Below are positions 1 through 64,000 of a DNA stretch of 64,000 bases, in pieces. The position numbers were made by a program, and so were the translations under genes. The stretch is taken from NCBI GenBank assembly GCA_016213735.1, contig JACQZU010000021.1, positions 62,001 through 126,000 on the forward strand, read 5' to 3'. Numbering within the stretch: the first letter of the stretch is position 1; each line of letters starts with the position of its first letter. The notes below the pieces were generated by a model that made no database searches, was not told where the DNA came from, and saw only the letters and a program-made list of their open reading frames with translations. This stretch comes from Acidobacteriota bacterium. GTDB lineage: Bacteria; Acidobacteriota; Holophagae; Holophagales; Holophagaceae.

Positions 1-1
1 C

Positions 2-1501
2 ACGCCAATTCTTCTGGAGGAGGCTGCGCTTCATCAACAGCAGGGCGGTCACAAGGATCGGCTAATTCTTGCGGTTTCGCGGTTATGGTCAAATGACCAA
101 ACAAAAGTCCCTATCGATGAATGGAGAAGGACCGCGTTGGTTTATGAAACACCCAAGGCCGAAGGCGAGCGCGCGCGAGATGAAAGCTTGGCAATTCTTC
201 GTAAATGGATGGTTTCTCGTTCCGATGCCATTGTTGTTATTGGCGGAAAATGGTGGCAGGCAGTGAGTGGGCGTTCTGGCGTTCCCTTGGAGCTAGGGCA
301 CGCCATAGAACGAGGACTTCCATGTTTCCTGCTGGGCGGACTCGTTGGGGCTGCTCAGGACTTCGTCAAACAGCATCCCGAAGTACTCGGCCATCTGAAG
401 AACGGACTAAATGAAGAGGCGAACAGAGAGTTTGCTACGCGAGATGATGTCGGAAGTCTCGCTGAGGAAATTTGCACGCAGTTGGAGCGATTACCGCTTG
501 TTCGCGGAAACGCTTCCGAAGGTGTCTCTTTCCGAATTCTCGCCTTGGATGGCGGGGGCCTAAAGGGCGCTTTCACTGCCGCAGCTATCGCCACATGGGA
601 AAAGCACACCGGGCTAAAGGCAGTCGACCACTTCGATCTGATCGCCGGAACTTCAACCGGAGGCATTCTCGCGATAGGTCTGGGATTGGGACTGTCAGGC
701 CAGCAAATGCTAAACTTCTATCGAAATCGGGGTCCGGTGATTTTTCCGATTACCCGCCTCCGAAGCCGATTGCGCCGCAACGTGCAACATATTTTCAGGC
801 CGAAATACGCTCAAGAGGTGTTGCTTCGTGAACTGGAATCTGCTTTCTACGCTGGCAACAAAACCGTCCATTTGAAGCAGTCGCGGTGCCGATTGGTGAT
901 TCCTACCTATCACTCGGTCGCAGGCGCATCCCACCAATTTCGTACCCCTCATCACCCAGATCTCACGGCCGATGCCCAAACGGAAGCCGCCCACGCGGCA
1001 CTTGCTACAGCTGCCGCCCCTACATTCTTCAGTGCCGCTAAGATTGCGAACATGGTCGCCGAAAGCAGCTACTTCGACGGCGGCGTGTGGGCCAACTCTC
1101 CCGGGATGGCAGCAATAATTGAGGCAGTATGCTTTTTGCGAATTCCATTGGAACGCATTGACGTGTTGAGTGTCGGCACCACGGAAGAACCCTTTACGAC
1201 GCGCTGGCAAACACGTTCAGGAATTCTTGGATGGCTCTGGAAGAAGAGGATTATCGAACTCTTGATGAATGTTCAGCAGGAATCTTCGCTTCGTCTTGCC
1301 CGTCATCTGGTGGGCGATCCTAAGTTTCTCCGAGTCAACGCCATGACTGCCCCAGGAAGCTATTCCCTTGATAGTCCGAAGGAGATTGGCGAGCTAGCCG
1401 ATCTCGGTAACCGAGCAGCGCTCGTGCCCGACGTGCTCGGACAGGTCAAATCACGCTTCTTGAACGGAGTTTCAGTTGCGCCATGGGAACGCTTCGGCTG
1501 A
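2..1501 (+). CDS. SLOG-patatin phospholipase, 5' end outside window
   Basis: The frame is open from base 2 without a stop, so the gene starts left of the window; the TTG at 137 is only an internal candidate. The first ~160 visible residues look like a SLOG/LOG-like Rossmann domain: a hydrophobic strand DRLILAVS, then DAIVVIGGKWW, then GVPLELGHAIERG. A patatin domain follows with DGGGLKG (oxyanion hole), GTSTG (nucleophile Ser) and a distal DGG (catalytic Asp); counted from base 137 these are residues 138-144, 171-175 and 314-316. Patatins of this kind hydrolyse membrane lipids, and related SLOG domains (for example in ThsA) bind NAD-derived or other nucleotides. A nucleotide-triggered, membrane-degrading defence effector is inference. 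Base composition is clearly less GC-rich than the neighbours, suggesting transfer. The patatin call is firm; the SLOG call is moderate. Confidence 0.85.
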   Translation, partial: TPILLEEAALHQQQGGHKDRLILAVSRLWSNDQTKVPIDEWRRTALVYETPKAEGERARDESLAILRKWMVSRSDAIVVIGGKWWQAVSGRSGVPLELGHAIERGLPCFLLGGLVGAAQDFVKQHPEVLGHLKNGLNEEANREFATRDDVGSLAEEICTQLERLPLVRGNASEGVSFRILALDGGGLKGAFTAAAIATWEKHTGLKAVDHFDLIAGTSTGGILAIGLGLGLSGQQMLNFYRNRGPVIFPITRLRSRLRRNVQHIFRPKYAQEVLLRELESAFYAGNKTVHLKQSRCRLVIPTYHSVAGASHQFRTPHHPDLTADAQTEAAHAALATAAAPTFFSAAKIANMVAESSYFDGGVWANSPGMAAIIEAVCFLRIPLERIDVLSVGTTEEPFTTRWQTRSGILGWLWKKRIIELLMNVQQESSLRLARHLVGDPKFLRVNAMTAPGSYSLDSPKEIGELADLGNRAALVPDVLGQVKSRFLNGVSVAPWERFG

Positions 1502-1624
1502 CTTGACTAGATGACCGAGGATGGAGCAGTTAATTAACAAAGCCCGCGCCGAGGCATCCCAGCAAGAAGCGGCTGAAAATTGCAGAATGTTCATTTTTGG
1601 ATTGCAGAATTGTCCGAAACACAG

Positions 1625-1675
1625 ACCGGCCAACAAGGCGCTCAACCGGGCGCCTTGTTGGCCGGTTAGCTTTTT
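1625..1675 (+). terminator. Perfect 16-bp hairpin, probable terminator
   Basis: The arms at 1625-1640 and 1651-1666 are perfectly complementary around a 10-base loop, and five T residues follow at 1671-1675. It lies ~125 bases after the patatin stop and before the cupin, so it could end the patatin transcript. The rest of 1502-1752 holds only a weak 59-codon reading frame (1521-1700) that runs through this hairpin and is not called. The motif AACAAGGCGCTCAAC in the left arm and loop is reminiscent of integron attC left ends, but a fully paired stem does not fit a classical attC site. Confidence 0.5.
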
Positions 1676-1720
1676 CGGTAGGCACCATCCTAACCATTAA
1701 CAACACCCCATTAATCAGCC

Positions 1721-1766
1721 CCCCACCCCATGCCCCCCGTCTCCCCCACCCCATGCCCCCCGTCTT
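1721..1766 (+). repeat. 23-bp tandem duplication over the cupin start
   Basis: Two C-rich 23-base units (1721-1743 and 1744-1766) differ at one base. Each contains an ATG (1730 and 1753). Because 23 is not a multiple of three, only the second ATG is in frame with the cupin gene. Confidence 0.85.
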
Positions 1767-2097
1767 CCCCACCCCCGCCAACCACTACGCCTGGGGCCTG
1801 GGCTGCGAGGGGTGGCACCTGCTGCAGGATCCGGCGCTGCACGTGATCCAGGAGCGGGTTCCGCCGGGGCAGTCGGAGCGGCGGCACCGCCACGGGGCGG
1901 CCCAGCAGTTCTTCTTCATCCTCCGGGGCGAGGCGGTGCTGGAGCTGGACGGCGCGGCGCACCGCCTCCAGGCGGGCGAGGGTCTGCACGTGCCCCCCGG
2001 CCGGCCCCACCAGTTCCTCAACCCCACCGACGCCCCGGTGGACTTCCTCGTGATCTCCAGCCCCACCACCCGCGGCGACAGGGAGGACCTGGACTGA
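1753..2097 (+). CDS. Single-domain cupin protein
   Basis: A 114-residue protein with one cupin barrel. The first cupin motif is seen as RRHRHGAAQQFFFILRGEA (two metal-type His) and the second as LHVPPGRPHQFLN. Small stand-alone cupins bind a metal or small ligand and include sugar isomerases, dioxygenases and sensor proteins; nothing here picks the ligand. The start at 1753 is the only ATG near the domain in frame, has no clear ribosome-binding site, and lies in a 23-bp tandem duplication, so the start is uncertain. It converges on purL across a repeat. No operon partner is visible. Confidence 0.75.
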   Translation: MPPVFPTPANHYAWGLGCEGWHLLQDPALHVIQERVPPGQSERRHRHGAAQQFFFILRGEAVLELDGAAHRLQAGEGLHVPPGRPHQFLNPTDAPVDFLVISSPTTRGDREDLD

Positions 2098-2108
2098 GGG
2101 CGCGGGTC

Positions 2109-2215
2109 CGGAATCGGATTCGGATTCGGAATCGGGTTCGGAATCGGAATCGGATTCAGAGTCCGTAACCGAGTCCGAGACCGAGGCCGAAACCGAGTCC
2201 GAGGCCGTGCCTGTG
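2109..2215. repeat. Degenerate hexanucleotide repeat between convergent genes
   Basis: From 2109 to about 2160 the sequence alternates GGAATC and GGATTC units; from about 2161 to 2215 it continues as CCGAGN/CCGTAN-type units. Neighbouring GGAATC and GGATTC units are near-complementary, so the RNA could fold into hairpins and may act as a two-way terminator for the cupin (plus strand) and purL (minus strand). Confidence 0.8.
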
Positions 2216-2222
2216 CCCCGCC

Positions 2223-4514
2223 CTACCCCGCGTGCTCCAGGGCCTCGGGCAGGACGCGGTCGTGGATGGCCTGCAGTTCGGCGACGGGGGCGTCGAGGAG
2301 GGGGCTGCCGTCCACGGCGAGGGTGAAGTGGCGGCCGCCGGTGACGCCGATCTTGGCAAAGGGGACGCGGTGGGCCTCGCAGAGGGCCTGGAGGGCGGAC
2401 TCCCCGGCGGGGCTGAGGCTCACCACCGCGCGGCCGGCGCTCTCGCCGAAGAGCAGGGCGTCCAGGCGCAGGCCGCCCCGGTGCAGCAGGAGCTGGCAGC
2501 CCATGCCGCCCCCGAAGGCGCTTTCCAGCACCGCCACCACGAGACCTCCCTCGCTGCAATCGTGGGCGCTGCGGAAGAGGCCCAGACGAACCCCCTCGCG
2601 CAGGCAGGCCTGGAGACCGTGCTCCTCGTCGAGGCGCAGTTCGGGGCAGGGACCGTACACGGAGCCGGTGCGCAGCTTCAGGTATTCGCTGCCGCCGATC
2701 TCGTTCCGGTTCTCCCCCAGGAGGTAGACGGCGTCGAAGGGGGCGCGGAAACCCGAACCGCAGAAGCGGTTGCCCACCTTCGACAGGGCCGTGGCGTCCG
2801 GGGCGTCCACGTCCACGGGCAGGGCCGCGTCCTCGATGAGGCCCACGGCGGCGATCATGGGGGTGGGGAAGATGCTCACGCCTTCGGTGTCGTTGTAGAG
2901 GCTCACGTTGCCGCTCACCACGGGCACGTCCAGGGCCAGGCAGGCCTGGCGGATGCCGAGGCAGCCCTGCTGGAAGGCCCACATGTTCTCCGGCTTCTCG
3001 GGGTTGCCGTAGTTGAGGCAGTCGGTGAGGCCGATGGGCTCGGCGCCCACGCAGGCCAGGTTCCGGCAGGCCTCGGCCACCGCGTGGGCGGCGCCCCAGA
3101 AGGGGTCCAGGTAGCCGAAGCGGCCGTTGCAGTCGCTGGCCACCGCCACCGCCTTGTCCGTGCCCTTCACCCGGATGAGGCCGGCGTCGCCCTCTCCCTG
3201 GCCCAGCAGGGTGTTGCCCCGCACGGTGCCGTCGTACTGCTCGTAGATCCACCGCTTGCTGGCGACCGTGGGGCAGGCCAGCAGGCGGCGAAGGGTGGCC
3301 TCGGCTTCGGAAGGGGCCAGGTCCGGCGGCAGGGGCCGGCCCTGAACTTCGTCCAGCCAGGCGGGCCGCTCCCGGGGCCGGTCGTACTTGGGGGCGGCGT
3401 CCGCCAGGGGCTGGATGGGCAGGTCGATGACCTTCTCGCCGTGGAAGAGCCCGACGAAGCGGCCGGAGGTGGTGACCTCGCCGATGACCACCGCGTCCAG
3501 GCCCCACTTGTGCAGCACCTTCTGCACGTCGGGCTCGTGGCCGGGCTTCGCCACAAGGAGCATGCGCTCCTGGCTCTCGCTGAGCATGAGCTCGAAGGGG
3601 GTCATGCCTGTCTCGCGCATGGGCACCTGGTCCAGGCGCAGCTCCAGGCCCGTGCCCGCGCGGCTGGCCATCTCGAAGCTGGAGGAAGTGAGCCCCGCCG
3701 CCCCCATGTCCTGGATGCCGATGATCCAGTCGGTCTCGAAGAGTTCCAGGCAGGCCTCCAGCAGCAGCTTCTCGGTGAAGGGGTCCCCCACCTGCACCGT
3801 GGGCCGCTTCTCCTCGCTGCCCTCGCCGAACTCCGCGCTGGCCATGCTGGCGCCGTGGATGCCGTCCCGGCCGGTCTTGCTCCCGATGTACATCACCTTG
3901 TTGCCGGGGCCGGACGCATACCCTCGGAAGATGCGGTCGCTCCTCATCACCCCCAGGGTGAAGGCGTTCACCAGGATGTTGCCGTTGTAGCAGGCGTCGA
4001 AGGCGCAGTCCCCGCCCAGCATGGCGATGCCCATGCAGTTGCCGTAGCCCGCGATTCCGGCGGCCACGCCCTTCACCAGGCCCTTCATGCGCGGGGCGTC
4101 CAGCTCCCCGAAGCGCAGGGAGTTCATGTTCGCCAGGGGCCGGGCGCCCATGGTGAAGACGTCCCGCAGGATGCCGCCCACCCCCGTGGCGGCCCCCTGG
4201 TACGGCTCGATGAAGCTGGGGTGGTTGTGGCTCTCCATCTTGAAGCACACGGCCCAGCCATCGCCGATGTCCACCACCCCGGCGTTCTCCCCGGGACCCT
4301 GGAGCACCCGGGGGCCCTCCGTGGGCAGGTTCTTCAGGTGGATCCGGCTGCTCTTGTACGAGCAGTGCTCGCTCCACATGGCGCTGAAGATCCCCAGCTC
4401 GGGGTAGGTGGGGATGCGGCCGTCCAGGAGGCGCAGCAGGGTCTGCCATTCGTCGGCGGACAGGCCCAGCTCCCGCGCCAGGGCTTCGTTCACGACGGGA
4501 TCGGCGACGGCCAT
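2223..4514 (-). CDS. purL: Phosphoribosylformylglycinamidine synthase, PurL subunit
   Basis: The 763-residue length matches the small, PurS/PurQ-dependent form of FGAM synthase, the ATP-using step of purine synthesis that converts FGAR to FGAM with ammonia from PurQ. Family landmarks include [14 protein letters not shown] near residue 50, the [10 protein letters not shown] motif, the glycine-rich [13 protein letters not shown] stretch, and the central [15 protein letters not shown] segment. ATG at 4514 is preceded by a G-rich ribosome-binding site. No purS or purQ is in the window. It is transcribed in the same direction as the PilZ genes upstream, 24 bases from the stop of the nearest one, so co-transcription is possible. 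Confidence 0.97.
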
Positions 4515-4538
4515 GCAGGGCTCCCCCCAGCCCTGAGT

Positions 4539-5657
4539 CTAACCGGGGCGGCCCTCTTCCCCCGCCCGGCGCAGCAGCCCCTCCGCGAGGCGCCGGAAGA
4601 AGACCGCGCGGCCCGGGGACCAATCCAGGTAGCTCGCCTTCAGCTCCGTGGCCAGTTCCTGGCCTCCCTTGGCCCCCGGGGTGCCCAGGAGGACCCGGGC
4701 GGTGCCCTCGGGCAGGGCCTCGACGAGGGACTTCACCAGGAAGCGCTCCTCCAGGTCTCCCCTCGAAAGGTGCAGGATGGCCAGGCGGGGCGGCGTCTCC
4801 AGGGCCTCGAGGAGGGGGGCCAGGGCCGGGGCGCAACGGCGCAGGGGAACGGACTCTCCCAGGGCCGCCCGGAGGGCCGATTCCAGGGGCCCTCCGCGCC
4901 CCACGAGGAGGGCGCCCTCGGGACGGGCCCGGGGGCGCATCCGGGACGCCGCCTCCGCGAGCAGGGCGGCCCGGTTCTCCCAGCGCTGCCGGGCCCCGTC
5001 GGCCTCCGGAAGGAGCCAGGCCTCCAGGTCAGCCCTGGCGCGGCCTTCCGGAGGAGGGTCGAATTGGACCCCCAGGCTGGGCCCGTCCTGGTGGATGGCC
5101 CGCACCCAAAGGTCCATGCGAGGGCCACGGTCCAGGTTGAGGCTCAGGCGAAAGGCGCTGCGCCCCACCAGGGGATCCGCCAGGTTCTCCGCGAGGGAGA
5201 CCCTGGCCCCGCCGAGGGAGAGGTCCTCCACCCGCCCCGGAACGAGCCTCTGGCCGTCGGGATTCAGGGTGACCCGGCACTCCTGGGCGGGATGCACCCG
5301 GAGCCAGCTTCGCCGCTCGTCCGGGGCGAGCTGGGGGGGCGCGGCGATGCGGAGGATCCGGCGGCCCTGCTCCTGGCCGAACCCCAGGAGGCGGGTCTCC
5401 CCCGCCACCATGCCCAGGGCCCAGGGAACGCGAAGGCGGAAGGTCTGGACGCTGAGGGCCTTGAGGGCACCCTCCCCCCCCAGGGCCACGCGAAGGTGCA
5501 GTTCATCTCCCCGCCAGGCCAGCAGATGCGCCGGAAGGGAAAGGTAGGGGGTGGCCAGCAGCACGAAGGCCCGCCGTTCCGAGAGTTCCTCCAGGACCGC
5601 ACCCAGGGCGGCGCCCAGGATCGACTCCCCCGCCGGGGACCCCAGAGGTTCCGTCAC
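4539..5657 (-). CDS. PilZ protein with YcgR-like N-terminus and receiver-like C-terminus (copy 1, divergent)
   Basis: A 372-residue protein in three parts. Residues ~25-105 resemble the N-terminal domain of YcgR-type PilZ proteins (ATPYLSLPAHLLAW...). Residues ~112-225 are a PilZ domain with the c-di-GMP-binding signature RxxxR (R116-R120) and D145LSLGG150. Residues ~260-365 form an alpha/beta segment resembling a receiver but without the normal acidic pocket and phospho-Asp context. No signal peptide or membrane segment is seen. The ATG overlaps the stop of the next upstream paralogue by 4 bases (5654-5657), so the two are translationally coupled. This is the most diverged of the three local copies. 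A c-di-GMP-responsive role, perhaps in motility, is inference. Confidence 0.85.
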   Translation of the reverse strand: MTEPLGSPAGESILGAALGAVLEELSERRAFVLLATPYLSLPAHLLAWRGDELHLRVALGGEGALKALSVQTFRLRVPWALGMVAGETRLLGFGQEQGRRILRIAAPPQLAPDERRSWLRVHPAQECRVTLNPDGQRLVPGRVEDLSLGGARVSLAENLADPLVGRSAFRLSLNLDRGPRMDLWVRAIHQDGPSLGVQFDPPPEGRARADLEAWLLPEADGARQRWENRAALLAEAASRMRPRARPEGALLVGRGGPLESALRAALGESVPLRRCAPALAPLLEALETPPRLAILHLSRGDLEERFLVKSLVEALPEGTARVLLGTPGAKGGQELATELKASYLDWSPGRAVFFRRLAEGLLRRAGEEGRPG

Positions 5658-6784
5658 AGCTCCGCTTCCGACGGGGCCAGGGGGCTCTCTCCGCCTTCAT
5701 GGTGTCGCCGGATGATTCCCTGCACCAGACGCTGGAAGAATGGCGCCCTGTGCGGTCCCCACACGAGGGCACTGGAAGCCTTCCATTCCGAGGCCAGTTC
5801 GAAGAGGACCGCGCCGTCCATGTCCGATCCCAGGAGCAGCACGGGTGCACGGCCCGCCGCGATCTCGGCCAGGGCCTTGGTTCGGCGCCGGTCGTCCAGG
5901 GAGGTGCCCGGCAGGTGGAGGATCACCAGGGCCGGCCGGCTCTGGAGGGCTTCCTTGAGGTTCTGGGCGGTGGGCGCCACCCGAGCCAGGGGGTGCGTGG
6001 TCGGAAGGGCGATGCGGAGCTGGTGCTCCAGACCCTCTCCCGCCGCCACCAGGATGATCCCCCGGGGGGGCAGGGAGAGGCCCGAGGGGCGCCCGGTCTG
6101 CAGGCCCAGCTCCAGGCGCCTCGCCATGCGCTCCCGCTCCTCCTCCCGGCGCTGAAAGACCCAGCGGGAGAGCGGCTCCAACAGGGTCTTGGGCAAGGGC
6201 GGCCGGAACTCCACCCCGAAGGAACGGCCTTTGAGGTGGCGCACCAGGGCGTGGCCGTTGATGATGATCCCCTCCTGGACGGGAATGGTCAGGGCGATTT
6301 CCTGTCCCACGTCCAGACTCTGGCGGGGGATGTCCTCCGAGGCGTGGAGGCGCGCGCCCGTGACGCTGATGTCGGACAGGGAAGCCTGGTACAGGTCCGG
6401 CTTCGGAGTGCTGAAGGTCACTCCGATGCGCCCCACCCGTTCCACGCGGTAGGCCACCCGCTGATCGTTCTCCACCAGGGTCGATGGGATGCTCAGGCGG
6501 AGGGTCCGCCGCTGCCCCAGCAGGCCAAGCCCCTTCATCTCCACGTCGGCCTCGTAGAAACCCAGGCCGTGGGGAAACCGGATCTTGAGGCCCGGGGCCT
6601 TGAGGCCGAAGACCGCGTCGTCCCGGCTCATGGTGGCGAGGGCATGGAGCTCCGATCCCTCCAGCCCCGCGAAGCTGGACTCGAACCGCAGGTAGGGCGT
6701 CACCAGGATCAACATTTCCCGGCGGGCGCAGGCGTCCTGCAGGATCTCCCGCACCTCGCTGGATTTCCGGATGGCGGTGGCCAA
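5654..6784 (-). CDS. PilZ protein with YcgR-like N-terminus and receiver-like C-terminus (copy 2)
   Basis: A 376-residue soluble protein. The N-terminal domain carries LILVTPYLRFESSF near residue 25 and IRFPHGLGFYEADV near 68, both shared with copy 3. The PilZ domain retains R109VAYR113 and D138ISVTG143, the usual c-di-GMP contacts. A charged helix (QRREEERERMARR) links it to a C-terminal Rossmann-like or pseudo-receiver segment (~250-365). It is divergent from copy 3 across 105 bases and overlaps copy 1 by 4 bases. Known PilZ/YcgR proteins couple c-di-GMP to flagellar braking or surface behaviour; the C-terminal partner is unknown. Confidence 0.88.
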   Translation of the reverse strand: MATAIRKSSEVREILQDACARREMLILVTPYLRFESSFAGLEGSELHALATMSRDDAVFGLKAPGLKIRFPHGLGFYEADVEMKGLGLLGQRRTLRLSIPSTLVENDQRVAYRVERVGRIGVTFSTPKPDLYQASLSDISVTGARLHASEDIPRQSLDVGQEIALTIPVQEGIIINGHALVRHLKGRSFGVEFRPPLPKTLLEPLSRWVFQRREEERERMARRLELGLQTGRPSGLSLPPRGIILVAAGEGLEHQLRIALPTTHPLARVAPTAQNLKEALQSRPALVILHLPGTSLDDRRRTKALAEIAAGRAPVLLLGSDMDGAVLFELASEWKASSALVWGPHRAPFFQRLVQGIIRRHHEGGESPLAPSEAEL

Positions 6785-6802
6785 CGGGGACTCCTTCCGA
6801 AC

Positions 6803-6830
6803 TCACACCCCGGGGCCGGGATGCCGATGA
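6803..6830 (+). promoter_or_regulatory. Possible FliA (sigma28)-type promoter before PilZ copy 3
   Basis: GCCGATGA at 6823-6830 resembles the sigma28 -10 element GCCGATAA. A weak TCAC lies 16 bases upstream, where consensus would be TAAA with 15. It is weaker than the similar elements before the two chemoreceptor genes, and GCCGAT can arise by chance in GC-rich DNA. It would give a leader of ~50 bases to the ATG at 6890. Confidence 0.3.
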
Positions 6831-6889
6831 CTGGATCGGTCCAATTCCACCAGAAGTGTAGCCCCAGGCGGGGGAGGTGCCGGAAGCAC

Positions 6890-8011
6890 ATGGCGGGACA
6901 GAGCATTCGGAACCCGGAGGCCGTCCGGGAGGCGCTGGGAAAGGCCAGCGAGCGGGGGGAGCTCCTCATCCTGGTGACGCCCTACCTGCGCTTCGATTCC
7001 ACCTTTCTCCGCCTCGAGGGGGACACCCTCCTGGTGGCCGCCACCATGAGCCGGGAGGACGCCCTCTCGGGGCTGCGGTCTTCCGAACTCTGCTTTCGCT
7101 TCCCCCATGGTTTCACCTTCTACGAGGGGGCCACCCAGCTGCTGGGCCTCGGCATGGTGCGGGGGCGGGCCGCGCTGAAGCTCCGGGTGCCGACCGCCCT
7201 GGAGGAGGACGACCACCGGGGGGCGTACCGGGTGGAACGGGTGGGGCGGGTGCCGGTCACCTTCAGCACCCGGAAATACCAGCTCCTCACCGGCAGCCTG
7301 GTGAACATCAGCACGACCGGGGCCCGCATCCATTCGGGACGGGAGTTCGAGGACCAGGAAGTCCAGGTGGAAGACGGGATCATGGCCACCATTCCTTTGG
7401 AACCCGACATCCAGATCAACGGAAAATGCGTGGTGCGTTACCTCCACGGCCGCAGCATCGGGGTGGAGTTCAAGCCCCGCCTGGAGGGCCCTCTGCTGGA
7501 AAGCCTGAGCCGATGGACCTTCCGCAAGCGGGAGGAGGAGAGGGAGCGGACCCAGCGGTTGCTGGTGGCGGGGGAGGCCCTGGCGGCCGCCCCCGCAGGC
7601 CCCACGGCCGTCCAGCCCGTTGGAGTCCTGCTTGTGTCCAGCAGCCCCCACCTGGAGGACCGCCTCAGGGAGCTGCTGGGGGAGCTCTCCTTCGCGCGGG
7701 TGCCTCCGACGGTCCAGGCCCTCAAGAACCTGGTGCCGGGCAAGGCCATCGTCATCCTCCATGCCCCCGCCCTGGGTCTGGATGACCGGAAGCACCTCCG
7801 CTCGCTGGTGGACGCCCTGGGGGGGCGCTTCCCGATCCTGCTCCTGGGCACGGGCGTCCAGAACGCTTCCCTGGGGACATTCGGCCAGGAGATCAAGGCC
7901 GGGGCCACCTTCCTCCTCGGTGGAAATCCCGGGACGATCTTCCTGCGCCTGGTCCAGGGCATGTTGAAGCGTCATTTCCCGCAGCCCGGGTTGGAATCGG
8001 AGGAGGCCTGA
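6890..8011 (+). CDS. PilZ protein with YcgR-like N-terminus and receiver-like C-terminus (copy 3)
   Basis: A 373-residue protein, closely related to copy 2 over its full length (LLILVTPYLRF, FRFPHGFTFYEG, the ~100-120 PilZ entry, and the charged RKREEERERTQR linker). PilZ signature residues are R110GAYR114 and N139ISTTG144. The C-terminal ~110 residues begin VGVLLVSSSPHLEDRLREL and read like a receiver fold that has lost its phosphorylation site. The ATG at 6890 was chosen because GGGGGAGGTG sits 10 bases upstream and because the start then lines up with copy 2; the open frame continues upstream without homology. It is divergent from the other two copies. Confidence 0.88.
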   Translation: MAGQSIRNPEAVREALGKASERGELLILVTPYLRFDSTFLRLEGDTLLVAATMSREDALSGLRSSELCFRFPHGFTFYEGATQLLGLGMVRGRAALKLRVPTALEEDDHRGAYRVERVGRVPVTFSTRKYQLLTGSLVNISTTGARIHSGREFEDQEVQVEDGIMATIPLEPDIQINGKCVVRYLHGRSIGVEFKPRLEGPLLESLSRWTFRKREEERERTQRLLVAGEALAAAPAGPTAVQPVGVLLVSSSPHLEDRLRELLGELSFARVPPTVQALKNLVPGKAIVILHAPALGLDDRKHLRSLVDALGGRFPILLLGTGVQNASLGTFGQEIKAGATFLLGGNPGTIFLRLVQGMLKRHFPQPGLESEEA

Positions 8012-8217
8012 TCCTGTGCCGGAGCCTTCCCCCGGTCCCCGCCTCCTGGCGGACGACGCCGAGGAGGATGGGGAGGTTTCGATGGGCTGTGGCCGGGATC
8101 ACGCCGGGTCCGATGGAGGGGTGGTGAAGTGTATACCACTAGGCGGGGACATGAATATTCTTTAGCTGTTTCCCGCCGGAGCCCTGGAGGGAGGCCTCGC
8201 TGCTCCATTCGTCCCAG

Positions 8218-8223
8218 TACACT
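8218..8223 (+). promoter_or_regulatory. Candidate -10 element placing transcription start at the radical SAM ATG
   Basis: TACACT lies 7 bases before the ATG at 8230, where a transcription start would coincide with the start codon. No Shine-Dalgarno sequence is visible before this ATG, in contrast to most genes here, and no good -35 is seen. The rest of the 8012-8229 gap shows only the AT-rich patch near 8130-8165 and no gene. Confidence 0.3.
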
Positions 8224-8229
8224 GGCCCC

Positions 8230-9876
8230 ATGGGCGCGCCCCCGAAGACCCTGCTCCTCTACAGCGCCCCCCGCTCCGGCTTCGGGGACGAATGGATGCG
8301 CTTCCTCCCCATCGGCCTGGGCACCCTCCAGGCCATGCTCAAGGGGCGGGGTTACCCCTGCCGCCTGGCCAACCTCAGCGGGATGGGGCGGAAGGAGGTC
8401 CTGGCCTACCTTCGCGGCCAGGGCCCGGGCCTGGTGGGCGTCTCCATGTTCACCTTCAACCGCAAGCGCAGCGCCGACCTGCTGAAATGGGCACGGGAGG
8501 CCTGCCCGGGGGCCCTTCTCCTGGCCGGAGGACCCCACCCCACCCACCTGGCCGAGGAGGTCTTCGAGGAGTGCCCGGCCCTGGATGCCATCGTCCGGGG
8601 CGAGGGTGAGCCCATCCTCCTGGGCGTCGTGGAACGCCTGGCCGCGGCGCCCGGCACGGACCTTTGGAAACGCACCCCGGGCCTGATCCTTCGCGAAGGG
8701 GAGACAGCCCCCCAGCCCGTGCAGGAGGACCTGGACGCCATCGGCCTTTCCGCGGAGCACCTGGAGGCGGACTTCCTGGACGACGTGGGCCAGCTGGCCT
8801 ACCTGAGCACCAGCCGCGGCTGTCCGGCCACCTGCAATTTCTGCAACACGCCGGATTTCTGGGGCACCGCCATCCGCTTCCGCAGCCCGGAGTCCGTGCT
8901 CCGGGAGATGCGGCTGCTGCGGGAACGCCACGGCCTCACCTACTTCAGCTTCCGGGACGACACCTTCACCGCCAACCGGGAACGGGTGCTGCGCCTGATG
9001 GCCGGCATCCGGGAGAGCGCCCTTCACCCCCTCTGGAACTGCCAGAGCCGGGTGAACCTGGTGGACGAGGAGCGCCTGGTGGCCATGAAGCGCGCGGGCT
9101 GCGAGTTCATGCAGTTCGGCGTCGAACACGGCAGCGAGCGGGTGCTGGCCCTCCTGGACAAGGGCACCAACATGCGCCACGCCCGGCGGGCCCTGTCCCT
9201 GGTGCGGAAGGTGGGGATGAACCTGGGCATCTACCTCATCACGGGAATCCCGGGGGAGGACTGGGCCGACGTCCAGGAGAGCCTCTCGCTGATCGAACAG
9301 ACCCGGCCCCACGACGTGCAGGTCTCTCCCCTGGCCCTCTACCCCGGGACCCGGCTCTTCGACCGGTACCGGGCCGAGGGCCGGATCAGCCGCGACTTCT
9401 ACCGCAGCCTGGGGGACGCGGAGGTCTTCGCCCGCCAGGACGCCCACACGGAGCGGGCCCTGAGGGCGCTCTACGAGGCGGCCCAGGCCGTCAAGCCCCG
9501 GGCCCGGTACACCCCCGCGGAGTTCGCGGAGCAGAAGCGCTTCCTGGGCTTCTGCTCCGTCACCAACCTGCTCTGCGGGGAGGCCGCCGAGGAGACCGGA
9601 AGCCTCCGCGAGGCCGAGGCCGAGTACGCCGAGATCATCGCGAAGGAGCCCGCCAACCCCTGGGGCTGGATGAAGCGGGCCCTGCTCCGCCACCGCTGCG
9701 GCCGCCACGCCGAAGCCCGGGCGGACCTGGGTGAAGTGCTGGCGCTGGCCCCCGGGAATCCCGAGGCGGAGGAACTGCGCGCCACCTGGAGCGCAGGGAG
9801 GAAGGGGAGGGCCCGCCCCAGGCCCGCGGCCGAGATGAAGGGCGGGGAGGCCTTCCTCGAGGGGGGCTCCCGGTGA
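8230..9876 (+). CDS. B12-binding radical SAM protein with C-terminal TPRs
   Basis: 548 residues. Residues ~5-130 look like a cobalamin-binding Rossmann domain (RFLPIGLGTLQAMLKGRGY, then VGVSMFTFN and LLLAGGPHPT). The radical SAM core follows with the CxxxCxxC iron-sulfur motif in SRGCPATCNFCNTPDFWG near residue 197. The region after ~420 has TPR-like helical repeats (EAEYAEIIAKEPANPWGW). B12-radical SAM enzymes methylate or rearrange unactivated carbons of lipids, antibiotics and cofactors. Neighbours give no substrate. The start has no ribosome-binding site and may be leaderless. Confidence 0.88.
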   Translation: MGAPPKTLLLYSAPRSGFGDEWMRFLPIGLGTLQAMLKGRGYPCRLANLSGMGRKEVLAYLRGQGPGLVGVSMFTFNRKRSADLLKWAREACPGALLLAGGPHPTHLAEEVFEECPALDAIVRGEGEPILLGVVERLAAAPGTDLWKRTPGLILREGETAPQPVQEDLDAIGLSAEHLEADFLDDVGQLAYLSTSRGCPATCNFCNTPDFWGTAIRFRSPESVLREMRLLRERHGLTYFSFRDDTFTANRERVLRLMAGIRESALHPLWNCQSRVNLVDEERLVAMKRAGCEFMQFGVEHGSERVLALLDKGTNMRHARRALSLVRKVGMNLGIYLITGIPGEDWADVQESLSLIEQTRPHDVQVSPLALYPGTRLFDRYRAEGRISRDFYRSLGDAEVFARQDAHTERALRALYEAAQAVKPRARYTPAEFAEQKRFLGFCSVTNLLCGEAAEETGSLREAEAEYAEIIAKEPANPWGWMKRALLRHRCGRHAEARADLGEVLALAPGNPEAEELRATWSAGRKGRARPRPAAEMKGGEAFLEGGSR

Positions 9877-10030
9877 ATCAGGCCGGCCGTTTCAGGGCCC
9901 GGCGGGCCGCCCTCCTGGCGGAATGGCTGGCCTGCGGAGCGGGCGCCAAGGAGGGAGGGACCCTGAAAGGTGGCAGCTCCCTGGATCTGGAAGCCGGAAG
10001 GCCCCGCGACCGGGGAATGCGGGGGGACGG

Positions 10031-10474
10031 CTACTCCGTCCCCTGCCGGGCCTTCTGGTGCGCCCTCATCCGGGCCAGGATCCGGCGCAATTCCGCCACG
10101 TCCTCCCGCCCGAGGGCCTTCACCAGGCGCCGTTCGGTGGCCGCGAAGGAGGCCTGGGCCACCCGGTCCTGGGCCCTTCCTCGCTCCGTGAAACGCACGA
10201 TTTTGGCCCGCCGGTCCGTCGGGTCTGGAACACGCTCCACGTAGCCGAGGGCCTCCAGGCTGTCCACCAGGTAGCCCACCGCCTGCTTCGTCAGGCCGGC
10301 CTGGGCGGCGATCTCCGTCAGTCGCGCCCCCCTGATCGCGATGTAGGGGAACACGTGCCGGTAGGCCGGCTGGATGTCTCCATAGCCCGCCGCGGCAAGG
10401 CTGGGGAACACGTCCGCCATGAACTCCTCGTAGGCTTTCATGATCAAGTAGTTGAGGGTCAGCTCGTAGTCCAT
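10031..10474 (-). CDS. MarR-family transcriptional regulator
   Basis: 147 residues with a winged helix: the recognition region reads LTEIAAQAGLTKQAVGYLVDSL near residues 53-72, followed by the wing with DPTDRRAKIVRFTERG. MarR dimers usually repress a divergent gene and release DNA on binding a ligand. ATG at 10474 follows GGAGAAGGAC. It is divergent from a small membrane protein gene at 10578 across a 103-base gap that carries inverted TTGAC/GTCAA boxes, the likely operator. The 154-base gap 9877-10030 on its other side shows no gene or terminator. Confidence 0.92.
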   Translation of the reverse strand: MDYELTLNYLIMKAYEEFMADVFPSLAAAGYGDIQPAYRHVFPYIAIRGARLTEIAAQAGLTKQAVGYLVDSLEALGYVERVPDPTDRRAKIVRFTERGRAQDRVAQASFAATERRLVKALGREDVAELRRILARMRAHQKARQGTE

Positions 10475-10509
10475 GTCCTTCTCCCGGGGAACGAATTTGG
10501 TCTGATTTT

Positions 10510-10535
10510 TTGACTAAACCGTCAAGCCCTTTGAC
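10510..10535. promoter_or_regulatory. Likely MarR operator with TTGAC/GTCAA boxes
   Basis: TTGAC (10510-10514) and GTCAA (10521-10525) form an inverted repeat around six bases, and a third TTGAC lies at 10531-10535. The boxes sit in the gap between marR and the divergent membrane gene, in an AT-rich patch, as expected for auto-repression and control of the neighbour. Which box is also a -35 element cannot be decided by eye. Confidence 0.5.
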
Positions 10536-10577
10536 CATTATCCCCCTCCGCGGGCGGATCCCGCGAACGGAGGGCTC

Positions 10578-11018
10578 ATGACGCTTTGGAAACTCTTCTC
10601 TCTCCTGCACCTGCTGGGCCTCGGCCTGGCCGTCGGGGCCGCCGCCACCAAGGTGAGCCTGCTCCTGGCGGCGAGGTCCGACCGCTCCCTGGTCTCCTTC
10701 TACCTTCAGGTCGCCGGCCGCATCACCCCGTTCATCGTGGGAGGCCTCATGCTCCTGAGCCTCTCGGGAATCGGTTGGATGTTGCTGGGCCGTCCCTTCA
10801 CCCTCCTCTTGATCGCCAAGCTCTCGGCCGCGGCCCTCCTCTGGATGGTGGGGCCCCTGATCGACAAGGTGGTCGAGCCGCGCTTCCGGTCCGCGTTCTC
10901 CATGGCGGGCGCCGCTCCCTCGAACCACTTCCTTCGGGCGGAGCGGAGCTACATCCACATGGAGGTGGCGGCCACCGCCCTGATGTTTGCGGCGACCGTC
11001 ATGGGGGCCCTCCTCTGA
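10578..11018 (+). CDS. Small integral membrane protein, function unknown
   Basis: 146 residues with four hydrophobic segments (about 4-30, 47-68, 75-95 and 125-145), so an inner-membrane protein. No signal peptide or catalytic motif is recognised. The ATG follows GGAGGG at the right distance. It is divergent from a MarR regulator and probably controlled by it, which would fit a transport or stress role, but the family is not recognised with confidence. It resembles small DUF2269-like membrane proteins in length and topology only. Confidence 0.75.
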   Translation: MTLWKLFSLLHLLGLGLAVGAAATKVSLLLAARSDRSLVSFYLQVAGRITPFIVGGLMLLSLSGIGWMLLGRPFTLLLIAKLSAAALLWMVGPLIDKVVEPRFRSAFSMAGAAPSNHFLRAERSYIHMEVAATALMFAATVMGALL

Positions 11019-11030
11019 TGGAGTCGCCGC

Positions 11031-11618
11031 TCAGGCCTCGCTGGGGGCTCGGGGTGGTTTGGCGGCCCGATGCACCTTCCACCATTCCACCCACCCCATG
11101 ATGCAGAGGACCTGGTACACCGCATAGAGCCCGCTGGTGAGGTAGAGGCCCTTGAAGATCAGGAGGCCGATGGAAAGGCAGTTGGCCAGGAGCCACACCA
11201 GCCAATTCTCGAGCCACTTGCGGGCCATCATGAACTGGGCCGCCAGGCTCAACGCCGTGATGAGGCTGTCGAGCAGGGGGACGTTGCTGTTGGTGTAGCG
11301 GCGCAGGAGGAAGGAGAGCAGGAAGGTGCCCCCGAGCACCCCAGCCCCCAGGCCCGCCGCCCAGGCCGCAGGCGTCCGAGACACGCGGACCGTCCCGTGG
11401 TCCCTGCCCCCGTGCAGCCAGTTCCACCAGCCGTAGACCCCGATGGCGATGTAGAAGCCCTGGAGGCCCATGTCGGCGTAGAGCCCGTTCCGGTAGAAGA
11501 GCACGATGAACAGCGCGTTGTTCACCAGGCCCAGGGGCCAGTTCCAGATGTTCTGGCGCACCAGCAGCCAGACGCAGAGGGCGCCGGTGACGAAGCCCAG
11601 GATCTCCAGGGGGGACAT
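11031..11618 (-). CDS. pnuC: PnuC-type nicotinamide riboside transporter
   Basis: 195 residues, the usual PnuC length, with about seven membrane segments. The signature NIWNWPLGLVNNALF near residue 22 and GLYADMGLQGFYIAIGVYGWW near 45 are typical; PnuC facilitates uptake of nicotinamide riboside (or another vitamin in relatives), which a cytoplasmic kinase then traps. The start at 11618 aligns with the family; the longer upstream frame has no homology. It converges on the small membrane gene with a 12-base gap and is divergent from the antiporter at 11700. No riboswitch or kinase gene is visible beside it, so the vitamin is inferred. Confidence 0.9.
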   Translation of the reverse strand: MSPLEILGFVTGALCVWLLVRQNIWNWPLGLVNNALFIVLFYRNGLYADMGLQGFYIAIGVYGWWNWLHGGRDHGTVRVSRTPAAWAAGLGAGVLGGTFLLSFLLRRYTNSNVPLLDSLITALSLAAQFMMARKWLENWLVWLLANCLSIGLLIFKGLYLTSGLYAVYQVLCIMGWVEWWKVHRAAKPPRAPSEA

Positions 11619-11699
11619 CCCCGATGCTATCCCGAAGACCCGGGCCGCGCAGGGGACCGCCGCCGCTGCCACCATGGAGACGGTTCCCAGGGAACCCCC

Positions 11700-12944
11700 A
11701 TGACCCTTGCCCTCCTCGTCGCCGACCCCTTCGCGGGAACCCTCGCCCTCCTGGCCCTGGTCTGGCTGGCCGCCAAGGCCGGCGGAGAGCTGGCACTCCG
11801 GCTCCGGCTCCCCGCGGTGGCCGGGGAGCTGGCCGCGGGCCTGGCCCTGGCCGCCCTGCACCGGGGTTTTCCGGGCTTTCCGGACGTCGCGAGCTCTCCG
11901 GGTGCCATGGTCCTGGCGAACCTGGGGGTGATCCTGCTCATGTTCGCCGTCGGCCTGGAGTCCACCGTGGGGCAGATGCTTCAGGTGGGGCTGGCCTCCC
12001 TCCGGGTGGCGGTGGTGGGGGTGCTGTTGCCCATGGGGGCCGGACTCCTGGGGGCCTGGCTGATGCTCCCCGCAGGGACCCCTTTCGTGGTGGACCTCTT
12101 CATCGGAGCCTGCCTCTGCGCCACCAGCATCGGCATCAGCGTCCAGGTGCTCCGGGAGCAGGGGGCGGCGACCTCCGACGAGGGAAGGGTGATCGTCGGG
12201 GCAGCGGTGATCGACGACGTCCTGGGCCTCCTGGTGCTGGTGGCGGTGAGCGGTCTGGCCGTGGCCGGGGCCTCGGGAGGGCCCCTGCCCTGGGGCCAGC
12301 TGGGGCGGACCCTGGGCCTGGCCCTGGTCTTCCTCTCCGTGGCCCTCACCCTGGGCCGGGTCGCCACGCCCCATCTCTTCCGGCTGGCATCGCGGCTGCG
12401 CAGCGAGCAGCTTCTCCTTCCCACCGGCCTGGCCTTCGCCTTCCTGCTGGCCTGGGCCGGAAACCTGGCGGGCCTGGCGCCCATCGTGGGTGCCTACGCC
12501 GCCGGGCTGATCCTCGAACCGGCCTCCGTGGCCACCCTGGAGGAGCGGGAGTCCCACAGCCTGGAAGCCCTGCTCCATCCCCTGGTGATGGTCCTGGCCC
12601 CGGTCTTCTTCGTGCTCATGGGGGCCCAGGTGGACGTGGGGTCGCTCTTCTCCCCCCGGATCCTGCTCTTCAGCGGCCTGCTGGCGCTCCTGGGAACCTT
12701 TGGGAAGTACCTCTCGGGGTTCGCGGGAGGAGGTCGCCTGAGGGCCTCCGTGCTGGGGTGGGGCATGGTTCCCCGGGGTGAGGTGGGCCTCATCTTCGTG
12801 GCCGTGGGATCCCAGATCCAGGTGGGGGGGCGGCCCCTCCTGGCCCCGGAGGTCCAGGCGGCGGTGGTGGGGGCCCTGCTCCTGACCACGGTGGCCGGCC
12901 CGGTGGGACTCGCTGCGGTGCTCGGGCGACGGACCGAACCCTAG
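11700..12944 (+). CDS. CPA2-family cation:proton antiporter (Kef-like membrane domain)
   Basis: 414 residues with ~12 hydrophobic segments. CPA2 landmarks include LPAVAGELAAGLAL, GVILLMFAVGLE, IGACLCATSIGISV and AAVIDDVLGLLVL, the last carrying the paired Asp of the ion site. There is no TrkA-N or other regulatory domain at the C-terminus, unlike KefB/KefC, so it is a membrane-only exchanger of Na+ or K+ for H+. ATG at 11700 follows AGGGAA. It is divergent from pnuC and is followed by the importer operon after a 118-base gap. Ion specificity cannot be read. Confidence 0.9.
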   Translation: MTLALLVADPFAGTLALLALVWLAAKAGGELALRLRLPAVAGELAAGLALAALHRGFPGFPDVASSPGAMVLANLGVILLMFAVGLESTVGQMLQVGLASLRVAVVGVLLPMGAGLLGAWLMLPAGTPFVVDLFIGACLCATSIGISVQVLREQGAATSDEGRVIVGAAVIDDVLGLLVLVAVSGLAVAGASGGPLPWGQLGRTLGLALVFLSVALTLGRVATPHLFRLASRLRSEQLLLPTGLAFAFLLAWAGNLAGLAPIVGAYAAGLILEPASVATLEERESHSLEALLHPLVMVLAPVFFVLMGAQVDVGSLFSPRILLFSGLLALLGTFGKYLSGFAGGGRLRASVLGWGMVPRGEVGLIFVAVGSQIQVGGRPLLAPEVQAAVVGALLLTTVAGPVGLAAVLGRRTEP

Positions 12945-12978
12945 GTCCCTCGGGTCGGCATTCACCCCGGCGGATCGA

Positions 12979-13007
12979 TTGCGCGGCCGGTCGAAAGGGG
13001 ATATGTT
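12979..13007 (+). promoter_or_regulatory. Candidate sigma70 promoter for the importer operon
   Basis: TTGCGC (12979-12984) and TATGTT (13002-13007) are separated by 17 bases in the gap before the binding-protein gene. They would start transcription near 13014, leaving a ~50-base leader. Confidence 0.4.
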
Positions 13008-13062
13008 CGCCCCAACCTCAACTCCATGCCCGTGGATCTGCTCTTCCCTCCCGGAGGTTCCT

Positions 13063-14289
13063 GTGTTGCGTGCGCGCTCCCTTCTTCCCCTCGCCCTGGG
13101 TCTCGCCGGCATGATCGGGGCCGCCGCCCCGCCCGTGAAGGTGGGGGCCACCCTCCCCCTGACGGGCTCGGAGGCCCGCATCGGAGGCTTCTTCAAGGAG
13201 GGCTACGAGCTGGCCTTCGAGGAGGTGAACAAGGCGGGTGGCCTTCAGGTGGGGGGCCAGAAGATGAATGTGTCCCTCACCCTGCTGGACGACACCAGCA
13301 CCCAGGCCACCGCCGTGAGCCTGGCGGACCGCCTGGTGAACGCGGACAAGGTGGACTTCCTGCTGGGGACCTACTCCAGCCACCTCATCGAGGCCCAGAG
13401 CACGGTCGCCGAGCAGTACAAGGTGCCGTACATCAACGGCGGGGGCGGGGCCACCAAGATCTTCAAGCGGGGCTTCAAGTACATCTTCGGGACGATTTCC
13501 CCCGTGGAGCTCCTGGGCACCACCCTCATGACCTGGATCGACGGGCAACAGAAGGCCGGCAAGCTGCCGCGCCCCGCGAAGATCGCCCTGCTGTGGGAGA
13601 ACACGGCCCACGGGAAGGACTTCCGCAAGGGGGTCTCGGACCACGTGGCCCAGAGCAAGGGCGCCTACACCATCGCCGTGGACGAGTCCTTCGCCCTGGA
13701 CGGGAAGGATTTCGGCGCACTCCTCGGGAAGGTGAAGGCCGCCAAGGTGGACCTCTTCCTCGCCGACGCCCACCTGCCGGACTACATCACCATGCACCGC
13801 CAGTACGTGGCCATGGGCCTCTGCCACAAAGTGGTGAGCTACGGAGCCCGGGGCAGCGAGAAGGGCGCCATCGAGGCCCTGGGCCGGGAGAACGTGAACT
13901 ACGTCCTTTCCGGAGTCTGGTGGAGCGCCCAGCTCGCCGCCAAGCCGGGACCTTCCAGGGATTTCGTGAACGCCTTCAAGGCACGCTACGGCGGTCGGGA
14001 GCCCGAGTGGTTCCAGGCCCTGGCCTACCAGTCCGCGAAGACCCTCTTCACGGCGATTCAGCAGGCGGGCAAGGTGGACCGGGAGGCGGTGCGGCAGAAG
14101 CTGGCGGCCATGAAACAGGGTTCCCTGCTGCCCGGAGGCACCCTGGAATTCCCCGCCGCCTTCGGCCAGCAGGCCCAGAACCCCTTCGTGCTGCAGCAGA
14201 ACCTGCCCGACAGCGGGGCCCCCATCATCTACCCCCCCGACGTGGCCACGGGCACCGGGGTGGCGCCCAACCCCAATTGCGGTAAGTAG
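13063..14289 (+). CDS. livK: Branched-chain-amino-acid-type ABC substrate-binding protein
   Basis: 408 residues with a signal peptide (basic LRARS, then LLPLALGLAGMIGAAA) and a type-1 periplasmic binding fold starting VKVGATLPLTGSEA. GTG at 13063 was chosen because GGAGG lies 5 bases before it and gives a proper signal peptide. It is the first gene of a LivKHMGF-order operon. Such proteins bind branched-chain amino acids, amides, urea or aromatic acids. The co-directional acyl-CoA ligase downstream hints at a carboxylic acid as substrate; that is inference. Confidence 0.92.
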   Translation: MLRARSLLPLALGLAGMIGAAAPPVKVGATLPLTGSEARIGGFFKEGYELAFEEVNKAGGLQVGGQKMNVSLTLLDDTSTQATAVSLADRLVNADKVDFLLGTYSSHLIEAQSTVAEQYKVPYINGGGGATKIFKRGFKYIFGTISPVELLGTTLMTWIDGQQKAGKLPRPAKIALLWENTAHGKDFRKGVSDHVAQSKGAYTIAVDESFALDGKDFGALLGKVKAAKVDLFLADAHLPDYITMHRQYVAMGLCHKVVSYGARGSEKGAIEALGRENVNYVLSGVWWSAQLAAKPGPSRDFVNAFKARYGGREPEWFQALAYQSAKTLFTAIQQAGKVDREAVRQKLAAMKQGSLLPGGTLEFPAAFGQQAQNPFVLQQNLPDSGAPIIYPPDVATGTGVAPNPNCGK

Positions 14290-14291
14290 GC

Positions 14292-15167
14292 GTGGAACGC
14301 TTCATAGACCTGGCGGTCTCGGCCGTCCTGCTGGCGGGGCTCTACGCCACCATGGCCTACGGCCTGGGCATGATCTACGGGGTGCTTCGCGTGGTGAACC
14401 TCGCCCATGGCGGAGTGATCATGGCCGGGGCCTACATGGGCTGGGTGCTCCACGGCCGCCTCGGCCTGGATCCCTACCTCTCGATTCCCCTGGTGGTGGG
14501 AGCGTCCTACCTCCTCGGCGTGGGCATGTACAAAGTCCTGGTGCGCCACCTTCCCCGGGGCGCGGCGGGAGGGCCCGCCTCCCTGCTCCTGCTCTTCGGC
14601 TTCTGGCTGGTCCTGAGGAATGCCGCCTACCTGTTGTTCACGGGCAACGACCAGTCCATCACCACCACCTGGTCCACCCGTTCGGTGGCCTTGCTCGGAA
14701 CGCACATCTCGGCCACCCGCCTCGCCGTGCTGGGGGTCGGGGTGCTCGTTCCCCTCGGCCTGCACGCCCTCCTGCGCCACACCCACCTGGGCCGCGCCAT
14801 CCGCGCCGTGGCCCAGAACCCCGACAGCTGCACCCTGGTGGGGGTGGACGTGGAGCGGATCTACACCATCACCTTCGGGCTCGGCACCGCCCTGGCGGGG
14901 CTGGCGGGACTCCTGTCCGCGACCATCTTCGCCTTCAATCCGGGTTCCGGATCCGGCGAGCTGCTGAAGTCCTTCGTGGTGGTGGTGCTGGGGGGCCTGG
15001 GCAGCGTCCTGGGCACCGGCATCGCCGCCCTCATCCTGGCGGTGGTGGAAGTCTTCGCCATCCTGGTGATGCCCTCCTACCTGACGGCCGCCGTGGGCTT
15101 CATCATGCTCGTGCTGGTGCTCGTGATCCGGCCCGGGGGGCTCTTCGGCCACCGGGTCCTGGGATGA
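14292..15167 (+). CDS. livH: LivH-type ABC permease
   Basis: 291 residues, about eight membrane segments, beginning FIDLAVSAVLLAGLYATMAYGLGMIYG; the NLAHGGVIMAGAY motif near residue 37 is characteristic of LivH. It forms one half of the importer channel with LivM. GTG start at 14292, two bases after the binding-protein stop, so it is co-translated with that gene. The stop overlaps the livM start by 4 bases. Confidence 0.93.
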   Translation: MERFIDLAVSAVLLAGLYATMAYGLGMIYGVLRVVNLAHGGVIMAGAYMGWVLHGRLGLDPYLSIPLVVGASYLLGVGMYKVLVRHLPRGAAGGPASLLLLFGFWLVLRNAAYLLFTGNDQSITTTWSTRSVALLGTHISATRLAVLGVGVLVPLGLHALLRHTHLGRAIRAVAQNPDSCTLVGVDVERIYTITFGLGTALAGLAGLLSATIFAFNPGSGSGELLKSFVVVVLGGLGSVLGTGIAALILAVVEVFAILVMPSYLTAAVGFIMLVLVLVIRPGGLFGHRVLG

Positions 15168-16126
15168 GCCGCGGTTTCCGTCCTCCGGCCCCACCCCGCC
15201 TCCTGCTGGGTTACGGAATCGTGGTGGCGGGCCTCGCCGCCCTGCCCTGGTTCACGGAGCTCACGGTCTATTCCCACAACCTCATGACCCTGGCCTTCCT
15301 CAGCATCGCCGGGGCCCTGGCCTGGAACTGGATGGGCGGATTCCTCGGCCAGGTGAGCTTCGGCCACGCGGCCATGTTCGGCGTGGGGGGCTTCGTGGCC
15401 GCCCGGATCCTCCTGGCCGGGCCGGTACCCGCCCCCCTGGCCTGGCTGGCGGGAGGCCTGGCGGCGGGGGTCTTCGCCCTGGGCGCCCACCCCACGCTCC
15501 GCCTCCGGGGACCCTACTTCTCCATCGCGACGATCGGCATGGGAGAGGCCACGCGCCTGCTCTTCACCTACTGGGAGGACTTCACGGGTGGGTCCTCAGG
15601 CCTCTCCCTCCCCATCCAGACCGACATGAAGCACCACCTCTACTGGTGGGGGCTGGGCCTGGTGGCCCTGGTGGCCGCCGCCAGCTGGCTCATCCGCCAC
15701 AGCGCCCTGGGCCTCCAGCTCCTGGCCATCAAGGCGGACGTGGACGCCGCGGCGGACCTGGGAGTCTCGGCCACCTTCTACCAGGACCTGGTCTTCGCCC
15801 TCTCGGGGGCGGTGGTGGGCGTCACCGGCGGCATGTGGGCCTCCTACTTCAGTTTCATCGAGCCCAACGACATGTTCGGCTTCGACCGGTCCATCGCCTT
15901 CGTCCTCATGGCCGTCATCGGCGGCGTGGGCACCGTGCTGGGTCCTCTCCTGGGGGCCGTGGTCTTCGTCCTGCTCCGGCAGTACCTGCTGGCCTCCTAT
16001 CCCCAGCTGTACCTCGGCCTCTACGGCCTTCTGCTCATCTTCATCATCCTCTTCGAGCCCCTGGGCCTCACGGGCCTCTGGCTGCGGCTCTGGCGGCGCC
16101 TGCCCTGGGCCCGGGCGGAGGCCTGA
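15164..16126 (+). CDS. livM: LivM-type ABC permease
   Basis: 320 residues, highly hydrophobic, with the LivM motifs LGQVSFGHAAMFGVGGF near residue 61 and LRGPYFSIATIGMGEA near residue 111. The late segment AVIGGVGTVLGPLLGA is the usual ATPase-coupling region. It pairs with LivH. ATG overlaps the livH stop by 4 bases, and livG starts 2 bases after its stop. Confidence 0.93.
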   Translation: MSRGFRPPAPPRLLLGYGIVVAGLAALPWFTELTVYSHNLMTLAFLSIAGALAWNWMGGFLGQVSFGHAAMFGVGGFVAARILLAGPVPAPLAWLAGGLAAGVFALGAHPTLRLRGPYFSIATIGMGEATRLLFTYWEDFTGGSSGLSLPIQTDMKHHLYWWGLGLVALVAAASWLIRHSALGLQLLAIKADVDAAADLGVSATFYQDLVFALSGAVVGVTGGMWASYFSFIEPNDMFGFDRSIAFVLMAVIGGVGTVLGPLLGAVVFVLLRQYLLASYPQLYLGLYGLLLIFIILFEPLGLTGLWLRLWRRLPWARAEA

Positions 16127-16127
16127 G

Positions 16128-16865
16128 ATGGCGATCCTGGAGACCCGCGCCCTCAGCAAGCAGTTCGGCGGCCTTCGCGCCGTGGACCGGGTGGACCTGG
16201 TCCTGGAGCCTGGGCAGATCCTGGGGGTGATCGGGCCCAATGGCGCGGGCAAGACCACCCTTTTCAGCCTCATCGCGGGCTCCCAGGCTCCCAGCTCCGG
16301 GGAGGTGCTCCTGGACGGGCGGCGGGTGGACGGCAAGCCCGCCTACAAGCTCGTTCGCGCCGGCGTCGTGCGCACCCACCAGATCGTGCGGCCCTTTCCC
16401 AACCTCAGCGTCGCGGAAAACGTCGCCGTGGGCGCCATGCACGCGGCCGGCCGGGCCCACGGTCCGGTCCGGGACCGGGCCGTGGAGGTGCTGGAATTCG
16501 TGGGGCTCGCGGAGCGCGCACGGGCCATGCCAGGAACCCTGACCCTGGCGGGCCGGAAGCGCCTGGAGCTGGCGAGGGCCCTGGCCACCGCCCCCAGGGT
16601 GCTGCTGCTCGACGAGGTCATCGCCGGCCTCAATCCCTCGGAGGCCCAGGCCCTGGCGGCCCTCATCCGGCGCATCCGCGACGAGCGGGGGGTCTCGATC
16701 ATCATGATCGAGCACGTGATGCCCGCCGTCATGAGCCTCTCGGACCGGGTCCTCGTGCTGGACCAGGGGCGGATGATCGCCGAGGGCAGCCCAGAGGAGG
16801 TGGTCCGGAATCAGGCCGTGGTGGACGCCTACCTGGGCGAAAGCCACCGGAAGGCCAGCGCATGA
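16128..16865 (+). CDS. livG: LivG-type ABC ATPase
   Basis: 245 residues. Walker A is GPNGAGKTT near residue 37. The Q-loop region reads RTHQIVRPFPNLSV. The signature position, normally LSGG-like, reads TLAGRKRLELARAL, and Walker B is VLLLDEVIAGL. It powers the LivHM channel as a dimer with LivF. The signature LAGRKR is a mild variant of the usual LSGGQQ/LPYGQQ. The stop overlaps livF by 4 bases. Confidence 0.93.
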   Translation: MAILETRALSKQFGGLRAVDRVDLVLEPGQILGVIGPNGAGKTTLFSLIAGSQAPSSGEVLLDGRRVDGKPAYKLVRAGVVRTHQIVRPFPNLSVAENVAVGAMHAAGRAHGPVRDRAVEVLEFVGLAERARAMPGTLTLAGRKRLELARALATAPRVLLLDEVIAGLNPSEAQALAALIRRIRDERGVSIIMIEHVMPAVMSLSDRVLVLDQGRMIAEGSPEEVVRNQAVVDAYLGESHRKASA

Positions 16866-17578
16866 GCGAGGCCCTTCTCCAGGTGCAGGCCATCGACGTC
16901 GCCTACGGCGACATCCAGGTGCTCCACCAGCTCTCCTTCGAGGTCCGTGAAGGGGAGATCGTCACCCTGCTGGGCTCCAACGGCGCCGGCAAGACCACCA
17001 CCCTCCGCGCCATCACGGGCCTCCGGCCCCCCAGCGCGGGAGACATCCGCTTCCGGGGCCAGTCCCTCCAGGCCGTCCCCCCCGCGGCCCGGGCCTCCCT
17101 GGGCATGGCCCTGGTGCCCGAGGGTCGCGAACTGTGGGCCCAGCTCACCGTGCGTGAGAACCTGGAGCTGGGGGCCTACGGTCCCCAGGCCCGGCCCCAC
17201 ATCGGGCGCAACCTCGAGCGGGTCTTCACCCTGTTCCCCCGCCTGGCGGAGCGTCAGAAGCAGGTCGCGGGCAGCCTCTCCGGAGGCGAGCAGCAGATGT
17301 GCGCCATCGGCCGGGCCCTCATGTCCGAACCCAGTTTCCTCATGCTCGACGAGCCCAGCCTCGGCCTGGCCCCCCTCCTGGTGGACCAGGTGATGAAGAC
17401 CATCGCCGAACTGCATGCGGGCGGAATCACCATCCTGCTGGTGGAGCAGAACCTCCACCGGGCCCTGGAAGTTTCCCAGAGGGGCTTCGTCATCGAGACG
17501 GGGCGCCTTCGCCTCCAGGGAAGCAGCGCCGAACTGGCCGAGAATCCCGAGATCCGGGCGGCCTACCTGGGCCTATGA
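16862..17578 (+). CDS. livF: LivF-type ABC ATPase
   Basis: 238 residues. Walker A GSNGAGKTTT near residue 38, signature SLSGGEQQMCAIGRAL near 138, and Walker B FLMLDEPSLGLAP near 158. It completes the importer. The stop overlaps the start of the following methyltransferase by 4 bases (17575-17578), so that gene belongs to the same transcript. Confidence 0.94.
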   Translation: MSEALLQVQAIDVAYGDIQVLHQLSFEVREGEIVTLLGSNGAGKTTTLRAITGLRPPSAGDIRFRGQSLQAVPPAARASLGMALVPEGRELWAQLTVRENLELGAYGPQARPHIGRNLERVFTLFPRLAERQKQVAGSLSGGEQQMCAIGRALMSEPSFLMLDEPSLGLAPLLVDQVMKTIAELHAGGITILLVEQNLHRALEVSQRGFVIETGRLRLQGSSAELAENPEIRAAYLGL

Positions 17579-18234
17579 GTCCCGCGCAGAAATTCGTGGG
17601 GGTGCTCCACGACTTCCACGACCCCGCCTACGCCAAGGACTGGTCCGACCGCTTCGTCCCCACGCCCCCCCGGCAGGCCCTCTTCGCGACCATGCTCGGC
17701 CTCCTGGGACAGCACCTTCCCCCGGGGGGCGCGGTTCTGGAACTGGGTACCGGGCCGGGCTACTTCGCCCAGGCCCTGCTGGAGGCCTTCCCGGCAGCCG
17801 TGTACCAGGGCCTGGACTTCTCGGCGCCTATGCTGGCCCTGGCCGCCGGGCGCCTCGGGTGCTTCGGTTCCCGCGTGACCCTCACGCGGGCCGATTTCAC
17901 CGCCCCGGACTGGACCCGGGCCGCCCCCGGACCCGTTCAGGCCATCGTCTCCACCTGGGCCCTCCACGACCTCGGGGACCCGGAGCTCACGGCTTCGGTC
18001 TACGCCGCCTGCAGGGGCCTCCTGCCCCCGGGAGGTCTGCTGGTGAACGGCGATTTCGTGAAGCCCGAGGGGACGCCCCACGATTTCGAGGCCGGCCGCT
18101 TCCCGGTGGCCCGCCACCTGGAGCTGTTGGCCGCCGCGGGCTTCGGGAAGGCCTGGTGCGCGGGCGTCTGGGAGACGGAACGGGAGAAGCCCACCACGGC
18201 CCAGAACTACGCCTGCCTCGCCGCGCTCGCCTGA
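17575..18234 (+). CDS. Class I SAM-dependent methyltransferase
   Basis: 219 residues. The SAM-binding motif I is VLELGTGPGYFAQALL near residue 54, followed by the acidic end of strand 2 (YQGLDFSAPML) and the post-motif LLPPGGLLVNGDFV. The start at 17575 overlaps the livF stop by 4 bases; the frame is open further upstream but only as a shadow of livF. The acceptor is unknown. Its position between the importer and an acyl-CoA ligase suggests it acts on the imported compound or its product; that is inference. Confidence 0.85.
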   Translation: MSPAQKFVGVLHDFHDPAYAKDWSDRFVPTPPRQALFATMLGLLGQHLPPGGAVLELGTGPGYFAQALLEAFPAAVYQGLDFSAPMLALAAGRLGCFGSRVTLTRADFTAPDWTRAAPGPVQAIVSTWALHDLGDPELTASVYAACRGLLPPGGLLVNGDFVKPEGTPHDFEAGRFPVARHLELLAAAGFGKAWCAGVWETEREKPTTAQNYACLAALA

Positions 18235-18256
18235 GGGTTGCCCTGGAGGAGGACCC

Positions 18257-19777
18257 ATGAACCTGGCCATGATCCTCGCGGAGCGGGCCCGCCGCCACCC
18301 GGGCAGGCTCGCCCTGCGCTTCGAGGGGGAAGACTTCAGCTACGGGGACTTCCAGGCCCAGGTGCTCCGCCACGCCTCGGTCCTGGCCGCCCTCGGGATC
18401 CGGCCCGGGGACCGCGTGGCGACGCAGCTTGGAAAGCGGCCCGAATCCCTGTTCCTGCACTTCGCCACCCTCGCCCTGGGGGCCGTCGCCCTGCCCCTGA
18501 ACATGGACTACAGGGCCGAGGAGCTGGCCTACTTCCTGTCCGACTCGGGCAGCCGCCTCCTCGTGACGGACGGGGCCTGCCTGCCCGGGGCCCGGGAGGC
18601 CGCGGCCTCCTTGCCCCGCCTGGAGCTCGGCCTGCTGGAGGCCGAGGCCCCGGTCGGCGTCCATCCCTGGGGCCGCCTCCTCGCGGAAGCCGGGCCAGTG
18701 GAGCCGGGCTACCCCGGGGGGTCCGAGGACACCGCCATGCTCTGCTACACCTCGGGAACCACGGGGCGTTCCAAGGGCGCCATGATCACCCACGGCAACC
18801 TGCTGGCGAACGCGGAGGCCCTGCACCGGAGCTGGGGCTGGTCCGAGGCGGACCGCCTGCTCCACCTCCTGCCCCTCTTCCACGTGCATGGCCTCAACGT
18901 GGCGGCCCTGGGCTGCCTCCACGCCGGGGCCGCGATGGTCATGCACCAGCGATTCGAGCCACGCCGGGCCTGGGAGGCCCTCGTGGCGGAGCGCTGCACG
19001 ATCCTCATGGCCGTGCCCACGATCTACCAGAGGCTCATGAACGAGTGGGAGGCCCTGGAGACCAAACCCGACCTCGGAGGGATGCGCCTCTTCGTCTCGG
19101 GTTCGGCACCCCTCTCCGAGGCCCAGTTCGAGCGCTTCGCGAGGCTCACGGGCTTTCCCATCCTGGAGCGCTACGGGATGACGGAGACCGGGATGATCAC
19201 CACGAACCCCCTGGACCCCGCCGGCCGGAAGGCCCGCAGCGTGGGCTACCCCCTGCCGGGCGTGGACGTCCGCGTGGTGGACGCCGCCGGCGCGGACTCA
19301 CCGCCCGGGGAGGTGGGCGAGGTGTGGGTGCGGGGCCCCAATGTCTGCAAGGGCTACTGGGGCATGCCGGACAAGACCCGGGAATCCTTCACGGGCGACT
19401 GGTTCCACACGGGGGACATGGGCACCCTGGACCCGGAGGACGGGGGACGGCTGTACCTGGTGGGGCGGGCGAAGGAACTCATCATCGCCGGGGGCTTCAA
19501 CGTCTACCCCAAGGAGGTGGAGGGGGTCCTGGAGGCCCACGGCGCCGTGCGCGAGGCGGCCGTGGTGGGTCTGCCGGACGAGGACCTGGGCGAGCGGGTC
19601 ACCGCCGTGGTGGTGCTCCGGGAAGGTTCTCCCGTGACGGACGAAGAGCTGGTGGCGCACTGCCGCGAACACCTGGCCGCCTACAAGTGCCCCCGACGGA
19701 TCGTCCGGGTCCCCGAGCTGCCCCGGAACGCCATGGGCAAGCTGCAGAAGAACCTCCTGGTGGAGCGCTTCGGGTAG
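18257..19777 (+). CDS. AMP-forming acyl-CoA synthetase (ANL family)
   Basis: 506 residues. The P-loop motif YTSGTTGRSKGAMITHGN lies near residue 163, the adenylate motif ERYGMTETGMI near residue 307, and the C-terminal hinge region GRAKELIIAGGFNVYPKEVE near residue 405; the catalytic Lys is in PRNAMGKLQKN near the end. It activates a carboxylic acid to its CoA thioester in the cytoplasm. Length and the NVYPKEVE hinge fit fatty-acid or malonyl-type ligases, not phenylacetate-CoA ligase. ATG follows GGAGGAGGA, 22 bases after the methyltransferase stop, so it is probably in the importer operon. Confidence 0.92.
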   Translation: MNLAMILAERARRHPGRLALRFEGEDFSYGDFQAQVLRHASVLAALGIRPGDRVATQLGKRPESLFLHFATLALGAVALPLNMDYRAEELAYFLSDSGSRLLVTDGACLPGAREAAASLPRLELGLLEAEAPVGVHPWGRLLAEAGPVEPGYPGGSEDTAMLCYTSGTTGRSKGAMITHGNLLANAEALHRSWGWSEADRLLHLLPLFHVHGLNVAALGCLHAGAAMVMHQRFEPRRAWEALVAERCTILMAVPTIYQRLMNEWEALETKPDLGGMRLFVSGSAPLSEAQFERFARLTGFPILERYGMTETGMITTNPLDPAGRKARSVGYPLPGVDVRVVDAAGADSPPGEVGEVWVRGPNVCKGYWGMPDKTRESFTGDWFHTGDMGTLDPEDGGRLYLVGRAKELIIAGGFNVYPKEVEGVLEAHGAVREAAVVGLPDEDLGERVTAVVVLREGSPVTDEELVAHCREHLAAYKCPRRIVRVPELPRNAMGKLQKNLLVERFG

Positions 19778-19853
19778 AGGTAATCAGGGTTGGGCACGCC
19801 AAGCCGGTGGCCCGCGCACCCACGGCCGATACAATGATCCCACCGGAGGCTCC

Positions 19854-20399
19854 ATGACCGCATCGAACGGCATCTGCCAGCTCGACGCCGCCCAGATGGA
19901 GGCCACCCTCCAACGCCTCGCGGGGGAGATCCTCCAGTCCCTGGAGGGCCAGGGCCAGCTGGTGCTCCTGGGCATCCGCAGCCGGGGCCTGCCCCTGGCC
20001 GAGCGCATGGGCGAGCTCCTGCGGGCCGCCAGCGGGCAGCCGGTCCCCGTGGGGGCCCTGGACATCACCCTCTACCGGGACGACCTCACGGAGAAGGCCG
20101 GCACCCCCATCGTCCGGCCCACGGAGATCCCCTTCTCCCTCAAGGAGCGGACGGTGCTCCTGGTGGACGACGTCATCTTCACCGGCCGCACGGTCCGGGC
20201 CGCCCTGGACGCCCTCCTGGACCACGGCCGGCCCCGCTCCGTGCGCCTGGCGGTGCTGGTGGACCGCACGGGTCGCGAGCTGCCCATCCAGCCGGATTTC
20301 ACGGGCATCCGGGTGGAGGTGAAGCGCACCGAGCGCATCGCGGTGCACGTGGCCGAGCGGGACGGCGACGACGGGGTCTTCCTGGAGCAGCTGCCGTGA
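19854..20399 (+). CDS. pyrR: PyrR: uracil phosphoribosyltransferase / pyr regulator
   Basis: 181 residues. The PRPP loop is [21 protein letters not shown] near residue 100, and DITLYRDDL near residue 68 is typical of PyrR. PyrR makes UMP from uracil and in many bacteria also binds pyr mRNA to cause attenuation. Here a TACAAT box (19830-19835) would start transcription only ~12 bases before the ATG, leaving little leader for an attenuator, so the RNA role is doubtful at this site. A GGAGG precedes the ATG. The stop overlaps pyrB by 4 bases. Confidence 0.95.
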
Positions 20400-21355
20400 C
20401 GGCCGAGCGCTACGTCTTCCCGCACAAGCACCTGCTGGGCATCGAACCCCTGGACGCCCGGGACATCACCGCCATCCTGGACCAGGCCCAGGCCTTCGAG
20501 GCCGTCTGCGAGCGCGCGGACATCAAGATCGTCCCGGCCCTGCGGAAGAAGCTGGTGGTGAACCTCTTCTTCGAGAACAGCACCCGCACCCGCAACAGCT
20601 TCGAGATCGCGGAGAAGCGCCTGAGCGCCGAGATCGTCAACTTCGACGCGGACACCAGCAGCCTGGCCAAGGGTGAGACGCTCATCGACACGGCGCTCAA
20701 CCTGGAGGCCATGCACCCCGACCTCATCGTGATGCGCCACAGCGCGCCCGGGGCCCACGCGCTCCTGGCCCGCCACATGAAGGCCAGCATCGTGAACGCC
20801 GGGGACGGGGCCCACGAACACCCGACGCAGGCCCTCCTCGACGCCTACACCCTGCGCCAGCGCTTCGGCCGGCTGGAGGGCCTGCGGGTGGCCGTCGTGG
20901 GCGACATCCGGCACTCCCGGGTGGTGCGCTCGAACCTCTGGCTCCTGACCAAGATGGGCGCCCGGGTGACCCTGGTGGGCCCCCCCACCCTGCTGCCCGA
21001 CGAGATCCGTGCCACCTGGCCGGAGGTGGCCATCAGCAACGCCCTGGACCCGGTCCTGCCCGAGCAGGACGCCGTGATGATCCTGCGCATCCAGTTCGAG
21101 CGGGGCACGGGGGCCTACATTCCCGGCCAGGGGGAGTACATCCGTCACTACCAGCTCAACGCGGGGCGCCTCGCCCGCTGCAAGCCCGAGGTGGCCGTGA
21201 TGCACCCGGGCCCCATCAACCGCGGCGTCGAGATCACCTCCGAGGTGGCCGACGGCCCCAACAGCCTGATCCTCCGCCAGGTCACCAACGGCGTGCCGGT
21301 GCGCATGGCGGTGCTGTACCTGCTGTGCCACCCCCACGGGGAGCAGGTGCCGTGA
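20396..21355 (+). CDS. pyrB: Aspartate carbamoyltransferase catalytic subunit
   Basis: 319 residues. The carbamoyl-phosphate motif [12 protein letters not shown] is near residue 63, [12 protein letters not shown] near residue 142, and [12 protein letters not shown] near 268, all standard for PyrB. It joins carbamoyl phosphate to aspartate in pyrimidine synthesis. GTG at 20396 overlaps pyrR by 4 bases. No pyrI or pyrC follows; an ORF6N-type gene overlaps its stop instead. Confidence 0.96.
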
Positions 21356-21846
21356 GCGCCCCCGCCGTGCTCCTCGCCAGGCTGCTGTGGGTGCGGGACG
21401 CCGCCGCCCTGCCGGATCAGGCCCTGGCCGAGTTCCTGGGCATCGAGGCCCGTCAGCTGGACACCCTCGTGAACGCCCACCCCGAGCGCTTCGCGGAAGA
21501 GACGGTCTTCCGCCTCAAGGCCGAGGAGCGCCTGGGGATCGAGGACGCCCCCGTGCTGGCCTTCACCGAGGCGGGGGTGGCCCTCCTGGTGGGCCTGCTG
21601 GAGGGCAAGGACCGCGAGATCCTGGCCCTCCTGCCCCGCCTGGCGGAGGCCCGCCACCTGCTCACCTCCCACGCCGAGCTGGCGGCCCGGGTGGCCCTGT
21701 TGGAAGAGAAACTGGAACTCCTCGTGAAGGCCGTCCAGGGAGAGGAAGAGCCGGAGGAGAAACACCGCCCCATCGGCTTCGTGGCCGACCACGAGCTGCC
21801 CCATCACCTCAAGGACAAGGAACGAGAGAACAGGAAGCGGACCTGA
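21352..21846 (+). CDS. ORF6N-domain DNA-binding-like protein in the pyr operon
   Basis: 164 residues. The start region [19 protein letters not shown] matches the ORF6N pattern (a first helix like the DxxLAxLYGVET core), with [14 protein letters not shown] following and [15 protein letters not shown] matching the AFTEQGVAML segment. ORF6N domains occur in phage antirepressors and related regulators. The last ~55 residues are a charged coiled coil ([19 protein letters not shown]). GTG at 21352 overlaps the pyrB stop by 4 bases, and gpmI starts 2 bases after its stop. A regulator of this operon is one reading; its target is unknown. Confidence 0.75.
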
Positions 21847-21848
21847 CC

Positions 21849-23423
21849 GTGGCCCCCATCGCAAACCCACCCCCGAAAACCCAAGACGGGACGCCCGTCC
21901 CAGGCCCGGTCACGCTCCTGATCCTGGACGGTTTCGGGGACGGGCCCCGCAATGCCTTCGACGCCACCTTCGTGCAGGGCATGCCCCACTTCAGCGGGCT
22001 GCGGCGGCACTACGCGGACAGCCAGCTCCTCACCAGCGGCGAGGCGGTGGGACTGCCCGAAGGACAGTTCGGGAATTCGGAAGTGGGCCACATGAACCTG
22101 GGCGCCGGGCGCGTGGTCTGGCAGGAACTGACGCGGATCGACGCCTCCATCCGCAGGGGCACCTTCCGGGAGAACAAGCCCGTGGCCAGCCTGCTGAAAC
22201 ACCTGAAGGCCAAGGGAGGACGCCTGCACCTCCTGGGGCTGGTGAGCGACGGGGGCGTGCACAGCCACCAGAGCCACCTGGTGGCCCTGGCCCAGTGGGC
22301 CCAGGAGGAGGGGATTCCCTCCACCATCCACGCCTTCCTCGACGGCCGGGACACGGCCCAGAAGAGCGCGGACGGGTACCTCCAGTGGCTGGCCTTCCAG
22401 CTCCGGGCCTGCCCCCTGGTGGGCATCGGCTCCATCTGCGGCCGCTACACCGCCATGGACCGGGACCACCGCTGGGAGCGCACGGAACGGGCGTGGAAGC
22501 TGCTGGTGGACGGCCAGGGGGAATTCAGCGCCGTGGACGCCGGCGCGGCCATCGCCGAGGCCTACGCCCGGGGCGAGACCGACGAATTCGTGAGCCCCAC
22601 CCGCCTGGGGAATTACCATCCCATCGCCGATGGCGACGGAGTCCTGTTCTTCAATTTCCGGGCCGACCGGGCCCGGCAGCTCTGCCACGCCCTGGTTCAC
22701 CCCGGCTTCCACGGCTTCCGACCGAAGCACCGGCCGGCGGTGCGCCTCGTGACCTTCACCGCCTACGACACCGAGCTGGAACCCTACGTCTCCGTGGCCT
22801 ACCCGCCCCAGGGCCTGCAGAGCATCCTGGGCGAACTGGTCGCGGAGAGGGACCTCAAGCAGTTCCGCACCGCCGAGACCGAAAAGTACGCCCACGTGAC
22901 CTACTTCTTCAACGGCGGCCGGGAGGAGCCCTTCCCGGGAGAGGACCGGCTGCTGGTGCCCTCCCCCAAGGTGGCCACCTACGACCTGCAGCCCGAAATG
23001 AGCTGCCAGGAGGTGACCCGCGGCCTCGTGCAGGCCATCCGTTCCGGGAGCTACCGCCTCCTGGTCTGCAACCTCGCGAACGGGGACATGGTGGGTCACA
23101 CGGGGGTCCTGGGGGCCACGGTGAATGCTTGCGCCGTCCTGGACGAGTCCATCCGCCAGATCGCCGCCGCCACCCTGGAACATGGGGGCGCCCTGTTCAT
23201 CACCGCGGACCACGGCAACTGCGAATGCATGCGGGACGAGCCGGGGAATCCCCACACCGCCCACACCCTCAACCCCGTGCCGGCGGTCCTGGTGGCCCGG
23301 GGCTTCGAGGCGCGGCAGCTGCGTGCCGGGGGCGCCCTCTGCGACGTCGCTCCCACCCTCCTGGAATTGATGGGCATGGAGGCGCCCCCCGCCATGGACG
23401 GCGCCAGCCTGATTCTGCGGTGA
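21849..23423 (+). CDS. gpmI: Cofactor-independent phosphoglycerate mutase
   Basis: 524 residues. [19 protein letters not shown] near residue 24 carries a metal-binding Asp. The catalytic Ser is in [15 protein letters not shown] near residue 75, and [11 protein letters not shown] near residue 451 and the [12 protein letters not shown] segment complete the bimetal site. It interconverts 3- and 2-phosphoglycerate in glycolysis and gluconeogenesis. GTG at 21849 was chosen as the first start after the preceding stop (21846); the frame continues upstream only as a shadow. Confidence 0.95.
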
Positions 23424-23477
23424 GCCTCCGGTAGAATCCTGGTAGTGGGGCGCGGCACCGCCCGAGGGAAGGAAGGG

Positions 23478-24530
23478 ATGAAGATCGGTCTGGTCGGGTT
23501 TCCCGGCAGCGGGAAAAGCACGGTGTTCAACGCCCTCACGGGCCTTTCCGCCGAAACGGGCTTCGGCGCCGCCCGGGGCAAGACGAACCTGGGGGCCGTG
23601 AAGGTTCCCGACGCCCGGGTCGAGGCCCTGGCCGGGGTCTTCAAGCCGAAGAAGACCGTGTTCGCCGAGATCAGCTTCTGCGACGTGGCGGCCTCCGCCG
23701 CGGGCTCCCAGGGGCAGAGCCTCGACGAAACGACCCTGCGGGCCATGCGGGAAGTGGACGCCCTCTGCCAGGTGGTGCGGGGCTTCCCGGGCCCGGGCGG
23801 GGAGGCGCCGGACCCCCTCGCCGAGGCCCGGGGCCTCGAGGACGAGATGAACCTGGCGGACCTCATCCTCATCGAGAAGCGCCTGGAGCGCCTGCGGAAG
23901 GAGCACACCAAGACCGGGGAACTGGACCTGCTCGAGAAACTGAAGCAGACCCTGGAGGAGGGGCGACCCCTGCGCCAGCTGCAGGACCTTGGTCCCGAGG
24001 CCTGGGCCTCCATCTCGGGCTACCGCTTCCTCACCCAGAAGCCCCTGCTGCTGCTGCTCAACGCCGCGGAGGAGGACGCAGCCAAGCCTCCTCCCGCCGA
24101 CCTTGCGGCCCACGCGTCGCAGTGGGGACTGGGCCTGGTGGTGCTCACGGGTCCCGCGGAGATGGACATCGCCCAGATGGACCCGGCGGAGCAGAAGGAG
24201 TTCGTGGCCTCCCTGGGCCTCGAGGAGCCTGCGGTGGGGCGCTTCATCAAGGAGGCCTACAAGCTCATCGACCTCATCTCCTTCCTCACCGCCGGGGAGG
24301 ACGAGTGCCGGGCCTGGCCCATCCGCCGGGGCCTCACCGCCCCCAAGGCCGCGGGGAAGATCCACTCGGACATCGAGAGGGGCTTCATCCGGGCGGAGGT
24401 CATGCACTGGGAGGACCTGGTGCGCCTGGGCAGCGAGGCCAAGTGCCGGGAGGCGGGAAAACTGCGCTCCGAAGGGAAGGAGTACGTGGTCCACGACGGC
24501 GACGTGATCAACTTCCGCTTCAACGTGTGA
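23478..24530 (+). CDS. ychF: YchF/OLA1-type ATPase
   Basis: 350 residues. P-loop GFPGSGKST near residue 7, and NAAE (positions of the NxxE motif that gives this GTPase-like fold ATP preference) near residue 196. The C-terminal TGS-type domain reads [21 protein letters not shown]. YchF proteins bind ribosomes and respond to stress and redox state. ATG at 23478 follows AAGGAAGGG. The frame is open further left but without homology. Confidence 0.93.
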
Positions 24531-24534
24531 CCCC

Positions 24535-25089
24535 ATGAAGGTCGCCTTCATCGGGACGCACGGGGTGGGCAAGACCACCCTCTGCTTCGACCTGGCCTCG
24601 GTCCTGAAGCGGCGGAACCTGAACGTGGACATCGTGAAGGAGGTGGCCCGCCTCTCCCCGCTGCCCATCAATCAGAAGACCTCCCTGGAGGCCCAGACCT
24701 GGATCTTCATGACCCAGATCGCCGAGGAGATCCGGTCCACCGCGACCCACGAGGTGGTCGTGTGCGACCGCAGCGTGCTGGACAATTACGCCTACATGAT
24801 GTTCGCCTTCGGCCGCCAGAAGGCCATCGAGCGCTTCATGCACCACTGGATGAAGAGCTACGACCTGCTCTTCAAGGTGCCCCTGTCCGGATCGGTTTCA
24901 GCCGACGGGGTCCGCGACACGGACGACTTCTTCGTGCGCTCCATCGACCACCTGGTGGACACCCTTCTGGCGGAGCGGAACGTCCCCCACGAACGGCTGG
25001 ACCCCGCCGACCGTTCGGGGTGGATCGAGCAGGTGAAAGAGCGGGTCCTGGCCCACCCCAAGGGGCAGGCCAGGCTGATTCCCTCCTGA
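24535..25089 (+). CDS. NadR-like / AAA-type small NTPase
   Basis: 184 residues, a P-loop NTPase with GTHGVGKTTL near residue 7 and a Walker-B-like VVVCDRSVLDNYAY near residue 75. The arrangement resembles NadR-like kinase and AAA_28 domains, which phosphorylate small molecules, but no substrate is evident. ATG at 24535 lies 4 bases after the ychF stop and probably shares its transcript. It converges on the signalling block at 25105 with a 15-base gap and no visible terminator. Confidence 0.75.
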   Translation: MKVAFIGTHGVGKTTLCFDLASVLKRRNLNVDIVKEVARLSPLPINQKTSLEAQTWIFMTQIAEEIRSTATHEVVVCDRSVLDNYAYMMFAFGRQKAIERFMHHWMKSYDLLFKVPLSGSVSADGVRDTDDFFVRSIDHLVDTLLAERNVPHERLDPADRSGWIEQVKERVLAHPKGQARLIPS

Positions 25090-25104
25090 GCCGGGCGGCG
25101 GGCT

Positions 25105-25497
25105 TCAGCCCCGGAACTCCTCCCCGAGCTTGTTGATCACGGAATTGATCTTCAGCTTGGCCATTCCGATGCTGGCGTCGCTCTTGAGGATCATCACCAG
25201 GTGGATGTGGGCCTTGCCGGGCTGGGAGCGAAGCGGATCCGTGCCCTCGTTCAGGCAGCGCACCAGGATGTGGGCGTGCTCCGCCTCGACGTGCACCTGC
25301 TGTCCGCGGCCCGTGCCCATGTCCAGGGAGGCCTTCTGGGCGTTCATCAGGACATTGTTGGCCAGGACCCCGATGTCCTTCAGGTTGACCCCTTCCGCCC
25401 CGTACATCACGAGGGACTCCCCGGTCGGGGTGAAGAGGGCGGCGCCGGCGAAGCCGTCCACGGCGGCCAGTTCCTTCAGTTTTTCGATTGCGGCCAT
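25105..25497 (-). CDS. Roadblock domain from an internal start, 130 residues
   Basis: Within the larger gene, AAGGAG lies 6 bases before an in-frame ATG at 25497, in a stretch coding for Asn-Lys-Glu-Asn-His. The ATG coincides with the start of the roadblock domain (MAAIEKLKELAAVDGF). This is what one expects either of two genes fused by stop-codon loss or of a gene making both a full-length and a free domain. The shorter product is inferred, not proven. Confidence 0.55.
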   Translation of the reverse strand: MAAIEKLKELAAVDGFAGAALFTPTGESLVMYGAEGVNLKDIGVLANNVLMNAQKASLDMGTGRGQQVHVEAEHAHILVRCLNEGTDPLRSQPGKAHIHLVMILKSDASIGMAKLKINSVINKLGEEFRG

Positions 25498-26307
25498 GTG
25501 ATTCTCCTTGTTGGAGGGTGTGGGTTCTGTGGGGAGTACCGGGATCCCCTCGGGTCCCGGGAATTCGAGGTCTTCGGGTTGGAGGGCCATCGCGGGTCCG
25601 CCGGTCTCGGGAGTGGCCCTGAGGGCCTGCTCGTCCTTGCGCTTGAACGATTCCAGGAGGAGGGCCGAGAGGGGAGGCAAGGCCTGTTTGGGGCCCGAGG
25701 GGCCCGATCCGACCAGCTCGATGACGGGTTCATCCCAGGAGAAGATGGCCAGGGCGGCCTCTTCGCCGGAGAGGCTCCCCGCCTCGGCCTGGACCACCTG
25801 TCCCCCGAGGAACCGCAGCTCGCCGCGACCCGCATTCGACACCACCCTCACCGTGCAGGTCTTCTGGTCCAGCTGGATCATCTGGAGGAAGGTGGAAAGG
25901 CTGATGCCCGAGATCCGCCCCGTGGCGAGGCTCGCCAGGGCCTCGCTGATGGCCCCCCTCAGCTTCTGGATGTCCAGGGGCTTGTCGAGGAAGCGGCTCA
26001 CCCCCTGGCCCTTGAGGGTCAGCTCGATTTCGGGGGTTCCGAAGGCGGACATCACGATGACCGGAATGGAGCGGTGTTTCTGGCTCATGGCTGCCAGCAG
26101 TTCGAAGCCGTCCATCCCGGGCATCTTCAGGTCGGTCACCACGAGGTCGACTGGGCGGGAGTCCAGCACCCGGAGCGCCTCCACCCCATTGGCGGCCGTC
26201 ACGATTTCCGTATCTTCGAAGGCCGCGAAGCCGTCGGCGACGAAGCGGAGGAAGGCCGTCTCGTCGTCCACGACCAGCACGGTCGGCACCGATTCCGGCT
26301 TTCCCAT
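25105..26307 (-). CDS. REC-DUF4388-roadblock response regulator
   Basis: 400 residues from ATG 26307. Residues 8-125 are a receiver (VVDDE; phospho-Asp D59 in VTDLKMPGMDG; Lys in RFLDKPLD). Residues ~135-240 resemble DUF4388 (TGRISGISLSTFLQMIQLDQ). Residues ~271-400 are a roadblock/LC7-like domain (LAAVDGFAGAALFTPTGES). Roadblock proteins of this type often serve small GTPases such as MglA in polarity or motility, but no GTPase gene is adjacent. The linker before residue 271 encodes a perfect ribosome-binding site, so a shorter product is also likely (see the separate entry). Confidence 0.9.
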   Translation of the reverse strand: MGKPESVPTVLVVDDETAFLRFVADGFAAFEDTEIVTAANGVEALRVLDSRPVDLVVTDLKMPGMDGFELLAAMSQKHRSIPVIVMSAFGTPEIELTLKGQGVSRFLDKPLDIQKLRGAISEALASLATGRISGISLSTFLQMIQLDQKTCTVRVVSNAGRGELRFLGGQVVQAEAGSLSGEEAALAIFSWDEPVIELVGSGPSGPKQALPPLSALLLESFKRKDEQALRATPETGGPAMALQPEDLEFPGPEGIPVLPTEPTPSNKENHMAAIEKLKELAAVDGFAGAALFTPTGESLVMYGAEGVNLKDIGVLANNVLMNAQKASLDMGTGRGQQVHVEAEHAHILVRCLNEGTDPLRSQPGKAHIHLVMILKSDASIGMAKLKINSVINKLGEEFRG

Positions 26308-26422
26308 GCCGGGAGACTTCCAAGAATCCTGCCAGTTCGGCAAACCTTGATTCGTATTGGCTTGGAGAAGTGGCGGCCGTGCTCTGTCCCCGTCCTGGCG
26401 GGTCAATTTGAATCGGGCAGGG

Positions 26423-27763
26423 TCAATCTGGGTGGGTTCGCCCAGGTTCGCGTTTCATCCGGCGCTTGAGGGTGGACAGGGAAAGGCCCAGGGCGCGGGC
26501 GGCCTGGGTGAGGTTCCCCCCGTGGACCCTGAGGGCCTGGCGGAGGTGGGCCTCCTCCACTTCGGCCAGCGTGGGCATCCTCGTCCGGGGGTCTTCGGTC
26601 CGGTCCCTCTCCGGAGCGCCCAGGACCAGGCTCGCGGGGGGAACGCCCAGGAGCAGGGCGCGTTCCAGGAGGTTTCTCAACTCCCGGACGTTTCCAGGCC
26701 AGCCGTAGCCTTGGAGCGACTCCAGGTCTGTCTCCTTCAGCGCACCGGAGGCCTCCCGCCCCCCGATCAGCCCGAGGAGGTGCGGGACCAGGGCCGGAAT
26801 GTCCTCCAGGTGTTCGCGCAAGGGAGGGATTTCGATGCGGAGGACGTTCAGCCGGTAGTAGAGGTCGGCCCTGAACCGCTTCTCCTCGACGGCCCGCTCC
26901 ATGGGCAGGTTCGTGGCGGCCAGGATGCGCACGTCCACCGGCTTCCGCATCCGGCCTCCGAGGGGCATGACCTGCCGGTCCTCGAGCACGGACAGGAGCT
27001 TCGACTGCAGGTGGAAGGGCATTTCCCCGATCTCGTCCAGGAGTAGCGTGCCGCCCTCCGCCATCTCCAGCACCCCTTCCCGGGACGCGGTGGCCCCCGT
27101 GAAGGCCCCCTTGAGCCACCCGAACAGCTCCGCCTCGATGAGGTGCTCGGGCAGTGCACCGCAGTTCAAGGGAACGAAGGGCCCCCGGGCCCGAGGTCCG
27201 CCGTAGTGGATGGCCTTCGCGACGAGGTTCTTCCCGGTCCCTGTTTCTCCGGTGATGAGGACCGGGGCATCGGAGCCGGCCGCAAGGGCCACCGTCTCGC
27301 GGAGCCGGCGCATCGGAAGGGAGGCCCCGATCAGGATCGAACGGTCCTGCTCCGCCCCGGCGCGCCACGCGTCCAGCCGGCCGGCACGCTCCAGGGTGGA
27401 AACCGACAGGAGCCGTTCCACCGCATGGTCGAGGGCCGCCAGTTCCACCGGCTTCGAGAGGTAGTCGTGGACCCCCGCCTTGAGGGCGCTGACCGCGTGC
27501 TCGAAGGAGGGAAAGCCTGTGACGTACACCATCTTCGCCCCGGGATTGGCCCGGAGAAGGGGCTCGCAGATCCCGAGGCCGCTCCCATCCGGAAGGCGCT
27601 CGTCCAGGATGGCCAGGTCCACCGGCTGGGACTCCAGGAGGGCCAGCCCCGCCGAGAGGGTGTCGGCTTCGGACACCTGGAGGCGCCCCCGGAAGTGGTC
27701 CTGGATGGTGCGCCTGAACAGGGCATTGTCGTCCAGGACCATCAGGCGCCGGTCCCCCCGCAT
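26423..27763 (-). CDS. Sigma54-type response regulator (NtrC family)
   Basis: 446 residues. Receiver domain (VLDDNALF; phospho-Asp D54 in LAILDERLPDG). Central AAA+ domain with Walker A GETGTGKN near residue 166 and the sigma54-contacting GAFTGA motif near 215, in the variant context LFGWLKGAFTGA (usually LFGHxKGAFTGA). The C-terminal Fis-type helix-turn-helix is GNLTQAARALGLSLSTLKRR. It acts at sigma54 promoters when phosphorylated. Its start is at 27763, 2 bases from the kinase stop, so the two are a pair. No sigma54 promoter was recognised near either. Confidence 0.93.
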   Translation of the reverse strand: MRGDRRLMVLDDNALFRRTIQDHFRGRLQVSEADTLSAGLALLESQPVDLAILDERLPDGSGLGICEPLLRANPGAKMVYVTGFPSFEHAVSALKAGVHDYLSKPVELAALDHAVERLLSVSTLERAGRLDAWRAGAEQDRSILIGASLPMRRLRETVALAAGSDAPVLITGETGTGKNLVAKAIHYGGPRARGPFVPLNCGALPEHLIEAELFGWLKGAFTGATASREGVLEMAEGGTLLLDEIGEMPFHLQSKLLSVLEDRQVMPLGGRMRKPVDVRILAATNLPMERAVEEKRFRADLYYRLNVLRIEIPPLREHLEDIPALVPHLLGLIGGREASGALKETDLESLQGYGWPGNVRELRNLLERALLLGVPPASLVLGAPERDRTEDPRTRMPTLAEVEEAHLRQALRVHGGNLTQAARALGLSLSTLKRRMKREPGRTHPD

Positions 27764-27764
27764 G

Positions 27765-28838
27765 TCAGGCAGGCTCCAGGTTGAACTGGATGCGGGTGCC
27801 GCAGGGAATCCTCTGCTCCGCGTGGATCGTGCTGCCCATCTCGGCGAGCATCTTCTTCACGATCACCAGCCCGAGCCCCGTGCCGGAAACCTTGGTGGTG
27901 AAGAAGGGCGTGAACAGCCGGTGCATGTCCTGGTCCCGGATACCCGAGCCGTTGTCCTCCACCAGGACCGAGACCCCCCCTCCTTCCTGCCTAGCCCGGA
28001 TCCAGATCTGAGGGGAATGGCGCTCCTGGAGGGCATCGATCGCGTTCGCCACGAGGTTGATCAGCACCTGATTGAGTCCCCGGGGGTCCATGCTGACCAG
28101 GGGCAGGCCCGGCTCTGCTTCGATGGTGAGGCGGATGCCCCCCTGGGCGAGGTCCCGTTCAACGAGGGGGGAGAAGCCCTGGAGAAAGGCCGCAAGGTCC
28201 CTGGGCTGGCAATCGGGCCGTTCGTGGGCGGAGAAGCTCTTCAGGGTCTGGAGGAGCTGCTCCACCCGCGACATCTCGCCCTGGATTCCCTGGATGTATT
28301 CCTGGATGGTTTCCTTCGAGAACCGGTCAAGCCCGCCGCTGAGAACGCTGAGGGCCGTCTTCACCGAATTCACCGGGTTTCCCAGCTCGTGCCGGACGGT
28401 GGAGAAGATGTAGCCCAGGCTGTTCGTCCACTCGATGCTTCCCGCCAGGGCTTCCAGCCGGGTCCGTTCCGTGATGTCGCGAAGGAATACCCAGGCGAAC
28501 CGTCCTGCATGGTAGATCGAGTACCCGAAGATGCTGGCACCGACCCTGAGGACTTGGCTGTCCCGGGCCCGGGCCCCCGGCGAATCCAGGGATCCCTCCG
28601 GTCCGCCCAGGAGCCCGCACAGTTCCTCGAAGGTGTCCGTCCCGATCCGGGCGAGGAACTGGCCCGCAGCCTGATTGCGGAAGAAGATGCTCCGGGCCTG
28701 CAGGTCGAAGAGCAGGATCGCCGGCTGCATGGTCTGCAGGACATTCGCAAAGACGCATTCTCCCGGGCAGGGCGTCCCGCTGATGGGGCAACCACGCGGG
28801 TTCAGGCACAGCGGGTCGGACGCGGCGGTGTGGGTCAT
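27765..28838 (-). CDS. Soluble PAS sensor histidine kinase with N-terminal Cys cluster
   Basis: 357 residues, no membrane segment. Cys at 11, 17, 24 and 28 form a compact cluster that could hold an iron-sulfur cluster or zinc. A PAS domain follows (~30-125). The dimerisation helix has H150 in the H-box STVRHELGNPVNSVK, and the ATPase domain has NLVANAIDAL, EDNGSGI and TPFFTTKVSGTGLGL. It would phosphorylate the adjacent sigma54 regulator. A cytoplasmic redox or metal sensor is inference. The 164-base gap between it and the small gene upstream shows no clear promoter. Confidence 0.93.
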   Translation of the reverse strand: MTHTAASDPLCLNPRGCPISGTPCPGECVFANVLQTMQPAILLFDLQARSIFFRNQAAGQFLARIGTDTFEELCGLLGGPEGSLDSPGARARDSQVLRVGASIFGYSIYHAGRFAWVFLRDITERTRLEALAGSIEWTNSLGYIFSTVRHELGNPVNSVKTALSVLSGGLDRFSKETIQEYIQGIQGEMSRVEQLLQTLKSFSAHERPDCQPRDLAAFLQGFSPLVERDLAQGGIRLTIEAEPGLPLVSMDPRGLNQVLINLVANAIDALQERHSPQIWIRARQEGGGVSVLVEDNGSGIRDQDMHRLFTPFFTTKVSGTGLGLVIVKKMLAEMGSTIHAEQRIPCGTRIQFNLEPA

Positions 28839-29002
28839 GGGAGAGGTCCACGCGACCCTCCGGTCCCAGGCTGGACCAGGCGTCGCAAAACGGGGGGATG
28901 GGGAGAATCTCGCGGAAGAGGTCCCCCCCCAGCTTACGCAGGGAATCCCCGGGATCGGAGATGTCCGAGGGAATCCGTCAGCTTGCGTTCAGGAGCAGGG
29001 CT

Positions 29003-29203
29003 TCACTTCCCCCTGGGGCTGGTCCGCGTGTGCTTGAAGCCGCTGGGGTGGGCCGTGTTTCCCGATTTCAGCTTGCCCTTGGGGAGGGGGGCCGCCTCGG
29101 GCTTGTGGGATTTGGGGGCCGGGGCTTCGGCGGCGGTTTCCTTCTTTGCTGGCTTGAGATTCTGGAGCACTTGCTCGGCGGCGCTGAGGTCGGGGCGGGC
29201 CAT
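29003..29203 (-). CDS. Small basic, proline/lysine-rich protein
   Basis: 66 residues: a short helical N-terminus (LSAAEQVLQNLKPAKK), then an alanine/proline-rich middle and a basic tail ending KHTRTSPRGK. No family is recognised and it is likely disordered. ATG at 29203 was chosen because GGAGGTG lies 4 bases before it; a longer start at 29248 has no such site. It lies between the chemoreceptor (49 bases away) and the kinase, in the same direction. Confidence 0.5.
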   Translation of the reverse strand: MARPDLSAAEQVLQNLKPAKKETAAEAPAPKSHKPEAAPLPKGKLKSGNTAHPSGFKHTRTSPRGK

Positions 29204-29252
29204 GGGGCACCTCCGGCTCCATGATCCACCTCGGAGGGTTTCGCGCAAGGGG

Positions 29253-31274
29253 CTAGGACTTGAAGGAACCCATGAGGGCCTCGAGGCCTTCCGCGACGCC
29301 GGCCAGCTGGTGGGATGCCCGGGCGGTTTCCTCCACCGTGGCCGAGAGCTGCATGGCCGCCGAGGCGTTCTCCCCGGCCTTCACCGCGGCCAGTTCGACC
29401 TGCTCGGCCACTTCGGAACTGGCCTTGGCCTGCTCTTCCGAGGCCGCGCTGATTTCCAGGGCCATGGCCTGGAGCTGGCCCATGTGCTCCCGGATCATCC
29501 CCAAGGCGGTGACGGTTTCCTGGACCGTGTTCCGGCCCCGCTCCACGGCCTCGTTGCTTCCCTCGATGAGCACGGCGATCTCCTTGGCGGCTTCGGAGCT
29601 TCGTCCCGCGAGCTTGCGGACCTCCTCCGCGACCACGGCGAAGCCCTTGCCATGGCGCTCGGCCTTGGCCGCCTCGATGGCCGCGTTGAGGGAGAGCAGG
29701 TTCGTCTGGCGGGCGATCTCCTGGATCACCCGGACGGCCTTCACCATCTGGCCCGTGGCCTTCTCCACCTGGGTCATGGCCTCCATCGCCGAAGCCCCGG
29801 CGGCGTCCCCCGCCTCGGTGGCCTTCACCGCCTCCGCGGCCTGCGCCTGGGAGCTCTTCACGTTCTGGGAGACCTCCCGGATGGAGGCGGACAGCTCGGT
29901 GATGGCGGAGCTCATGCGCTCGGCCCCCTCTCGCTGGGTCTCCGCATTGGCCGCGAGTTGACTGGCGGTGGCGGCCACCTGGTCCGTGGCGCTCCCCACC
30001 TGCCTGGCCCCTTCCAGGACACGGGTCGCGTCGTATCGAATCCGGTTGATGACGGCCTTCAGGCGGGACTGCATCCATTTCACGGTCCCGAGGATGCTGC
30101 CGCGGTCCCCCACCCGGGTATGGATCTCCGCCCGGAGGTTGCCCTCCGCCACGGCCCGGATGGAGGTGATGGCGTAAAGGGGCTCTCCTCCGAGCTGGAC
30201 CCCCAGGAGCCGATCGAGCATCGCGAACACCAGCAGGCACACCACCAGACCCCCGAGGCCGCCCGCCGAAAGCAGGAGCATGCTCCGGAAGCCCTCGGAT
30301 TCCAGGCCCGCCAAGGCCCCCTGGGTGGAGGACAGTTCCCGCGCCCTGAGTTTTTCCAGCCGAACCCCCAGTTCATTCACCTTGCGCGCAAGGCCCTCCC
30401 CTGTTCTTCCCGCCTCGGCCGCGCCGCCGGACAGGTGGTCCGTGGCCATGGCATGACCGGCCTGGCTGCATTCGTCGAAGAAGCGGAGCACTTCCATCGC
30501 CTCGGCCAGATTCTGGCTGTTCCCCGCGACGGCCTTCTGGAAGTCCCCCTGGGCCTTGCGGAAGAGGTCCGAGGCGCCCAGGCCCCTGGCAAGGCCCTCG
30601 GGCTTCCGCGTGGCGGCCACTTCCGAATAGGCCTGGTGCATTTTCACCAGCTGGGTCTGCATGTCCGCGAGTGCGGAGAGGCGCGGCAGCAGTCCCACCC
30701 TGAGATGGCCGGCGGTCTGCTGGGTCAGGCGCAGGGCCAGAAAGCCGCTGGCGAAACCCAGGACCAGCGCCCCCAGGAGGACGGCGAAGGAGGAGATGAG
30801 GCGCTTCTTCAGCCCCATCCGGGGGAAGGGGATCCAGGCCCCCCGGGAGATGCGCTCCAGGCTCTCCCCCTTCTGGGTCCGGGCGTAGAGCTGGGAGGCC
30901 TCCGAAATCTGGGCCTGGTTGGGCTTGCTCCGGACGGAAATGAACCCGGTGGTGAGGCCGTTTTCGAGAACCGGGGAGACGCTGGCGTCCACCCAATAAA
31001 AATCTCCATTCTTTGATCTGTTTTTTACAATTCCGGTCCAGATCTTTCCTGATTGGACGGTATCCCACAGGTCCTTGAAGGCCCAGGCCGGCATGTCCGG
31101 GTGCCGCACCAGGTTGTGGGGCTGGCCCAGGAGTTCGTCCTGGGCGTATCCGCTGATGTCCACGAAGGCCTGGTTCGCGAAGGTGATCACCCCCCGGAGG
31201 TCGGTGGTCGAAACAAGGTAGACCCCTTCCACCAGGGCGTGGCCCTTCTGGGTGACGGGCATGTTGAGACGCAC
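29253..31274 (-). CDS. PAS-containing methyl-accepting chemotaxis protein
   Basis: 673 residues from GTG 31274, chosen because GGGAGG lies 5 bases upstream and the N-terminus then reads as in Aer-type receptors (RLNMPVTQ). PAS domain ~10-110 (DLRGVITFANQAFVDISGY, GKIWTGIVKNRSKNGDFYWV). Two membrane helices (~160-185 and ~310-335) with an extracytoplasmic region between, then HAMP-like sequence. The conserved hairpin tip reads [37 protein letters not shown]. The cytoplasmic PAS suggests redox or energy sensing (Aer-like) with CheA/CheW signalling. A FliA-like promoter precedes it. Confidence 0.92.
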   Translation of the reverse strand: MRLNMPVTQKGHALVEGVYLVSTTDLRGVITFANQAFVDISGYAQDELLGQPHNLVRHPDMPAWAFKDLWDTVQSGKIWTGIVKNRSKNGDFYWVDASVSPVLENGLTTGFISVRSKPNQAQISEASQLYARTQKGESLERISRGAWIPFPRMGLKKRLISSFAVLLGALVLGFASGFLALRLTQQTAGHLRVGLLPRLSALADMQTQLVKMHQAYSEVAATRKPEGLARGLGASDLFRKAQGDFQKAVAGNSQNLAEAMEVLRFFDECSQAGHAMATDHLSGGAAEAGRTGEGLARKVNELGVRLEKLRARELSSTQGALAGLESEGFRSMLLLSAGGLGGLVVCLLVFAMLDRLLGVQLGGEPLYAITSIRAVAEGNLRAEIHTRVGDRGSILGTVKWMQSRLKAVINRIRYDATRVLEGARQVGSATDQVAATASQLAANAETQREGAERMSSAITELSASIREVSQNVKSSQAQAAEAVKATEAGDAAGASAMEAMTQVEKATGQMVKAVRVIQEIARQTNLLSLNAAIEAAKAERHGKGFAVVAEEVRKLAGRSSEAAKEIAVLIEGSNEAVERGRNTVQETVTALGMIREHMGQLQAMALEISAASEEQAKASSEVAEQVELAAVKAGENASAAMQLSATVEETARASHQLAGVAEGLEALMGSFKS

Positions 31275-31299
31275 GGGTGCCTCCCGAAAAGCATTCCTC

Positions 31300-31327
31300 C
31301 CATCGGCAGGTCCCCCGCGGGGATTGA
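31300..31327 (-). promoter_or_regulatory. FliA-like promoter for the PAS chemoreceptor
   Basis: On the minus strand, TCAA (31324-31327) and GCCGATGG (31300-31307) are separated by 16 bases, close to the sigma28 consensus TAAA-N15-GCCGATAA. It lies in the short gap between menG and the chemoreceptor, ~25 bases before the GTG start. Confidence 0.5.
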
Positions 31328-31330
31328 ACT

Positions 31331-32047
31331 TCAGCTCCGGAGGCCCTGGTGGAGCGCCACGATGCCCCCGCTGAGGTTCACCCACCGCACGGACTGGAAG
31401 CCGGCCGCAACCAGTTCGTCCGCCAAGCCCTCCTGGTCGGGGAAGCTCCGGATGCTCTCGGGAAGGTAGGTGTAGGCTCCGGGGTCCCCGCTGATCCAGG
31501 ATCCCAGACGCGGAAGGACCCATCGGCTGTAGGCATCGTAGACCTGTCGAAGCCCCGGCACCGGCCGGCTGAACTCCAGGACCGTGAGCCTGCCCCCGGG
31601 CCGGAGGACCCGGTGGAATTCCAGGAGGGCGCGGGTCCGCTCCTCCACATTCCGGATCCCGTAGCAGATGGTGAGGCCGTCAAAGGTTTCGTCCCGGAAG
31701 GGCAGGCGCTGGGCGTCGGCCCCGGCGCTGGCCCAGATGGCTCGCTCCAGCCCCTTCGCCGCGAATTTGGGCGGCCCCAGGCGAAGCATGGGTAGGGTGA
31801 AATCCGTGCTGATGACCTCGGCTCCCCGGCGGGCAAGGGCCACGCTGGAGTCTCCCGTCCCCGCCGCCACGTCGAGGAACAGCGTCCCCCTGGAGGCCCC
31901 CGACAGGTGGGCCATCCGCCGCCACCACCAGGCGTCCATCCCGAAGCTCAGGACATGGTTGAGCAGGTCGTAGCGCCCCGCGATGGAGGCGAACATGGAC
32001 TGGACCTGCTTCCCCTCGGGCATCCCGCCTCCTCCGTCCACCATCAT
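31331..32047 (-). CDS. menG: Demethylmenaquinone / ubiquinone methyltransferase
   Basis: 238 residues. VQSMFASIAGRYDLLNHVLSFG at the start, LFLDVAAGTGDSSVALA (SAM motif I) near residue 55, and GLTICYGIRNVEERTRAL plus RVLRPGGRLTVLEFS are typical of the MenG/UbiE family. It methylates the quinone ring in menaquinone (and, in some bacteria, ubiquinone) synthesis. ATG 32047 is followed by a nearby MPEG start; either is possible. Divergent from the acyl-CoA dehydrogenase at 32161. Confidence 0.93.
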   Translation of the reverse strand: MMVDGGGGMPEGKQVQSMFASIAGRYDLLNHVLSFGMDAWWWRRMAHLSGASRGTLFLDVAAGTGDSSVALARRGAEVISTDFTLPMLRLGPPKFAAKGLERAIWASAGADAQRLPFRDETFDGLTICYGIRNVEERTRALLEFHRVLRPGGRLTVLEFSRPVPGLRQVYDAYSRWVLPRLGSWISGDPGAYTYLPESIRSFPDQEGLADELVAAGFQSVRWVNLSGGIVALHQGLRS

Positions 32048-32160
32048 GCACGAGGCCCGGGGGCCCCAGACCGGGGGGGGAGCCCCCTGTTACCAGAGGT
32101 AGGGACTGGCGCGCTCCAGGGGCAGGCCGCATCATCCTCTCCACGCCCGGGAGATCCGCC

Positions 32161-33951
32161 ATGAGCACCGCCGCTGAAGCCGTCGCCAAGGTCAAGGGAG
32201 GAAGCTTCCTCCTCAGCCCCATGGGGAGCCTGCCCCAGTTCTGCCCCGAACAGTTCGGGGACGAGGCCCGGGAGTTCGCGCGGGCCGCCCGGGACTTCAT
32301 GGAGGGCGAGGTGCTTCCCCAGGACGAGGCCATCGACAAGCTGGACCTGGACCTCAGCACATCCTTGATGAAGAAGGCGGGCGAGCTGGGCCTCCTGGGC
32401 CTGGAGGTGCCCGAGGCCTACGAGGGGATGGACGTCGAGAAGAAGACCGCCATGCTCGTGCTCGAGGAAATGAGCAAACAGGGCAGTTTCGCCGTCTCCT
32501 ACAGCTGCAACACGGGCATCGGGACCCTCCCCATCGTCTACTTCGGGACCGAGGCCCAGAAGAAGACCTACCTTCCCAGGCTCGCCACCGGCCAGTGGCT
32601 CTCCGCCTACGCCCTCACGGAGGCAGGAAGCGGATCGGACGCCCTGGGCGCCAAGGCCACGGCGGTCCTGGACGGCGACCATTGGGTGCTGAACGGATCC
32701 AAGATGTGGATCACCAACGCAGGGTTCGCCGACGTGTTCACCATCTTCGCCAAGGTCAACGGCGAACTCTTCAGCGCCTTCATCGTGGAGAAAACCGACC
32801 CCGGCATCAGCACCGGAGCCGAAGAGAAGAAGATGGGGATCAAGGGCAGCTCCACCCGCACCGTGATCCTCGAGAACTGCCGCATCCCCAAGGACCGCCT
32901 CCTGGGCGACCTGGGCAAGGGCCACAAGATCGCCTTCGGGATCCTCAACATCGGCCGCTTCAAGCTGGGCGTGGGAAGCGTCGGCGGGATGAAGCGCATC
33001 CTGGAATACACGATCCGCTACACCTCCGAGCGCCACCAGTTCGGCAAGCCGATCAACAGCTTCGGCCTGATCCAGCAGAAGCTCGCCGACATGGCCGCCC
33101 GGATCTTCGTGGGCGAATCCCTCAACTTCCGCACCATCGGCTACCTCGACGACGCCCTGGCCGGGACCAGCTGGAACAGCCCCACCGCCGGCGCCGACAA
33201 GATGGCGGCCATCGACGAATTCGCCATCGAGTGCAGCATCAGCAAGGTCTGGTGCAGCGAGGCCCTCTTCTTCATCGCCGACGAGGCGGTGCAGGCCTAC
33301 GGCGGCTACGGCTTCAGCGCCGAGTACCCCCCGGAGAAGGCCGAGCGGGACTGCCGCATCAACCGCATCTTCGAGGGCACCAACGAGATCAACCGGCTCC
33401 TCATCGCCGGAACCCTCCTCAAGCGCGCCATGAAGGGAGAGCTGCCCCTCATGCAGTTCGGCCAGCAGGTGGCCAAGGAGGTCTCCAGCCCCCCGAAGGC
33501 CGCGGACTTCACCGGCCCCCTGGCCCGCCTCAAGCACGGGGTGGAACTCAGCAAGCGCCAGTGCATGCTGGCCGCCGGCCTGGCGGTGCAGGTGCTGGGC
33601 CAGAAGCTGGTGGACAACCAGGAGGTGATGGCCCGCATGAGCAACATGCTCATGGAGATCTACGCCATGGAGAGCTCCATCGTCCGGGCCGAGCGGATGC
33701 TCGAGGGCAGCCACCGATGGGCCGAGATCGCCCGGGATCTCACGGAGCTCTACGTCAACGAGAGCTGGCACCGCGTCCACGGAGACGCGCGGATGCTCTG
33801 CGCGGATGTCGTGGAAGGGGAGGCCCTGCGCCACGCCCTGGCCGGCGTGAAGGCCTTCTCGGAGTTCCACCCCACCAGCAGCGCCCGGCTGAGGGGCCGA
33901 ATCGCGAGCCAGCTGATCCAGAAGGGCTCCTACCCCATCGAAGTCATCTGA
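32161..33951 (+). CDS. Acyl-CoA dehydrogenase, long (VLCAD-like) form
   Basis: 596 residues, longer than the ~380-residue standard form through a C-terminal extension. The FAD/substrate core carries YALTEAGSGSDALGAKATA, TNAGFADVFTIFAKV, and RHQFGKPINSFGLIQQKLADMA. The catalytic-Glu motif is FEGTNEINR near residue 405. It oxidises acyl-CoA in the first step of beta-oxidation, passing electrons to ETF. It is a single gene, divergent from menG, followed by a two-way terminator. Substrate chain length is not readable. Confidence 0.93.
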   Translation: MSTAAEAVAKVKGGSFLLSPMGSLPQFCPEQFGDEAREFARAARDFMEGEVLPQDEAIDKLDLDLSTSLMKKAGELGLLGLEVPEAYEGMDVEKKTAMLVLEEMSKQGSFAVSYSCNTGIGTLPIVYFGTEAQKKTYLPRLATGQWLSAYALTEAGSGSDALGAKATAVLDGDHWVLNGSKMWITNAGFADVFTIFAKVNGELFSAFIVEKTDPGISTGAEEKKMGIKGSSTRTVILENCRIPKDRLLGDLGKGHKIAFGILNIGRFKLGVGSVGGMKRILEYTIRYTSERHQFGKPINSFGLIQQKLADMAARIFVGESLNFRTIGYLDDALAGTSWNSPTAGADKMAAIDEFAIECSISKVWCSEALFFIADEAVQAYGGYGFSAEYPPEKAERDCRINRIFEGTNEINRLLIAGTLLKRAMKGELPLMQFGQQVAKEVSSPPKAADFTGPLARLKHGVELSKRQCMLAAGLAVQVLGQKLVDNQEVMARMSNMLMEIYAMESSIVRAERMLEGSHRWAEIARDLTELYVNESWHRVHGDARMLCADVVEGEALRHALAGVKAFSEFHPTSSARLRGRIASQLIQKGSYPIEVI

Positions 33952-34005
33952 ACGTTGCAGGGGGCCGTGGGCCTTCGGCCTTCGGCCCGGCCCACCGGGA
34001 ATGTG

Positions 34006-34029
34006 AAAAGGCCCCTTCCGGGGCCTTTT
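34006..34029. terminator. Two-way rho-independent terminator
   Basis: Perfect 10-bp hairpin with a four-base loop: AAAAGGCCCC, TTCC, GGGGCCTTTT. It has an A-run on the left and a T-run on the right, so it can terminate both the acyl-CoA dehydrogenase (plus strand) and the FecR-type gene converging from the right. Confidence 0.85.
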
Positions 34030-34048
34030 CATTGAATTCCCTTCCGGA

Positions 34049-36037
34049 TCACCGGCCCCGGGGACCGTCGTTCCCGCGGCTGGGGGCCGGGGGGGCGCTT
34101 CGGGGCGGCGCGGAGGGCTGGCTGTGGCTGGGGGGCGGGGCGCTCGGCCGGGATTCTCCGCGGGGCGACTCGCTGCGGGGTGGGGGCTCGGAGCGGCGCT
34201 CCTCCCGGAAGCTCTCCCTGGGCCGGTCCCGCTGGGGTTCCGGGGCCCGGGGCGTGTCCATCTCCCGGCGGGGACGCTCAGCGGGGGCCGGGCGTTCGAT
34301 CCGGGGGCTCTCCCGCCGGACATCCTCCCGGGGGACCTGACGGTCCCTGGGGGCCCCGCCGCGCTCTTCCGGACTCCGGGGGGCCCGGTCGGGGGCGCGC
34401 TCGATGGGCCGTTCCGGATTGCGGCGCTCCTCTCCGAAAAAGTCCCGTCCCCGCTCGTCCCGGCCACGTTCCCGGGTGCCGGATTCAGGCCGCCGCTCGA
34501 GGGTCCCGGGAAGGTCCCGGCCGCGGTTGACATCCGAGGCCCGGCCGCGGTCCACGGGAGGCTGGTCCGTGGGCCGGCCCGCGTCCCTCAGGACCGGGCG
34601 GTCCTGGGGCCGGATGCGGCCACGGTCCTCGAAGGGGATCCCCTGGGCCCGGTCCGCCCCCCTGCGCAGTTCGGCGGGGTCCCTCCGGACGATGCTGCGC
34701 CCCGTGGCCGCCTGGGCCGCCCGTTCGTAGGCGGTCAGGCGCTGTTCCGCCACCTGGCGGTCGAAGGCCCGCGCCAGCTGGCCGGGGTTGCGGAACTCCG
34801 CCGTGGTGGCGATGAGGGGTCCGGTCCGGTAGCCGTTCCAGCCCGTGGCGCCGGTTCCGCCGCTGAAGCCCGCGATGACGGTGCGGTCCGCGCGCACGTA
34901 CTGGTGCACATTGACCACGTTGATGTGGTTCACCTGGACCACATTCCAGCAGTGGTGGCCGCCCCAGGCGCCGTAGCCCCAGGAGCAGGGCCGGTTCCAG
35001 TAGTTCAGGGGGGCCCAGCCGTAGTAGCCCGCGTTCCAGTTCCAGGCCACCCAGGCGGGGCTGTAGTAGCGGCCGGGAATCCAGTACCAACCCCAACCCG
35101 AATTCCAGCCCCAGCGACCGAAGTGGAAGGTGACGTAGCCCCAGGGGTCGTCGCTGACCCAGGTCATGCCGCCTCCGTAGCAGCCCCAGCGCCCGCGCCA
35201 GTAGGGGCGCCAGTCCACGATGGAGATCCGGGGGCGCCAGCACCAGCCCACCTCCGGGACCTCGGTCCACTCGCCGTTGTCGTCCAGGTCGTCGCTGTAG
35301 TAGCGGATCTCGGCCGGGACGTGGTCCCAGCTCTTCCCCCGGCGGACCTGCAGGGCCCGCTCGCAGAACTGGTCGAAGCCGTCCCGCTCATAGGTGTTGT
35401 AGGCCCGCACCCGGTCCAGGCTGTCGGCCCTGCTGTAGACCGTGAGCCGCTCGCCCGCATTCACCCGGGCCTGGTCCCGGTCGTTGGTGAAGGTGAGGTG
35501 GCCGGAGTGCACCCTGACCCGGGCGCCCTGGTCCCCCTCCACCACGACGGTGGCGTCGCCCCGATCCAGCATGGCCGCCGTCCCGGCGGGGGTGTCCACG
35601 CGGACCCTGGCCTCGCTCTGGCCGCCCATGGCGATGCGCAGCCGGCCCTGGTCCAGCCGCAGCAGCACCTGGCGTTCTCCCTTCTTGTCGGTGAAGAGCG
35701 CGGCCACCTGGAAGCGGGTGCCCGGTGCGAAGGCCAGGCGGGTGCCGTCCCCCAGCTGGAGGACGCCGCGGCCCCGGCTGTCGATGAGATCCCCCTCCCC
35801 GATGGGGACCCCGCGGTTGAGGGTCTCGTCCAGGTCCCCCTTCCGGACCCGGACCTCTCCCTCCACGAGTTTCACCTGGGCGTAGCGCTCGGGGGCCTCG
35901 CCCTGATAGGCCTCGTCTTCCGGGGCATAGGGTTGCTGGGCCTGGACCGGGGCGGGAGCCCCCAGGAAGACGCCAGGGCCAAGGGTGAGGAGCAGCGCGA
36001 GCCGCGAGAGATTCCGGAACGTGGTGAACATGGCCAT
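34049..36037 (-). CDS. FecR-domain protein with Trp/Tyr-rich region and disordered tail
   Basis: 662 residues. Signal peptide ~1-34 (LALLLTLGPGVFLGAPAPVQA). FecR-like beta domain ~50-210 (VKLVEGEVRVRKGD, GDGTRLAFAPGTRFQV). Residues ~235-380 are very rich in Trp, Tyr and Gly (for example WGWNSGWGWYWIPGRYY), resembling DUF6600. The last ~200 residues are a charged, proline/arginine/glutamate-rich disordered tail. Exported, probably to periplasm or outer membrane. No sigma factor or TonB receptor gene is adjacent, so it is unlikely to be a classical FecR anti-sigma factor. Confidence 0.85.
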   Translation of the reverse strand: MAMFTTFRNLSRLALLLTLGPGVFLGAPAPVQAQQPYAPEDEAYQGEAPERYAQVKLVEGEVRVRKGDLDETLNRGVPIGEGDLIDSRGRGVLQLGDGTRLAFAPGTRFQVAALFTDKKGERQVLLRLDQGRLRIAMGGQSEARVRVDTPAGTAAMLDRGDATVVVEGDQGARVRVHSGHLTFTNDRDQARVNAGERLTVYSRADSLDRVRAYNTYERDGFDQFCERALQVRRGKSWDHVPAEIRYYSDDLDDNGEWTEVPEVGWCWRPRISIVDWRPYWRGRWGCYGGGMTWVSDDPWGYVTFHFGRWGWNSGWGWYWIPGRYYSPAWVAWNWNAGYYGWAPLNYWNRPCSWGYGAWGGHHCWNVVQVNHINVVNVHQYVRADRTVIAGFSGGTGATGWNGYRTGPLIATTAEFRNPGQLARAFDRQVAEQRLTAYERAAQAATGRSIVRRDPAELRRGADRAQGIPFEDRGRIRPQDRPVLRDAGRPTDQPPVDRGRASDVNRGRDLPGTLERRPESGTRERGRDERGRDFFGEERRNPERPIERAPDRAPRSPEERGGAPRDRQVPREDVRRESPRIERPAPAERPRREMDTPRAPEPQRDRPRESFREERRSEPPPRSESPRGESRPSAPPPSHSQPSAPPRSAPPAPSRGNDGPRGR

Positions 36038-36130
36038 CCTCCTGTGATTGTGGATGCCGCCTGGGGGCCCTTGGCTCCCGGGATCAGGATCGGTTCAAGG
36101 GCGGCAAATGCCAGGGTCGTGCCAGGGGGC

Positions 36131-36808
36131 CTACCATCCCTTCTCCCTGGGGTAGGGTTGAAGGGCCGTCCCCGGGCGCGGGGTCTCGGCGGGGGCCTCC
36201 AGGCGCATGAAGGCCGGAAGAAGGGCCATCCAGGGGAGCAGCCAGCGCCGTCCGCGGCCCCCGGACCCCTCCGCCCCGGGGGGCTCCTGGAGTGCCAGCC
36301 CGGCCGTGCGGAAGACCAGGGTGGGTTCCTCGGCCTCGGGAAGGGGGAGGAATGCAACCTGGGCCGTTGCGGGATGCACCAGGCTCAGGAAACGGCCGCT
36401 GTCGTCCAGGATCCACAAGAAGCCCGCCAGAAGGTCCCGGGGATCCCCCTCCCGGACGAGGCCCGCACTCCGCCACATGCCGCCTGGATCCTCCCCGAAG
36501 GGAAGGTCCTTCCAGGGTCCGGGAAGGGGGAGCCCCGCGTCCCGCCAAAGGCGCATGGGCCGGCCTGGCAGCCCCGTGCGAAGCCGGACGATTCCCCGGC
36601 GGTCCAGGACCCGGAGAGAACCTTCCGTCCGCAGGCTGACGCGGATGGGCCCCCGGGGGAGGGGACGGGCCATGGGCGGGGCCTCGACCCCAAGTTCCTC
36701 CGACAGCTCCTGCCAGGGCAGCGGGGGCAGCCCCTCCCAGGGCAGGCGCCGGGGGGCCTGGGCGGCGAGCACCGCCGCGGCCGTCAGGAGGAGGGAGACC
36801 AGCCGCAC
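36131..36808 (-). CDS. Predicted secreted protein, function unknown
   Basis: 225 residues, with a signal peptide (RLVSLLLTAAAVLAAQA) and a hydrophobic stretch near the C-terminus (WLLPWMALLPAFM). No family is recognised. GTG at 36808 has GGAGG 5 bases before it and overlaps the end of tatD by 25 bases, so it is translationally coupled to tatD and followed by the FecR-type gene in the same direction. Confidence 0.65.
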   Translation of the reverse strand: MRLVSLLLTAAAVLAAQAPRRLPWEGLPPLPWQELSEELGVEAPPMARPLPRGPIRVSLRTEGSLRVLDRRGIVRLRTGLPGRPMRLWRDAGLPLPGPWKDLPFGEDPGGMWRSAGLVREGDPRDLLAGFLWILDDSGRFLSLVHPATAQVAFLPLPEAEEPTLVFRTAGLALQEPPGAEGSGGRGRRWLLPWMALLPAFMRLEAPAETPRPGTALQPYPREKGW

Positions 36809-37566
36809 AGGGCCTCCAGGTTCTTCGTGGTGAGCTCAGACAGGCGGCCCAGGTCCTGGCCCCGCAGCTTGGCCATTTCCTCCGCCGTGAAACGCACGAA
36901 GGCGGGTTCGTTGGTCTTCCCCCGGTGGGGGGCGGGGGCCAGGTAGGGGGCGTCCGTCTCGACCAGGATGCGGTCATCGGGGGCCCAGGCGGCCACCTCG
37001 CGGATGGCCTCGGCCTTTTTCTGAAAGGTCACCAGCCCCGAAAAGCTGAGGTGGAAGCCCAGGTCCAGGGCCTTCCGGGCGAAGTCCAGGTCCTCGCTGA
37101 AACAGTGGATGATGCCGCCCACGGCCCCGGCGTTCTCTTCTTCCAGGACCCGCAGGGTCTCCTCCGGCGCGGACCGCGTGTGGATCATCAGGGGCTTGCC
37201 CAGGCGCCGGGCGATCCGGATCTGGGCCCGGAAGGCCCGTTCCTGGCATTCCCGCGGACTGAAGTCGTAGTGCCAGTCCAGACCCGTCTCCCCCACGAAG
37301 AGCGCAGCAGGGTCCTCCAGCAGGCGTTCCAGCCCGGCTCCGAGGGCCTCGTCCCAGTGCCTCGCCTCATGGGGATGGAGACCCAGGCTCGCCCGCACCG
37401 GGTCATGGGCGTGGGCCAGGTCCAGGGCCCGGCGGGAGTCTTCCAGGTCGGTGCCCACCGCCACGAAGCCCCCGACTCCAGCCGCCCGGGCCCTGGCCAG
37501 CGTGTCCTCCAGGGCTTCGCCCGGGAGATGGCTCCCGGTCAAATGACAGTGGGCGTCCACCAGCAT
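36784..37566 (-). CDS. tatD: TatD-family metal-dependent hydrolase
   Basis: 260 residues. Metal ligands appear as VDAHCHL near residue 3, GETGLDWHYDFSP (the TatD signature) near 93, and MIHTRSAPEE and ETDAPYLAP later. TatD proteins are 3'-5' DNA exonucleases or repair nucleases and some are D-aminoacyl-tRNA editing enzymes. ATG at 37566 starts the family alignment; the frame runs much further upstream as a shadow of another gene. Divergent from the NtrC-type regulator at 37672. Confidence 0.93.
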   Translation of the reverse strand: MLVDAHCHLTGSHLPGEALEDTLARARAAGVGGFVAVGTDLEDSRRALDLAHAHDPVRASLGLHPHEARHWDEALGAGLERLLEDPAALFVGETGLDWHYDFSPRECQERAFRAQIRIARRLGKPLMIHTRSAPEETLRVLEEENAGAVGGIIHCFSEDLDFARKALDLGFHLSFSGLVTFQKKAEAIREVAAWAPDDRILVETDAPYLAPAPHRGKTNEPAFVRFTAEEMAKLRGQDLGRLSELTTKNLEALCGWSPSS

Positions 37567-37671
37567 CCGCTTCTCCGGGCTCAAGGATCGCACGAGGGAA
37601 GGGGAAGAATTGACTGGATCTGCTGGTAGTCTGGCACATCGCGTCCTTGCGTCCCCCCGGGAAGAGCCTGC

Positions 37672-39054
37672 ATGCCGTCCCCCCCCACCATCCTGATCGT
37701 GGATGACGAGCCCGGCATCCGGCGCACCCTTGCGGAGAGCCTGTCGGAAGAGGGCTACGGGGTGCTCAAGGCCGACCGCGGGGAGCAGGCCCTGGACCTC
37801 CTGCAGGGCCCGGATGGGGACGGGATCCACCTGGTGCTCCTGGACATCTGGCTGCCCGGCCTGGACGGACTCGCCACCCTCAAGGAGTGCCGGACCCTGC
37901 GGCCCCAGCTCCCGGTGGTGATGATCAGCGGCCACGGAACCATCGAGACCGCCCTGCAGGCGACCCGCCTGGGGGCCTTCGACTTCCTCGAGAAACCCAT
38001 CGACCTGGACCGGCTGCTCCTCGTGGTGGGCCACGCCCTTCGCCAGTCCAGGCTGGAGCTGGAGAACCTCCGTCTCCAGCAGGCGGTGGATGGAGAGCGC
38101 TTCTTCATGGCGGAGAGCCCGGCCATGAAGCGCCTCCTGGCCGACCTCCGCCTGGTGGCGCCGACCGAGGGCCGGGTGCTGCTCAGCGGGGAGAACGGCA
38201 CGGGGAAGGAGGAGGTGGCCCGCCTGATCCACGGGCTCAGTGCCCGGGCGGAGGGCCCCTTCGTGGAGGTCAACTGCGCGGCCATCCCCGACGAGCTGAT
38301 CGAGAGCGAACTCTTCGGCCACGTGAAGGGCGCGTTCACCGGGGCGGTCCGGGACAACAAGGGGAAGTTCCGGGAGGCCCACGGGGGCACCCTCTTCCTG
38401 GACGAAGTGGGGGACATGTCCCTCAAGACCCAATCCAAGGTTCTCCGCGCCCTCCAGGAGGGACGCATCGAGCCCGTGGGCGGGGGCGGCGCCATCGGCG
38501 TCGACGTGCGGGTCATCGCCGCCACCAACAAGGATCTCCCCGAGGAAATCAAGGCCGGACGCTTCCGGGAGGACCTCTACTTCCGCCTGGCGGTGGTGCC
38601 GCTGCGCGTGCCGCCCCTGCGGGAACGGCTCGAGGAACTCATACCCCTGGCGGAGGCCTTCGTCCAGCGCATCGCCGCGGCCTACGGCCGGCCGCCGAAA
38701 CGCCTCGCCCCGGAGGCCCGGGACACCCTGATCAACCACGACTGGCCTGGAAATGTCCGCGAACTGAAGAACCTCATGGAGCGCGCGGTGATTCTCGGCC
38801 GGGGCCAGGACATCACCCCGCGGGACCTGGGGCCGCTGGCCGTGCGGCACCTGACGGAACCCGACCCCTTCGCCTTTCCCGAGTTCACCAGCCTCCGGGA
38901 GGCCCGGGAGTGGTTCGAGTCCGCCTACATCCAGCGGGAACTTCGCCTCCAGAGCGGGAACATGACCCGCGTGGCCGAACGCCTGGGCCTGGACCGCTCG
39001 AACCTGTACAAGCGCCTCAAGGCCCTGGGGATCGAGCCCCGCGAGGGATCCTGA
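37672..39054 (+). CDS. Sigma54-type response regulator (NtrC family), second copy
   Basis: 460 residues. Receiver with phospho-Asp D58 (LVLLDIWLPGLDG) and Lys in DFLEKPID. AAA+ domain with SGENGTGKEEVARL near residue 178, the canonical LFGHVKGAFTGA near 216, and FLDEVGDMSLKTQSK. The C-terminal helix-turn-helix is NMTRVAERLGLDRSNLYKRLK. There is no adjacent kinase; the kinase partner is elsewhere. The stop overlaps the start of the MerR-type gene by 1 base of the codon (39052-39054), so the two are cotranscribed. Confidence 0.94.
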   Translation: MPSPPTILIVDDEPGIRRTLAESLSEEGYGVLKADRGEQALDLLQGPDGDGIHLVLLDIWLPGLDGLATLKECRTLRPQLPVVMISGHGTIETALQATRLGAFDFLEKPIDLDRLLLVVGHALRQSRLELENLRLQQAVDGERFFMAESPAMKRLLADLRLVAPTEGRVLLSGENGTGKEEVARLIHGLSARAEGPFVEVNCAAIPDELIESELFGHVKGAFTGAVRDNKGKFREAHGGTLFLDEVGDMSLKTQSKVLRALQEGRIEPVGGGGAIGVDVRVIAATNKDLPEEIKAGRFREDLYFRLAVVPLRVPPLRERLEELIPLAEAFVQRIAAAYGRPPKRLAPEARDTLINHDWPGNVRELKNLMERAVILGRGQDITPRDLGPLAVRHLTEPDPFAFPEFTSLREAREWFESAYIQRELRLQSGNMTRVAERLGLDRSNLYKRLKALGIEPREGS

Positions 39055-39497
39055 TGCCGCCGCCGGCCGCCAAACTCTGGTTCAAGATCGGCGAGATGGC
39101 CCAAAAGCTCGGCATCTCCCCCAAGGACCTGCGCTACTGGGAGAGCGGCATCCCGGAGATCCGGCCCCGCCGGAGCAAAGGGAACCTGCGGTATTACCAC
39201 CTGGACGAATTGCCCCGCCTGGAACGGATCCGGGGATGGATCCGGGAAGGCCTCACGGTGGACGACTGCCGCCAGCTGCTCCGCACGGGCCAGCTCGCGC
39301 GAGGCCTGGGCCTCTTCGAGGAGGCCGACAGCATCCCACAGCCCGTCCCGGCGAGGAGGAAGGGCCCCTCATCGAGCGCGCCTGAACTCAAACGCCTCAA
39401 GACCGCCCTGGAGCAGCTGCTCGAACGCCTCTCCAGGCCGCCCCGCCCCGCTCCCCGCGCGAAGGCGCGCCTTGACCCGGCCCCCCCCGGCCCGTAG
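39054..39497 (+). CDS. MerR-family transcriptional regulator
   Basis: 147 residues. The N-terminal MerR helix-turn-helix and wing read FKIGEMAQKLGISPKDLRYW and IRPRRSKGNLRYYHLDEL. After ~95 the protein is low-complexity and basic, without a clear effector domain or metal-binding Cys. ATG at 39054 overlaps the stop of the preceding sigma54 regulator. The stop codon TAG also forms part of the -10 element of the tRNA promoter. Confidence 0.85.
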   Translation: MPPPAAKLWFKIGEMAQKLGISPKDLRYWESGIPEIRPRRSKGNLRYYHLDELPRLERIRGWIREGLTVDDCRQLLRTGQLARGLGLFEEADSIPQPVPARRKGPSSSAPELKRLKTALEQLLERLSRPPRPAPRAKARLDPAPPGP

Positions 39498-39500
39498 AAT
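39472..39500 (+). promoter_or_regulatory. Promoter of tRNA-Pro
   Basis: TTGACC (39472-39477), 17 bases, TAGAAT (39495-39500), then the tRNA 10 bases later, an excellent sigma70-type arrangement. The -35 and spacer code for the last residues of the MerR protein, and its TAG stop is the first half of the -10 element. Confidence 0.8.
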
Positions 39501-39509
39501 CAACTCCTT

Positions 39510-39586
<77 letters not shown>

Positions 39587-40087
39587 ATAAAATGCAGGAA
39601 GGGCTTGCGCCCTTCCTGCATTTGACCCTGCGCCCTTCGGGCGCATTCCCTGGTTGGCTTGCGCGACTGGCCGGGCGTTTTTTCCGGTCCTGCTCCCAGT
39701 CGCGACGACCGCGAAACCGATGTGGGTCGCATGGGGCGCTGCAGCGCAGCGTTCCATGCGGGGCCCCACACGGTTGAGCATCACGTGGAATCGGCAGCGC
39801 CTGGACCCCCGCAGGACGGGCTTGCTCTCTTCCTGGAATGGATCCCGCGCCCTCCGGGCGCCGGCCCCGCGCTGCAGGAGGGGGGCACGTCGCGGTCCTC
39901 ATCCATTCCATCCTTTCGGTCCTTTCCCCCAGGGCCTTCCCCGGGATCCCGGAGGAAGGCGCCCTGGAGGCCTTCGGTGGATTCCGGAGGAAAAAAACGG
40001 GGGTTGCGAAATTGGTACCTTGGTACCATAATACCAATCCAGGACCCGATCCGTCCCGCCTTCCAACCCCACCCCCCCGGAGGCCCC
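39587..40087. other. Intergenic stretch with hairpins and repeats of the tRNA 3' region
   Basis: No gene is supported here. Features: a perfect 14-bp hairpin with a 4-base loop just after the tRNA (39591-39622), a probable weak terminator; a second hairpin of TGCGCCC/GGGCGCA (39629-39645); the tRNA end CCAGTCGCGC in inverted form at 39661-39670, and CCAGTCGCGACGACC as a direct near-copy at 39696-39710; and an imperfect copy of the tRNA-terminator module at 39811-39860 (GCAGGAcGGGCTTGC against GCAGGAaGGGCTTGC). The rest (39870-40080) is an AT/GC-mixed stretch with a short AT-rich segment before 40050. Confidence 0.6.
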
Positions 40088-40681
40088 ATGGCCGACCTCT
40101 TCGCCAACCTGCCCCTCGGCCTTTCGGCCCTCCTGCTGATGGCCGCTGGACCCCTGACCTGTTCCGGGGCCGATGCCCCCAAGGAGACCCCCATGACCCA
40201 GACCTTCCGAGGCGCCCGCGTCGAGCTGCGCCGTTCCATCACCCTGGTCGCCCCCCCCGACCGGGTCTTCCCCCTGCTCTGCCCCGTGCGGGAGGGGGAG
40301 TGGGCCGACGGCTGGGTGGGCCGGCCCGTCTTCGCCCGCAGCGGGGTGACCGAGCAGGACGGCGTGTTCGCCACGGTCCACCCCGGCGAGGAGGACACCA
40401 TCTGGATGATCACCCGCCACGACCCGGCCCGCCACGAGGTGGAAATGGTCTACTTCATGCCCGGACGGCAGGCGGTCCGCCTGAGCATGGGGCTCCAGCC
40501 CACGGGACCCAAGGCGTCCAGCCTCTGGGTCCACTACGTCCGCACGGGCCTGAGCGAAGCGGGGAACAAAATGCTGAAGGATCCGGCCCTGAACGCGAAT
40601 TTCGAGAAGATGATGGTTCACTGGGAAGCCTCCCTGAACCACTTCCTGAAGACAGGAAGCTGCCTGAAGGAACGCCCTTGA
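40088..40681 (+). CDS. SRPBCC-fold (polyketide cyclase-like) protein
   Basis: 197 residues. Residues ~46-190 resemble the START/Bet-v1-like fold of SRPBCC proteins (RRSITLVAPPDRVFPLLCP), a hydrophobic-ligand-binding cavity. The N-terminal ~30 residues are hydrophobic (GLSALLLMAAGPLTCSGA) and may be a signal or an imperfect lipoprotein signal. ATG at 40088 follows GGAGG by 5 bases. The next gene starts with overlapping TTGA, so the two are coupled. Ligand unknown. Confidence 0.7.
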   Translation: MADLFANLPLGLSALLLMAAGPLTCSGADAPKETPMTQTFRGARVELRRSITLVAPPDRVFPLLCPVREGEWADGWVGRPVFARSGVTEQDGVFATVHPGEEDTIWMITRHDPARHEVEMVYFMPGRQAVRLSMGLQPTGPKASSLWVHYVRTGLSEAGNKMLKDPALNANFEKMMVHWEASLNHFLKTGSCLKERP

Positions 40682-40959
40682 CCCGGAAATCCCGAGCCAC
40701 CATTCCCGTGGAGCGCGTCCAGACGGGGGTCCGCCTGGAGAAGCGCATCCTGAAAGTCCTCAAGGCCCTGGCGGACCTGAACGACATCACCCTCGGCGAC
40801 CTCCTCGAAGGCATCGTGCTCCACGCCTTCGAGGGGAAGGCCCCCCTCGGCCCGGAAAACCTGGCCAAGGTGGCCGAACTCAAGAAGGTTTTCCAGCTCG
40901 ACCTGGACGCGTCCTCCAGCCACCGCCTGCGGGATTCCTCCCACGCAGGCAGGCGGTGA
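40678..40959 (+). CDS. Small ribbon-helix-helix-like protein
   Basis: 93 residues. TGVRLEKRILKVLKALADL followed by NDITLGDLLEGIVLHAFEG reads as a ribbon-helix-helix fold, usually a DNA-binding dimer. TTG at 40678 overlaps the previous stop as TTGA; no ATG is available at the fold's start. A regulator of the coupled gene or an antitoxin-like protein is possible, but no toxin is visible. Confidence 0.6.
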   Translation: MTRKSRATIPVERVQTGVRLEKRILKVLKALADLNDITLGDLLEGIVLHAFEGKAPLGPENLAKVAELKKVFQLDLDASSSHRLRDSSHAGRR

Positions 40960-40983
40960 GGGAGGGCGCCAAGGGCGGCCCCC

Positions 40984-41466
40984 CTAAGGGGCCCCGTCGG
41001 CCAGGGCCCGCAGGGCCTCTCCCTCCACCCGGCAGGTGAGCCATTCCCGAAGGGTCTTGGCCCCCATGGCCTCGTAGAAGTCCAGGCTGGGGGTGTTCCA
41101 GTCCAGCACCTGCCACTGGTACCGGGTGCAGCCCAGGTCCAGGGCTGTCTTCGCCAGTCGCTTGAGCAGGGCCTTGCCGATGCCGTGGCCCCTGAATTCC
41201 GGTTTCACGAAAAGGTCCTCCAGGTAGATCCCGGGGCGTCCCTCCCAGGTGCTGAAGTTGTGGAACCAGAGCGCGAAACCGGCGGGATGCCCATCCCACT
41301 CGGCCATCACCGTGTGGATGAGCGGATTCTCCGAAAAGCCGAAGCGGAGGATGTCGGCCTCGGTGACCACCGCTTTTTCGGGCGCCCGCTCGTAGAGGGC
41401 CAGGTCCCGGATGAACTGGACGATCTGTCCGGCGTCGGAGGGGGAGGCGTCGCGCAGGGTCAGCAT
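40984..41466 (-). CDS. GNAT-family acetyltransferase (diamine-type)
   Basis: 160 residues from the ATG at 41466, where LTLRDASPSDAGQIVQFIRDLALYERAPE aligns with the family. The acetyl-CoA loop is VKPEFRGHGIGKALLKRLAK near residue 93. Close in arrangement to SpeG/SAT-type diamine or polyamine N-acetyltransferases. The frame also allows a start at 41544, but the ribosome-binding site is poor for either. It is divergent from the E1 gene at 41553. Confidence 0.85.
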   Translation of the reverse strand: MLTLRDASPSDAGQIVQFIRDLALYERAPEKAVVTEADILRFGFSENPLIHTVMAEWDGHPAGFALWFHNFSTWEGRPGIYLEDLFVKPEFRGHGIGKALLKRLAKTALDLGCTRYQWQVLDWNTPSLDFYEAMGAKTLREWLTCRVEGEALRALADGAP

Positions 41467-41552
41467 CTTCCCAATGGAACACGGGATCGGGACCCGGCGG
41501 AAGATCCCCCGACCCTGGCCCCGGGGGCCGTCCTCGGGAATCATGGACCAGG

Positions 41553-42464
41553 ATGGACCGCGACACCGCCCTGCGCCTGCACGAGGCCATGCTGCTCACC
41601 CGGCTCACCGAGGAGCGGCTGGTGAAGCTCTACCGCCAGGGGCAGACCCTGGGCAGCGTGTACCGAAGCCTGGGACAGGAGGGCGTCGCCTGTGCCACGG
41701 CCCTGGCCCTGGGGCCGGAGGACGTGATCGGCCCCATGATCCGGAACCTGGGCTCCATGCTGGTGCGGGGGGTGACGCCGCTGGACATCTTTCGCCAGTA
41801 CTTGGGACGGGCCACCGGCCCGACGGGTGGCCGGGAGCTGAACAACCATTTCGGAGACCTTTCCCGGGGCATCATCGCCCCCACTTCCATGCTGGGAGCC
41901 CTGATCCCCGTGATGGCCGGGGTGGCCCTGAGCTTCCGGCAGCGGGGGGAAAAACGCGTGGCGATGACCTGGATCGGCGACGGGGGCAGTTCCACCGGTG
42001 CTTTCAGTGAAGGTCTCAATTTCGCGGTGGTCCAGAAGCTGCCGCTCATCGTCGTGGGGGAGTCGAACGGCTACGCTTTTTCCACGGCCCCCGAGAAGCA
42101 GATGAAGGGGCACCTCTCGGCCCGCAGCCAGGGCGCCTACACCGAGACGGTGGACGGAAATGATCCGGTGGCCGTGTTCGAGGCGGCGCACCGGGCCCGG
42201 ATCCGCTGCCGGAACGGAGGGGGCCCGGTCTTCCTGGTCTGCGAGACCTTCCGCCTGGGGGGCCACGCCGAGCACGACGACCAGCGCTACGTGGATCCCG
42301 CGCTCAAGGCCCGATGGGCCGCCCGGGACCCCATCTCCCGGATGGAGGCCTGGCTCGCGGAACGGGGTTGGTCCCCCCAGGAGCCACTCCGGGACCCATT
42401 GGAGGCCAGGGTGGCCGCCCAGGCTGGGCAGGCCCTCGGTGAAGGAAGACCCGGCGAAGGCTGA
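41553..42464 (+). CDS. Thiamine-pyrophosphate E1-alpha-like dehydrogenase, orphan
   Basis: 303 residues. The ThDP motif reads IGDGGSSTGAFSEGLNFAVVQKLPLIVV near residue 141, with ESNGYAFST after it, as in the alpha subunit of branched-chain or pyruvate E1. Such subunits need a beta subunit for activity, yet none is adjacent: upstream is a divergent acetyltransferase and downstream a chemoreceptor. The GDGGSSTG motif departs from the usual GDGATSEG. A role with a distant beta subunit is inference. Confidence 0.85.
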   Translation: MDRDTALRLHEAMLLTRLTEERLVKLYRQGQTLGSVYRSLGQEGVACATALALGPEDVIGPMIRNLGSMLVRGVTPLDIFRQYLGRATGPTGGRELNNHFGDLSRGIIAPTSMLGALIPVMAGVALSFRQRGEKRVAMTWIGDGGSSTGAFSEGLNFAVVQKLPLIVVGESNGYAFSTAPEKQMKGHLSARSQGAYTETVDGNDPVAVFEAAHRARIRCRNGGGPVFLVCETFRLGGHAEHDDQRYVDPALKARWAARDPISRMEAWLAERGWSPQEPLRDPLEARVAAQAGQALGEGRPGEG

Positions 42465-42496
42465 TCCTGAGTCTCACAGAGAAAATCCTACGGATT

Positions 42497-42523
42497 TCAA
42501 CTCTCCGGCACCCTCGCCGATAG
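42497..42523 (+). promoter_or_regulatory. FliA-like promoter for the chemoreceptor
   Basis: TCAA (42497-42500), 15 bases, GCCGATAG (42516-42523), close to the sigma28 consensus TAAA-N15-GCCGATAA. It lies between an unrelated gene and the chemoreceptor, giving a leader of ~105 bases. The remaining leader (42530-42630) has an inverted CCTGGCCAGG patch but no recognised riboswitch. Confidence 0.6.
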
Positions 42524-42634
42524 GTTCGGGAGCGGCTTTCGGGTGGTCCGTCCCTTCCGAGGGCTGCCATGCCCGCAAGGCGCATGGACTCTTGACCCCT
42601 GGCCAGGTCCAGGACCCCACCCCGGGAGGGCCCC

Positions 42635-44221
42635 ATGAAGATCGGCACCAGGTTGACCCTCGGCTTCGCCGTGAACCTCACCTTCATCCTGATCGTGGGC
42701 ATTTTTGGACTCGTGGAGATGTACCAGGTCGGGAAGGCGACCGACCAGTTGATCGACGTGGATTCGGTGCTGAGCGACCACGCTCAGCGTGCCATCACGG
42801 ACCTGAACCTCATGCGGCGCTTCGAGAAGGATGCCTTTTTCAACGTGGGGGACGGCGCCAAATTGGGCGAATACCGGAAGAAGTGGGAGGGGGCCCGGGA
42901 TCAGGCGAAGGGCCGCCTCGCGGAGATCCGCCGGCTGGAGCAGATGCCCGAGGACATCCCGGTTGTGGAGAGCATCCACCGGAACCTCGAGGGCTACGCC
43001 AAGGGTTTCGACTCGGTGTTCGGGCGGATCCAGTCCGGGGGCATCACCGGTCCCGTGGAGGCCAACCGGGCCATCGGGGAATTCAAGGAGGCGACCCACC
43101 AGGCGGAAAAGCTCCTCACGGACTACGCCAAGAAGAACGATCGGGACGTGGCGTCCTTGCGGGCGGAGATGGCCCAATCCAGCCTCAGGGCCCGTTGGAT
43201 CGTGGCCACCGTCCTTATCATTTCCCTCCTTTCCATGGCGGTCATCCTGACCCTGCTCCTGCGCTCCATCCGGCGGCCCCTGGAAGCCATCCAGGCCCTG
43301 GTGGTGGACATGGGCCAGGGAGAGGGGGACCTCAGCCGCAAACTGGATTACGCGGGGCAGGACGAGCTGGGAGCCATCTGCGGAGGGTTCAACCTCTTCA
43401 TCGATAAGCTCCGGGACACGGTCGCCAAGGTTGCCCAGACCTCCAGCCAGCTGGCATCCGCCGCCCAGGAACTGTCCGCCACATCGGACCAGATCGGGAG
43501 CACCACCAGGGACATCAGCGGGAGTGCCGAGCGCCAGCGCCAGGCGATGGAACAGTCCTCCGCGGCCCTGGAAGAGGTCTCCGCCTCCATCTCGCAGGTG
43601 AAAGGGTCCGCCCAAGATGCGGGCCGGGTCGCCCAGGATTCCCTCGCGGTCAGCGCCGAGGGGCGCAAGGGGGCCGAGGCCTCCACCCGGGCCATGGCAG
43701 CCGTGGAAGAGAGCTCCGCGAAGGTGGGTCGCATCACCACCGTCATCGCCGAAATCGCCCGGCAGACGAACCTGCTTTCGCTCAACGCGGCCATCGAGGC
43801 GGCCAAGGCCGGGGCCCAGGGCAAGGGCTTCGCGGTGGTGGCCGAGGAAATCCGCAAGTTGGCCGAACGCAGCGGCCAGGCCGCCAAGGAGATCAACCAG
43901 CTCATCCAGGAGAGCGGCGAACGGGTGAAGGCCGGGGCCCAGGCCGTCCAGGGCGTGGGCCAGAGCCTGGTGGGCATCGAGGAGGGAATCCGGGAGAACG
44001 CGGACCGCGTCAGCAGCATCGCCCTGGCCATGGAGGAGCAGGCCAAGGCCAGCGAAGACCTGGTGAAGGCCGTGGCCACCACCACAACCCTCACGGAGCA
44101 GAACGCCAGCGCCACGACCCAGCTCGCCTCCACCATCCAGGAAGTGGGTCGCACCATCGACGAACTGGCGCGGATGGCGGGCCAGCTCCAGGAACTCACC
44201 GGGCGATTCAAACTTGCGTGA
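42635..44221 (+). CDS. Methyl-accepting chemotaxis protein with periplasmic helical bundle
   Basis: 528 residues. TM1 ~9-30 ([21 protein letters not shown]), a periplasmic four-helix-bundle-like segment, TM2 ~190-212 ([19 protein letters not shown]), HAMP, then the signalling coiled coil with the tip [40 protein letters not shown]. No receptor-terminal CheR pentapeptide is seen. Preceded by a FliA-like promoter; a hybrid kinase follows at 44325. Confidence 0.93.
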
Positions 44222-44324
44222 TTCAAGGAGCGGCGGCGCCCCAGCCTCGGCCTGGGAACAGATCGGGTAATTTGTTCTCCATGCCCTCCTTGCACCTTCT
44301 GGCCATGTCCTCCTGCGGGACCCC

Positions 44325-46400
44325 ATGAGCGGCCTGGTCGACCGGCTTCGTGCCTGGATTTTTCCCTCCGCGGAACCGGATCCCGGGAAGAGGGCCTTCC
44401 AGGGCCTTTCCTTCCTGGGGGGCCTGCTCTCCCTGGGTGTGGTGATACCCGCCAACGCGCTTCAGAAGCTGCCCCTTGGGGTGAACCTCAGCGTCCTGGC
44501 GTTCGGCTTGGGGTCCCTGGTCCTCCACGCCCAGTCCCGGCGCGGGCGGACGCTCTATGGGACCCTGATCGCCCTCTACCTGGTGGTTCTGGATGCGCTG
44601 TGGTTCCTGAACGCCGGCTCCCAGGGCCCCATCGCCCTCTTCTTCTTCCCGGCCGCCATGTACATGGTGTTGTTCTTCGAGGGATGGCGGCGGCTGGCCA
44701 TGCTCGGCCTCCTCTTCGCGAACGGGGTCACCCTCATCGCCCTGGAACGGTTCCGGCCGGCCTGGGTGCTGCCCTACCCGGACCCATCGGCCCGTTTTTT
44801 CGACCTCCTGACGGGCTTCTTCCTGGGCAACCTGATCTGCATTCTGATCCTCTGGATCCTCCTGGCCAATTACAAGCGGGAGCAGGAACGGACGCGCCAG
44901 GCCATGGCCAGCATCCGGGAGGGTGAGCAGCGCTTCGAGAAGACCTTTCGTGCCATTCCATCGGCCCTGGGCATCACCGACCTCGAGACCGGGGCCTTCC
45001 TGGAGGCCAACGAGGGGTTCACGGACCTCTTCGGCTTCGAGCGGGCGGAAGTGCTGGGGCGCCGTTCGGCAGACCTGGGCATCTGGGTGAGCCCGGCTCA
45101 GCGGCAGGAGATTCTCCGGCTCCTCGAGGAGGGGGAACGGATCCGGAACATCCCCTTCCAGGTGTGCCGGAAGGACGGGGGACTCCGCTGGGTCTCCTAT
45201 TCGGCGGAGAAGTTGACCGTGGATGGACGGCCCTGCCTTCTTTCCACCGCCCAGGACATCACGGATCGGAGGGAGGCGGAGGAGAAACGGCGGGCGATGG
45301 AAAGTCAACTCCAGCACCTGCAGAAACTGGAGAGTCTCGGCCGTCTGGCCGGAGGGGTGGCGCACGACATGAACAACGTGCTCTCCGCCATTCTGGCCGT
45401 CGCCTCGGTCCTGGAGGACAAACACCCCGAGGGTTCTCCCACCGAACAGGAACTGGGGAAGATCAAGGAGGCCGCCCTCCGGGGCCGGGACCTGGTGAAG
45501 GGCCTGACCGATTTCGCTCGCAAGGATCTGCAGGTCCAGGAGTTGATCGATCTGAACCAGCTCCTGCGGGGAGAGGCCTCCCTTCTGTCGAGGCTCACCC
45601 GGAACAAGGTGGAGGTGGTGTTGGACCTCCAGGAACCCCTGCCGAGCGTCACGGGGGACAGGAGCGCCCTGGGGAACATGGTCATGAACCTCTGCCTCAA
45701 CGCCGTGGACGCCATGCCTCGGGGCGGCCACCTCACCCTTCGAACCCGGGCCCAGGCCCCGGGGCTGGTGGAATTCGTGGTGGAGGACGAGGGGACCGGG
45801 ATGAGCTCCGAGGTCCGGGATCGGGCCCTGGAGCCCTTCTTCACCACCAAGCCGGTGGGGCAAGGGACCGGCCTGGGACTGGCGGTGGTCTTTGGGACCG
45901 TGCAGGCCCACAACGGACGGCTGGAGATCCAGTCCGAGCCCGGCCAGGGGACGGCCGTCCGGGTGATCCTCCCCGCCTGCGCCGGGCGCCCGGCGGGAGC
46001 TCCGGCGGGGAAGGCGGTCTCGGTCGGCCTGCAGCGGCCCCTCCGAATCCTTCTGGTGGACGACGATCCCCTCATCCAGGTCACGGCTCCGGCCATGCTG
46101 GAAGCTGAGGGGCACAGGGTCCGTGTGGCCCGGGGAGGAAGGGAGGCCCTCCTGGTGCTGGAGGCGGGGGAGGCCTGGGATCTGGTGATCCTCGACATGA
46201 ACATGCCCGGAATGACCGGCCAGGACACTTTCAGGCTTCTTCGCCGCCTCCGCCCCGAGCTTCCGGTGCTCATCGCCACCGGCTTCGTGGACGCGGGTGC
46301 CGAGGAGATCCTGGCAGGATCGACCCGGGTGTCCCTTCTCGCCAAACCTTTCACCAGGTCCGAACTTGTGCAGGTCCTCTGGACAATCTCCGGAGGCTAG
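44325..46400 (+). CDS. Membrane hybrid sensor kinase (PAS-HisKA-HATPase-REC)
   Basis: 691 residues. About six membrane helices in ~25-190; PAS ~200-315 (FEKTFRAIPSALGITDLETGAF). Phospho-acceptor H347 in GVAHDMNNVLSAI. ATPase with NMVMNLCLNAVDAM, EDEGTGMSSE, TKPVGQGTGLGLAVV. Receiver with VDDDP and phospho-Asp D624 in VILDMNMPGMTG. No linked regulator; it may pass phosphate to a distant partner. ATG at 44325 follows a GGGACC-rich stretch, 103 bases after the chemoreceptor. Confidence 0.92.
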   Translation: MSGLVDRLRAWIFPSAEPDPGKRAFQGLSFLGGLLSLGVVIPANALQKLPLGVNLSVLAFGLGSLVLHAQSRRGRTLYGTLIALYLVVLDALWFLNAGSQGPIALFFFPAAMYMVLFFEGWRRLAMLGLLFANGVTLIALERFRPAWVLPYPDPSARFFDLLTGFFLGNLICILILWILLANYKREQERTRQAMASIREGEQRFEKTFRAIPSALGITDLETGAFLEANEGFTDLFGFERAEVLGRRSADLGIWVSPAQRQEILRLLEEGERIRNIPFQVCRKDGGLRWVSYSAEKLTVDGRPCLLSTAQDITDRREAEEKRRAMESQLQHLQKLESLGRLAGGVAHDMNNVLSAILAVASVLEDKHPEGSPTEQELGKIKEAALRGRDLVKGLTDFARKDLQVQELIDLNQLLRGEASLLSRLTRNKVEVVLDLQEPLPSVTGDRSALGNMVMNLCLNAVDAMPRGGHLTLRTRAQAPGLVEFVVEDEGTGMSSEVRDRALEPFFTTKPVGQGTGLGLAVVFGTVQAHNGRLEIQSEPGQGTAVRVILPACAGRPAGAPAGKAVSVGLQRPLRILLVDDDPLIQVTAPAMLEAEGHRVRVARGGREALLVLEAGEAWDLVILDMNMPGMTGQDTFRLLRRLRPELPVLIATGFVDAGAEEILAGSTRVSLLAKPFTRSELVQVLWTISGG

Positions 46401-46851
46401 GCCCCTCAGCGGGACTTGGGCGGGGTCCGGACGGGGGCGGTCCACCGGGGGGAGGCGCTGGGCCTGGGAGTCCATCGTCCCGGGGGTGTCCGCCGTCCCG
46501 GTCCCTTCCGGGGTTCGGCCGGACCTGGCAGCACCAGGAGGCGGACCACCAAGCGGTTGAAGGTCTGGAGGGACATCGGCGGCTCCATGCCAGGTATCGG
46601 CTGCAGCCGGGGAATAGCTGAATCCGTGCCAGGGCGGGAAGTTCCCTCCCTGGGGGAATTCGGGGTTGCGGGGGATTTTTTTCCCTTCGGGGATGTTGCG
46701 TCGCGCCACAGGCCGGTGTTGCAGGAGGATTCCCCGGCGGGAACGGACCATCCCCCGATTCCTGCCCCCCGGAAGGCTAAACGCGCCGATCCTCGAAGCG
46801 TAGGTGATGCATCCATCCGGCATGCCCGGGGTCCTGAACGTGGGGGAACAC
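46401..46851. other. 451-base gap, possibly holding one small gene
   Basis: Apart from the small minus-strand frame listed separately (46406-46576), no gene is supported. There is a T-run at 46672-46680 and G/C-rich patches, but no promoter or riboswitch was recognised before the exporter genes. Confidence 0.5.
46406..46576 (-). CDS. Possible small basic, proline-rich protein
   Basis: 56 residues from the ATG at 46576, which has GGAG 6 bases upstream. The start MSLQTFNRLVVRLLVLPG is amphipathic and the rest is Pro/Arg-rich ending RTPPKSR. It converges on the hybrid kinase, with the stops 6 bases apart. It resembles the small gene at 29003 in character. Evidence is limited to the ribosome-binding site and the composition. 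Confidence 0.3.
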   Translation of the reverse strand: MSLQTFNRLVVRLLVLPGPAEPRKGPGRRTPPGRWTPRPSASPRWTAPVRTPPKSR

Positions 46852-48066
46852 ATGAAACGTCGCTGGTGGGTGACATTGGGCGTGGGCGTGCTGGTCGTGG
46901 GGGTGGCCTGGGCGGCGACCCGGGGCGGCAAGGGGAAGGGGGCCGAGGGCAACACCCCTTTCCGGCTGGGTAAGGTCCAGGTGGAGGACCTCCAGGTGAG
47001 CGTCCGGGAGGTGGGGGTCGTGGATCCCTACGTGAAGGTGGACGTCAAGTCCACCGTCTCGGGGAAGATCGTGGGTCTGCGAATCCGCGAAGGCGCGCAG
47101 GTGGATGCCGGCCAGATCCTTGCGGAGGTGGAGCCCGACGTGAACCAGGCCCAGACCCTGAGCAACGTTCAGGGGGGGCTCAGCCAGGCCAAGGTGAGCT
47201 ACCAGAACGCGCAGAAGGAGTTCCAGCAGCAGCAGGCCCTCTTCAAGGAGGGTCTGGTCTCCGAACAGGCCTTCCGGAATGCCCGCACCACCCGTGACCT
47301 GGCGGAGGAGACCTTCAAGTCCGCGCAGAACCAGTACCAGATCGTGGAATCCCGTGGCATCCCCATCAGTGGAAACGCCACCACCCAGATCGCCCGGGTC
47401 AGCGCCCCCATGGCAGGGGTGGCCATCAAGCGCGGCGTGGAACTGGGAGACACCATCACCAGCGGCGTCTCCAGCTTCAACGCGGGAACCGTGATCTTCA
47501 CGGTCGCCGACCTCAAGTCCCTCATCATCCGGGTGAACCTCAACGAGGTGGACATCGCGAAGGTCCGGGTCGGCCAACCCGTGCGCATCAGCCTGGACGC
47601 CTACCCGCAGAAGACCTTCACCGGGAAAGTGCGCTTCGTGGCCCCGGCGGCCGAGTTGGTGGAGAAGATCAAGGTCTTCAAGGTGGAAGTGGCCCTGGAC
47701 GAGCTGTCCGACGCCTACCGCACCGGCATGAGCGCCAACGTCGAAATCCTGGGCGAGAAACGGGAGAAGGCCATCTCGGTGCCCCTGGAGGCGCTCCAGC
47801 GGCGCGAGGGGCAGACCGTGGTCTACCGCCTGAAGAAGGACCTCAAGCCGGAGGCGTTCGCCAAGGCGAAGGAGGGCCTCTCGGGCCGCGCCAAGTTCAT
47901 CTGGCTCTCCGACCACTGGAAGGAGTACTTCGAGGTGGTGCCCGTGAAGGCGGGGGTGGCGACCCTGGAGCGGGTGGAGATCCTGGGCGGCCTGGCCAAG
48001 GACGACCAAGTGGCGCTGGAAGACCCCAGCCGCAAGAAGGTCGAGAAGGACGATGAGAACAACTGA
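46852..48066 (+). CDS. Membrane-fusion (HlyD/MacA-type) exporter adaptor
   Basis: 404 residues. N-terminal anchor (RRWWVTLGVGVLVVGVAWAA). The biotinyl-lipoyl-like part is VDVKSTVSGKIVGLRIREGAQVDAGQILAEVE, a coiled coil follows (~100-180), then the beta-barrel (VIFTVADLKSLIIRVNLNEVDIAKVRVGQ). The adaptor links an inner-membrane ABC pump to an outer-membrane channel, as in MacAB-TolC. ATG at 46852 follows GGGGGAACAC; an upstream ATG at 46804 is less likely. Transport genes for ATPase and permeases follow. Confidence 0.9.
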   Translation: MKRRWWVTLGVGVLVVGVAWAATRGGKGKGAEGNTPFRLGKVQVEDLQVSVREVGVVDPYVKVDVKSTVSGKIVGLRIREGAQVDAGQILAEVEPDVNQAQTLSNVQGGLSQAKVSYQNAQKEFQQQQALFKEGLVSEQAFRNARTTRDLAEETFKSAQNQYQIVESRGIPISGNATTQIARVSAPMAGVAIKRGVELGDTITSGVSSFNAGTVIFTVADLKSLIIRVNLNEVDIAKVRVGQPVRISLDAYPQKTFTGKVRFVAPAAELVEKIKVFKVEVALDELSDAYRTGMSANVEILGEKREKAISVPLEALQRREGQTVVYRLKKDLKPEAFAKAKEGLSGRAKFIWLSDHWKEYFEVVPVKAGVATLERVEILGGLAKDDQVALEDPSRKKVEKDDENN

Positions 48067-48068
48067 TT

Positions 48069-48199
48069 CTCCGCGGGGGCAAACGGCGGCTCTGCCGCCT
48101 GGGCCCCCGCACCCCGCGCCCTCGCATGCCAAGCCTGCTCGGGCTTTCCTTCCTCCGCGGGGGCAAACGGCGGCTCTGCCGCCTGGGCCCCCGCACCCC
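48069..48199. repeat. Two copies of a 47-bp hairpin-forming repeat
   Basis: Identical 47-base units lie at 48069-48115 and 48153-48199. Each can fold into a hairpin (GGGGGC outer arm, GGCGG/CCGCC inner arm). They sit between the adaptor gene and the ATPase gene and may act as a partial terminator or RNA-stabilising element, like REP sequences. No other copy was recognised elsewhere in the window. Confidence 0.85.
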
Positions 48200-48281
48200 C
48201 ACCGCGCGGAGCGGGAATGACCGCCCCCGACGCTCAAATCGAACATCGAACATCGGAAACCGGAACTGGAAGGGGCTCGGC

Positions 48282-48971
48282 ATGACTCGCGTCATCGAAA
48301 CCCGGGGGATCACGAAGGTCTACGGAGCGAACGGCACCGCCGTCCACGCGCTCTGCGGGGTGGACTTCGAGGTTGAGCGGGGGGAATTCGTGGCCCTCAT
48401 CGGTCACTCGGGCTCGGGCAAGTCCACCCTCATGGCCATTCTGGGTTGCCTCGACACCCCCACGGCCGGCACCTACGCCCTGGACGGCCAGGAGGTGCAG
48501 GGCCTGGCCGGTGCCGAACTGGCGAGGATACGGAACCACAAGGTGGGTTTCGTGTTCCAGACCTACAACCTCCTGCCGAGGGCCGACGCCCTTCGGAACG
48601 TGGAATTGCCCATGCTCTATGCCGGCCTTTCCAGAAAGGAGCGCCGGGAGAAGGCCATGGACCTGCTGAAGAAGGTGGGCCTGGAGGGGCGCGAGCATTC
48701 CCTCCCGGGCACCCTCAGCGGCGGCCAGCGGCAGCGCGTGGCCATCGCCCGGGCCCTGGCCAACACCCCCACGCTTCTTCTTGCGGACGAACCCACGGGA
48801 GCCCTGGATTCCAAGACCGGGGCCGAGGTCCTGGACCTCTTCAGGGAACTGAACGCCCAGGGCAACACCCTCCTCCTGGTGACCCACGATCCCCACATCG
48901 CCTCCCTGGCGGGCCGGCGCGTGGAGATCCGGGACGGACTCATCGCCTCGAACCTGGAGGGGGCGGCCTGA
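48282..48971 (+). CDS. MacB/LolD-type ABC ATPase
   Basis: 229 residues. Walker A GHSGSGKSTL near residue 47, signature TLSGGQRQRVAIARAL near 145, Walker B LLLADEPTGALDS, H-loop VTHDP. It powers the permeases that follow. ATG at 48282 lies after a G-rich site; the frame is open upstream through the repeat without homology. The stop overlaps the next start. Confidence 0.94.
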   Translation: MTRVIETRGITKVYGANGTAVHALCGVDFEVERGEFVALIGHSGSGKSTLMAILGCLDTPTAGTYALDGQEVQGLAGAELARIRNHKVGFVFQTYNLLPRADALRNVELPMLYAGLSRKERREKAMDLLKKVGLEGREHSLPGTLSGGQRQRVAIARALANTPTLLLADEPTGALDSKTGAEVLDLFRELNAQGNTLLLVTHDPHIASLAGRRVEIRDGLIASNLEGAA

Positions 48972-50221
48972 TGCGAGCCACGGGCGCCTTCCGGGAACGG
49001 CTCCGGGAAGCCTGGGTCGAGATCCGCCAGAACCTCGGCCGTTCCCTTCTCCAGACCCTGGGCGTCCTCCTGGGGGTGGCCTCCGTGCTGGGGGGCTTCT
49101 CCATCTCCGACAGCTTCCGGCGCCAGTCGGAAGCCCTGTACATCAAACTCGGCGGCCTGGACAAGCTCAACGTCAGCCCGGCCACCGTCGTGAAGGACGG
49201 CACCCCCAGCGCCAACCAGACCGCGAACCTGGGGCTCCGCTCCCTGGACAAGGAGGAGGCCGAGAACATCGAACAGGGCAAGGTGGACGGCGCGAGCTTG
49301 ATCCGCAGCGCCCGTGCCCGGGTCCGCACCTCCTGGCAGGACCAGGACCGGCGCATCACGGGCATCGCGGGAGACCACCTCGCCCTGGAGGGCTACGAGC
49401 TTTCCGCCGGGCGGGTCTTCTCCCCCCAGGACACCCAGGACGCCCTCCCGGTGGTGATCCTGGGAAGCGAACCGGCCAAGACCTTCTTCCCCACTGGGAA
49501 TGCCGTGGGCCAGGTGATTCGCCTGGGACCGGTTCCCGCCACCGTGGTGGGGGTGCTCAAGGAGAGGGTGTTCCACTTCCGCGAGGGGGGCCGAAACATC
49601 TTCCGATGGCGCAACCGGATCATCCTCGTGCCCTCCACCCTGATCCAGCGGCGCTTCCAGGGGGACCTCTACCAGCGGGCCGACCGCGTCACCTTCCGGA
49701 TCACCAAACTGGACGTGATGCAGACCTTCCAGAAGCAGCTCGTCTCCCTTCTGAAGGGGAACCACCGCCTCCAGGACGACTTCCGCATGGACGACGTGGC
49801 GGCGCGCATCCGCCGGCGGGACAACCAGGGGGACGCCTACAACATCATCTTCATGCTCAGCGGGGTCCTGGCCCTCCTGGGCGGCGGCATCGTGAACGTG
49901 AACATCCAGATGGCCTCCTTGAAGGAGCGGGTGCGGGAAGTGGGCGTGAAGATGGCCATCGGCGCCTCCGGGCTGGAGGTCTTCAAGACCTTCATGACCG
50001 AAGCCCTGCTGATGACTGTCCTGGGCGGATTCGCGGGGCTGGCTCTGGGGGTTCTCTTCAGCTGGACCATCACCCGAAACCTGGGCGTGCCGCTCTACAT
50101 GGATCCGGCCAGCTTCGTCTGGGCCTTCGCCCTCGCCTGCGTTTTCGGCTTCCTCTTCGCGCTCTTCCCCGCCTGGAAGGCCTCCCGCCTTTCCCCGATG
50201 GAGGCCCTGCGCTATGAGTGA
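48971..50221 (+). CDS. FtsX/MacB-type ABC permease, first copy
   Basis: 416 residues. TM near 28-48 (LLQTLGVLLGVASVLGGF), a large periplasmic core, then three C-terminal membrane helices (for example YNIIFMLSGVLALLGGGIVNVNI). The arrangement is the MacB_PCD plus FtsX layout without a fused ATPase. ATG at 48971 overlaps the ATPase stop by 1 base (TGATG). Confidence 0.9.
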   Translation: MRATGAFRERLREAWVEIRQNLGRSLLQTLGVLLGVASVLGGFSISDSFRRQSEALYIKLGGLDKLNVSPATVVKDGTPSANQTANLGLRSLDKEEAENIEQGKVDGASLIRSARARVRTSWQDQDRRITGIAGDHLALEGYELSAGRVFSPQDTQDALPVVILGSEPAKTFFPTGNAVGQVIRLGPVPATVVGVLKERVFHFREGGRNIFRWRNRIILVPSTLIQRRFQGDLYQRADRVTFRITKLDVMQTFQKQLVSLLKGNHRLQDDFRMDDVAARIRRRDNQGDAYNIIFMLSGVLALLGGGIVNVNIQMASLKERVREVGVKMAIGASGLEVFKTFMTEALLMTVLGGFAGLALGVLFSWTITRNLGVPLYMDPASFVWAFALACVFGFLFALFPAWKASRLSPMEALRYE

Positions 50222-51533
50222 GCTGACCCTCCGCTCTCCCGGCCCCACCCTGGTGGACGGGGACCTTCCCGCCCCGACCCCCCGGGGCCGGCGCCTGGCC
50301 TTCGGACACCGCATGGCCCTGATCTGGGAGGTCGTCACGGGAGGCCTGGTGGAGCTCTGGAGCCACAAGCTCCGCTCTTCCCTCACCCTCACCCTGTTGA
50401 CGCTCGGGGTCTTCGCCCTGGTGGTCATGACTTCCGTGCTGGACGGCGTGGTGGACAAGATTGCCACGGGATTCTCCGGTCTCAGCTTCGATGGCACCGT
50501 GAAGCTGATCCAGAAGGAGCCTGAGACCACCGAGGAAGCCAAGCGCTTCGCCATGAGCCCCGGCCTGCGCTACGAGGACCTGGGCCGACTCACCGCTCCC
50601 CACGAACAGATCCGGGCCTTCCTGCCCAGGGCCCAGAAGGGATCTACGGTTCGCCTCGCCTCAGGCAACGAGCGCACCTGGACCATGGGCGTGACCCCCG
50701 ACTACTTCCCCTGGATGAACCGCGCCATCGGCATGGGCCGGGGCCTCACCCCGGACGACGCCAAGCGGCGAAGCCCCGTGGCCGTGGTGGGGGCCTCCCT
50801 CGCGTCCAAGCTCTTCGGCGGGGCCGACCCCGTGGGCAGGACCATCACGGTGGACGGCCAGAATTTCCAGATCGTGGGGGTCCTGGCCCCTCTGCAGGTG
50901 ATGAGCGAGGACACCTACCTCGACGGCAACGGGGTCCTGATTCCCCTGGAGGCCTACATGGACCGCATGGACGCGGCCCACCGGCTGTCGGGGATCTACG
51001 TGAAGATGCGCAGCAAGCGCGACCTGGACGAGGTCTCTGCCGTCATGATCAGCCGGGCCAAGCAGGCCCACCACGGCATCGAGGACATCGAAATCGAGGA
51101 CCTGGCCGCGGAAATCCTGAAGGCCTGGAAGAATTTCGAGGACCAGATGCGGGGCTGGGCCGTGGTGCTCTACAGCCTGGCGGGAACCGTGCTTCTCGTG
51201 GGCGGCGTGGGGGTGCTCAGCGTCATGCTCATCTCCTTCAGCGACCGCCGTTTCGAGATAGGGCTCCGAAAGTCCCTGGGCGCCACGGACCAGGAGATCC
51301 TGGTCCAGTTCCTGCTGGAGGCCGTCGTCCTGGCCGCCCTGGGGGCCCTGGTGGGGACTGTGGCGGGGGCGATGCTCTGCGAGGCCCTCTCCAGCAAGTT
51401 CCCCTACGGGCTGGTGGTGAATCCCATGGGGCTGCTCACCGCCTGGGCCATCGCCCTGCTCCTCTCCCTGGTCTTCGGCCTCTACCCCGCCCTGAGGGCC
51501 GCCCGCCTCTCCCCGATGGAAGCCATGCGTTGA
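50214..51533 (+). CDS. FtsX/MacB-type ABC permease, second copy
   Basis: 439 residues. Same topology as the first permease (N-terminal helix, periplasmic core, three C-terminal helices) but only distantly alike. It starts 8 bases inside the first permease gene. The pair probably forms a heterodimeric channel energised by the single ATPase; substrates of MacB-like systems include macrolides, peptides and lipoproteins. Confidence 0.9.
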   Translation: MSELTLRSPGPTLVDGDLPAPTPRGRRLAFGHRMALIWEVVTGGLVELWSHKLRSSLTLTLLTLGVFALVVMTSVLDGVVDKIATGFSGLSFDGTVKLIQKEPETTEEAKRFAMSPGLRYEDLGRLTAPHEQIRAFLPRAQKGSTVRLASGNERTWTMGVTPDYFPWMNRAIGMGRGLTPDDAKRRSPVAVVGASLASKLFGGADPVGRTITVDGQNFQIVGVLAPLQVMSEDTYLDGNGVLIPLEAYMDRMDAAHRLSGIYVKMRSKRDLDEVSAVMISRAKQAHHGIEDIEIEDLAAEILKAWKNFEDQMRGWAVVLYSLAGTVLLVGGVGVLSVMLISFSDRRFEIGLRKSLGATDQEILVQFLLEAVVLAALGALVGTVAGAMLCEALSSKFPYGLVVNPMGLLTAWAIALLLSLVFGLYPALRAARLSPMEAMR

Positions 51534-51618
51534 TGGGGCTAGGATCTTCCCGGCAGAATGCCTCAAGCCCTCTCCACCCAGATCCCCGGGGCATGCCCCC
51601 CAGCCTGAAAGGTGAACC

Positions 51619-52383
51619 ATGCTCCGCCAAGCCTGCTTGACCCTATGTGTCCCCGGCGTCCTCGCGGCCCAGACCCTGGGGGTGGACCAGATCCTTGCCA
51701 AGCACTACGAGGCCCGGGGCGGCCTCGCCAAGATGCAGGCGGTGAAATCCATGCGCGTGACCGCCAAGATGTCCGGCGGACCCGCGGAGTTCCCCATGGT
51801 CATCGAGCAGAAGCGGCCCGCCTATCTCCGGGTGGAAATCAACTTCCAGGGCATGTCGATGATCCAGGCGTACGACGGGAAGGCCGGCTGGAGCATCAAC
51901 CCCTTCGCCAGCGCCAAGAAGGATCCCGAGCCCATGACCCCCGAGGAGCTGCGCCAGGTGGAACAGCAGGCGGATCTGGACGGCCCCCTGGTGAACTGGA
52001 AGGAAAAGGGCCACAAGGTGGAGGCCATGGGGCGCGAGTCCGTGGAGGGTGGCGACGCCTTCAAACTCAAGCTCACCCTGAAGAACGGCGACATCGTCTA
52101 TGTGTTCCTGGACACCGACAATTTCCTGGAGATCAAGCACGCTGCCAAGCGGAAGATCCGGGACACGGAGGTTGAGGGCGAGTCGGTGTACGGCGACTAC
52201 AAGGAAGTGGGCGGCCTGATGATCGCTCACTCCATCGAGGCCGGAGCCAAGGGCATGCCCCAGCGGCAGAAGATCACCATCCAGAAGATCGAGTTGAACG
52301 TGCCCCTGGATGATGCCCGGTTCGCCATGCCCCCCAAGAAGACCGAGACCCCGGCGCCCAAGAAGGACGAATCGAAGAAGTGA
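51619..52383 (+). CDS. LolA-fold outer-membrane lipoprotein-sorting protein
   Basis: 254 residues, signal peptide (LRQACLTLCVPGVLAAQ). The mature part fits the LolA-like fold seen in the lipoprotein-sorting domain (IEQKRPAYLRVEINFQGMSMIQAYDGKAGWSINP). Ends in a Lys-rich tail. Together with the preceding FtsX-type permeases this suggests a lipoprotein or envelope-lipid export role; this is inference. Confidence 0.8.
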   Translation: MLRQACLTLCVPGVLAAQTLGVDQILAKHYEARGGLAKMQAVKSMRVTAKMSGGPAEFPMVIEQKRPAYLRVEINFQGMSMIQAYDGKAGWSINPFASAKKDPEPMTPEELRQVEQQADLDGPLVNWKEKGHKVEAMGRESVEGGDAFKLKLTLKNGDIVYVFLDTDNFLEIKHAAKRKIRDTEVEGESVYGDYKEVGGLMIAHSIEAGAKGMPQRQKITIQKIELNVPLDDARFAMPPKKTETPAPKKDESKK

Positions 52384-52478
52384 CATCCACCCCCGAGAGG
52401 CCAAGGACCCCAAGGGACTTGTTGGCGTTTCTTGGCGGCCAAGGCGTCCTGGCGGTGATCCTTTTGTTGGAGTTCTCC

Positions 52479-55400
52479 ATGCGCAGCCTTCCCGCCCTTG
52501 CCTTCGCCATCGTGGCACCGGCCCTTCTCGCCCAGGCCCCCGTCCTCGACTCGGACGCCCTGGCCGGGCTCAGGGCCCGCAACATCGGCCCGGCGGTCAT
52601 GAGCGGCCGCATCGCCGCCTTGGACGGGGCCCTGGAGAAGGGGCGGGTCACGATCTATGTGGGCGCCGCGAGCGGTGGCGTTTGGAAGAGCGCCAACGGG
52701 GGGACCACCTTCAAGCCCGTCTTCGACCGGCACAACCAGAGCATCGGGGCCGTCCGGGTGGACCCCGCGGACCCGAAGACCCTTTGGGTGGGCACCGGGG
52801 AGTGCTGGGTGCGGAACAGCGTCTCGGTCGGGGACGGCCTGTACAAGAGCACGGACGGCGGGGACACCTGGAACCGCGTGGGCCTGGCGGATTCCGAGCG
52901 CATCGCCGAGGTCCTGGTCAACCCCGCGGATTCCAGGCAGGTCTTCGCGGCCGCCATGGGGCGCCTCTGGTCCTCCGGCGGGGAGCGGGGTCTCTACCGC
53001 ACGAACGACGGCGGAGCCACCTGGAAACGCGTGCTCTTCGTGGACGAGAACACCGGCTGCTCGGGCCTGGCGATGGATCCAAGGAACCCCAAGGTGCTCT
53101 TCGCCGCCATGTGGGACCACCGGCGCACGGGGTGGAGCTTCCGCTCCGGCGGCCCCGGCAGCGGCCTCTTCCGCAGCGAGGACGGAGGGGAGACCTGGAC
53201 CCGCCTGACCGGGGATCCGAAGTCCGGCCTCCCCGGAGGAACCCTGGGGCGCATCGTGGTGGCCGTGGCTCCCAGCGACCCCCGCATCGTGTACAGCGTG
53301 GTGGAGGCCCAGGAGGGGGCCCTCTTCCGGAGCGAGGACGGAGGGAAGACCTGGGCCAAGCGGTTCCAGGGGCCGAAGATCCTGGGCCGGCCCTTCTACT
53401 TCGGCGCCATGACCGTGGATCCGAAGAACCCCGACCGCCTCTACAAGATGGGCTTCAGCATGGCCCTGAGCGAGGACGGGGGGAAGACCTTCGCGGAGCT
53501 GGGCGGCCGCAGCACCCACGGGGATCACCACGCCCTCTGGATCCATCCCCAGAACACCGAGCAGCTCTACCTGGGCGAGGACGGCGGGTTCTTCACCAGC
53601 GAGGACCGGGGCGCCCACTGGCGCTACCACCGGAACCTGCCCCTGGGCCAGTTCTACCACGTGGCCGTGGACGACGCCCGGCCGTACCGCGTCTTCGGCG
53701 GACTTCAAGACAACAGCAGCTGGATGGGCTTCGGCAGCGCCTGGCTGGGCAACCGGCACTGGAAGAACCTCTACGGAGGCGACGGTTTCTGGGTGCAGCC
53801 CGATCCCACGGACGCCAACACCGCCTACGCCGAGTACCAGGGCGGCCAGATGGTCCGGGTGGACCTGCGCAGCTTCACCGCGCGCAGCATCAAGCCCCAG
53901 GAGGCCGCCGGGGAGCCCAAGTTCCGCTTCAACTGGAACACGCCCCTCGTCCTCAGCCCCACCCAGAAGGGCACCCTCTACACCGGGGCCCAGTACCTCT
54001 TCCGCACGCGGGACAAGGGGGAGACCTGGGAGCGGCTCAGCCCGGACCTCACCACCAACGACAAGGCCAAGCAGGACCAGGAGGCCAGCGGCGGCCTCAC
54101 GGTGGACAACAGCTCCGCCGAGAACCACTGCACGATCTACACGATCGCCGAAAGCCCCCGGAACGGAAGGCTGATCTGGGTGGGCACGGACGACGGCAAC
54201 CTCCAGCTCACCCGCGACGCCGGAAAGAACTGGACCAACCTTGCCTCCAGGGTCCCGGGCCTCCCCCCCCACACCTGGGTCTCCTGGGTGGAGGCCAGCC
54301 CCCATTCGGAAGGCACGGCCTTCGTGACTTTCGACGGCCACACCCAGGGCGACCTGGGGACCCGGGTCTACCGCACGGACGACTTCGGGCAGACCTGGCG
54401 ATCCCTCGCCACGCCCGAGCTGAAGGGCTTCGCGCACGTGATCCGCCAGGACCCCGTGCGCGCCGATCTCCTCTACCTGGGCACCGAATCCGGCCTCTTC
54501 ATCAGCGTGGACGGCGGAGCCCACTGGGCCGCCTTCAAGGGCGGAGACTTCCCGCCGGTGCCCGTGCGGGACATCGCCATCCATCCCCGGGAGCACGACC
54601 TGGTGCTGGGCACCCACGGACGGGGCATCTGGATCGTGGACGACCTCACACCCCTGCGGGCCCTCACCCCCGAGGTGCTGGCCAAGGACCTCGCCCTGCT
54701 GCCCGTGCGGCCCTCGCAGGCCCGGGACCTGGGCAACGACGGCTGGGTGGACGGGGACCTGGAGTTCACCGGTGAGGACCGGCCAGAAGGGGCGGTCTTC
54801 GCCTTCTGGCAGAGGAAGCGCCACATGATCGGCGAGTTCAAGGTGGAGATCCTGGATCCCTCCGGCAAGGTGGTCGAGACCATGCCCGGAAACAAGGCCC
54901 GCGGCTTCAACCGCATGACCTGGAGCCGAAGCCTCAAGGCGCCCCGCGTGGCCACCGGGGCCACGCCTTCCTACGCGGGCTTCTTCGGTCCCTTGGTCCT
55001 CGAGGGCGCCTACACCCTGCGCCTGACCAAAGGGGCTCAGACCCTCGAGCAGAAGCTGATCCTGGACCCCGACCCGGCCTCCCCCTTCTCGAAGGCCGAC
55101 CGCGAGGCGCGCTTCGCGGGTTCCATGGCCCTGTTCGGCCTCCTCGAGGACATGGCCTTCACCGTGGAACGAATCCGGGACCTCCGGGACGGCGCCCGGG
55201 CCCTCGTCTCGAAGGCCGCCGACAAGGCCCTGCAGGAACGCCTCGGCACCTTCGCCCAGTCCCTTGAAACCGAACGGGCCCGCTTCGTTCCAGTGAAGGA
55301 GGTGGAGGGAATCACGGGCGAGGAGCGGCTGCGGGAGAAGGTCACGGAACTCTACGGGACCATCTCCAGGCAGCGCGAACGGCCCAGCCGGACCCAGCTG

Positions 55401-55568
55401 GAGCGCCTGGAGGCCCTCAAGAGGGACTACGCCGAGGCTCAGCGAAGCGGCGAGAACCTGCTCTCGAAGGAGTTGGCCCCCCTGAACGAGGCTCTCGCGA
55501 AGGCGGGCCTGGAAAACCTCAAACCCCTGGCGCGGGCCGACTGGGAAACCCGGACCGCACGGAAATAA
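52479..55568 (+). CDS. Large secreted BNR/VPS10-like repeat protein
   Basis: 1029 residues with a signal peptide (SLPALAFAIVAPALLA). Repeated Asp-Gly-Gly-x-Thr-Trp motifs (for example SEDGGKTW, NDGGATW, RDAGKNW) mark a beta-propeller of the BNR/sortilin type. The C-terminus has a helical, charged segment. Enzymatic activity is not visible; similar proteins are annotated as glycosyl hydrolases or VPS10-domain proteins. ATG 52479 has GGAG upstream and begins the signal peptide; an upstream start at 52380 is unlikely. Confidence 0.85.
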   Translation: MRSLPALAFAIVAPALLAQAPVLDSDALAGLRARNIGPAVMSGRIAALDGALEKGRVTIYVGAASGGVWKSANGGTTFKPVFDRHNQSIGAVRVDPADPKTLWVGTGECWVRNSVSVGDGLYKSTDGGDTWNRVGLADSERIAEVLVNPADSRQVFAAAMGRLWSSGGERGLYRTNDGGATWKRVLFVDENTGCSGLAMDPRNPKVLFAAMWDHRRTGWSFRSGGPGSGLFRSEDGGETWTRLTGDPKSGLPGGTLGRIVVAVAPSDPRIVYSVVEAQEGALFRSEDGGKTWAKRFQGPKILGRPFYFGAMTVDPKNPDRLYKMGFSMALSEDGGKTFAELGGRSTHGDHHALWIHPQNTEQLYLGEDGGFFTSEDRGAHWRYHRNLPLGQFYHVAVDDARPYRVFGGLQDNSSWMGFGSAWLGNRHWKNLYGGDGFWVQPDPTDANTAYAEYQGGQMVRVDLRSFTARSIKPQEAAGEPKFRFNWNTPLVLSPTQKGTLYTGAQYLFRTRDKGETWERLSPDLTTNDKAKQDQEASGGLTVDNSSAENHCTIYTIAESPRNGRLIWVGTDDGNLQLTRDAGKNWTNLASRVPGLPPHTWVSWVEASPHSEGTAFVTFDGHTQGDLGTRVYRTDDFGQTWRSLATPELKGFAHVIRQDPVRADLLYLGTESGLFISVDGGAHWAAFKGGDFPPVPVRDIAIHPREHDLVLGTHGRGIWIVDDLTPLRALTPEVLAKDLALLPVRPSQARDLGNDGWVDGDLEFTGEDRPEGAVFAFWQRKRHMIGEFKVEILDPSGKVVETMPGNKARGFNRMTWSRSLKAPRVATGATPSYAGFFGPLVLEGAYTLRLTKGAQTLEQKLILDPDPASPFSKADREARFAGSMALFGLLEDMAFTVERIRDLRDGARALVSKAADKALQERLGTFAQSLETERARFVPVKEVEGITGEERLREKVTELYGTISRQRERPSRTQLERLEALKRDYAEAQRSGENLLSKELAPLNEALAKAGLENLKPLARADWETRTARK

Positions 55569-55696
55569 GGACCGGGCCCCCCTCCGGGTGTGATCCCCGG
55601 CACAGGGGGCCTCCCCTCGGGGAATTCATGAAACCCTTGCCCCGGTTGAATTCCCAGGGCTTCCCGGGGGCTTGATGGAGGTCACAGGTTCTCGTC

Positions 55697-55712
55697 AGGT
55701 CATTGATGACCT
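55697..55712. promoter_or_regulatory. Palindrome before the hydrogenase operon
   Basis: AGGTCAT, TG, ATGACCT: seven-base perfect inverted arms with a 2-base centre. A further AGGTCA half-site is at 55677-55682. It lies 92-107 bases before hoxF and is a candidate operator for a dimeric regulator. The remaining gap (55569-55803) has no gene. Confidence 0.45.
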
Positions 55713-55803
55713 TGCAGCCATGTGAATAGGGTGGAGCGGTCCACCAGAGGGGTCATCCGCCGGGGGCGGGCCTTCCTGGATGGGCGCGAGGGAGGCCAAG
55801 CCG

Positions 55804-57681
55804 ATGCTCCGACCCGCCCCGGTTCCTCTCCAGGACTTCCTCGAGGCCCGGCTCGCCGAGCATCACCGCAGTCCCCACGCCCTCCTCCAGATCCTGGTGG
55901 CGGTGCAGCACGCCTTCCACTGGATTCCCCCCGAGGCGGTGGAGGCCCTCGCCCGCGAGCTGAAGCTGCCCCGGGTCCGGGTGCAGGGGCTGGTGAGCTT
56001 CTACGCCTTCCTGAGCGACGAGCCCCAGGGTGATTTCGTCGTCCACTTCAGCGACAACATCACGGACCAGATGCAGGGATGCCGGGATCTGGCGGCCCGC
56101 CTGTGCGCCCGCCTAGGGAGCGAGCTTGGGCAGACCCGGGCGGACGGGCTGGCCAGCGTCCACCTCTGTTCCTGCACAGGCATGTGCGACCAGGGACCCG
56201 CGGCCCTCGTGAACTACCTGCCGGTGACCCGGCTGAGTCCGGAGCGGGTGGACCGCATGGCCGACCTGATCCTCGCCCGGGTGCCCCTGGAGGATTGGCC
56301 CCCGGAATTCTTCCGGGTGGAGAGCCAGCTGCGGCGGTCGGACGTGGTGTTCCGGGAGCCCCTCGAGCCCGGCTCGGGCATCCGCGGGAGCCTGGAACGC
56401 GGCGGAGAAATCCTGCCCGAGTGGGAGGAGGACCTGGCGCCCGGCGACGCCCGGCGCCATCACCTGGAGCGGGGCGGTGCCGAGACCCTCAAGGAGCTCT
56501 ACCGCTCGGAGCTGCGGGGCCGGGGCGGAGCGGGCTTCAAGGCGGCCATCAAGTGGGAGTCGGTGCGGGACGGAAAGAGCGGCGGGCGCTTCGTCCTCTG
56601 CAACGCCGACGAGGGGGAGCCCGGCACCTTCAAGGACCGCTTCCTGTTGACGGAACACGCCGACACGGTCTTCGAGGGCATGACGGTGTGCGGGCACGCC
56701 GTGGGATCGAAGCGGGGGATCCTCTACCTCCGCCAGGAGTACCAGTACCTCCGGGAGCACCTGGAGGACGTGCTCAGGCGGCGGCGCGACGCCTCTCTCC
56801 TGGGCCGGAACATCCTGGGATCGGGCCTGGACTTCGACATCGAGATCCACCTGGGTGCGGGCGCCTACATCTGCGGCATGGAGAGCGCCATGATCAAGAG
56901 CATCGAGGGCCGGCGGGGCATCCCCCGCCGCCGCTGGCCCCTCCCGGTGCACCAGGGCCTCTTCCGCCGCCCCACGGTGGTCAACAATGTGGAGACCTTT
57001 GCCTGCGCAGCGGTGATCAGCGCCCGGGGCGGGGCCTGGTTTGCCCACAGCGGCACGCCCCAGTCCACCGGCACCAAACTGTTCTGCGTCTCCGGGGACT
57101 GCCAGCGGCCCGGGATCTACGAGTATCCATGGGGGATCAGCCTCAGGGAAGTGCTTCGGGACAGCGGTGCCCTGGACGCGCAGGCCCTCCAGGTGGGAGG
57201 TCCCAGCGGCCTGCTCCTGGGCCCGGAGGACTACGGGCGCTCCCTCTGCTTCGAGGACGTGCCGAGCGTCGGCACGATCATGGTGTTCGGGCCCCAGCGG
57301 GACCTCTTCGATTCAGCGATGAATTTCGCCCGGTTCTTCCGCCACGAGAGCTGCGGCCTGTGCACGCCCTGCCGGGTGGGGACGACCCTCCTGGCCAACT
57401 ACGTCCGGAAGTTCGAGCGCCGATGCGGTTCTCCGGTGGACCTGGAGGAGATCCGGCGCATCGGGGAGATCATGCGCACCATGGCCCATTGCGGCCTGGG
57501 CCAGACGGCCCCGGCCCACCTCACGGAGAGCATCCGGAAATTCCCCGAGGTGTGGTCCTCCCGGATGCGCACCAGCGAATTCGTGCCCGCCTTCGACCTG
57601 GACTGGGCCCTGGAGGAGGCCCGGTCCCTCACGGGACGCACGGACCCGGAGGCCCACCTGGCGGGCGTGGAGGTCCCATGA
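55804..57681 (+). CDS. hoxF: NAD-reducing hydrogenase diaphorase subunit HoxF
   Basis: 625 residues. N-terminal NuoE-like domain (~1-165) carrying CSCTGMCDQG near residue 118; the usual first CxxxxC pair is not visible, only one Cys (in QMQGC). Then the NuoF-like part with FMN/NADH motifs RGRGGAGFKAAIKWE and CNADEGEPGTFKDR, and the [4Fe-4S] motif ESCGLCTPCRVGT near 515 with a later Cys in MAHCGLG. It oxidises or reduces NAD(H) for the hydrogenase. ATG at 55804 follows GGGAGG; a start at 55780 is also possible. Confidence 0.93.
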   Translation: MLRPAPVPLQDFLEARLAEHHRSPHALLQILVAVQHAFHWIPPEAVEALARELKLPRVRVQGLVSFYAFLSDEPQGDFVVHFSDNITDQMQGCRDLAARLCARLGSELGQTRADGLASVHLCSCTGMCDQGPAALVNYLPVTRLSPERVDRMADLILARVPLEDWPPEFFRVESQLRRSDVVFREPLEPGSGIRGSLERGGEILPEWEEDLAPGDARRHHLERGGAETLKELYRSELRGRGGAGFKAAIKWESVRDGKSGGRFVLCNADEGEPGTFKDRFLLTEHADTVFEGMTVCGHAVGSKRGILYLRQEYQYLREHLEDVLRRRRDASLLGRNILGSGLDFDIEIHLGAGAYICGMESAMIKSIEGRRGIPRRRWPLPVHQGLFRRPTVVNNVETFACAAVISARGGAWFAHSGTPQSTGTKLFCVSGDCQRPGIYEYPWGISLREVLRDSGALDAQALQVGGPSGLLLGPEDYGRSLCFEDVPSVGTIMVFGPQRDLFDSAMNFARFFRHESCGLCTPCRVGTTLLANYVRKFERRCGSPVDLEEIRRIGEIMRTMAHCGLGQTAPAHLTESIRKFPEVWSSRMRTSEFVPAFDLDWALEEARSLTGRTDPEAHLAGVEVP

Positions 57682-58403
57682 GCGGAACCTTCTTCCTCGA
57701 CGATCAGGAAATTCCCTTCCGTGAGGGGCAGACGGTCCTGGAGGCGGCCCTGGCGGCGGGCCGCTTCATTCCCCACCTCTGCTGGCGCCCCGAGCTGGAG
57801 CCTCACAGTTCCTGCCGCCTCTGCACCGTGCTCATCAGCGGCCGCCCCTTCAGCGCCTGCACCCAGCCCGCCATGAAGGGGCAGAGGGTGGTCTGCGACA
57901 CGCCGCAACTGAAGGATCTCCGCAAGGCGGTCACCCAGATGCTCTTCGTGGAGGGCAACCATTTCTGTCCCGCCTGCGAACGCAGCGGAAGCTGCCGGCT
58001 CCAGGCCGCGGCCTACCACCTGGGGATGCAGGACAGCCACTTCCCCCACCAGTTCCCCGTCCGGGAGCGCGACAGCAGCCACCCGGAGGTCAACCTGGAC
58101 CGCGACCGCTGCATCCGCTGCGAGCTCTGCGTCCGCGCCAGCCGGCAGCTCGACGGGAAGAACGTGTTCGGCATCCATGGACGGGGCGTCACCTCCCGCC
58201 TGGAGGTGAATGCGCCCTCCGGCCTCCTCAGGGACACGGCCATCGCCGCGGAGGATCAGGCGGTGGCCTTCTGCCCCACCGGGGCCCTCACGGTGAAGCG
58301 GAGGGGCTTCGAACTTCCCATCGGGGAGCGGCGTTTCGACCGGAGCGATCTGGCCACCGAGGTGCTGGAAGCCTTCGCCGCGAAGGAGGCCCGCCATGGC
58401 TGA
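57678..58403 (+). CDS. hoxU: Hydrogenase diaphorase subunit HoxU
   Basis: 241 residues. The ferredoxin-like cluster is PHLCWRPELEPHSSCRLC with a later Cys in FSACTQPA; the NuoG-type [4Fe-4S] motif with His is NHFCPACERSGSC; and RCIRCELCVRASRQ plus AFCPTGAL complete the next cluster. It relays electrons between HoxF and HoxY. ATG overlaps hoxF by 4 bases, and the stop overlaps hoxY. Confidence 0.95.
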   Translation: MSGTFFLDDQEIPFREGQTVLEAALAAGRFIPHLCWRPELEPHSSCRLCTVLISGRPFSACTQPAMKGQRVVCDTPQLKDLRKAVTQMLFVEGNHFCPACERSGSCRLQAAAYHLGMQDSHFPHQFPVRERDSSHPEVNLDRDRCIRCELCVRASRQLDGKNVFGIHGRGVTSRLEVNAPSGLLRDTAIAAEDQAVAFCPTGALTVKRRGFELPIGERRFDRSDLATEVLEAFAAKEARHG

Positions 58404-58938
58404 ACGACTGAGGGTCGCGACCTGCTCCCTGGCGGGCTGCTTCGGCTGCCACATGTCCCTCCTGGACCTGGATGAGCGCCTCCTCGGGCTCCTGGAGGTG
58501 GTGGAATTCGACGCCAGCCCCCTCAACGACCTCAAGCGCATCCGGCGCCCCGCGGACCTGGGCCTGGTGGAGGGGGGAGTCTGCAACGCCGAGAATGTCA
58601 GGGTCCTCCGGGAGTTCCGCAGCCACTGCCGCGTCCTGGTGGCCGTGGGGGAGTGCGCCATCACCGGGGGGATTCCCTCCATGCGCAACGGGTTCACCCT
58701 CAAGCAGTGCCTGGAGGAGGCCTTCATCCGCGGACAGGGGACGGAGAACGCCCACATCCCCGACGACCCCGAGATCCCCCTGCTGCTCAACAAGGTCCGG
58801 CCCCTGCACCACATCGTGAAGGTGGACCACTACCTCCCGGGCTGCCCCCCCGCCCCGGACGCCTTCTGGCATTTCCTCACCGCCCTGGTGGCCGGACAGG
58901 ACCCCAGTCTGCCCAAAGAACTGATCCGTTTCGACTGA
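58396..58938 (+). CDS. hoxY: NiFe hydrogenase small subunit HoxY
   Basis: 180 residues. The cluster-binding Cys are in LAGCFGCHMSLLD, EGGVCNAENV, AVGECAITGG and LPGCPPAPD. The short length is typical of HoxY of bidirectional enzymes, with only the proximal cluster and no export signal, so it is cytoplasmic. It starts 8 bases inside hoxU. Confidence 0.95.
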   Translation: MAERLRVATCSLAGCFGCHMSLLDLDERLLGLLEVVEFDASPLNDLKRIRRPADLGLVEGGVCNAENVRVLREFRSHCRVLVAVGECAITGGIPSMRNGFTLKQCLEEAFIRGQGTENAHIPDDPEIPLLLNKVRPLHHIVKVDHYLPGCPPAPDAFWHFLTALVAGQDPSLPKELIRFD

Positions 58939-58948
58939 GAGCAGGCCC

Positions 58949-60439
58949 ATGACCCCCGCCGCCAACCTCGCCCTCGAAAGCGCCCGCCGTCCCGAGACCC
59001 TGAAGCGGGTCGCGATCGAGCCCGTCACCCGCGTGGAGGGACACGGCAAGGTGACCCTGCTGCTGGACGCCGAGAACCGCGTCCAGCAGGCGCGCCTCCA
59101 CATCGTGGAGTTCAGGGGCTTCGAGAAGTTCATCCAGGGGCGCCCCTACTGGGAGGTGCCAGTCCTGGTCCAGCGCCTCTGCGGCATCTGCCCCGTGAGC
59201 CATCACCTGGCGGCGACCAAGGCCCTGGACCGCGTGGTGGGGGCCCCGAAACTGACCCCTACCGCCGAGAAACTGCGACGCCTGCTCCACTACGGCCAGA
59301 CCCTCCAGAGCCATGCCCTCCATTTCTTCCACCTGGCCAGTCCGGACCTGCTCTTCGGCTGGGACGCGGAGCCCGGCCGGCGCAACGTCGTCGGGGTCAT
59401 CGAGGCCCACCCCGAGATCGCCCTGAAGGGGGTGAGGCTGCGGAGATTCGGCCAGGAGGTGATCCGGGTCCTCTCGGGGAAGCGGGTGCACGGTGTCTTC
59501 GCGGTACCCGGGGGCGTGCAGAAGCACCTCGCGAGGACCGACCGGGACCTCCTCCTCAAGGACATCGGACAGGCCTTGCTCTGGTGCCGGGAGGCCGTGG
59601 GCATCGCCCGCCGCCTCTACCTGGAGGACCGGGAGGAGAACGAGCGCTTCGGCGCCTTCCATTCCAACTTCGTCGGCCTCACGGCCCCCGACGGATGCTT
59701 CGAACTCTACGAGGGCGGGCTGCGGGCCAGGGACGCCAAGGGAGGAACCATCTTCGACCAGGTGGACCCCTCCCACTACCTTCGCCACCTCCACGAGGAG
59801 GTGAAGAGCTGGTCCTACATGAAATTCCCCTTCATCGTGGCCCTGGGCAACGACGAAGGTTGGTACCGGGTGGGTCCCCTGGCCCGTGTGAACAACGCGG
59901 ACCGGATGCCCACCCCCCTCGCCGAGGAGGCCCGGGCCGATTTCCGCAAGCTTTCGGAGGGACCGGTCCAGGCCACCATGGCCTACCACTGGGCCCGGAT
60001 GATCGAGATGCTCTGCGCCGCCGAATTGATCCGGCAGCTCCTCGAAGACCCCGACCTCCTGGAGGGCGACCTCCTCCGGGGAGGGGAGCGGGTCCCCGAA
60101 GGCGTGGGCGTCATCGAAGCCCCCCGGGGAACCCTGATCCACCACTACCGGGTGGACGAGAACGACGCGATCGAAAAAGCGAACCTCATCGTCTCGACCA
60201 CCCACAACAACACCGCCATGAACACAGCCGTTCGGGAAGTGGCTGCGCGGTACCTCAGCGGCCATGAACTCACCGAGGGCCTTCTGAACCGCATCGAGGT
60301 GGCCATCCGGGCCTACGACCCTTGCCTCTCCTGCGCCACGCACGCGCTGGGCAGGATGCCCCTGGAGGTGGACCTGGTCGACGCGGATGGGAATCGGGTG
60401 TCGAGAATCCGGAGGGACGGCGATGGCTCCATCGGGTGA
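58949..60439 (+). CDS. hoxH: NiFe hydrogenase large subunit HoxH
   Basis: 496 residues. The N-terminal ligands are RLCGICPVSHH, with EPVTRVEGHGKVTLL near the start; the C-terminal ligands are DPCLSCATHALGR. After the His lies an extension ending in ~33 residues that the HoxW protease would cut. It holds the NiFe centre. ATG at 58949 follows a GAGCAGG site. Confidence 0.96.
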   Translation: MTPAANLALESARRPETLKRVAIEPVTRVEGHGKVTLLLDAENRVQQARLHIVEFRGFEKFIQGRPYWEVPVLVQRLCGICPVSHHLAATKALDRVVGAPKLTPTAEKLRRLLHYGQTLQSHALHFFHLASPDLLFGWDAEPGRRNVVGVIEAHPEIALKGVRLRRFGQEVIRVLSGKRVHGVFAVPGGVQKHLARTDRDLLLKDIGQALLWCREAVGIARRLYLEDREENERFGAFHSNFVGLTAPDGCFELYEGGLRARDAKGGTIFDQVDPSHYLRHLHEEVKSWSYMKFPFIVALGNDEGWYRVGPLARVNNADRMPTPLAEEARADFRKLSEGPVQATMAYHWARMIEMLCAAELIRQLLEDPDLLEGDLLRGGERVPEGVGVIEAPRGTLIHHYRVDENDAIEKANLIVSTTHNNTAMNTAVREVAARYLSGHELTEGLLNRIEVAIRAYDPCLSCATHALGRMPLEVDLVDADGNRVSRIRRDGDGSIG

Positions 60440-60953
60440 GGAAGTCCTGAGCCGGGCCCCTCTGGTGGTGTTCGGGTGGGGCAACGAGAGCCGGGGGGAC
60501 GACGGCCTGGGGCCGCTCCTGCTCCAGCAGGTGGAGGACCTGGCCCGGGCCTGTCCGGCCCTGGGACTTGAAACGGTCCTGGACTTCCAACTCCAGGTGG
60601 AGCACGTGGAGGATCTGGCGGACCGACGGCTGGCCCTCTTCCTGGATGCCAGCCGATCGGCGGAGCCCCCCTTCGAATTCACGGAACTCCGGGAGCAGCG
60701 GGATTCCTCCTTCACCTCCCACGCCCTTTCCCCGGAGGCCCTTCTCCACGCCCACCGCAAAGTACTGGGAACGGCGCCCCCTCCCTGTTTCCTCCTTGCG
60801 GTGAGGGGGGACGGTTTCGAGCTCGGGGACTCCCTGAGCCGGAGCGCTTCGGGGAACATGGCGGAGGCCTGGACCTTCCTGCGCTCCCTCCTCACCTGCC
60901 CCACCGCGGAGGCCTGGCGGCCCCGCCTGCGACCGGCCCGGCCGGGGCCCTGA
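60423..60953 (+). CDS. hoxW: Hydrogenase maturation protease HoxW
   Basis: 176 residues, of the HycI/HoxW family: VVFGWGNESRGDDGLGPLLL near residue 15 carries a metal-ligand Asp/Glu. It removes the C-terminal extension of HoxH after nickel insertion. ATG at 60423 was chosen because it follows GAGGGACGGCG and lies inside the end of hoxH (17-base overlap); the longer frame start is a shadow. Confidence 0.88.
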   Translation: MAPSGEEVLSRAPLVVFGWGNESRGDDGLGPLLLQQVEDLARACPALGLETVLDFQLQVEHVEDLADRRLALFLDASRSAEPPFEFTELREQRDSSFTSHALSPEALLHAHRKVLGTAPPPCFLLAVRGDGFELGDSLSRSASGNMAEAWTFLRSLLTCPTAEAWRPRLRPARPGP

Positions 60954-61002
60954 CCCCGCCGGGGGCCGCTCCTGGTAGGCTCCTTCCCATCGAGGAGCGA
61001 CG

Positions 61003-61905
61003 ATGTGCACCACCTGCGGATGCGGCCAGGGGGAGACCCGCTTCGAGGGCGAAGAACCTGGCCATGAACACAACCACGAGCATGTGCACGCCGACGGTAC
61101 GGTGCACAGCCACGCCCACGATCACGACCACGGGCCCGGCTCGGACGGATCAAGGCACGAGCACGGTCACGGTCCCCACCGAAGGCGCCTCCACCTCCAC
61201 TTCGGGCTCGGGCCGGCCAAGACCTCCGCTCCGGGCCTGGGCCAGCGGCGCCTGGTGGAGATCGAGCAGAGGGTGCTGGCCAAGAACGACGGTTTTGCCG
61301 CCGAGAACAGGCGGCTGTTCAGGGAAAGGGGGATCCTGGCCCTCAACCTGGTGAGCAGCCCCGGCAGCGGCAAGACCACCCTGCTCGTGGAGACCATCGC
61401 CCGACTCCGGGAGATCCTGCCCATCGCGGTCATCGAGGGAGACCAGCAGACCAGCTTCGACGCGGACCGGATCCGCGCCGCGGGCGTCCCGGCGCTGCAG
61501 GTGAACACCGGCAAGGGGTGCCACCTGGACGCCCACATGGTGGGCCACGCCGCGGACCGCCTGGGGCTCGCCGAGGGCGGCCTGCTGCTCATCGAGAACG
61601 TGGGCAACCTCGTCTGCCCCTCGGGCTTCGACCTCGGCGAGGCCCACAAGGTGGTGATCCTCTCCGTCACCGAGGGCGAGGACAAGCCCCTCAAGTACCC
61701 CGACATGTTCGCTGCGTCCACCCTCATGCTCCTGAACAAGGCCGATCTGCTGCCCCACCTCCGTTTCGACACGGGCCGCTGCCTGGAGGGGGCCCGCCGG
61801 GTGAACCCGGGGATCCGGGTGATCCAGACCAGCGCGGTTTCCGGGGAGGGTCTGGAGGCCTGGACGGCCTGGATCCTGGAGGAGCGGGCGAAGGCCCGGG
61901 GATGA
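61003..61905 (+). CDS. hypB: Hydrogenase nickel-insertion GTPase HypB
   Basis: 300 residues. The N-terminal CTTCGCGQ and a His-rich stretch (residues ~20-65) store or deliver nickel. The GTPase domain has [11 protein letters not shown] near residue 118 and [17 protein letters not shown] near 207, with NKAD for guanine specificity. It inserts Ni with HypA. Starts 49 bases after hoxW. Confidence 0.95.
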
Positions 61906-64000
61906 GGGTCCACGCCGAACTGCGGGGCGTGGTCCAGGGGGTCGGCTTCCGCCCCTTCGTCTACCGCATCGCCCTGGAGCGGGGCCTCAGCGGATGGGTG
62001 CTGAACCGCCCCGACGGCGTGGTTCTGGAGGTCCAGGGGGCCGCCCCCGAGGTGGCCGCGTTCCTCCGCGCCCTGGCCTCCGAGGCCCCGTCCCCGGCCC
62101 GGGTGGAGGCCCTGGAGAGCCGGGAGATCCCGGAGCTCCACGGGGAGGCGTCCTTCGAGATCCGCCCGAGCGGAGCCTCCAGGGCCACCCGCCCGGTGGT
62201 CCCCCCGGACCTGGCCGTGTGCGAGGCCTGCGCGGCCGAAATGGACGGTCCCGGGGAGCGGCGGTACCGCTACCCCTTCACCAATTGCACCTCTTGCGGC
62301 CCTCGGTACAGCATCATCGAGTCCCTGCCCTACGACCGCCCCGGAACCTCCATGAAGGGATTCACCCTCTGCCCGGACTGCGAGGGAGAGTACCGGAATC
62401 CCGCCGACCGGCGCTTCCATGCCCAGCCCGTGGCGTGCCCCGCCTGCGGTCCCCGGCTTCAGCTCCTCAGTCCCTCCGGAGCGGAGCGGGCCCGGGAGGA
62501 GGCCGCCCTGCGGGGCGCGGTCCAGTCCCTCCTCCGGGGAGAGGTTCTGGCCCTCAAGGGGCTGGGGGGCTACCAGCTCCTGGTGGATGCGGCTTCGGCC
62601 GGGGCCATCGCGCGCCTGAGAGAACGGAAGCGGCGGGAAGACAAACCCTTCGCCGTGATGTTTCCGGACCTGGAGACCCTGGCCCAGGTCTGCGAGGTTC
62701 CCGCCGAGACCCTCGCGTTCCTGCGTTCCCCCGCCTCCCCCATCCTTCTCCTCCGACGCAGGCGCGACCCCACGGAACCCTCCCGGGTCGACCCTTCCGT
62801 CGCCCCGGGCAACCCTCGCATCGGCGCCTTCCTCCCCACCACCCCGCTGCACCGGCTTCTCCTGGGCGAACTCCGCCGTCCCGTGGTCTGCACCTCGGGG
62901 AACCTGAGCGAGGAACCCATGGCCTTCCAGGATCAGGAGGCCCTCGCGCGCCTGGGCGGCCTGGCCGATGCCTTCCTCGTCCACGACCGTCCCATCGTCC
63001 GGCCCGTGGACGATTCCGTGCTTCGCCTGGACTCGGGGGGTCCCACCCTGCTTCGGCGGGCCCGGGGCTTCGCCCCCCTGGCCCAACCAGTGGCCCTGGC
63101 GGGCCCCCCGGTCCTGGCCCTCGGGGCCCACCAGAAGAACACCGTGGCCCTGCTCTTCGACAGCCAGGCCCTCCTCAGCCAGCACCTGGGAGATCTGGGA
63201 AGTGTCGCGGGGGCGGCCCTGCTGGAGCGCACAGTGCGGGACCTGCTGGCCTTCTTCCGGGTGAGGCCCGAGGCGCTGGCCTGCGACCTGCACCCGGACT
63301 ACGCCTCCACGCGCCTGGCGGAGCGCCTCGCCGCGGAGTGGTCCCTGCCCCTGCACCGGGTCCAGCACCACCACGCCCACGGGGCCGCCTGCGCCGCCGA
63401 ACACGGCCTCCAGGGTCCGCTCCTCGCCCTGGCCTGGGACGGGGCGGGGCTGGGCAGCGACGGCACCACCTGGGGCGGGGAGGCCCTCCTGATCGAGGGC
63501 GGGGCCTTCCGGCGCGTGGGGCACCTGAAACCTTTCCCGCTGCCGGGCGGCGACCGGGCGGCTAAGGAACCCCGCCGGAGCGCCTGCGGAGTGGCCTGGG
63601 CGGCCACCGGCGCCCTCCCCCGGGAGGCGCGTTCCTGGTTCCCGGAAGCGGAGCTGGACCTGCTCGAAGGGATGCTGCGGCGGGGCGTCCACTGTCCCCC
63701 GGCCACGAGCATGGGGCGCCTCTTCGACGCCGTCGCGGCCTTGGCCGGGGTTCGATGGCAGCGGGGCTTCGAAGGCCAGGCCGCCATGGCCCTGGAATTC
63801 GCGGCGGAGGGGAACGGAGCGGCCCCCCCCTACGGCTGGAACTTCAACGGCGGCCCCGTCCTGGTGGCGGACCCCGCTCCCCTCCTGGCCGCCCTGCCCG
63901 AGGAGCGCCGGGGCGGGACGGACCCGGGCCGGATCGCTGCCCGCTTCCACGCCTCCCTGGCGGACCTGGCCCTGGCATGGGCGCGTCACGCCGGGGTCCG
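61902..64000 (+). CDS. hypF: Carbamoyltransferase HypF, cut by window end
   Basis: The first ~700 residues are present. Acylphosphatase domain ([18 protein letters not shown]), four CxxC zinc motifs ([32 protein letters not shown]), a YrdC-like domain ([15 protein letters not shown]), and the beginning of the Kae1-like domain ([16 protein letters not shown]). It starts the synthesis of the Fe-CN ligand. ATG overlaps hypB by 4 bases. Confidence 0.95.

Follow-up and report, generated by a model that had tools for sequence, protein, structure and literature searches.

Three linked genes in the Holophagae encode YcgR-like PilZ proteins with a predicted C-terminal pseudo-receiver and co-occur with flagella

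Detailed knowledge of how c-di-GMP controls flagella is limited, as far as we know, to a few lineages. YcgR has been described as contacting the motor proteins MotA, FliG and FliM (PMC12713396). In Leptospirales, canonical YcgR has largely been replaced by a variant, YcgR-GAZ (PMC11800159), and in Myxococcus xanthus the PilZ protein PixA binds c-di-GMP and regulates motility (PMC8316039). Here we analyse three linked genes in a window of 64,000 nucleotides (the whole stretch of DNA examined) from an Acidobacteriota bacterium of the family Holophagaceae, in the class Holophagae. Their products, which we call PilZ proteins A, B and C, resemble YcgR over their N-terminal two domains and PixA in carrying a receiver-type fold after the PilZ domain, and their family follows the presence of flagella across the class.

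Gene layout and domain architecture

Gene A (4539..5657, reverse strand; 372 amino acids, GTG start) and gene B (5654..6784, reverse strand; 376 amino acids, TTG start) overlap by four bases (5654-5657), whereas gene C (6890..8011, forward strand; 373 amino acids, ATG start at 6890), which is nested in a longer open frame, is divergent from B. The 105 bp divergent spacer between B and C (6785..6889) presumably holds promoters, and inspection of the spacers by eye revealed no conserved flagellar promoter motif. This agrees with the original prediction, which had described these open reading frames, the four-base overlap and the divergent third gene, and had placed the end of C correctly at 8011. 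Two conserved genes flank the set: purL, encoding FGAM synthase (2223..4514, reverse strand), is found 25 bp downstream of gene A on the same strand, and a gene for a B12-binding radical SAM protein with TPR repeats (8230..9876, forward strand) lies beyond C. The three proteins are homologous and align over their full length; identity to C is 47% for B and 30% for A. In a phylogenetic tree, A, B and C fell into separate supported groupings that all include proteins of other genera, and we therefore rejected a recent duplication. Clade C is nearer to the single copy found in Geothrix than A or B is. Protein A is the most divergent paralogue and belongs to its own well-supported clade that includes other Holophagaceae genera; its branch is long and its exact position in the tree is unsure. 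Because the three-gene arrangement is also present in at least two other lineages, the set must be old. These ancient paralogues probably differ in their partners, their affinity or their expression.

All three proteins matched the Pfam PilZ model (PF07238), with E values of 9.8e-9, 4e-8 and 2.7e-7 and scores of 35.9, 34.0 and 31.3 bits against a curated cut-off of 22.5. The domain lies at 5013..5318 in A and 6152..6463 in B (both reverse strand, from Pfam) and at 7223..7522 in C (forward strand), where RGAYR occupies residues 110-114 and NISTTG residues 139-144. The RxxxR and (D/N)xSxxG motifs for c-di-GMP are intact in A, B and C, and across 60 Holophagaceae homologues each arginine, the glycine and the D/N position were conserved in 60/60 and the serine in 59/60. 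Apart from PilZ, nothing in the three proteins exceeded a curated Pfam cut-off, no N-terminal YcgR-N/PilZN profile matched, and a search of NCBIfam with A, B and C returned no match. We built a full-length AlphaFold model with 32 family members (mean pLDDT 87, pTM 0.44); at this pTM the single domains are reliable, but neither their arrangement nor a switch can be deduced from the model. The best PDB match of the whole model in Foldseek was YcgR with c-di-GMP (5y6f, E 5.7e-13), closely followed by PP4397, MotI, VCA0042 and MrkH, and the isolated YcgR-N domain (5y6h) matched with a TMt of 0.80 and an rmsd of 2.5. These matches indicate that the N-terminal third is a YcgR-N-like barrel, although it is invisible to sequence profiles. 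In C, this split barrel, together with an extra N-terminal helix, covers residues 1-107 (6890..7210, forward strand; Foldseek match to 5y6h). A GAF-like insertion between the barrel and the PilZ domain was absent from both the alignment and the model.

The C-terminal domain spans residues 242-366 of C (7613..7987, forward strand) and, by alignment, 5711..6079 in B and 4569..4934 in A (both reverse strand). Modelled alone with 63 sequences, it gave a pLDDT of 93.6, a pTM of 0.88 and the element order E-H-E-H-E-H-E-H-E-H, which is the (beta-alpha)5 fold of receivers. Its top Foldseek matches in the PDB were Rcp1, TadZ, BfmR and DrrB (E 4e-4 to 9e-4); the pseudo-receivers of TadZ (4lda) and CpaE (4n0p) were among the best matches, and the best 50 were mostly receivers or pseudo-receivers. 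The family profile also reached receivers when it was run against PDB sequences (3eq2, E 0.0016; FleR, 0.012; PhoP, 0.02). The catalytic positions were assigned by eye from an alignment to receivers and from predicted secondary structure. At the phospho-Asp position we found histidine in 56/60 Holophagaceae sequences (His291 in C) and glutamate in 4/5 sequences of the sister family. The first receiver acid is replaced by serine, the Thr/Ser position by glycine in 60/60 Holophagaceae sequences, and the lysine mostly by asparagine or glycine, before a proline. A pseudo-receiver has been defined as a computationally recognised receiver that lacks one of five residues (PMC12632262). Judged by its residues, the C-terminal domain is a pseudo-receiver; under the strict wording of that definition it is a candidate, its recognition as a receiver coming from the predicted fold and the family profile and not from the Pfam Response_reg model (PF00072).

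The original prediction had read each protein as a YcgR-like N terminus, a PilZ domain with intact RxxxR and (D/N)xSxxG motifs and a receiver-like domain without the phospho-Asp, and had named a comparison of a predicted structure with REC folds as a check. AlphaFold and Foldseek bear out the first of these, Pfam and the family alignment the second, and fold, profile and residue alignment the third, the check itself having returned a confident (beta-alpha)5 model whose matches are dominated by receivers. It had also suggested that the proteins may be a set of c-di-GMP responders whose partners diverge. The evidence for the first part is the intact motifs, from which we infer that A, B and C would bind c-di-GMP; the second part would fit the early separation of clades A, B and C.

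Distribution, flagella and the locus in relatives

We searched 93 genomes of Holophagae for the family, using its profile, and for FliG, using FliG_C. The family was matched in 61 of the 93, nearly all with full-length members and with one to several copies per genome; the named relatives were mostly Geothrix and other Holophagaceae. Among the 60 near-complete genomes (completeness of at least 90%, contamination of at most 5%), 39 had both FliG and the family, 21 had neither and none was discordant. Three genomes carried the family without FliG and four carried FliG without the family, all of them less than 90% complete. A Fisher test of FliG against the family gave 1.3e-16, a value computed over relatives that are not independent. 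On a tree of AlaRS, the flagella-less state requires five changes, four of which are forced by supported branches, and the independent contrasts (four on supported branches, five on the best tree) all run in the same direction; with only four to five independent losses, a sign test is unable to reach 0.05. As controls, any PilZ domain was present in 58/60 near-complete genomes and the type IV pilus protein PilM in 57/60, so the pattern is not explained by PilZ proteins in general or by pili. This association with flagella is the strongest functional clue that we obtained, and it goes beyond what the original prediction had claimed.

When 297 genomes sampled from the phylum were searched, no member with an E value of 1e-25 or better lay outside the class. 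Because flagellated Acidobacteriota of other classes lack the family, it is not a universal part of the motor. The Pfam model of YcgR N termini, PF12945 (PilZNR), matched in only 1 of the 93 genomes, which was not the window's own, and YcgR of the PilZNR type was not detected in flagellated Holophagaceae. This near-absence of PF12945 suggests that the family may fill the role of YcgR.

A survey of gene neighbours, proposed in advance as a further check, found the radical SAM gene and purL as flanks in 26 relatives, with the divergent PilZ gene between them. Four flagella-less Geothrix genomes retain the two flanking genes, approximately 135-146 bp apart, and lack the PilZ gene. The start of the remaining spacer resembles the spacer between the radical SAM and PilZ genes of flagellated Geothrix, and its end resembles the one that separates their PilZ gene from purL. 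Because both intergenic flanks are retained, the PilZ gene was cleanly lost alongside flagella while its neighbours were kept. We also considered the radical SAM gene and purL as functional partners and rejected them, since flagella-less Geothrix retain both without the PilZ gene. The same retention places the radical SAM gene outside the flagellar set, and we do not think that purL is part of the function of the PilZ genes. The match of gain and loss with flagella yields a specific prediction for cultured Geothrix strains that have a single copy.

Proposed function and competing explanations

We think it likely that the three genes represent a branch, specific to the Holophagae, of the YcgR-type c-di-GMP effectors that act on the flagellar motor. 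The YcgR-like fold, the near-invariant motifs, the co-occurrence with flagella, the loss of the gene in flagella-less Geothrix and the chemotaxis genes beside homologues in the sister family speak for this reading; the position of the Holophagaceae genes outside any flagellar operon and the absence of the family from flagellated Acidobacteriota of other classes speak against it. In such a mechanism, rising c-di-GMP would be held by the RxxxR segment on one side and the DxSxxG loop on the other, and its binding would change the orientation of the YcgR-N-like barrel relative to the PilZ barrel. The re-oriented protein could then act on the stator protein MotA and/or the rotor proteins FliG/FliM, and the effect on the motor may be a lower speed or a changed rotation bias. 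The pseudo-receiver is predicted not to be phosphorylatable by the usual chemistry and would most likely serve as a docking or dimerisation surface.

The alternative that fares best, although we regard it as doubtful, is that the proteins are motility-linked c-di-GMP effectors of the chemotaxis pathway, acting on CheA/CheW arrays or on CheY output and not on the motor. A more specific part of this alternative, to which we give equally little weight, is that the pseudo-receiver mimics CheY, or competes with it, at CheA or at the switch protein FliM. The fusion of a CheY-like fold to a sensor would fit such a function, as would the gene neighbourhood in the sister family, the other family of the class with members, which is likely Acanthopleuribacteraceae. 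Homologues in that family are more distant and have the C-terminal domain; in three genomes the homologue is near cheA, and in two of these three cheW and a chemoreceptor-like gene of the PAS/HAMP type also lie nearby. When flagella are lost, chemotaxis genes normally go with them, so co-occurrence cannot separate a target in the motor from one in chemotaxis. However, the fold of the whole N-terminal part comes closest to those of YcgR and MotI, which have been described as acting on motor proteins (PMC12713396), and no che gene was recognised among the neighbours examined beside the Holophagaceae loci, which adjoin purL and the radical SAM gene.

A bolder idea, which we hold to be rather unlikely, is that the pseudo-receiver is a CheY mimic within a YcgR-type brake and docks on the flagellar switch (FliM/FliN) without phosphorylation. 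If this were true, a single protein would let c-di-GMP, and not CheA, set both how fast and in which direction the motor turns, with the three paralogues tuning different motor states.

It seems improbable that the pseudo-receiver provides a second site for c-di-GMP or senses a ligand and so lets the protein integrate two signals. There is a precedent in the ShkA pseudo-receiver of Caulobacter, which binds c-di-GMP at its alpha4-beta5-alpha5 face (PMC12632262), and the core of the domain is conserved, with a near-invariant histidine in place of the phospho-Asp; but we identified no binding motif in the domain, and the glutamate at this position in four of five sister-family sequences argues against a single shared ligand chemistry there. 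We see just as little chance that the proteins are non-motility regulators, for example of type IV pili or exopolysaccharide, which track flagella through a shared lifestyle. Pili and polysaccharide synthesis are frequent targets of PilZ proteins, and the Holophagaceae loci do not lie in a flagellar operon. Yet PilM is present regardless of the family, flagella-less genomes keep other PilZ genes, the loss in Geothrix took out this gene alone and left the rest of the locus unchanged, and not one near-complete genome was discordant. A link to type IV pili in particular was not supported, as PilM occurs independently of flagella.

Least likely of all is that the C-terminal domain is another flavodoxin-like fold, such as a B12-binding-like one, and not a degenerate receiver: Response_reg matched only 1 of the 63 members (E 0.17) and B12-binding domains of acyl-CoA mutases (4r3u, 2yxb) appear in the Foldseek list, but receivers and pseudo-receivers make up most of the 50 best listed fold matches, the family profile finds PDB receivers from sequence alone, and the B12 histidine motif DxHxxG was not seen in the alignment.

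Comparison with described systems

If the three genes are motor effectors, as we favour, an entire class of Acidobacteriota appears to rely on an undescribed YcgR architecture of its own, in which a degenerate receiver is fused to the sensor and the paralogues are old. The family would also offer a natural case for asking what a receiver does once phosphorylation has been lost. With YcgR of E. coli (MotI/DgrA of B. subtilis, PlzD of Vibrio) the window proteins share the split barrel followed by PilZ, the RxxxR and DxSxxG motifs and the tie to flagella. YcgR, however, stops after PilZ and a C-terminal helix, whereas in the window proteins a long helix leads into the pseudo-receiver; they further differ from YcgR in an N-terminal domain that is missed by PF12945 and every other N-terminal Pfam model, and in being three linked paralogues that are not encoded in a flagellar operon. 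TadZ (4lda) and CpaE (4n0p) likewise have a CheY-like fold in proteins that are not known as phosphorylated response regulators, but their pseudo-receivers are joined to ATPase domains and belong to pilus assembly proteins, not to PilZ proteins.

The original prediction knew of no described family with this exact layout, and none turned up in the open-licence literature that we searched, in which we found no paper describing a YcgR-N-like domain, PilZ and a pseudo-receiver in one protein. The nearest described proteins are PixA and YcgR-GAZ, each of which differs in a defining feature. PixA also has a PilZ domain followed by a C-terminal receiver-type domain, but its receiver is canonical and keeps the phosphorylation residues, including Asp180 (PMC8316039), whereas in the window proteins the phospho-Asp is replaced. 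The residue numbering of PixA leaves no space for a YcgR-N domain, and its target is pilus and gliding motility, not flagella (PMC8316039). YcgR-GAZ of Leptospirales is, like the family described here, a YcgR variant confined to one lineage that carries an additional domain and has multiplied into paralogues, but its extra domain is an internal GAF-like insertion and not a C-terminal pseudo-receiver (PMC11800159).

Variation in the PilZ paralogues

Homologues of the PilZ proteins from the sister family within class Holophagae carry glutamate in four of five sequences (L027, L028, L030, L031 and L032) at the position where the pseudo-receiver of Holophagaceae has histidine. Glutamate at a phospho-acceptor position is often taken as a mimic of phosphorylation. 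Some copies of the PilZ genes are broken: one at locus L018 (genome G005) is interrupted by a TAG stop, and those at locus L069 are split into adjacent open frames, which suggests either that paralogues are decaying in some genomes or that the assemblies contain errors.

Neighbours of the PilZ locus

The B12-binding radical SAM gene (8230-9876) adjoins the PilZ locus across Holophagaceae and is conserved at 66-81% identity. Its product has TPR repeats at the C terminus and gave no equivalog match above the cut-off in NCBIfam. Between the cupin gene and purL lie short tandem repeats with units of 6, 12 and 18 bp (2109-2202). A similar repetitive stretch encoding Ser/Asp recurs upstream, at about 2400-2550 of L094, a locus reaching beyond the window start, and the repeat may therefore be a dispersed one.

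A candidate Thoeris-like defence locus

On the basis of PADLOC ThsB matches and domain content, window positions 1-1498 and the preceding 3 kb contain a candidate Thoeris-like defence locus (L094 4715-7498, equivalent to G000:C12:60715-63498 in the window's own genome). Two adjacent TIR genes of the ThsB type matched ThsB (E = 1.9e-55 and 1.4e-58). The gene directly after them encodes 567 aa, and its product combines a SLOG (LD_cluster2) domain at the N terminus with a patatin phospholipase domain at the C terminus. The patatin gene has a GC content at third codon positions of 0.54, which is low compared with about 0.9 in most neighbouring genes. A CAP12/PycTIR-like TIR gene is located farther upstream. 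In this putative system, by comparison with Thoeris, the patatin phospholipase protein would take the place of the usual ThsA effector.

Follow-up and report, generated by a model that had tools for sequence, protein, structure and literature searches.

A REC-DUF4388-roadblock gene of the Holophagaceae with a conserved internal start predicted to yield a free roadblock subunit

One gene of an acidobacterial genome (Holophagaceae), located in the 64,000-nucleotide stretch of DNA analysed here (the window), is predicted to encode two proteins: a full-length REC-DUF4388-roadblock response regulator and, from an internal in-frame start with its own ribosome site, the roadblock domain alone. We consider it probable that this is a dual-start gene whose full-length and free roadblock products co-assemble, and that the internal site comes from a formerly separate roadblock gene. 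Judged from sequence comparison, it is likely that both products are made; their co-assembly, argued by analogy with MglB and MglC, is put forward more tentatively.

Encoded on the minus strand, the gene has its ATG at 26307 and its stop codon at 25105-25107 (Table 1). Codon 7, a GTG at 26287-26289, is an alternative candidate for the main start. The receiver is followed by DUF4388, each scoring above its Pfam cut-off (Response_reg, 84.3 bits against 30.2; DUF4388, 47.9 bits against 25), which places the protein among the REC-DUF4388 response regulators. The linker that follows is modelled with a pLDDT below 50 between residues 232 and 265. The preliminary description had located a perfect AAGGAG 6 nt before an ATG at 25497, exactly at the border of the roadblock domain, and this was confirmed in the sequence (spacer, 25498-25503).

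Table 1. Features of the REC-DUF4388-roadblock gene and its upstream neighbours, in window coordinates.
Feature	Position	Strand	Basis
REC-DUF4388-roadblock gene, full-length product 400 aa	25105..26307	-	Translation, Pfam, full-length ortholog alignment
REC (response regulator receiver) domain, aa 10-120	25948..26280	-	Pfam
DUF4388 (PATAN-type) domain, aa 129-227	25627..25923	-	Pfam
Unconserved linker, aa 232-270, internal ribosome site at its end	25498..25614	-	pLDDT, varies among relatives
Internal Shine-Dalgarno AAGGAG, 6 nt ahead of ATG	25504..25509	-	Sequence, conservation
Internal start ATG, codon 271 of 400	25495..25497	-	Sequence, conservation
Predicted free roadblock, 130 aa, stop codon included	25105..25497	-	AlphaFold2, Foldseek, separate genes in relatives
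NtrC-type sigma-54 activator with receiver domain	26423..27763	-	Pfam, neighbour kept in relatives
Histidine kinase	27765..28838	-	Pfam, neighbour kept in relatives
Sigma-54-like -24/-12 promoter, TGGCAGG-ATTC-TTGG	26320..26334	-	9/11 consensus bases, relatives

The C-terminal domain was matched by Robl_LC7 (residues 277-349) with 13.9 bits, below the Pfam cut-off of 23, and the free domain had no match among the NCBIfam families. AlphaFold2 modelled the 130-residue tail with a pLDDT of 85 and the order helix, two strands, helix, three strands, helix; the top Foldseek matches of this model were roadblock proteins, namely archaeal roadblocks, MglB and MglC (E ~1e-8). As modelled, the tail is a diverged roadblock, a member of the Roadblock/LC7 superfamily by fold and not by Pfam score. 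It shares its fold with MglB and MglC (Thermus MglB, Foldseek E ~1e-8, TM ~0.77), although its identity to Thermus MglB is ~21%. The conserved set of kinase, activator and fusion gene showed no GTPase. No small MglA-like GTPase was found among the window neighbours scanned with Pfam, and none was prominent in a scan of the genome itself, where the PF00025 matches were weak (25.2 bits at most) and fell in long frames.

Taken alone, the internal site is unremarkable and weak evidence; its strength comes from its conservation. On the 299,850-bp contig of the window, AAGGAG was found 5-9 nt before 7 of 1264 internal in-frame ATG codons and a core of at least 5 nt before 78 of 1264, the gene calls behind this background following a crude GC3-based rule. 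About one to two such sites are expected by chance per window. The energy of the duplex with the anti-Shine-Dalgarno sequence was dropped as a measure, since in this GC-rich genome 153 of the 1264 internal ATGs were equal or stronger and the site could not be told from the background; exact Shine-Dalgarno cores were used instead.

Seventeen in-frame fusions with roadblocks 63-100% identical, the window included, were collected from Acidobacteriota, Myxococcota, Nitrospirota and Calditrichota. At the roadblock border each of them has a start codon, ATG in 16 and GTG in one (L047). A core of at least 5 nt was present 4-11 nt before this codon in 15 of the 17, the exceptions being L070, with GGAG only, and L071, with no core. 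Geothrix oryzisoli and G. campi are among the relatives that carry the site. Two distant fusions (L038 and L068, ~38% identical) also carry a core, giving 17/19, against 10/502 for the other in-frame starts of the same 19 genes (Fisher's exact test, P = 4e-23, a value that ignores the relatedness of the genes). When lineages were collapsed by the tree and the ascertained family was left out, the core was found in 7 of 9 (P = 4e-11 with the 10/502 background; 1e-7 with the higher 78/1264 background). An in-frame internal start with a ribosome site, kept in relatives, is one mark of a dual-start gene, and the comparison of 17/19 with 10/502 shows it for this gene.

Several choices define these counts. 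One of the six peptide patterns used to search GTDB r220 includes the start Met, which may have introduced a small bias; pattern-free searches gave L067, L070, L071, L038 and L068. L068 was entered as fused, its DUF4388 part being judged by eye and no REC being seen in frame. Outside the 19 stand L072, a diverged paralog (36%) whose nearest ATG has GAGG only, and L039 (38%), whose border has no start codon; their addition would bring the core count to 17/21. L041 and L049 are near-copies and were left out of the table of 15 non-redundant fusions, and L051, L054 and L069 have no in-frame fusion to REC-DUF4388. L094 and L095 were rejected as extra fusions, since by eye they have no roadblock tail; in L096 a search for open frames of at least 300 aa found none. 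L072 lies beside the normal L070 in one genome (G1422) as a REC-DUF4388-roadblock copy without a good internal start, and is a possible natural control.

In other relatives the same roadblock is a gene of its own. Five two-gene relatives were found when the preliminary description's proposed check for separate genes was made (L069, L035, L036, L037 and L054), each with a separate downstream roadblock gene preceded by its own site. The description had also considered that relatives might always be fused and lack the site; this is not the case, given these five and the 15 of 17 fusions with a core. The closest, L069 (67% identical), has AAGGAG 6 nt before the ATG of a roadblock gene that starts 57 nt past the stop of a 421-aa REC-DUF4388 gene. 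In L035, L036, L037 (34-41%) and L054 (53%), a DUF4388-type gene is followed by the free roadblock; the upstream frame listed for L036 is without REC, and in L054 the REC-DUF4388 and a diverged roadblock occupy two overlapping frames. The domains of these upstream genes were named by eye and by match to the window protein, not by Pfam. In L035 (1689-2420) and L037 (785-1492), a gene that by eye resembles a protein kinase lies directly after the free roadblock; in a different family of the class (L004, 1492-2199; L005, 770-1462), a REC-DUF4388 gene without a roadblock tail comes after a related kinase.

The upstream gene of L069 itself ends in a diverged roadblock (hhalign probability 96, E 4e-9), while the corresponding homology in L037 is weak (probability 16); at the borders of the upstream genes' own roadblocks, a start with a core of at least 4 nt was present in none of the five. 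These data bear on the earlier proposal that two genes were fused by stop loss. A history of fusion is supported by the comparison of sequences, the direction not being settled by the tree; simple stop loss was rejected as the route, since the L069 upstream gene has an extra roadblock domain before its stop and the fused form would also require the loss of that domain. The backbone of the roadblock tree is poorly supported, and its starred branches require two or more changes between the fused and free states without giving their direction. The genome of L048 contains a further copy (L051, 3854-4396), which has kept the end of the linker, the site and the roadblock (dN 0.060, dS 0.199) and lost REC-DUF4388.

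The gene is rare and patchy. With the 130-residue roadblock as query, matches were found in 7 of 93 genomes of the class, in 6 of 396 genomes drawn from the phylum and at 15 loci in GTDB r220 contigs; a repeat search of the genomes behind 12 of these loci matched in 11 of 11. In the groups around the loci, with the centres counted, 4/195, 2/345, 1/245, 1/40, 1/2, 4/329 and 2/198 genomes matched. Holophagaceae roadblocks are 63-73% identical to the copies of Myxococcota, Nitrospirota and Calditrichota but only 34-41% identical to those of another family of their own class. This greater nearness to other phyla suggests horizontal transfer.

Codon-level support for the site is weak, and the constraint is seen mainly in the amino acids. 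When the amino acids were fixed and the codons drawn per gene, a core of at least 5 nt was expected in 12.2 of 18 genes and was seen in 16. In the full-length model the Lys-Glu-Met stretch stands at the start of a helix (residues 266-282), so a structural reason for its conservation is possible. It could thus be argued that only the full-length protein is made, that Lys-Glu and Met extend or cap the first roadblock helix, and that the likeness to a ribosome site is a by-product of codon choice; synonymous draws do give a core in most genes, the modelled helix does begin at residue 266, and chance sites are common (78/1264 internal ATGs). This account is nevertheless improbable. Among the 15 non-redundant fusions, no residue at positions -25 to -6 from the border is common to more than five, against a border codon of ATG in 14 and GTG in one; Glu at -4 is common to 10. 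The Lys-Glu pair shifts by one codon between groups, with a spacing of 6 or 9, and where Lys is lost (L043, L044 and L047) GGAGG is present instead at a spacing of 8. The border Met itself is replaced by a GTG start codon in L047, the residues on either side of it vary among the fusions, and in relatives this roadblock is encoded separately, with a site of this kind. A pause would be another use for the motif, since Shine-Dalgarno-like sites can pause ribosomes: placed at a domain border, after a stretch modelled with low confidence, the site might slow the ribosome and aid folding without any initiation. Pausing, however, would not require a start codon at a set spacing, and all 17 fusions have one. 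The codons after the internal ATG also look like those of a gene start: in the window, codons 2-10 have G or C at 5 of 9 third positions and the site is weakly folded (each in the lowest 2.5%, for GC3 of its own gene), and in Geothrix the same codons have GC3 of 3/9 against ~0.9 in the rest of the roadblock domain. Over 18 genes the GC3 dip and the weak folding each reach a combined P of ~2e-6, independence being assumed. We regard pausing as very improbable.

The alternative in the preliminary description, that the cell makes both a full-length and a free roadblock, is well supported by comparison, the start and its Shine-Dalgarno sequence being kept across phyla and the same roadblock being separate in relatives. 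The internal core exceeds in length the best core of every candidate main start in 17 of 18 genes, and on this basis the free form may be at least as abundant as the full-length protein, perhaps in excess. If both are made, the free roadblock might still act apart from the full-length protein, or block it, with no common complex. An excess of the free form would suit such a role, as would L051, a free copy without REC-DUF4388 in which dN is below dS. Against this, in the five two-gene relatives the free roadblock stands beside a DUF4388-type gene with a roadblock of its own, which suggests joint action, and the roadblock paralogs MglB and MglC are described as binding one another in a 4:2 ratio (PMC7949163). 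We regard a separate role as rather unlikely. The preliminary description had suggested that the free domain could cap the fused one or mix with it. Co-assembly of the free and tethered domains is inferred from this MglB-MglC binding and from MglB, described as a homodimer (PMC9481161).

The design has parallels in known systems. The CcmM and CheA pairs, described as using internal starts (PMC11005335), likewise derive a long and an N-terminally shortened protein from one gene; for CcmM, the long form is described as the anchor and the short one as the structural unit (PMC11005335). They differ from the present gene in having unrelated domains; here, sequence data show separate-gene relatives, and the two products are predicted. 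In type I-B, I-C and I-D CRISPR systems, an in-frame start within Cas8 or Cas10d gives the small C-terminal subunit Cas11 (PMC11899642); only the gene design is alike, the proteins and the pathway being unrelated. Alternative starts with Shine-Dalgarno contexts stronger than those of the annotated ones have been described in Salmonella (PMC11005335). Internal in-frame starts, Response_reg-Robl_LC7 fusions and PATAN neighbours of MglB homologs (PMC4316618) are already known; searches of the open-licence literature gave no conserved dual-start gene of the REC-DUF4388-roadblock type. A different, non-orthologous REC-DUF4388-roadblock gene in another Holophagaceae genus (L092, plus strand, ATG at ~1147; L093, minus strand) carries, at its roadblock border, an ATG preceded by GGAGG at a distance of 5 nt. 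These two near-identical rows are weak evidence, hinting at more than one origin of the design.

Relatives of the window's kinase and NtrC-type activator lie upstream on the same strand at 10 of the 15 GTDB r220 loci, the kinase being cut by the locus edge in two of them (L042 and L054). At the other loci, kinase and activator are divergent (L050), the activator was seen (L046), the kinase was seen (L044, L047), or neither was (L051). The sigma-54-like box before the gene matches 9 of 11 consensus bases in the window, a score reached in 1.4% of shuffles (0.014); with region borders chosen by hand, 9 of 15 regions beat their shuffles at 0.05, and the boxes of L043, L046, L048 and L049 match 10 of 11 bases. 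The window box stops 12 nt short of the main ATG; a message from it would start ~1 nt before the ATG and be almost leaderless (26305-26334, minus strand). In L040, L041, L048 and L049, short palindromes lie upstream of the box and after the NtrC-type gene (GGTTCA-N3-TGAACC in L040 and L041), and could be candidate sites for the activator.

We propose that one message is made, probably from the sigma-54 promoter under the neighbouring kinase and NtrC-type activator. A weak start at ~26307 would give the REC-DUF4388-roadblock protein and a strong start at 25497 the free 130-residue roadblock, in a ratio predicted from the strength of the two starts. The internal ribosome site is most likely that of a formerly separate roadblock gene, kept as codons after the fusion. 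Free and tethered roadblock domains would most likely assemble together, so that only some subunits of the roadblock oligomer carry a phosphorylatable REC-DUF4388 arm. As a whole, the scenario in which the fusion kept its partner's ribosome site, selection preserved the site across phyla, and the sigma-54 message gives tethered and excess free roadblock at fixed proportions in place of a two-gene operon, is a possible one that we hold with some reserve.

Read as one frame, the gene would hide a free roadblock subunit for which other lineages have an overt gene. If this is true, a signalling gene with two products has been conserved outside the commonly studied model bacteria, and the case suggests roadblock oligomers in which only part of the subunits bear a receiver arm. 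The relatives would then form a natural series (separate genes, fused genes with the site, and fused genes with a weak site or none) in which to ask when a cell needs the free subunit besides the fused one.
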